A DNA stretch of 20,496 bases, taken from a virus. Positions 1-20,496 of this stretch are shown piece by piece. The stretch spans positions 1 to 20,496 of the IMG/VR virus record IMGVR_UViG_3300025085_000248. One strand, given 5' to 3'. The translations under genes were made by a program, and so were the position numbers. The notes under the pieces were generated by a model that saw only the letters and a program-made list of their open reading frames with translations, was not told where the DNA came from and did not search any database. Each line of letters starts with the position of its first letter. The first letter of the stretch is position 1.

Positions 1-1368
1 CTACTAAACACAGACGAGAAGCAAATAAATATCATTGCACCTCGTGGTCATGCTAAGAGTTCGGTAGCAGCAGGGATATTTCCTTTGTTTCATTTAATGT
101 TCACTCCAGGGGTAAAAGTGATTGTACTTGTATCCCGTACCCAATCCCATGCTACTAAACTCTTAGGTACCATTAAAGACGTCTTAGACTATTCTCAGGA
201 GTTTAGATACTTCTTTGGCTATTGGGGAATGCAGTCTGCACGTAAATGGACTAATACAGAAGTAGAACTAAAAGACGGTAGCTTGATTATCTGCAAAGGG
301 ACAGGACAACAGATACGTGGTATTAAACATGGAAACCAACGACCTACTCTATTAATCTTAGATGACCCTGAAGACGAAAACAATACCAAGACGTCTGAAG
401 CAATGGAGTATAACCTTCGTTGGCTATTACAATCTGGAGTTCCGTCCGTTGACCCCTTAACGGGTAGGATAGTTGTTATTGGTACTCCCCAGCATGAACG
501 ATGCTTGGTGGAAACCTTAAAAGAGATGAAAGGGTGGAATACCTTAGAGTTTAGACCTAACTTAGAAGAAGACCTTAGTCTATGGCCCGAAGTGTGGCCT
601 ATAGAAAAATTAAAAGATAAGAAAGAAGAATTAGAAAGTATCAACAGACTATCGGTGTTTTACAGGGAATACCTGTGTCAAATCGTTGGTGATGAAGATA
701 ATTTATTTAGAAAAGATGATTTACGATACTATGATGGCTACATTGAAAGAGACGAGCAGGGGTTGTCAACTCTCATCCTGACGAACCTTAATGGTGAGGA
801 AGTAGAAGAGAGGAGACCTGTGAACGTGTTCACTGGCATCGACCCCGCATCTAGTACAAAGAAAGGAGCAGACTTTAGTGTTATATTCAATATTGCAGTG
901 GATGGGGATAATAATCGTTTTGTCCTACCTTATTTTAGGAAGCGTGCTACTCCTTTGGATTTGGCTGATTCCATCATTAACAATTTTCAAAACTACAGAA
1001 GTAATAAAACGAGGATTGAATCGGTTGGGTATCAGGAGATGCTACGACAATATATCAAAGAAAAAGCAGAAGAACTAGGAATGTTTATACCTGGACTAGA
1101 GATTAAAGAGAATCCTAGAACTAGTAAATCCTACAGATTAGAGAGTTTGCAACCTTTGTTTGCTAACAAGAAGGTACATATACAACCTAATATGCAAGCA
1201 TTTGTAGACGAATTAACTCTATATCCACGTGGAAAGCACGATGATTTACTTGATGGATTCTTTTATGCTAACAAAAATTGCTACAAACCAGTACACGATT
1301 CTGTAGAATCAGAGAACAAAACCTCCGTATATAGCAGAAAATCCAATAAATCTTGGAAGACTCTGTAG
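1..1368 (+). CDS. terL: Terminase large subunit, 5'-truncated
   Basis: This is the DNA-packaging motor: an ATPase that drives phage DNA through the portal and a nuclease that cuts the concatemer. The reading frame is open from base 1, so the N-terminus lies outside the window; 455 residues are visible. The Walker A motif reads APRGHAKSS (bases 37-63), the usual terminase variant of the P-loop, and Walker B is LLILDDPED around bases 346-375. The C-terminal RNase H-like nuclease shows its first acidic motif at FTGIDPASS (Asp codon 841-843), a second at IESVGYQ (about 1015-1035) and the last at HDDLLDGF (1237-1260). A TTG at base 85 could be mistaken for the start but lies after Walker A. The gene's base composition looks less AT-rich than the fibre genes (about 42% GC on one line against 27%). 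The family call is very secure; the packaging type (headful or cos) cannot be read. Confidence 0.96.
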   Translation, partial: LLNTDEKQINIIAPRGHAKSSVAAGIFPLFHLMFTPGVKVIVLVSRTQSHATKLLGTIKDVLDYSQEFRYFFGYWGMQSARKWTNTEVELKDGSLIICKGTGQQIRGIKHGNQRPTLLILDDPEDENNTKTSEAMEYNLRWLLQSGVPSVDPLTGRIVVIGTPQHERCLVETLKEMKGWNTLEFRPNLEEDLSLWPEVWPIEKLKDKKEELESINRLSVFYREYLCQIVGDEDNLFRKDDLRYYDGYIERDEQGLSTLILTNLNGEEVEERRPVNVFTGIDPASSTKKGADFSVIFNIAVDGDNNRFVLPYFRKRATPLDLADSIINNFQNYRSNKTRIESVGYQEMLRQYIKEKAEELGMFIPGLEIKENPRTSKSYRLESLQPLFANKKVHIQPNMQAFVDELTLYPRGKHDDLLDGFFYANKNCYKPVHDSVESENKTSVYSRKSNKSWKTL

Positions 1369-1375
1369 ATTTCTC

Positions 1376-1419
1376 TTGACAACAACAACATTTTTCCCGT
1401 AATTTCGCTATAGTACAAT
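1376..1419 (+). promoter_or_regulatory. Possible promoter between terL and portal
   Basis: The roughly 50-bp gap after terL is one of the two longest intergenic gaps. It holds a perfect TTGACA (1376-1381). A TAATTT lies 18 bp downstream (1400-1405) and matches the -10 consensus at only three of six positions. Better -10-like hexamers, TATAGT (1409-1414) and TACAAT (1414-1419), lie too far from TTGACA (27 and 32 bp) to pair with it. The CTATAG core also faintly recalls single-subunit phage polymerase promoters, but no such polymerase is visible. If TATAGT were used, transcription would start almost on the ATG at 1421. This is a weak call from spacing and sequence only. Confidence 0.25.
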
Positions 1420-1420
1420 T

Positions 1421-1573
1421 ATGGATAAAAGCAAGTATTTTCTGCAATTTGATGATTTTATTCGCAAGATAGACGAATTAGACAAAGTAGAGATACCAAA
1501 GGGATACGTAGCAATAGATGCCAAAAAAGATTCAAAAAAGAGTTCAAAGCACAAGGACACAAGGAAAAGATGA
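1421..1573 (+). CDS. Small hypothetical protein (50 aa) overlapping the portal start
   Basis: A 50-residue ORF begins with MDKSKYFLQFDDFIRK. Its first half is mixed-charge and probably helical; the tail is rich in Lys, Ser and Arg. It fills the gap between terL and portal and overlaps the first 56 bases of the portal gene in another frame. No Shine-Dalgarno sequence precedes the ATG, which sits just after a TATAGT/TACAAT sequence. Translation would therefore need a leaderless message or unusual initiation, or the ORF is not used. Small genes at this place are common in phages, but I do not recognise the family. The overlapping C-terminal part could simply reflect the portal's lysine-rich start read in another frame. 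Confidence 0.45.
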   Translation: MDKSKYFLQFDDFIRKIDELDKVEIPKGYVAIDAKKDSKKSSKHKDTRKR

Positions 1574-3842
1574 TTTACAATTCGTCTTTGATTATGAAAC
1601 TGGAGATGTCAATCAGGTAGAAATACCAGAAGAAGTACAACTAACCAGAGAAGTATTTACTGATTATAAAAGTGCTAGAGAGTTATGGGCACAAAAATTT
1701 CAAGAATCTGTAGAATTTAGAGCTGGTGCTCAATGGACTAATGAAGAACGTGATACACTTGAAGCACGTGGTCAAGCACCAATCGTAGTAAACAGAATAC
1801 ATCCTATTGTAGAGACTGCTAAGTCCCTTCTTACATACAATTCACCTCAGTTCCGTAGTACTGGAAGAGAAGACTCAGACAGAGATACTGCTAAAGTATT
1901 TTCTGATTTGTTTCAGTATATATGGCAAATATCAACAGGAGATGAAGAACTAAAACAATCTATTGACGACTATTATGTTGGTGGAATGGGAGTTCTTCAG
2001 GTTTATCAAGACCCTGATGCTGATATGGGTAAAGGTGAAGTATATATCAAATCTATAAATCCATTAGATGTATATATCGACCCTAATGCTAAAGATATAT
2101 ATGCAAGAGATGCTGCTCATATTTTAGTTACTACTTATATGACAGACGAACAAGCTATGCAAGTATATCCAGAATTTACTGATATTATAGAACAATCAGC
2201 AATGCATCCAGACGAATCAGATGATTATCCAGTTACAAACTTAGCAGCTACAGAAGGACAGCTATTTGACACAGATGGTACTGAAACAGTACACAATAGA
2301 AGACAATACATAGAAAGATATACAAGAGAAAGACATTCTTATTACAATGTATATGAACCTTTTTCACAAAGAGAATTTTTATTTGACTATGAAGAATTTG
2401 CTGAGTATTCAAATAAATATTATATGAAAGTAAAAACTGTTAAAGGTGAAGAGATAATATTATTTGAAGAAGAGTCTGTAGAAGAAATGTACAAAATAAT
2501 TGAAACTACTGGAAATATATTTCATTATGAACTTCCAGATTTAGAAGTAAATGAACAAGGTCAACCTATTCCTCAAGAACCTGTAAGAGTTCCAGGAGAA
2601 GAAGACGAAAACTCCATACCTGGAAGTACTACTATTTTAATTCCTATGACAACAGAAGAATTAAAAGGAACTGGAGAAATTGTTTGTAATGAAATAGAAG
2701 AATGTAGAGTTAGACAAGTTGTTACAGTTGGAGATAAATTATTATATGAACGTTTAATGCCAATACAGGATTATCCTATTGTACCTTTGATGAATGTTCA
2801 TCATAGAAATCCATACCCTGAATCAGATGTAAGATTGTATAGACCATTGCAGGAATACATTAATAAAATTCGTTCATTGATTATAGCACATGCAAGTACA
2901 AGTACAAATGTTAAGCTATTAATTCCTAGAGGTTCTGCTGATTTAAATCAAATAGAACAAGAATGGAGTAAAGCAGGTACAAGTGTTATTGAATTTGATG
3001 CAGAGTTAGGTGCACCGATTGTAGCTGGCCCAGTCCCACTACCAAATGAGTTGTATAAAAATGAAGCTGATGCTAAATATGATTTAGAATATGGCTTTGG
3101 TATTTTTGAACTTATGCAGGGTAGTGCTAAAAGTGCACCGTCTACTTATAGAGGAACATTAGTTGTAGATGAATTTGGCCAGCGTAGAATTAAATCAAGA
3201 AGAGATGATATAGAAGGTATGTTGAATCAAGTTGCTAAAGTAGCAATACCTTTAATACAGCAGTTATATACAGAAGAAAAAGTAATTAGATTGGTTCAAC
3301 CTAATGGAAATGAAAAAGAAGAACGATTTAATTATTACAAAGAAATGGACAACGGTGAAGTTTCTAAGTATCATGATATATCTGCTGGTAAATATGACAT
3401 AGTTGTAGTTTCTGGTTCTACATTACCTACAAATAGAATGGCATTATTAAATACTTACATGGAAATGTATAAGATGGGATTAATAGACCAAACAGAAGTG
3501 TTAAAGAAATCAGAACTTATAGATGTAGATGGCGTGTTAGAAAGAAGTGGACAAATGAAACAAATGCAACAACAGATGCAAGCTATGGCAGAAGAATTAA
3601 AAAGAGTCAAGGGCGATTTACAAACTGCTCAACGTGAAGAAGTTCACGCTAAGAAACGACTTGAAGTAGAAAAATTCAGTGGAGATTTAGATAAAGTATC
3701 TAATCGTGCTGATATGGCAACTACGCTTTATAAAGCAAGGTTGAACGATGCAAAACAACAGTTGATGAACTCCAATGTAACTCAGGAAGATGTTGAAGAA
3801 CTTGATGTTTTTGAACCTATGACTGAAGAAATGGAGAGTTAA
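1518..3842 (+). CDS. Portal protein, P22-like
   Basis: The portal forms the dodecameric ring at one capsid vertex through which terminase pumps DNA and to which the tail adaptors bind. At 774 aa it is close to the P22 gp1 class (about 725 aa) and larger than HK97-type portals. The conserved core includes DYYVGGMGVLQVYQ near residue 150 and NPLDVYIDPN near 181, a pattern typical of P22-type portals, and a later segment near 540-600 with STYRGTLVVDEFGQRR. Residues about 290-410 form an acidic, probably variable insertion. The C-terminus from about 680 to 755 is a Gln/Glu/Lys-rich coiled coil, fitting the long helical barrel of this class. The start gives MPKKIQKR; the Shine-Dalgarno is weak (AAAGGGA, about 14 bases upstream). 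Position between terL and scaffold agrees with the call. Confidence 0.9.
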   Translation: MPKKIQKRVQSTRTQGKDDLQFVFDYETGDVNQVEIPEEVQLTREVFTDYKSARELWAQKFQESVEFRAGAQWTNEERDTLEARGQAPIVVNRIHPIVETAKSLLTYNSPQFRSTGREDSDRDTAKVFSDLFQYIWQISTGDEELKQSIDDYYVGGMGVLQVYQDPDADMGKGEVYIKSINPLDVYIDPNAKDIYARDAAHILVTTYMTDEQAMQVYPEFTDIIEQSAMHPDESDDYPVTNLAATEGQLFDTDGTETVHNRRQYIERYTRERHSYYNVYEPFSQREFLFDYEEFAEYSNKYYMKVKTVKGEEIILFEEESVEEMYKIIETTGNIFHYELPDLEVNEQGQPIPQEPVRVPGEEDENSIPGSTTILIPMTTEELKGTGEIVCNEIEECRVRQVVTVGDKLLYERLMPIQDYPIVPLMNVHHRNPYPESDVRLYRPLQEYINKIRSLIIAHASTSTNVKLLIPRGSADLNQIEQEWSKAGTSVIEFDAELGAPIVAGPVPLPNELYKNEADAKYDLEYGFGIFELMQGSAKSAPSTYRGTLVVDEFGQRRIKSRRDDIEGMLNQVAKVAIPLIQQLYTEEKVIRLVQPNGNEKEERFNYYKEMDNGEVSKYHDISAGKYDIVVVSGSTLPTNRMALLNTYMEMYKMGLIDQTEVLKKSELIDVDGVLERSGQMKQMQQQMQAMAEELKRVKGDLQTAQREEVHAKKRLEVEKFSGDLDKVSNRADMATTLYKARLNDAKQQLMNSNVTQEDVEELDVFEPMTEEMES

Positions 3843-3854
3843 CAAGGAGATAAA

Positions 3855-4724
3855 ATGGAAGAAAATACAATGGACAGAGTAGATGAGCAAGCAGTAGAAG
3901 GTGTTACGACTGAACCGACAGCTGCTTCAGAAGACATTTTTAACGAAATATTTGGACAAGCACAAGAACAGGTTGCTCCTGTAAGCCAAGAAGTAGTTAA
4001 TAGTGAACCTACTGAGACTCAGACTGCTATGGAACCAAAGAACGACCCTGACCAGTTTCAATACTGGCAAAGTCAAGCAGATAAACGTGCAGCAGAAGTA
4101 GATTTATTGAAATCACAGATGGCCGAAGTTATGACCAAAGTGAGTCAACCTACAGAAGCAGCACCAGTAGAGAAGGAAACAGTGTTAGAAAAACCTGTTA
4201 AACCATCAAAGCCTGCTGACTTCGACCGTTCTGAAGCTTTAACTGACCCTGATAGTGCATCAGCAAGGTATTTAGCTAAGCAAGAATCTTATTTGGAATC
4301 TATGTCAGAGTATGTAGCAACTTCAAATGAAAGAGTCATGCAAACGATGACTAAAGCACAACAAGAGCAAGAAGCTATTGCAAGAGACCAGAAAGTTATG
4401 ACAGACTTACAGTCTAAGTATAACTATACTCCTCAGCAAGCTAGTGATTTTGTAGCTCAGATGTCATCACCAGATTCATTATCGTTAGATAATTTGGTGC
4501 AACTTCACCAGTTGAAAATGAACAATGGTTCACAACAGGTTACACAGATAACCCCAGAAGCTCAACAGAAAGTGGCAGTGATGAATCAACGTAATGAAAA
4601 GCTAAGTATACCAAAACCTATCGGAGTCCAGCCAGGAGCTAGTGACCAGTCGCCAACTAAAAACGTAGAAGATAAAATGATGGATGCGATGATTGGAAAT
4701 TTCAATAAGCGTAATCCATTTTAA
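3855..4724 (+). CDS. Capsid scaffolding protein
   Basis: A 289-residue, Glu/Gln/Ala/Ser-rich protein without hydrophobic stretches lies directly between portal and major capsid genes, the standard place for the scaffold that guides procapsid assembly and then leaves or is degraded. A disordered acidic N-terminus (about 1-70) is followed by a short coiled coil (about 75-97), a Pro/Lys-rich linker, a helical segment around 125-190 containing LTDPDSASARYLAKQE, and a basic tail ending NKRNPF, which would suit contact with the capsid protein. The start follows AAGGAG eight bases upstream; a second in-frame ATG nine codons later has no comparable site. The assignment is from position and composition; scaffolds diverge too fast for a firm sequence call. 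No protease motif is apparent. Confidence 0.82.
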   Translation: MEENTMDRVDEQAVEGVTTEPTAASEDIFNEIFGQAQEQVAPVSQEVVNSEPTETQTAMEPKNDPDQFQYWQSQADKRAAEVDLLKSQMAEVMTKVSQPTEAAPVEKETVLEKPVKPSKPADFDRSEALTDPDSASARYLAKQESYLESMSEYVATSNERVMQTMTKAQQEQEAIARDQKVMTDLQSKYNYTPQQASDFVAQMSSPDSLSLDNLVQLHQLKMNNGSQQVTQITPEAQQKVAVMNQRNEKLSIPKPIGVQPGASDQSPTKNVEDKMMDAMIGNFNKRNPF

Positions 4725-4740
4725 TTAAGGAGAAGGCAAA

Positions 4741-6171
4741 ATGGCACAAGACGCAAACGGAATATTCTCACCTAGCATTGGTGTTACACCTCAAGGTGTT
4801 TCTATCAATGATAGCAGAAGAATATTTAACTTCGGCGAGAGAGTCGCTGAATTAAACCCAGCTGCTTCACCTTTCTTCGCATATTTATCAAAAGTAGCTA
4901 AGAAACCTACAGATGACCCTGTATTTAAATTCTTAGAAAAAAGACATCAATGGCAAAGAAGAAACTTCTTTGTTAAAGCAGCAGATACTTTAACTGCTGA
5001 CGGTTCATGGGCAGCTTCAGAGTTTAATCTGAGCTCATTTGAAGTTGATGTTGATTACGATATTTATGGAAGAAAAGTAAGTGGCGGAGAATACAAAGCT
5101 GAGTTTTTACAAGTAGGACAAATGATTGCTATGGAAGCAACAGCTACTTTATCAAGTTCAGCATCACCAGTAATTGCTTATTACAGAATTACAGGTGTAA
5201 CACAAAACACAACAGATACATCTATTAATGCAGCATATGTTAAAGCTGTAAAAACAGGTGTTGAAAATGGTGAAATATCAACTTATGCATCTGGAGATAC
5301 TTTAGTATTTGCAGACAATGGTGATGGACAAGTAATTGGTTCAGCATACTTAGAAGGCGATACAGCACCAGCAGGTGGTTGGAGAGATGAATTCTTCTCA
5401 AGAGAAGGATATGCTCAAATCTTCAAAACTGTTGTACCTCTATTTTCTGGTACTTCTTTAGCTACACGCTACAGAGGTGACGCTAACGAATACATGAGAG
5501 TATATCAAGAAAAACTTATGGAACATAAGATGGACATTGAGAATGCTTTACTATTCGGTTATGGTGTAACTGATGAAAGTTCAACAGACGCTGCACGTAA
5601 AACTTGGGGTATCTTACCATACACCGAAATTTACGGTAGAGTAAAAACATTTACTTATGCTTCATCAGGATATGATGACTTTGTAGATGCTATGTCAGAT
5701 ATTTTTGATGCAGAATCTGGTGCAGGTGGCAGTAAAATGGTACTTGCTTCACGTTCAATCATGAACTGGCTTAACAAATTAGGTGGTAGTTCTTTCTTAG
5801 GAAATACTATGAGTGCAGGAGTAGGAGCGGCAGCAGATGGCGTACCAACTTCATCAAACTATGGTGTATCTATAGATAAAGGACAATCACTGTTTAATGG
5901 TGTTAACGTAACACAAGTAGATACCCTATATGGTACTCTTAACTTTGTTATGGAACCACTACTAAGAGGTCCTTGGGCAAACCACGCTATCGTTGTTGAT
6001 TTAAACAACGTAGCTTACAGACCACTAGCTGGTAATGGTGAGTCAAGAGATACTCAGATATTAACTAACATTCAAAACAACGATGTTGACGGCAGAAGAG
6101 ACATGATTCTTACAGAAGCAGGTCTTGAAATTCAACTACCTGAAACACACGCTATCTTGAAATTTAGCTAA
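4741..6171 (+). CDS. Major capsid protein
   Basis: This 476-residue protein is preceded by a strong site (AAGGAG) and follows the scaffold, the expected place for the shell protein. The N-terminal third contains NPAASPFFAYLSKVAKK (about residues 39-55) followed by FKFLEKRHQWQRRNFF (about 62-77), a pattern I associate with major capsid proteins of marine podovirus-like phages. The middle holds LSKV/FFSREGYAQIF-type beta-rich sequence and the C-terminus carries QLPETHAILKFS. An HK97-type fold is expected for tailed phages but cannot be shown here. Length exceeds HK97 gp5 after cleavage, and there is no obvious protease or delta-domain, consistent with a separate scaffold. The gene is followed by a strong hairpin, as is common after highly expressed capsid genes. 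Confidence 0.88.
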   Translation: MAQDANGIFSPSIGVTPQGVSINDSRRIFNFGERVAELNPAASPFFAYLSKVAKKPTDDPVFKFLEKRHQWQRRNFFVKAADTLTADGSWAASEFNLSSFEVDVDYDIYGRKVSGGEYKAEFLQVGQMIAMEATATLSSSASPVIAYYRITGVTQNTTDTSINAAYVKAVKTGVENGEISTYASGDTLVFADNGDGQVIGSAYLEGDTAPAGGWRDEFFSREGYAQIFKTVVPLFSGTSLATRYRGDANEYMRVYQEKLMEHKMDIENALLFGYGVTDESSTDAARKTWGILPYTEIYGRVKTFTYASSGYDDFVDAMSDIFDAESGAGGSKMVLASRSIMNWLNKLGGSSFLGNTMSAGVGAAADGVPTSSNYGVSIDKGQSLFNGVNVTQVDTLYGTLNFVMEPLLRGPWANHAIVVDLNNVAYRPLAGNGESRDTQILTNIQNNDVDGRRDMILTEAGLEIQLPETHAILKFS

Positions 6172-6182
6172 TAGTTGAATAC

Positions 6183-6216
6183 GGGGGAGTTGCAATATAC
6201 TCCCCCAAAAAATTTT
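6183..6216 (+). terminator. Hairpin after the capsid gene, possible terminator or attenuator
   Basis: A perfect inverted repeat GGGGGAGT / ACTCCCCC (6183-6190 and 6199-6206) with an 8-base loop stands 11 bases after the capsid stop codon. The stem is mostly G-C in an AT-rich genome. It is followed by AAAAAATTTT rather than an immediate T-run, so it is not a textbook intrinsic terminator. It may cause partial termination or protect the 3' end of the capsid message, so that capsid is made in excess of the downstream genes. Confidence 0.55.
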
Positions 6217-6241
6217 AAATATTAAATAAAAGGAGAATATT

Positions 6242-6565
6242 ATGGCAAATCCAGGAGCATTATTAAGAGGTGCGAAGATGTTATCTAAAACACCTATGGC
6301 TAAAAAAGCAACAAAGAAAGTGTTAAATGTTTTAAGAGGCATGAAAAAAGAAAGTAAACTTGTTCCATCAAAATACAAACAAGGCGGTAGAGGACCAGGA
6401 GCTACTACTAGAACTACGAAACCTGCAAAAGTAAGCAAGTCTTACGGTCAACAGCAAGCAAGTACAAATAATTTAATGAGAGACCCTATGACAAAAAAGA
6501 TGGAATTGCAAGGTCAAAAAAATGTTAATATGTACAAAGACGCATACAAAAAAATAGTTAAATAG
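6242..6565 (+). CDS. Small basic hypothetical protein (107 aa)
   Basis: A strongly basic 107-residue protein starts after AAAAGGAG. Lys, Arg, Gly and Ser dominate, with few acidic residues; the segment KQGGRGPGATTRTTKPAKV (about residues 42-60) looks disordered. There is no signal peptide, membrane segment or recognised domain. It is the first gene after the capsid hairpin and precedes the connector-like genes, so a minor virion protein or a DNA-associated packaged protein is possible. It resembles in composition the basic proteins encoded at 16593-17681. I do not recognise the family. Confidence 0.75.
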   Translation: MANPGALLRGAKMLSKTPMAKKATKKVLNVLRGMKKESKLVPSKYKQGGRGPGATTRTTKPAKVSKSYGQQQASTNNLMRDPMTKKMELQGQKNVNMYKDAYKKIVK

Positions 6566-6573
6566 GAAAGTAA

Positions 6574-7389
6574 ATGAGTATTAAAACAGAAATAGAAGCA
6601 TACACTGGTGACATAGATACTCCAGACATTACTGCACAAGCATTGCAGTTTGCAAAAGATGGTGTAAGATATATTTATTCTATAGTGTTGACTAACCCTG
6701 AAATGGGAGAAAGATTGTCAGCTAATACAGATTTAAATACTGCAGCACCAACACTAGCATTAACAAATGTAATGTCGTTAGACTATGTTTTAAGAAATGA
6801 CGGTGCTATTGATAGACCTTGTATTGAAGGTGAACCTTCTATGGCGGGAGCATATAGTGACCCAGATAGTTTACACAGAGCAACTTTAACTAGCCCTGTT
6901 TACTATATTAAAAATAATGTATTAACTATTGTACCTACACCTGTAAATGCACAACTTGGTAAAGTAGGGAGTGTAACACCAGATACTACATTTTCTTTAA
7001 CTGATAATTACTCTAGTTTAACTGGACTATTACCAGAACTATATTCTGGAGTTACCTTATATACTGCAAGCATGGTATTGTTAACTAAAATGAATGCTAT
7101 AGGAAAACCAACAGATACAAATCTAACTACTATCGCAGGTACTGCTAGCGTTGATACAGAAGCTGATAGAGTAGATATTACTAAATGGTTTAATATTGTT
7201 GGTGATTATATACAAGATGAAGATGTTGAACTAGCATCTGCATATTTATCAAAAATAAATAGTTATTTACAAAATTATCAAATGGAACTAACTGGAGACC
7301 AATCACAATACCAGTGGTATGAATCACAGTATGTAAAAGTAAGTCAATCGTTAGCTGCATTTTTAGAACCTTATGTGAGCGGAGCATAA
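6574..7389 (+). CDS. Virion structural protein, probable head-tail connector
   Basis: This 271-residue protein begins MSIKTEIEAYTGDIDTPDI and is mainly helical at both ends with a beta-rich middle. The pattern SLHRATLTSPVYYIKNNVLTIVPTP (first 20: SLHRATLTSPVYYIKNNVLT, about residues 105-124), followed by a segment near 150-175 with LPELYSGVTLYTASMVLL, is one I associate with a virion structural or adaptor protein found repeatedly after the capsid gene in marine phages. In such proteins the segment ending in a long helix bundle binds the portal. The C-terminus is Gln/Tyr-rich and helical. The start follows AGGAAAG nearby, eight bases after the previous stop. Function as adaptor or connector is inferred from family memory and location; it could also be a decoration-type protein. 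Confidence 0.6.
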   Translation: MSIKTEIEAYTGDIDTPDITAQALQFAKDGVRYIYSIVLTNPEMGERLSANTDLNTAAPTLALTNVMSLDYVLRNDGAIDRPCIEGEPSMAGAYSDPDSLHRATLTSPVYYIKNNVLTIVPTPVNAQLGKVGSVTPDTTFSLTDNYSSLTGLLPELYSGVTLYTASMVLLTKMNAIGKPTDTNLTTIAGTASVDTEADRVDITKWFNIVGDYIQDEDVELASAYLSKINSYLQNYQMELTGDQSQYQWYESQYVKVSQSLAAFLEPYVSGA

Positions 7390-7390
7390 A

Positions 7391-7669
7391 ATGAAATTAC
7401 AACGTATGATAGATATGGTAAAAAAACATCATCCAGAACTTGGTAATGTTGAGATTATTGAAATGTTAAATCAAGCATCTGATGAATTTTGCCAAAGAAC
7501 ATTATTGTTAGATGAAGCTACGCAATTTACTACAGTAGCTGGACAAAGATATTATGGATTAAAAGATGGTATATTAGAAATTAAATCGGTAGACCTACAA
7601 GACGAAGATGGTAATCATAAAACTATTAAACGTTTATCAGGTAGACCAAAGTATAGGGATATAGACTAA
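7391..7669 (+). CDS. Probable adaptor protein, N-terminal part (92 aa)
   Basis: The sequence MKLQRMIDMVKKHHPELGNVEIIEMLNQASDEFCQ (shown here as MKLQRMIDMVKKHHPELGNV, then EIIEMLNQASDEFCQ) followed by QFTTVAGQRYYGLKDGILEI has the look of phage head-tail adaptors: an N-terminal helix, a Leu-Asn-x-Ala-x-Asp/Glu-Phe helix, then a beta segment TxxGQRYYxLxxxILEIKSV. It stops after KRLSGRPKYRDID, exactly where such proteins normally continue with a beta segment containing Trp-Tyr/Glu-Arg and Ile-Gly-Ile-Tyr. That continuation is found in the next ORF, joined by a TAATG junction. A GGAG lies inside the preceding gene. It may be a true separate subunit, one half of a split gene, or the result of a one-base change in the sequence. 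Confidence 0.7.
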   Translation: MKLQRMIDMVKKHHPELGNVEIIEMLNQASDEFCQRTLLLDEATQFTTVAGQRYYGLKDGILEIKSVDLQDEDGNHKTIKRLSGRPKYRDID

Positions 7670-8112
7670 TGTCAAATAATTATTCAAGAGTATATAATAA
7701 GTCAACAAAAGAAAATGTTTGGTGGATTGAAAGAGATTCTATAGGATTAGCTTTATATGACCCGTTAGCAAGCGAAGTAAATAGGTTTGCAAGTTTAGCA
7801 TCTGCTTTAAGTGTAACATTATTTTATCACAAAAAGGCAGACCACTTTGGTAGACAGATAGCATTAGATGGTACAGTTACAGATACTACTAATACTACAA
7901 ATTTGATGGATGAACAAAGTGAATTACCAGAACAATTTCATCAATTTTTAGTAGATAAAGCAATACAGGTTGGTTATGAACAAAAACCAGAGATGATTCA
8001 AATGGCTACATACTTTGAAAGAAAATTTGAAAAAGGAATTAAAGAGGGTAAAACCTACAAAAATAGAAACAGAATTAGTGGAGTGAGACACGTAAGGCAG
8101 TCTAGTTATTAA
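7669..8112 (+). CDS. Probable adaptor protein, C-terminal part (147 aa)
   Basis: The protein opens with MSNNYSRVYNKSTKENVWWIERDSIGLALYDPL (first part MSNNYSRVYNK; key part WWIERDSIGLALYDP, residues about 18-32), which reads as the continuation of the preceding ORF's adaptor-like domain. It then has a helical C-terminal half with LPEQFHQFLVDKAIQVGYEQ near residues 85-105 and a basic tail. Its ATG overlaps the upstream TAA by one base, so reinitiation by the same ribosome is likely, and no independent Shine-Dalgarno is clear. In the +1-related frame only four codons lie between an upstream TAG (7654-7656) and this ATG, leaving almost no room for programmed frameshifting. It is probably a head-completion or adaptor subunit; moderate confidence. 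Confidence 0.7.
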   Translation: MSNNYSRVYNKSTKENVWWIERDSIGLALYDPLASEVNRFASLASALSVTLFYHKKADHFGRQIALDGTVTDTTNTTNLMDEQSELPEQFHQFLVDKAIQVGYEQKPEMIQMATYFERKFEKGIKEGKTYKNRNRISGVRHVRQSSY

Positions 8113-8414
8113 TGGCTAAAACATGGAGAACAGGAGAGTTTGGATTAACTTCGTTTGATGACCATAGTTTATTTTTTAACGAGTTAATACAGCACTTTAA
8201 CGATAATATAAATGAGAATTTCTCAGACATCGCTATTTTATCTGATATTAGTACTCAAGACATTGGAGTTATTTCTGATGTCAGTACAACAGATATGGAT
8301 AAAAACAATACAGGTTATACTGATATTGCCTTATCAGGTAGTAATATATATACCGATATTGCTAAGTCTGCTACACCAGTTTCTGGTTACGAAGATAGGA
8401 TAAAAAATACATAG
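8112..8414 (+). CDS. Hypothetical virion-associated protein (100 aa)
   Basis: A 100-residue protein starts at the TAATG overlap with the upstream gene. Its N-terminal half, TWRTGEFGLTSFDDHSLFF, is aromatic and compact. The second half is built of short repeats around Ser/Thr-Asp-Ile: FSDIAILSDIS, DIGVISDVSTTDM, then YTDIALSG and YTDIAKSA (about residues 37-90). Such short Asp-Ile repeats occur in phage tail and fibre-associated proteins. No membrane segment or signal peptide is present. Its place between adaptor and fibre genes suggests a tail attachment or fibre-base role, but that is inference and I cannot name a family. Confidence 0.65.
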   Translation: MAKTWRTGEFGLTSFDDHSLFFNELIQHFNDNINENFSDIAILSDISTQDIGVISDVSTTDMDKNNTGYTDIALSGSNIYTDIAKSATPVSGYEDRIKNT

Positions 8415-8423
8415 GAGATAATT

Positions 8424-9185
8424 ATGGGTGGAAGTTTAACAAGTCCAAATAAGATTAAAGACGTCTATAAAAAAATAGTCTTTTATGATGACAATAAATT
8501 TAAAATAGATAATGGTAGTGAAGATGTTGTTGTAAGCACTGAAACAACATTATCTGAAATAGAAACAACTAATTTTGCAGATAGTTCTTTAGTACTAGAA
8601 AGTGAAGGATTAAACTCTTCAGACAATGATACGAGTTTACCTACAACAGCAGCAGTAAAAGATTATGTAGATAATCAGGTAACTGCCCAAGATTTAGACT
8701 TTCAAGCAGATACAGGTGGAGCATTATCAATAGATTTAGATAGTGAATCATTAACAGTGTCTGGAGGAACGGGAGTTGCAACAACTGGAAGTGGTAATAG
8801 TATTACTGTAAACACAGTAGATAGTGAAATAGACCATAACAGTTTAAACAATTATTCTAGCGATAAACATATAGCACATAGCAATATTACATTAACAGCA
8901 GGAGCAGGACTAACTGCAGGAAGTGGTGGAAATATTGCTGCTAATAGAAGTTTTGCTGTGGGAGCAGGTACTGGAATTACAGTAAATACTAATGATGTTG
9001 CTGTAAATACTAATGTTATTGCTACAAAAACTTATGTAGATACTCAGGTTAGTACGGTAAATACATTACAAGAATTAACAGATACTAACATATCTAGTCC
9101 TAGTGACAAAGCTTTATTACAATATGATAACAATACAAATAAATGGATAGGAGTAACAGAAATTGACGGTGGTCAGTTTGTTTAA
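8424..9185 (+). CDS. Fibre-type virion protein (253 aa)
   Basis: This 253-residue, Thr/Ser/Asn/Gly-rich protein follows AGGAGA. Residues about 72-86 read LPTTAAVKDYVDNQV, a motif common in phage fibre and baseplate-attached proteins. Residues about 138-200 carry HNSLNNYSSDKHIAHSNI and then alternating TAGAGLTAGSGG and GAGTGITVNTNDVAVN, a beta-strand repeat typical of trimeric fibre shafts in marine phages. The C-terminus contains LLQYDNNTNKWIGVTEIDGG, another frequent fibre-tip motif, and ends in DGG-Gln-Phe-Val. No chaperone or peptidase domain is visible. It is probably a short fibre or the proximal part of the fibre complex with the two genes that follow. Exact placement in the virion is inference. 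Confidence 0.75.
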   Translation: MGGSLTSPNKIKDVYKKIVFYDDNKFKIDNGSEDVVVSTETTLSEIETTNFADSSLVLESEGLNSSDNDTSLPTTAAVKDYVDNQVTAQDLDFQADTGGALSIDLDSESLTVSGGTGVATTGSGNSITVNTVDSEIDHNSLNNYSSDKHIAHSNITLTAGAGLTAGSGGNIAANRSFAVGAGTGITVNTNDVAVNTNVIATKTYVDTQVSTVNTLQELTDTNISSPSDKALLQYDNNTNKWIGVTEIDGGQFV

Positions 9186-9196
9186 AGGGGAAAAAT

Positions 9197-10639
9197 ATGA
9201 GTAACAATACATTAAAAATTAAAAGAAATGGAACGTATAACCAGACATTAAAACCGAGTTCATTAGAGTACGGTGAATTAGCATATTATAATGCAGGTAG
9301 AGAATTATTTATAGGTCATAATTCTGACGGAAGTAATATAATTACTACACATTTACCGTTATTAACAGATTTAAGTGTTGGAACTAGCAGTACTAGTTCT
9401 AGTAGTAATGTAGACCTTATTTTAGCAGACACTGGTTCAGGTGATACAGATAATACTCACACTATTAGATTGGCTTCTAATTTAACTGGTGTTAGTAGTA
9501 TAATTAATTCAGCTTTAACCGTAGGTAGAGATAGTGCTACTAATATAGACTTTTCAGATTCAAATAAATTACATCAAAAAGCTAACAGTAAAATAGTATC
9601 TACAGCCAATGGAACAGATTTTACTTTATGGGATGATATTGAATTAATATTTGCTCCAGCTTCTGAAGGTACTTCGTTAAATACTTGGTCAGAAATCGTA
9701 GAAACTAATACAGGTGCTAATGCTAACGTAGCAGAAAAAGGCGGACTATCTATAAGAAGTGGTAGAGCTGAATCTTCTACGAAGTATGCTGAAATTAGAA
9801 TGACAAATATACCTTCTACTGCTACAGGACAATCAAATATTGAAATAAATCCTCCTCATAGTAATTCAGGTCAAGATGTAGATTTTACAGTATATGACGA
9901 AAATAGAAATGCACAAATTAAAGTTGTAGCAGATTCTTCTGCACCTATGACTACTATTAGAAATTTAACAATACCTTCAAATGGTAGCATTGATGTTAAT
10001 ACTAGTTTAAATATTGACGACATTGAAGTAGACACTCTTTCATCTGATAATGGAACTACTGTAATGACACTTGCATCAGGTGATGTTACTTTTAATCAAA
10101 CAGCAAGAGTTGATGATGATATAAGAATATTATCTGGTAGTGATATTTTATTTGAAGGAGCTAGTAGTTCTTTTTCAGATATGATTAGAAAATCTGCAAA
10201 CACTGGTCAGTTTTTAATTAACAATGCTGTAGCAGGTAATATTGAAAGTACTAATACCTTAGAATTACGAAATAGTATTGCAAGTGGAGATATTTTATTT
10301 ACAGTAAATACAGGTTCACAGCAAACAGCTATGACTATCGATGGTGCTACTAAAAAAGTTACTATTTCAGGAGATTTGCAAGTAGAAGGTACAACAACTA
10401 CTGTTAATTCTGATACGATTACTATAGCTGATAAAAACATTACTATAGCACAAGGAGCAACTACTAGCACTCAATGGAATGGAGCAGGAATAACAGTAGA
10501 CGGAGCTAATAAATCTATGACCTATGACGATGACGGAAGTACTTCAAATTGGGCATTTGACGACAGTATGATTGTTACAGGAACCATGGAAGTAACTGCA
10601 GGCTTTGTAAATACTGAATTTGATGGCGGAACATACTGA
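9197..10639 (+). CDS. Fibre-type virion protein (480 aa)
   Basis: The 480-residue protein begins SNNTLKIKRNGTYNQTLKPS and continues LEYGELAYYNAGRELFIGHN (about residues 23-42). This LKIKR...GELAY...LFIG module is a known-looking N-terminal element of phage fibre proteins and recurs at the start of the next gene. The middle is beta-rich and low in charged residues, with SGSDILFEGASSSFSD and similar repeats. Near the C-terminus, LQVEGTTTTVNSDTITIADK (about 394-413) and GAGITVDGANKSMTYDDD (about 429-446) match a module seen often in marine phage structural proteins. It ends in EFDGGTY, resembling the end of the preceding protein. The Shine-Dalgarno is AAAGGGG. Likely a fibre or fibre-connector protein; receptor binding is not shown. 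Confidence 0.75.
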   Translation: MSNNTLKIKRNGTYNQTLKPSSLEYGELAYYNAGRELFIGHNSDGSNIITTHLPLLTDLSVGTSSTSSSSNVDLILADTGSGDTDNTHTIRLASNLTGVSSIINSALTVGRDSATNIDFSDSNKLHQKANSKIVSTANGTDFTLWDDIELIFAPASEGTSLNTWSEIVETNTGANANVAEKGGLSIRSGRAESSTKYAEIRMTNIPSTATGQSNIEINPPHSNSGQDVDFTVYDENRNAQIKVVADSSAPMTTIRNLTIPSNGSIDVNTSLNIDDIEVDTLSSDNGTTVMTLASGDVTFNQTARVDDDIRILSGSDILFEGASSSFSDMIRKSANTGQFLINNAVAGNIESTNTLELRNSIASGDILFTVNTGSQQTAMTIDGATKKVTISGDLQVEGTTTTVNSDTITIADKNITIAQGATTSTQWNGAGITVDGANKSMTYDDDGSTSNWAFDDSMIVTGTMEVTAGFVNTEFDGGTY

Positions 10640-10651
10640 TAAAGGATATAA

Positions 10652-13600
10652 ATGGGTAATACATTAAAAATAAGACGTGGGTCTGGTGCACCAACGCATA
10701 CAGACTTTGCTGAGTATGAATTAGCATATGATTACAGTGCAGATAAATTGTACATACGTGATGGTAATGCTATGGTTGAAGTTGGTGGTGGAAACAGCAC
10801 AGCTACATCTTCATTTTTAACTGGAGATTCTTTAGTATCATACGATGGTTATATAATGACGAGAGGTATTGTCAATGAAAATGAAACTGGTGGTACTCCT
10901 GCAGCTATTACTTTTGGTAATGGTGCTACTTATAATAATGACAATATATCTTTAATTACAGCTGGTCAAACTGCTTTATTTATAAATGCATCTGGAAATG
11001 TAGCTATTGGCGGTACAACAGCTAATAGAGATTTGCAAGTCAATGGTGATGGTGTCATAAGATTAAATAATGCTTCAGGTGATACTGGTATTGACTTTAA
11101 TTCTTCTGATATGCAAATAAGATATAGAGGTGCAAGTGATTTATTACAGATTTATTCTTATGGAACTTCTTCTAACATTGTTACAATAAAAAAATCTGAT
11201 GGTAATGTCGGTATAGGAACTACATCACCACAAAGTAAACTTCATACTGTGCAAACTTTAGATACAGTTTCTAATACCCTTGCTAATGGTAATTATGGTT
11301 TAGTTGTTGCAGGAGATGTTGCAGGAGTTGCAACAGATACAGTAGGAATACACTTAGCTGCTAAATCAGTATCAGGCACACCAACAAGAGGAGCATCAAT
11401 TCTTGCAGAAGTTCAATCAACAGGAAATAATCACGATTTAATTTTTGCTACTTCAGCAGTATCTGCAGCACCTGCAGAAAGAATGAGAATTACAGATACT
11501 GGTAATGTCGGTATAGGAACTAACTCACCAACACAAAAGCTACACATAGCAGAAGGAAATGTTCTTATTACTAAAACAAATGGTCCTGGAACAATATATT
11601 TAAGAGATAGTAGAGCATCTTATAATGCACAAATATCACAAAGAAGTGATGGTAGAATATCTTTAGCTACAAGAGCAGGAACTTATGGAAGTAATGGTTC
11701 AATAGAAATTTTAGACTCAGGGAATGTCGGTATAGGAACTGCATCACCTGCAGAAAAATTAGAAATAAGTGGTGGTAAATTATTAGTATCAGGTGGTCAA
11801 ATAAGAAGTGGTTCATACTTAGAGGGTTTTCCAAGTTTTAGTTTTGCTAATGATACTGATACTGGAATGTTTAGTGATACTGCAAATCAATTAGAATTTT
11901 CTACTGGTGGTAGTTCAAGATTAACTATAAACTCATCAGGTAATGTAGCAATAAATCAAGGTAATAGATTTTATCTTGACGGAGTTGCTGGAAGTGGAGA
12001 CACTTACATACAATCAGATTCTCCTGACAATTTAAGATTTGTTGTTGGTAATCGTAATATGATTGAAATGATTGAAGATGACAGTCAAGATATGGTAGTT
12101 ATTGGTAATGGTACGACTGATGTAGATTTTGTTGTAGAAGATGATGCTGGAGTAGCTGTATTAACAGTAGACTCAAGCACAAGTAAAACAACTTTACACA
12201 GCTTAGATGTAACTAATGCTTTAACAGCAGGTTCATTTGAACTTACAACTTTACAAGTAGCAAATATTCAATATACAGATGGAGATGCTGCTATAACTAT
12301 TGCAAATGGTGGAGGCGTTTCACTAGCTAATGGATTAACAGTTGATAGTGGAGCTGTAGGCTTTAATGGTGGATTAGATATGAATGAGAATAATATATCT
12401 AATGTAGCACACCTTGGAGTAGACAAAATATTTGGAGACGCAGATTTAGATACGCAAATAAACTTTGATGGCAGTGATGTAATAACTTTCGATACTGGTA
12501 ATGCTGAAGCTATGAGAATCAATGCTTCTCAAAATGTCGGGATAGGAACTAACTCACCTGGTGCTTTATTACACTTGAACGAAGATGATAATGCAGTTGC
12601 TTTCAAAGTAACTGGTGGTAGGGGTGGTAATAAAATAGCATCATTTGTTAGAGATGTTGGAGTAGCAAGCCCTTATGCTGAAGTATATATTCATGCAGGA
12701 AGTGGCGACCCACAAATAACATTTAGAGATGCTGGTAATAAATATTTTTCAATAGGTATAGATGATAGTGCTAATTCTTTTAAAATTTCCGATAATTCTG
12801 GAGTAGGAACTAATGATAGATTAACAATATCATCATCAGGAGATGCAACTTTTACTGGTGTAGTAAAATTACAAAGCGAGTTAGACTTTACGGGTAATGG
12901 TAATAAAAACATAGATGTAGAAACTTTAGAAAATAATAACTATTTACAGATTAGACATCACAATCCTGTTGGTAATGCATTTGAAAATGCTATTAGATTT
13001 AATGCAAATGGAGGTGCATTAATTTATTATAATAATGGCTTAAGATTTGAAACTACTGATGCTGGAGTTAATGTAACTGGTAAAGTTGAAGCTACTGGTA
13101 AATTAAAAAGCACTATGAACGGTGGTTTTACTATTGGTAATGTTACTGGAGAAGATAGAATACAAAATTCTTCTAATTCATTTAGTTTTTTAACTGACGG
13201 AAATGCTTATGCTAATATGACATTTGGAACAGTAACTGCTGGTACTTGGCAAGGAAGTGCTATAGCTAATGCTTATATTCATGATTTACCAGCGTCTAAA
13301 ATAACAAGTGGTACTTTTTCTTCAGCAAGAATGCCAGCATCTTTTGGTGCTGATTCTGTTACACAAGACGATATAACAAATAGAACAGAGTCTGGATTTT
13401 ATCAAACTTCTACTGCTACAACAGCCGAAGGTTGGCCTTTTAGCGGTACTTGGTCACATTTATTAGCTACTACGCACACTAACGATGCTAATTATTTTAG
13501 TATGCAAATAGCAGGTAGCTTTTTTGACCAAAACTTTTATGGAAGAAAAACAAATAATAGTGGCACAACAAGTTGGCAAAGATTTATTACTACTGCTGAT

Positions 13601-15136
13601 GTAGGAAGTGGTAATGGTTTAGATGCTGATTTATTAGACGGAGTAAATGCAAGTGGTTTTCCAAGAAGAGGAAACCTAGCAGAAAACACTGCAAGTAGTA
13701 TTACCACATTCAACTCTAACGCTGCAATAGATACATCAAGTGGTAATCAATCTGGATTACAAGTATATCAAGATACAATTGGTGAAGATGCGTTTATGAC
13801 ATTTCACGTTGCTAATGACTATGCTCTTTATTTTGGACTAGACGGAGGTACAAATGATTTAGCAGTTGGTGGTTGGAGTAAAGGAGCTAATTCTTATAAA
13901 GTATGGCACGAAGGTAATACCAGTTCGTTTACAGGAGATATAGTTTCTTCTCAAAGAGATAAAGGTTTATTTGGCACATACGATTCTTACAAAACAGACC
14001 ATATTTGGTCTATGGGTACTGCTTACAGAAACTCATCGACAGGAGCAGACTTTGGTAATCTTTATGGATTAGCTTATAAACACGTTAATAATACTACTGG
14101 TGGAACTATGGGTGGCGGACATCAAATGGTATGGGCTACTAATGGTACGCCAAGAGCTGCATTAGGAGAAACTAGTATTTGGTCAAAAAATTATTTTCAT
14201 GCAGCTCGTAATTATGGAGGTTCTTGGGATACTGGTAGAGATACTGCTTTAACTTTTGACGCAACTAGTAGCGGTACTGCTTACAATGTTTTAAGAGTTA
14301 ATACAGATAACGGATTTAAACTGCAAACACTAGGTGGAACTGGTGGTACCCAAAGGTGGTATACAAGCGGTTCTAATTATATACAATTTACTGGAACTAC
14401 AATTACTGCATCTTTAAGTGGAACTGCAACAAGTGCTAATAACTTGCGTGATAGTAGTAATAATTTAGTAAGAATAGATGGTTCAAACGAATTAAATTTT
14501 TATAATAGTGCTGGAAATGCAGCAGCATTATATATTAATCACCACGGTTCAAATTCAGAAGTAAATATTGCAAATAGTGGTGCTCAAATAGGACAAACTT
14601 ACGGTGTAAGAGTGCCAGATGGCTCAGCAGCAACTCCAACACATTCTTTTAATAACGACCCTGATTTAGGATTTTATCGTAATGGTTCTAACAATATGAG
14701 ATTTAGTGCTGGTAATGCTATTAGAGGTACTTGGAATGGCGATGGACTAGTATTGAATGGTGGTTCATTAGGAGTTAATGTAGCTATACCAACAACAGAT
14801 GGAGTTATAAGAGCTGGTAATGATGTTATAGCATACTACTCATCAGACAAAAGATTGAAAGAAAATGTTAAACCTATAGAAAACGCTATAAATAAAGTAT
14901 CTAAGATTAGAGGTGTTGAATTTGACTGGATTGTTGATAAGGAAATTCACGACAACGAAGGACACGATGTAGGTGTAATAGCACAAGAAGTAGAAAAAGT
15001 TTTACCTGAAGTTGTAGAAACTAGAAATAATGGATACAAAGCAGTTAAATATGAAAAGATTGTTTCTTTATTAATAGAGGCAATAAAAGAACAACAACAA
15101 CAAATAAACAAATTAGAGGAGAAGTTAAATGGGTAA
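10652..15136 (+). CDS. Long tail fibre with C-terminal peptidase S74 chaperone domain (1494 aa)
   Basis: This is the largest gene and the likely main receptor-binding fibre. The N-terminus (about 1-45), with NTLKIRRGSG and EYELAYDYSADKLYIRDG, resembles the start of the preceding protein and probably anchors it. The shaft contains four NVGIGT(N/T/A)SP repeats at residues 185, 285, 358 and 628, and a TWQGSAIANAYI/ITSGTFSSARMP module near 875-895. A tail-fibre domain near 900-1000 has NRTESGFYQ, GWPFSGTWSHLL and DADLLDGVNASGF; another near 1100-1170 has KGLFGTYDSYKTDHIWSMGT and GGGHQMVWATNGTP. The last 97 residues are an S74 intramolecular chaperone: SDKRLKEN, HDVGVIAQEVEKVLPE, AVKYEKIVSLLIEAI. 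Ser1398 and Lys1403 fit the family's catalytic pair, so self-cleavage before Ser1398 is expected after trimer folding. A terminal coiled coil (KEQQQQINKLEEKL) follows. Confidence 0.92.
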   Translation: MGNTLKIRRGSGAPTHTDFAEYELAYDYSADKLYIRDGNAMVEVGGGNSTATSSFLTGDSLVSYDGYIMTRGIVNENETGGTPAAITFGNGATYNNDNISLITAGQTALFINASGNVAIGGTTANRDLQVNGDGVIRLNNASGDTGIDFNSSDMQIRYRGASDLLQIYSYGTSSNIVTIKKSDGNVGIGTTSPQSKLHTVQTLDTVSNTLANGNYGLVVAGDVAGVATDTVGIHLAAKSVSGTPTRGASILAEVQSTGNNHDLIFATSAVSAAPAERMRITDTGNVGIGTNSPTQKLHIAEGNVLITKTNGPGTIYLRDSRASYNAQISQRSDGRISLATRAGTYGSNGSIEILDSGNVGIGTASPAEKLEISGGKLLVSGGQIRSGSYLEGFPSFSFANDTDTGMFSDTANQLEFSTGGSSRLTINSSGNVAINQGNRFYLDGVAGSGDTYIQSDSPDNLRFVVGNRNMIEMIEDDSQDMVVIGNGTTDVDFVVEDDAGVAVLTVDSSTSKTTLHSLDVTNALTAGSFELTTLQVANIQYTDGDAAITIANGGGVSLANGLTVDSGAVGFNGGLDMNENNISNVAHLGVDKIFGDADLDTQINFDGSDVITFDTGNAEAMRINASQNVGIGTNSPGALLHLNEDDNAVAFKVTGGRGGNKIASFVRDVGVASPYAEVYIHAGSGDPQITFRDAGNKYFSIGIDDSANSFKISDNSGVGTNDRLTISSSGDATFTGVVKLQSELDFTGNGNKNIDVETLENNNYLQIRHHNPVGNAFENAIRFNANGGALIYYNNGLRFETTDAGVNVTGKVEATGKLKSTMNGGFTIGNVTGEDRIQNSSNSFSFLTDGNAYANMTFGTVTAGTWQGSAIANAYIHDLPASKITSGTFSSARMPASFGADSVTQDDITNRTESGFYQTSTATTAEGWPFSGTWSHLLATTHTNDANYFSMQIAGSFFDQNFYGRKTNNSGTTSWQRFITTADVGSGNGLDADLLDGVNASGFPRRGNLAENTASSITTFNSNAAIDTSSGNQSGLQVYQDTIGEDAFMTFHVANDYALYFGLDGGTNDLAVGGWSKGANSYKVWHEGNTSSFTGDIVSSQRDKGLFGTYDSYKTDHIWSMGTAYRNSSTGADFGNLYGLAYKHVNNTTGGTMGGGHQMVWATNGTPRAALGETSIWSKNYFHAARNYGGSWDTGRDTALTFDATSSGTAYNVLRVNTDNGFKLQTLGGTGGTQRWYTSGSNYIQFTGTTITASLSGTATSANNLRDSSNNLVRIDGSNELNFYNSAGNAAALYINHHGSNSEVNIANSGAQIGQTYGVRVPDGSAATPTHSFNNDPDLGFYRNGSNNMRFSAGNAIRGTWNGDGLVLNGGSLGVNVAIPTTDGVIRAGNDVIAYYSSDKRLKENVKPIENAINKVSKIRGVEFDWIVDKEIHDNEGHDVGVIAQEVEKVLPEVVETRNNGYKAVKYEKIVSLLIEAIKEQQQQINKLEEKLNG
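11201..12550 (+). repeat. Four dispersed near-identical repeats inside the fibre gene
   Basis: The sequence AATGTCGGTATAGGAACT occurs exactly at 11204-11221, 11504-11521 and 11723-11740, and with one change (GGG for GGT) at 12533-12550. Each encodes Asn-Val-Gly-Ile-Gly-Thr and is followed by Asn/Thr/Ala-Ser-Pro. The second and fourth copies also share the next bases, AACTCACC. A first, degraded relative is the NVAIGGT segment near 10998, which uses different codons. Conservation at third codon positions suggests recent duplication or recombination between copies. Confidence 0.85.
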
Positions 15137-15380
15137 AGTAATAAGTGCAGTAGATGCAGCAGTTGAATCAGTTGAATCGCCAAAAATGGTTTCAATTAAA
15201 CATACTAGAGTAATGAAAGATGCAAGCGGTAAAGATGTTACTGTTTTGGATTATGAAGAAACTAAAGATGTTGATAATGCTATAGCAGATGCAGAAGCAC
15301 AAAAAGCAAGACTAGAAGCTGATTTAGTAGATGTAGAAGCTGAATTAGTAGATTATAAAGCAATTAAAGACGCTGAGTAA
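15129..15380 (+). CDS. Small coiled-coil protein (83 aa)
   Basis: This 83-residue acidic protein overlaps the last eight bases of the long fibre gene, and its Shine-Dalgarno (AGAGGAG) lies within the fibre's last codons, so the two are translationally coupled. The second half, DVDNAIADAEAQKARLEADL and onward, is a regular Ala/Leu/Glu heptad coiled coil (about residues 45-80); the first half is a short beta-like segment around VSIKHTRVMKDASGKDVTVL. It has no membrane segment. Coupling to the fibre suggests a fibre-assembly helper or small fibre-associated protein, but this is inference. Similar small coiled-coil proteins follow fibre genes in other phages, as I remember. Confidence 0.72.
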   Translation: MGKVISAVDAAVESVESPKMVSIKHTRVMKDASGKDVTVLDYEETKDVDNAIADAEAQKARLEADLVDVEAELVDYKAIKDAE

Positions 15381-15383
15381 TAA

Positions 15384-15671
15384 ATGGGTTTACCAGCAAT
15401 AGGAACAACTAATTTTGGTATAGGTAGTGTAGGTGCTGATATTAAAACAGGCACGGGTTGCAATCAAAGTACCAATTTAAGTTTAAAAGGTCTAATGATT
15501 GGTACTGGAGGACTTACGTTTGCTTCTTCTGGTGGACCTTGTGTAGATATGGACGGTGGGAGTCCACCACCAACAATAGGAGATGCACCGTACGCAATGA
15601 GTGAAGTAAGAGGATTGTTTCATGATGACGACCCAGGTGGTGGCGGCGGAGGCGGTCCACCTCAACCGTAG
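15384..15671 (+). CDS. Small Gly/Pro-rich virion-associated protein (95 aa)
   Basis: The protein starts MGLPAIGTTNFGIGSVGADI and later reads GDAPYAMSEVRGL before a tail of seven glycines flanked by Asp-Asp-Asp-Pro and Pro-Pro-Gln-Pro. The pattern LPxxGxxxF/SxxxI ... SLxxL ... PYxMSExRG is one I associate with a frequent class of small phage structural or fibre-tip proteins with a glycine-rich end, but no firm family name can be given. There is no clear Shine-Dalgarno; the ATG lies four bases after the preceding TAA, so coupling is likely. Two cysteines (about residues 29 and 53) are present. It may be a fibre-tip adhesin, since glycine-rich segments form the binding tips of some fibres. That role is speculative. 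Confidence 0.68.
   Translation: MGLPAIGTTNFGIGSVGADIKTGTGCNQSTNLSLKGLMIGTGGLTFASSGGPCVDMDGGSPPPTIGDAPYAMSEVRGLFHDDDPGGGGGGGPPQP
15636..15655 (+). repeat. G-rich tract with seven GG runs
   Basis: Twenty bases encode six to seven consecutive glycines and contain seven GG pairs separated by single bases, on the sense strand. This is the most G-rich spot in an otherwise AT-rich window and could form a two-layer G-quadruplex in the RNA or single strand. All four glycine codons but GGG are used, which argues against simple replication slippage. Confidence 0.5.
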
Positions 15672-15679
15672 GAAAAATT

Positions 15680-15880
15680 ATGAAAGTAAGTGAATACAGA
15701 GAACAAATGGCTGAAAGAGTTGCTGTTATAGAAGCTCAAGTAATTGATATTTATCACGATATTAAAGAAATTAAAGAATTAGTTAAAGAGCAAAATGGTA
15801 GAGTACGTACCAATGAACAAAACATTGCACGTATTACTGCTGTTGGTATGGTAATAGCAATTTTATTAGGAATATTATAG
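15680..15880 (+). CDS. XhlA-like membrane protein with C-terminal anchor (66 aa)
   Basis: This 66-residue protein has a charged heptad-repeat helix from about residue 8 to 50 (VAVIEAQVIDIYHDIKEIKE, then RVRTNEQNIARI) and ends in a hydrophobic segment, AVGMVIAILLGIL, that can span a membrane. The layout, coiled coil plus C-terminal transmembrane helix in a 65-90-residue protein, matches the haemolysin XhlA/phage holin-accessory type, which sits at the inner membrane and helps lysis. The Shine-Dalgarno is AGGAA. The next gene has the reverse layout, a membrane segment near the N-terminus and a coiled coil after it. The role in lysis is inferred from topology and location; no endolysin is seen nearby. 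Confidence 0.65.
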   Translation: MKVSEYREQMAERVAVIEAQVIDIYHDIKEIKELVKEQNGRVRTNEQNIARITAVGMVIAILLGIL

Positions 15881-15889
15881 GGGATAACA

Positions 15890-16186
15890 ATGGAAGTAAA
15901 CAAAGATAGTAAGTTTACTCTAAGTATAGAGACTGCTATAAGTATAGCTGTTTCAATATTTATGGTAGTAGGTTTATGGTTTAATTTGCAAGCTGATATA
16001 GAGGAAGCTAAAGCATTACCAGAACCTCCTGTAAGTAGAACAGAGTACGACTTAAAAGACCAAATGATTCGTAATAGTATTATGAATACAGAAGATAAAG
16101 TAGAGGCACTTGAAGATAAGGTAGATGATATTAAAGAAGATACCAGAAGCATCAATGAAACTTTACTTAACATGAATAACAATTAG
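15890..16186 (+). CDS. Small membrane protein with C-terminal coiled coil (98 aa)
   Basis: A 98-residue protein has one hydrophobic segment near the N-terminus (ETAISIAVSIFMVVGLWFNL, residues about 13-32), then a short Pro-rich linker (LPEPPVSRTEY) and a C-terminal charged coiled coil, EDKVEALEDKVDDIKEDTRS, to the end. There is no lipobox cysteine, so it is not a lipoprotein o-spanin. It follows the XhlA-like gene by nine bases and has its own site (AGGGGA). A holin, antiholin or i-spanin-like role is possible; such single-pass proteins are typical of phage lysis cassettes. The two could interact through their coiled coils. I do not recognise a named family. Confidence 0.65.
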   Translation: MEVNKDSKFTLSIETAISIAVSIFMVVGLWFNLQADIEEAKALPEPPVSRTEYDLKDQMIRNSIMNTEDKVEALEDKVDDIKEDTRSINETLLNMNNN

Positions 16187-16194
16187 GATGGATT

Positions 16195-16575
16195 ATGCAA
16201 AAGTTGATAAGTATGTGGTTATTGGGACTTGGGTTATTTACCTCGTCGCTATATTCGCAATCAGTATCTTTGGATAGTTTTCAGCAGATACAAGCATTAA
16301 ACATACATAAGTGTGCAGTAGTGCAAGTAAATGCGTCTTGGAACTATCAAAATAGAGTTAATCTAACACAACTGAATAACTTGTGTTACATTGCAGAAAT
16401 AGATATTGAAAATAAAACAGTTGGTGCTGTAATAGTAAAAGAATGGAGCATAGATATAGTTCCTACTATTATAGTATTAAAAGAAGGCGTAGAAGTAAAA
16501 AGATTTGAACCTGGTATTTCTATGAGTTTTGATGAAAAAACTATTATAGAAAGTATTAGGAAAGAAGTTAGATAG
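16195..16575 (+). CDS. Secreted thioredoxin-fold protein lacking the CxxC motif
   Basis: Residues 1-21 form a signal peptide (basic start, LLGLGLF core, cleavage likely near SLYS-Q), so the 126-residue product probably works in the periplasm or outside the cell. The remainder follows the thioredoxin pattern: strand AVVQVNASW (41-49), the position of the active site, strand CYIAEIDIE (64-72), helix, then VPTIIVLKEG (89-98) with the cis-proline P90 and the strand VKRFEPG. The active-site Trp-Cys-Gly-Pro-Cys is replaced by Trp49-Asn-Tyr-Gln-Asn53, so thiol-disulfide exchange by the usual route is impossible. Cys40 and Cys64 are the only cysteines and might form a structural disulfide. It follows the two membrane proteins by nine bases with an AGGATGG site. 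A chaperone-like or binding role is inferred; the fold call is fairly strong, the function unknown. Confidence 0.75.
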   Translation: MQKLISMWLLGLGLFTSSLYSQSVSLDSFQQIQALNIHKCAVVQVNASWNYQNRVNLTQLNNLCYIAEIDIENKTVGAVIVKEWSIDIVPTIIVLKEGVEVKRFEPGISMSFDEKTIIESIRKEVR

Positions 16576-16592
16576 GTGTTATATTAGACATC

Positions 16593-16733
16593 ATGCGTAA
16601 AGTATTCGGAAATAATGCTAAAAAACACAGCAATGGAAAGAAGAAAACACGTCAAGGAATGTCTAATAATACCAAATACGGAACTAAAACTAGTAGTAAA
16701 TACTATAAAAAGAAAAGTAGAGGACAAGGATAA
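16593..16733 (+). CDS. Tiny basic protein (46 aa)
   Basis: A 46-residue ORF, MRKVFGNNAKKHSNGKKKTR and onward to KKKSRGQG, is about one third Lys/Arg with no Asp or Glu. Its stop codon overlaps the next start as TAATG, linking it to the basic-protein cassette. The upstream site is weak (AGGTG about 15 bases before). Repeats of NTKYGTKTSSKYYKKK suggest a disordered, nucleic-acid-binding or ribosomal-protein-like character. The closing Tyr-Lys-Lys-Lys...Arg-Gly-Gln-Gly pattern is one I remember from other marine phages, which supports that it is real despite its size. Confidence 0.68.
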   Translation: MRKVFGNNAKKHSNGKKKTRQGMSNNTKYGTKTSSKYYKKKSRGQG

Positions 16734-17017
16734 TGGCTAGAAAAAAAGATTCAAGACTTACTAGAGCTGGTGTATCAGGTTATAATAAACCTAAACGTAC
16801 TCCTGGTCATCCTACTAAATCGCACGTAGTAGTAGCTAAAGTAGGAACACAAGTAAAGACTATACGTTTTGGTCAACAAGGCGTTAGTGGTGCTGGTAAA
16901 GCTCCTAAAACAGCAGCTGGTAAAGCACGTAGAAGAAGTTTTAAAGCAAGACACGCTAAGAATATAGCTAAAGGCAAAATGTCTGCAGCATATTGGGCAA
17001 ATAAAGTTAAATGGTAA
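16733..17017 (+). CDS. Conserved basic phage protein (94 aa)
   Basis: The 94-residue protein opens with SRLTRAGVSGYNKPKRTPGH and PTKSHVVVAKVG, then TIRFGQQGVSG, a basic Ala/Lys/Arg stretch, and RRSFKARHAKNIAKGKMSAA with YWANKVKW at the end. I recognise this as a short family widespread in marine phages, usually annotated as a protein of unknown function; from memory it may correspond to DUF6321, but I cannot confirm the number. The C-terminal Ser-Phe-Lys-Ala-Arg-His...Tyr-Trp-Ala block is the most conserved-looking part and could bind nucleic acid. It starts at a TAATG overlap. Its function is not known. Confidence 0.85.
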   Translation: MARKKDSRLTRAGVSGYNKPKRTPGHPTKSHVVVAKVGTQVKTIRFGQQGVSGAGKAPKTAAGKARRRSFKARHAKNIAKGKMSAAYWANKVKW

Positions 17018-17029
17018 AAGGAGGGCATT

Positions 17030-17260
17030 ATGCCACAAGGTAAAGGAACATATGGTAGTCAAGTTGGTAGACCATCAAAGAGAAAGAATAGTACCGACAA
17101 TTATGCACAAACACAAAGAGGCAAGGGACAGAATAGTACAGACAATATGAATGATGGACCTATTGATAAGAAGTTAACACCAAAACAACGTAAGCTTCCA
17201 AAACAATTAAAAGAAGCTATTTTAAAAGGTAAAAGAGATAAAAATAAATCGAGTATTTAA
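17030..17260 (+). CDS. Small basic hypothetical protein (76 aa)
   Basis: A 76-residue protein follows an excellent AAGGAGGG site. It begins MPQGKGTYGSQVGRPSKRKN, has an Asn/Thr/Gln-rich middle with two NSTDN copies (about residues 20-24 and 35-39), and ends in a probable helix LTPKQRKLPKQLKEAILKGK followed by a basic tail. The MPQGKGTYGSQVGRP opening is a common start of small marine phage proteins as I remember them. The stop codon overlaps the next start as TAATG. No domain can be named; a nucleic-acid-binding or packaged role is only a guess from charge. Confidence 0.78.
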   Translation: MPQGKGTYGSQVGRPSKRKNSTDNYAQTQRGKGQNSTDNMNDGPIDKKLTPKQRKLPKQLKEAILKGKRDKNKSSI

Positions 17261-17442
17261 TGCCAAAGAAAGCTAAATCAAAAGTAAATCAAGCTGGTAA
17301 CTATACTAAGCCATCAATGCGTAAACGATTGTTTCAAGTAATTAAAGCTGGTAGTAAAGGGGGAAGGCCTGGACAATGGTCTGCTCGTAAAGCACAAATG
17401 CTTGCTAAACGATATAAAGCAGCAGGTGGAGGTTATAAGTAA
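17260..17442 (+). CDS. Conserved basic phage protein with GQWSARKAQ motif (60 aa)
   Basis: The 60-residue protein is short and very basic: SMRKRLFQVIKAGSKGGRPG followed by QWSARKAQMLAKRYKAAGGG and Tyr-Lys. The motif Lys-x-Gly-Ser-Lys-Gly-Gly-x-Pro-Gly-Gln-Trp-Ser-Ala-Arg-Lys-Ala-Gln is one I recognise as a conserved element found in many marine phages and, from memory, in proteins of large eukaryotic viruses (a DUF5872-like domain; number unconfirmed). Two helices separated by the GGRPGQW turn would make a compact basic fold. Both ends are TAATG junctions with neighbours. The function is unknown. Confidence 0.85.
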   Translation: MPKKAKSKVNQAGNYTKPSMRKRLFQVIKAGSKGGRPGQWSARKAQMLAKRYKAAGGGYK

Positions 17443-17681
17443 TGGCATTAGCTAAGTCACAACAGAGTTTAAAAAAGTGGACTAAGCAAAAGTGGGGAAC
17501 AAAGTCTGGTAAAAAGTCATCAGAAACTGGTGAACGTTATTTACCCGATGCTGCAATTAAAGCATTAAGTGATAAAGAATATGCAGCTACTACACGTAAA
17601 AAAAGAAAAGATACTAAAAAGGGAAAGCAACATTCTAAGCAACCTAAAAAAGTAGCTAAGAAAACAAAAGCTTATAGATAA
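17442..17681 (+). CDS. Conserved basic phage protein (79 aa)
   Basis: The 79-residue protein reads KSQQSLKKWTKQKWGTKSGK near the start, then ERYLPDAAIKALSDKEYAAT and TRKKRKDTKKGKQHSKQPKK to the end. The Trp-Thr-Lys-Gln-Lys-Trp and Gly-Glu-Arg-Tyr-Leu-Pro...Ala-Ile-Lys-Ala-Leu-Ser blocks belong to a conserved small family I recognise from marine phages and, less certainly, from large DNA viruses; it often lies beside the preceding GQWSARKAQ-type protein. A central helix (LPDAAIKALSDKEYAAT) is flanked by basic arms. It begins at a TAATG overlap and ends the tightly coupled part of the cassette. Function unknown; nucleic-acid contact is inferred from charge. Confidence 0.85.
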   Translation: MALAKSQQSLKKWTKQKWGTKSGKKSSETGERYLPDAAIKALSDKEYAATTRKKRKDTKKGKQHSKQPKKVAKKTKAYR

Positions 17682-17705
17682 TAACATAATAGGAGACCAC
17701 TAAAA

Positions 17706-17903
17706 ATGGCAAAAGAAAAAAAAGTAGACCTAAGACAAGAAGCACAAACTAAGATGGAATCTATGGTTGAGCAACATAATACACTTGTACAGGAATTACA
17801 GAGTGCTAACGAAAGATTAGCAGAAATTAAACAAATGATAATCGAGCACCAAGGATATATGAAAGGCCTTGAAGCTTGTGAAAAAGATTGTGAGGTAAAA
17901 TAA
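17706..17903 (+). CDS. Small coiled-coil protein (65 aa)
   Basis: This 65-residue protein, with a clear AGGAG site, is a long charged helix: LRQEAQTKMESMVEQHNTLV, then QELQSANERLAEIKQMIIEH, with heptad spacing from about residue 8 to 48, and a Cys-containing acidic tail (ACEKDCEVK). The Gln-His-Asn...Leu-Gln pattern is one I have seen in small phage proteins next to lysis or virion genes. It is not strongly basic, unlike the preceding five genes. The stop codon overlaps the next start as TAATG. An oligomeric scaffold or accessory role is likely but unproven. Confidence 0.75.
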   Translation: MAKEKKVDLRQEAQTKMESMVEQHNTLVQELQSANERLAEIKQMIIEHQGYMKGLEACEKDCEVK

Positions 17904-18055
17904 TGGGACCAATTCTAGGTAAGTTATTAGCAAAACTAGGTACTGAAAAAGTATTGAAAGCTATTGTACTACATTTAGGAGAACACTTAGTTTCTAAGTC
18001 TTCAAATAAATTAGATGACAAGCTGTTTGCAGAAATTAAAAAAGCATTAAAATAG
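17903..18055 (+). CDS. Small helical protein (50 aa)
   Basis: A 50-residue ORF starts at TAATG and ends at the TAG just before the AGGAGG of the next gene. The sequence MGPILGKLLAKLGTEKVLKA, then IVLHLGEHLVSKSSNKLDDK and LFAEIKKALK, is two amphipathic or weakly hydrophobic helices. It is not long or hydrophobic enough to be a sure membrane protein, though residues 3-12 and 20-30 could associate with one. The NKLDDKLxxxIKKAL ending is a pattern I remember in small marine phage proteins. Its coupling to the coiled-coil gene suggests the two act together. No named family. Confidence 0.68.
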   Translation: MGPILGKLLAKLGTEKVLKAIVLHLGEHLVSKSSNKLDDKLFAEIKKALK

Positions 18056-18059
18056 GAGG
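18054..18059 (+). promoter_or_regulatory. Shine-Dalgarno fixing a TTG start
   Basis: A full AGGAGG lies five bases before TTG at 18065 and overlaps the preceding stop codon. No ATG is available nearby in that frame, and the TTG start keeps the first metal-binding motif only 11 residues from the N-terminus, as expected. This decides the start of the phosphoesterase gene. Confidence 0.8.
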
Positions 18060-18064
18060 TTTCA

Positions 18065-18832
18065 TTGAAACTTAAAAAACGTGGTATCGTAATACCTGAC
18101 CAGCATTATCCGTTAGAAGATAGAGCTGCAGTAGAATGTGTTAAGAAAGCAATACTAAAAGTTAAACCAACAGTGTTTGTAAATCTTGGAGATGTTGGAG
18201 AATGGGAATCCTGTTCTGCTTGGAAGTATAAAGATAAGAAGCTACCGCCTTTAGAGTTTCAACTACCTTTAGTAGATGAAGAAATAAGGTTAGTGAATGA
18301 AGGATTAGATGAATGGGATGAAGTACTTAAGAAAGTTAAATGTAAAGAAAAGTATCTCCTCCAAGGTAATCACGACCTCTGGTTGGATAATTTCGCTAAC
18401 AAGTATCCCTATCTTAGTGATTATACATTTTTTAAAGCGTGTAAAATCAAAGAGAGAGGATACAAATACACAGAATACAACTTACCAATCCAAGTAGGTA
18501 AGTTGGTATTCTTTCATGGTGCGTATGCGACTACGTATCATGCTAAGAAACATTTAGAGTCGTATGGTGAGAATGTTATGTATGGACATACCCATGACAT
18601 ACAACGACATACTATGACAAAGTTTGATGGCAACATCGGTGCTTGGTCTATGGGATGTTTAAAAGATATGTCACACGAGAATAACAAGTGGTTAAAGGGT
18701 AGGCTACATAACTGGGGTCACGCATTTGCTATTGTTGATTGGTTTGACAATGGTGAATTTAAAGTAGAAGTAGTAGAAATAACAGATGGTAAAACAACGT
18801 TATGGGGAGAGTTAATAGATGGCACCAAGTAA
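18065..18832 (+). CDS. Calcineurin-like metallophosphoesterase
   Basis: The 255-residue protein carries all the motifs of the two-metal calcineurin-like phosphoesterase superfamily: PDQHYP (Asp12, His14), NLGDVGEW (Asp43), QGNHD (Asn102, His103, Asp104), FFHG (His151) and MYGHTHD (His175, His177). Superfamily members hydrolyse phosphomono- or diesters, including nucleic acids and nucleotides; the substrate here cannot be told. The spacing of motifs is intact, so it should be active, and it is cytosolic as there is no signal peptide. It starts at TTG behind a strong AGGAGG site. It lies between the basic-protein cassette and a large virion gene, so it may act late in infection, for example in nucleic-acid processing; related enzymes occur among marine phage late genes from memory. 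The 3' end overlaps a tiny ORF by 14 bases. Confidence 0.93.
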   Translation: MKLKKRGIVIPDQHYPLEDRAAVECVKKAILKVKPTVFVNLGDVGEWESCSAWKYKDKKLPPLEFQLPLVDEEIRLVNEGLDEWDEVLKKVKCKEKYLLQGNHDLWLDNFANKYPYLSDYTFFKACKIKERGYKYTEYNLPIQVGKLVFFHGAYATTYHAKKHLESYGENVMYGHTHDIQRHTMTKFDGNIGAWSMGCLKDMSHENNKWLKGRLHNWGHAFAIVDWFDNGEFKVEVVEITDGKTTLWGELIDGTK

Positions 18833-18935
18833 AGTAAAAGGTGAAAGCATTAACAATACTCGTAGGTTATACAACTTAAAAAAGAAAAAAAAGAAGAAGA
18901 AAACTAATGCCAAAAAAAGCTATAAACGTAAGTAA
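18819..18935 (+). CDS. Tiny poly-lysine ORF (38 aa)
   Basis: A 38-residue ORF beginning MAPSKVKGESINNTRRLYNL holds eight lysines in a row (AAA and AAG codons mixed) and ends NAKKSYKRK, with a single acidic residue. It overlaps the end of the phosphoesterase gene by 14 bases and the start of the next gene by 29 bases, in different frames. GGGGAGAG lies about ten bases before its ATG and could serve as a ribosome site. It resembles the basic proteins upstream and would extend that cassette. Ribosomes may pause or slip on the A-rich tract. It could be real or a chance ORF. Confidence 0.5.
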   Translation: MAPSKVKGESINNTRRLYNLKKKKKKKKTNAKKSYKRK

Positions 18936-20496
18936 CTTCAGCGGGGGAGTCAACAACAATACTAATCCTAGAGATTTAGCAGATAATGAATTTCAAATAC
19001 TGCATAATGTTAGTAATGAAATTCCTGGTAAATTGAAGATGATTGGTAACCAAGATACTGTTACTACCGATTCTGGTATTAATAGTATTACAGGATTGAA
19101 CCATGGTAATGGATTACTGCATACTAACTTTGATAGAAATGTTGGTGCACCTACTGTTATTAACGAAACAGAATATTTATTTATTAATGACACCGTTAAT
19201 AGTGAAGTAGAAATATTAGATGTTACTAATAACGATTTAGAATCAGATACGATTAATTATGGAGATACTTCTTCTAAGATTGAAATGTATAATGTAGATG
19301 GTGCTGTACGTGTAGTACCACACTATGGTAATACTGGTAATACTCCTAAAGTATTTACTTACTATAAATTCGAAAGAAAGCTAGGTATTGCTGCTGCTTT
19401 AGTTGGTATTCATAACATACAAACAGGAGCTTATGATACTAACGATTTATTTATAGCACCATTACGAAGTAGACAAGGATATAATTACGATATAAATACA
19501 TTGTATAGTCATATAGAGCATGACGGTGAACCTCACTTTGACCCTGCTGAAGGCTCTGAGGTTTATATACCTTCAACTGTCATCTTGTCAAATATAACTA
19601 ATAATAATAGATATAATGTTAATTTTGATACATTAGAGCAAGATTTAGATGATTGGGAAGAATATGAGGTTGATGCTTACACTGTTAGTAAAAAAGGTTC
19701 AATGGCTTTTATACCTTATTTTAAAAATCATAGTAATCAAGATGCAACATCGGAAATATTAGTGAATACAAATATACGTTATGGTTTTTGGTGCTCAAAG
19801 GTATATAAAGATTTTAATGGCACTTCTCAAGAATCTGCTGCTGCATATATTGGTGTTGCACCTCAACATACTAATGCAGATGATATTACTCAAATATTAC
19901 ATTTTGGTTTAATAGGTAGATTAGGAAACAAAGAATCCAATTATGCAGGATTCAAAATATACTGGGCAAAAATTGATGACTTTATTGCAGCTGATGGAAC
20001 TAACACTACAATAGATGAAGGTTCTATTGGTGCTAAATACTTATTTTGTGAAGTAGATTTTGAAAAAGGTTTGCGTATTGCAGGGGAAGAAACCTACGCA
20101 CCTTTTAGTACAGATGAAAAAAATACTGAAGCACATTTTGTATATCCTTCTACTTTTTATACAGCTGGTACTGATGCATATGCAGTAGGTAAAGATTTAT
20201 ATATTTTACCAACTGTTGAACCTTACATTATAGATGCACCTAGTATTATAGGTGAAGCTAATACTGGATTTAAAACATCTACAATGTTGAATAGAAGAAT
20301 ATACGCAGGTAATGTTCAATACTATAATGAAAAACGTGAGCTAGTAACTAAATCTGATAGAGTATTAAAGTCTTTACCAAATCAATTTGACTATTTTGAA
20401 GAACAAAGTTTTATAGATGTAGAAGTAGAAGACGGTGATAGTATTGTAAGATTAGCTAGTACAGGTAATAAATTATTACAATTTAAAAAACAAAAT
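18907..20496 (+). CDS. Large virion protein, probable tail-hub type, 3'-truncated
   Basis: An open frame of 530 codons runs from ATG at 18907 to the right edge without a stop. It begins MPKKAINVSNFSGGVNNNTN and continues PRDLADNEFQILHNV; this Phe-Ser-Gly-Gly-Val/Ile-Asn...Pro...Asp/Asn-Glu-Phe opening is one I know from large structural proteins of marine phages. The rest is beta-rich with repeated aromatic strands, and near residues 460-510 reads RRIYAGNVQYYNEKRELVTK then SDRVLKSLPNQFDYF and IDVEVEDGDSIVRLA, which suits a beta-propeller. A tail hub or stabilisation protein of the P22 gp10 / nozzle kind is the likeliest role, but it may instead be another tail or internal protein. The ATG lies inside the upstream poly-lysine ORF and lacks a clear Shine-Dalgarno apart from the A/G-rich tract. 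Confidence 0.75.
   Translation, partial: MPKKAINVSNFSGGVNNNTNPRDLADNEFQILHNVSNEIPGKLKMIGNQDTVTTDSGINSITGLNHGNGLLHTNFDRNVGAPTVINETEYLFINDTVNSEVEILDVTNNDLESDTINYGDTSSKIEMYNVDGAVRVVPHYGNTGNTPKVFTYYKFERKLGIAAALVGIHNIQTGAYDTNDLFIAPLRSRQGYNYDINTLYSHIEHDGEPHFDPAEGSEVYIPSTVILSNITNNNRYNVNFDTLEQDLDDWEEYEVDAYTVSKKGSMAFIPYFKNHSNQDATSEILVNTNIRYGFWCSKVYKDFNGTSQESAAAYIGVAPQHTNADDITQILHFGLIGRLGNKESNYAGFKIYWAKIDDFIAADGTNTTIDEGSIGAKYLFCEVDFEKGLRIAGEETYAPFSTDEKNTEAHFVYPSTFYTAGTDAYAVGKDLYILPTVEPYIIDAPSIIGEANTGFKTSTMLNRRIYAGNVQYYNEKRELVTKSDRVLKSLPNQFDYFEEQSFIDVEVEDGDSIVRLASTGNKLLQFKKQN

Follow-up and report, generated by a model that had tools for sequence, protein, structure and literature searches.

Here, we report that a late gene of an uncultured phage encodes a small thioredoxin-fold protein, TRX, in which both catalytic cysteines are replaced by asparagines that never vary in its family, and that this gene is always paired with one upstream gene, TM15890, for a predicted membrane protein with a coiled coil. 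The gene lies in a 20.5 kb virus record, analyzed over its whole length (the window), which is a phage fragment with genes for terminase, portal, major head protein, and tail fibre. Our preferred and still tentative reading is that TRX may be a periplasmic module for binding, not for redox chemistry, that cooperates with a membrane-anchored coiled coil, probably during envelope disruption or lysis. Thioredoxin folds without CxxC are already known; here, two invariant asparagines take the place of the cysteines and are tied to one predicted membrane partner. The family is a large and diverse set from uncultured marine phages, offers a clean system for asking how a redox groove turns into a fixed binding site, and may point to an unrecognized function, in lysis or at the envelope, of common marine phages that have no visible o-spanin.

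Table 1. Features of the TM15890–TRX region of the window (fractions out of 135 refer to distinct TRX coding sequences)
Feature	Position	Strand	Basis
66-aa protein, coiled coil and C-terminal transmembrane segment, holin-like by architecture only	15680..15880	+	Sequence; relatives near 17/166 cassettes
TM15890, 98 aa, predicted N-terminal transmembrane helix, LPEPPVS linker, C-terminal coiled coil	15890..16186	+	Sequence; linkage to TRX
TRX gene, thioredoxin-fold protein, probably secreted, 126 aa	16195..16575	+	One ATG ORF; AlphaFold2 fold; 332 homologous loci
Signal-peptide-like residues 1-21 of TRX, ahead of invariant Q22	16195..16257	+	Sequence; Q22 135/135; position 21 S or A
TRX Cys40 codon, start of strand 40-46 before the active-site loop	16312..16314	+	134/135; AlphaFold2 strand
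TRX W49-N50-Y51-Q52-N53, Asn-x-x-Asn at the CxxC position	16339..16353	+	Profile alignment; family conservation
TRX Cys64 codon, just before strand 65-70	16384..16386	+	135/135; AlphaFold2 strand
TRX V89-P90-T91, predicted cis-Pro loop of the thioredoxin groove	16459..16467	+	135/135; corresponds by alignment to VPT/MPT/LPT in thioredoxins

Fold and active-site positions of TRX

The initial annotation had proposed a secreted thioredoxin-fold protein with both catalytic cysteines lost, and its numbering of W49, N50, N53, C40, C64, and P90 is exact in the translated ORF. Structure prediction and fold search agree with the proposed fold. The AlphaFold2 model, built on a 36-sequence family alignment, has a mean pLDDT of 84 with 80 residues at 90 or above and low values in the signal-peptide region, and its elements follow the thioredoxin order. 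Thioredoxins are the top Foldseek matches of this model in the PDB (E 1.8e-6, with 320 matches at E<=1e-3), and VIA-align places it on thioredoxins with a Z of 14.2 and an rmsd of 1.8 over 101 aligned residues. Judged by its predicted fold and its cis-Pro loop, TRX is a member of the thioredoxin superfamily. When the family profile was aligned to the PDB (best E 0.0025), W49 fell on the Trp of WCxxC and P90 on the cis-Pro of thioredoxins, which puts N50 and N53 on the positions of the two catalytic cysteines; the cis geometry of P90 itself would follow from homology. In a viral structure library the top match was a nameless protein, 55% identical. A match to the NgoMIV restriction enzyme family (PF09015, E 7e-4, below the cut-off at 19.3 bits) was rejected, the predicted fold being clearly that of a thioredoxin.

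TRX shares with thioredoxin (PF00085, TIGR01068) the fold, the Trp before the active-site loop, the cis-Pro loop, and the strand order; unlike thioredoxin, it has an invariant NxxN, a signal-like N-terminus, and no CxxC, and TRX-type proteins score only 12-19 bits against cut-offs of 23.5 and 96.8. For the protein of the window the values are 13.2 bits (PF00085, cut-off 23.5) and 14.3 bits (TIGR01068, cut-off 96.8). With neither the motif nor a score above the curated family cut-offs, TRX does not have the sequence features of a redox enzyme. The PF00085 cut-off was passed by none of the 20 records carrying a TRX-type protein, and when 20 large contigs were searched for a separate, canonical thioredoxin, PF00085 matched the TRX-type protein alone.

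Scans of viral contigs kept, for each query, the best 80 loci and could therefore overlook strongly diverged members, among them any with CxxC; 334 places with TRX were obtained. At the motif 332 of them are readable and the other two are end-truncated fragments; Asn is found at both positions in 332/332, which answers, for all detected phage homologues, the question raised earlier of whether they lack CxxC. These readable loci hold about 170 distinct sequences, with identity down to 43%, and 125 distinct complete proteins share the motif WN[YWH]xN[RK]. Viral contigs were also searched by pattern, with one codon choice, for a family member with CxxC, and the matches listed were ordinary phage thioredoxins only. 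Codon usage speaks to the same positions: in 135 distinct TRX coding sequences N50 is encoded by AAT in 91 and AAC in 44, N53 by AAT in 71 and AAC in 64, and replacements are zero, while position 52, between both asparagines, is highly variable. Invariant residues under free exchange of AAT and AAC mean that selection holds both asparagines. We also considered TRX as a thioredoxin in decay, drifting since its function was lost, and rejected this, as the change at N50 and N53 is synonymous only. P90, C64, and Q22 are present in all 135 of these sequences and C40 in all except one; V89, T91, R103, M110, F112, N46, and A47 are further invariant residues.

The N-terminal segment has a hydrophobic core, a [SA]-Q boundary, and, in most family members, a positively charged n-region. 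Inspected in this way, the segment makes the export suggested earlier likely. No relatives of TRX were found among 50,697 phage records, in cultured phages, or in two scans of cellular species genomes, collections that may lack records close to that of the window, and neither TRX nor TM15890 received an assignment from PADLOC or NCBIfam. A description of the family was not found in the open-access texts searched.

TM15890 and the cassette neighborhood

The gene directly upstream was missed in the initial annotation, and this obligate partner is the strongest clue to how TRX works. Members of the TM15890 family have one predicted transmembrane helix and a conserved linker, LPEP[PE][VI]SR, and the AlphaFold2 model, of low confidence (pLDDT 68), has helices at residues 13-42 and 50-97. 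The protein would sit in the inner membrane with its N-terminus in and its C-terminus out. Variability at the three codon positions (0.12, 0.05, and 0.27) indicates that this strand and frame is coding. Opposite TM15890 there is a long open antisense frame (window 15754-16182, - strand), seen likewise in relatives L342 and L345, and the sense-strand variability suggests that it is a by-product. The linker of the window's protein (residues 43-49) resembles LPEPPMVS in the T7 o-spanin gp18.7, which may be coincidence.

The pairing of the two genes is well supported as gene linkage. TM15890 is directly upstream of TRX in 248/248 loci with room, TRX is next in 320/320 places when the search starts from TM15890, and, duplicates removed, the pair is kept in 167/167 distinct cassettes with room. 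The gap between the genes is almost always 5-19 nt. Between two TRX clades the alleles of both genes have in part been reassorted, and neither gene was seen alone. Their distances correlate at r=0.34, with at most 0.06 reached in 500 permutations. The two products may form a physical complex. TM15890 is without Cys in 127/130 pairs; the two cysteines of TRX look intramolecular.

Both in relatives and in the window itself, the cassette comes after fibre or adhesin genes, and its other neighbors (fibre, phrog_7595, phrog_17747, phrog_14910, and phosphoesterase) move or go missing. As for the lysis-type genes that the initial annotation placed nearby, relatives do carry them, a 3TM holin and also a GH108 endolysin, at distances of up to about 1.5 kb. 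We counted markers, i.e., the 3TM holin, GH108, and the 66-aa holin-like protein of the window, in the 166 distinct cassettes that have 2.5 kb of sequence downstream: the holin is near 48 cassettes, GH108 near 25, both near 19, and any of the three near 70, and the probes used recognized no lysis gene near the remaining 96/166. At least 25 cassettes are followed by the GH108 endolysin at a distance of 0.7-1.5 kb, and 19 of them also have the 3TM holin. The 66-aa protein itself gave no confident family match.

In both copies on record G003 (L348/L349) the order is TM15890, TRX, small basic genes, GTA_holin_3TM (E 9e-13), and a GH108 endolysin that carries PG_binding_3 (E 1e-25); in L345 (record G004) a 3TM holin follows the cassette. 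In L348, the endolysin frame (2119-2754) includes a hydrophobic stretch on the N-terminal side of MEFNE and in frame with it; this may be a signal-anchor endolysin or else an artefact of an upstream start. In the window, 16733-17017 is phrog_7595, a basic protein of unknown function common to Roseobacter phages, cyanophages, and HMO-2011, which often, not always, adjoins the cassette. The small Lys/Arg-rich phrog_17747 and phrog_14910 (17260-17442 and 17442-17681) travel together near the cassette and stand before the holin in L348/L349.

A lipobox scan of the 19 lysis loci and the window, the contigs being fragments, found no o-spanin lipoprotein: the first settings gave 0 candidates, and relaxed settings, which recovered the controls lambda Rz1 and T7 gp18.7, matched an internal endolysin piece only. 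Please note that 91 of 677 phages in one survey have no detectable spanin, so a missing o-spanin is weak evidence.

Possible roles of the pair

In the reading we prefer, TRX would carry out no redox chemistry, and the substrate groove of thioredoxin, its two cysteines replaced by N50 and N53, would be retained as a fixed site of binding. It would most likely be periplasmic and act with TM15890 as an inner-membrane coiled-coil protein with a Pro-rich linker, and the pair, which belongs to the late gene block, would most likely serve the last envelope-disrupting or lysis-controlling step. It stands at the usual place of two-component spanins, and a soluble thioredoxin-fold partner would there replace the outer-membrane lipoprotein.

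Two-component spanins (lambda Rz/Rz1, T7 gp18.5/gp18.7) resemble the pair as predicted here: their genes are adjacent, encode first an inner-membrane coiled-coil protein and then its exported partner, and belong to the late lysis module or lie close to it. The sequence of TM15890 and its two modeled helices would fit an i-spanin, at the low pLDDT given above and with a predicted topology. Adjacency in every distinct cassette, with markers near 70/166, fits a spanin pair. However, the spanin partner is an outer-membrane lipoprotein, whereas TRX is a folded thioredoxin domain without lipobox or outer-membrane anchor and is thus no canonical o-spanin. Cysteines are common in spanins (at least one in one partner in 507/528 two-component spanins of one survey), and TM15890 almost never has one. 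It also speaks against a spanin-like lysis role that most cassettes, the 96/166 above, have no recognized lysis gene close by and that the neighborhood of the cassette is a tail-fibre neighborhood too. The bolder proposal, a new class of lysis pair in which a redox-dead TRX replaces the o-spanin lipoprotein and its NxxN groove grips the Pro-rich linker of TM15890, seems to us improbable.

Loss of the catalytic cysteines has a parallel in conjugation. TraF and TrbC of the F plasmid are thioredoxin-fold proteins without CxxC (PMC10939261) that work within an envelope-spanning machine, as TRX may do, and TraF binds a periplasmic partner, TraH (PMC7555446). Unlike them, TRX is the product of a phage late gene, a single small domain with an invariant NxxN, and no sequence match was found; Pfam scans, which could miss distant homology, gave no TraF family match.

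Three other accounts were weighed against the envelope or lysis role. The pair may provide superinfection exclusion or envelope immunity, TM15890 holding TRX in the periplasm, where it would act against a second phage by blocking either its tail lysozyme or the entry of its genome. T4 Spackle is reported to be a periplasmic inhibitor that blocks the gp5 lysozyme (PMC7677548), and TRX is also a small and probably exported phage protein; it has a predicted inner-membrane partner and lies beside fibre genes in the window, and one relative encodes a tail lysozyme (PF18013). Spackle, though, is the early product of a single gene, whereas TRX belongs to a pair in the late structural and lysis block, where holin and endolysin genes lie in the same line, and its groove residues are invariant, although some diversification might be expected of an inhibitor that targets rival phages. 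We regard exclusion as rather unlikely.

A role in assembly or in the virion, with TRX as a non-redox chaperone or structural module for tail or fibre assembly or for periplasmic genome ejection, we would call unlikely. The position of the cassette after fibre or adhesin genes suits it, and there are precedents in the T7 polymerase, of which host thioredoxin is a structural part, and in F TraF, a thioredoxin-fold assembly factor without CxxC; but a signal peptide would take TRX out of the cytoplasm, the site of virion assembly, its obligate partner is a predicted membrane protein, and lysis genes flank the pair in many genomes. We found no evidence that TRX acts on fibre disulfides or as a general chaperone, both suggested earlier. 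The observation of the initial annotation is confirmed, and its interpretation is partly supported. That C40 and C64, with their near-complete conservation, cycle between disulfide and dithiol in place of CxxC is very improbable: in the model they map to the starts of two neighboring parallel strands, away from the CxxC position, and not to a helix N-terminus by the cis-Pro; C40 is missing in one member, and a structural disulfide between them, which is plausible, is the simpler account.

Host signals and repeated cassettes

In Bacteroidetes, Q is found at +1 after signal-peptide cleavage (PMC5837995), and the invariant Q22 of TRX, following [SA], would be this residue after cleavage and fits the rule. 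A Bacteroidota host is left unproven by it, since in their Shine-Dalgarno use (4-mers 0.70-0.73, 5-mers 0.38-0.54) the window and two large contigs resemble pelagiphage HTVC010P (0.64/0.32) and not Cellulophaga phage phi38:1 (0.21/0.11).

Several contigs of 50-70 kb carry two diverged copies of the cassette with its flanks, at about 79-85% DNA identity and tens of kb apart. They are represented by L348/L349 (record G003:C1, 1-4000 and 31000-36000), L321/L324, and L319/L326, and may be chimeric contigs or phages with two modules.
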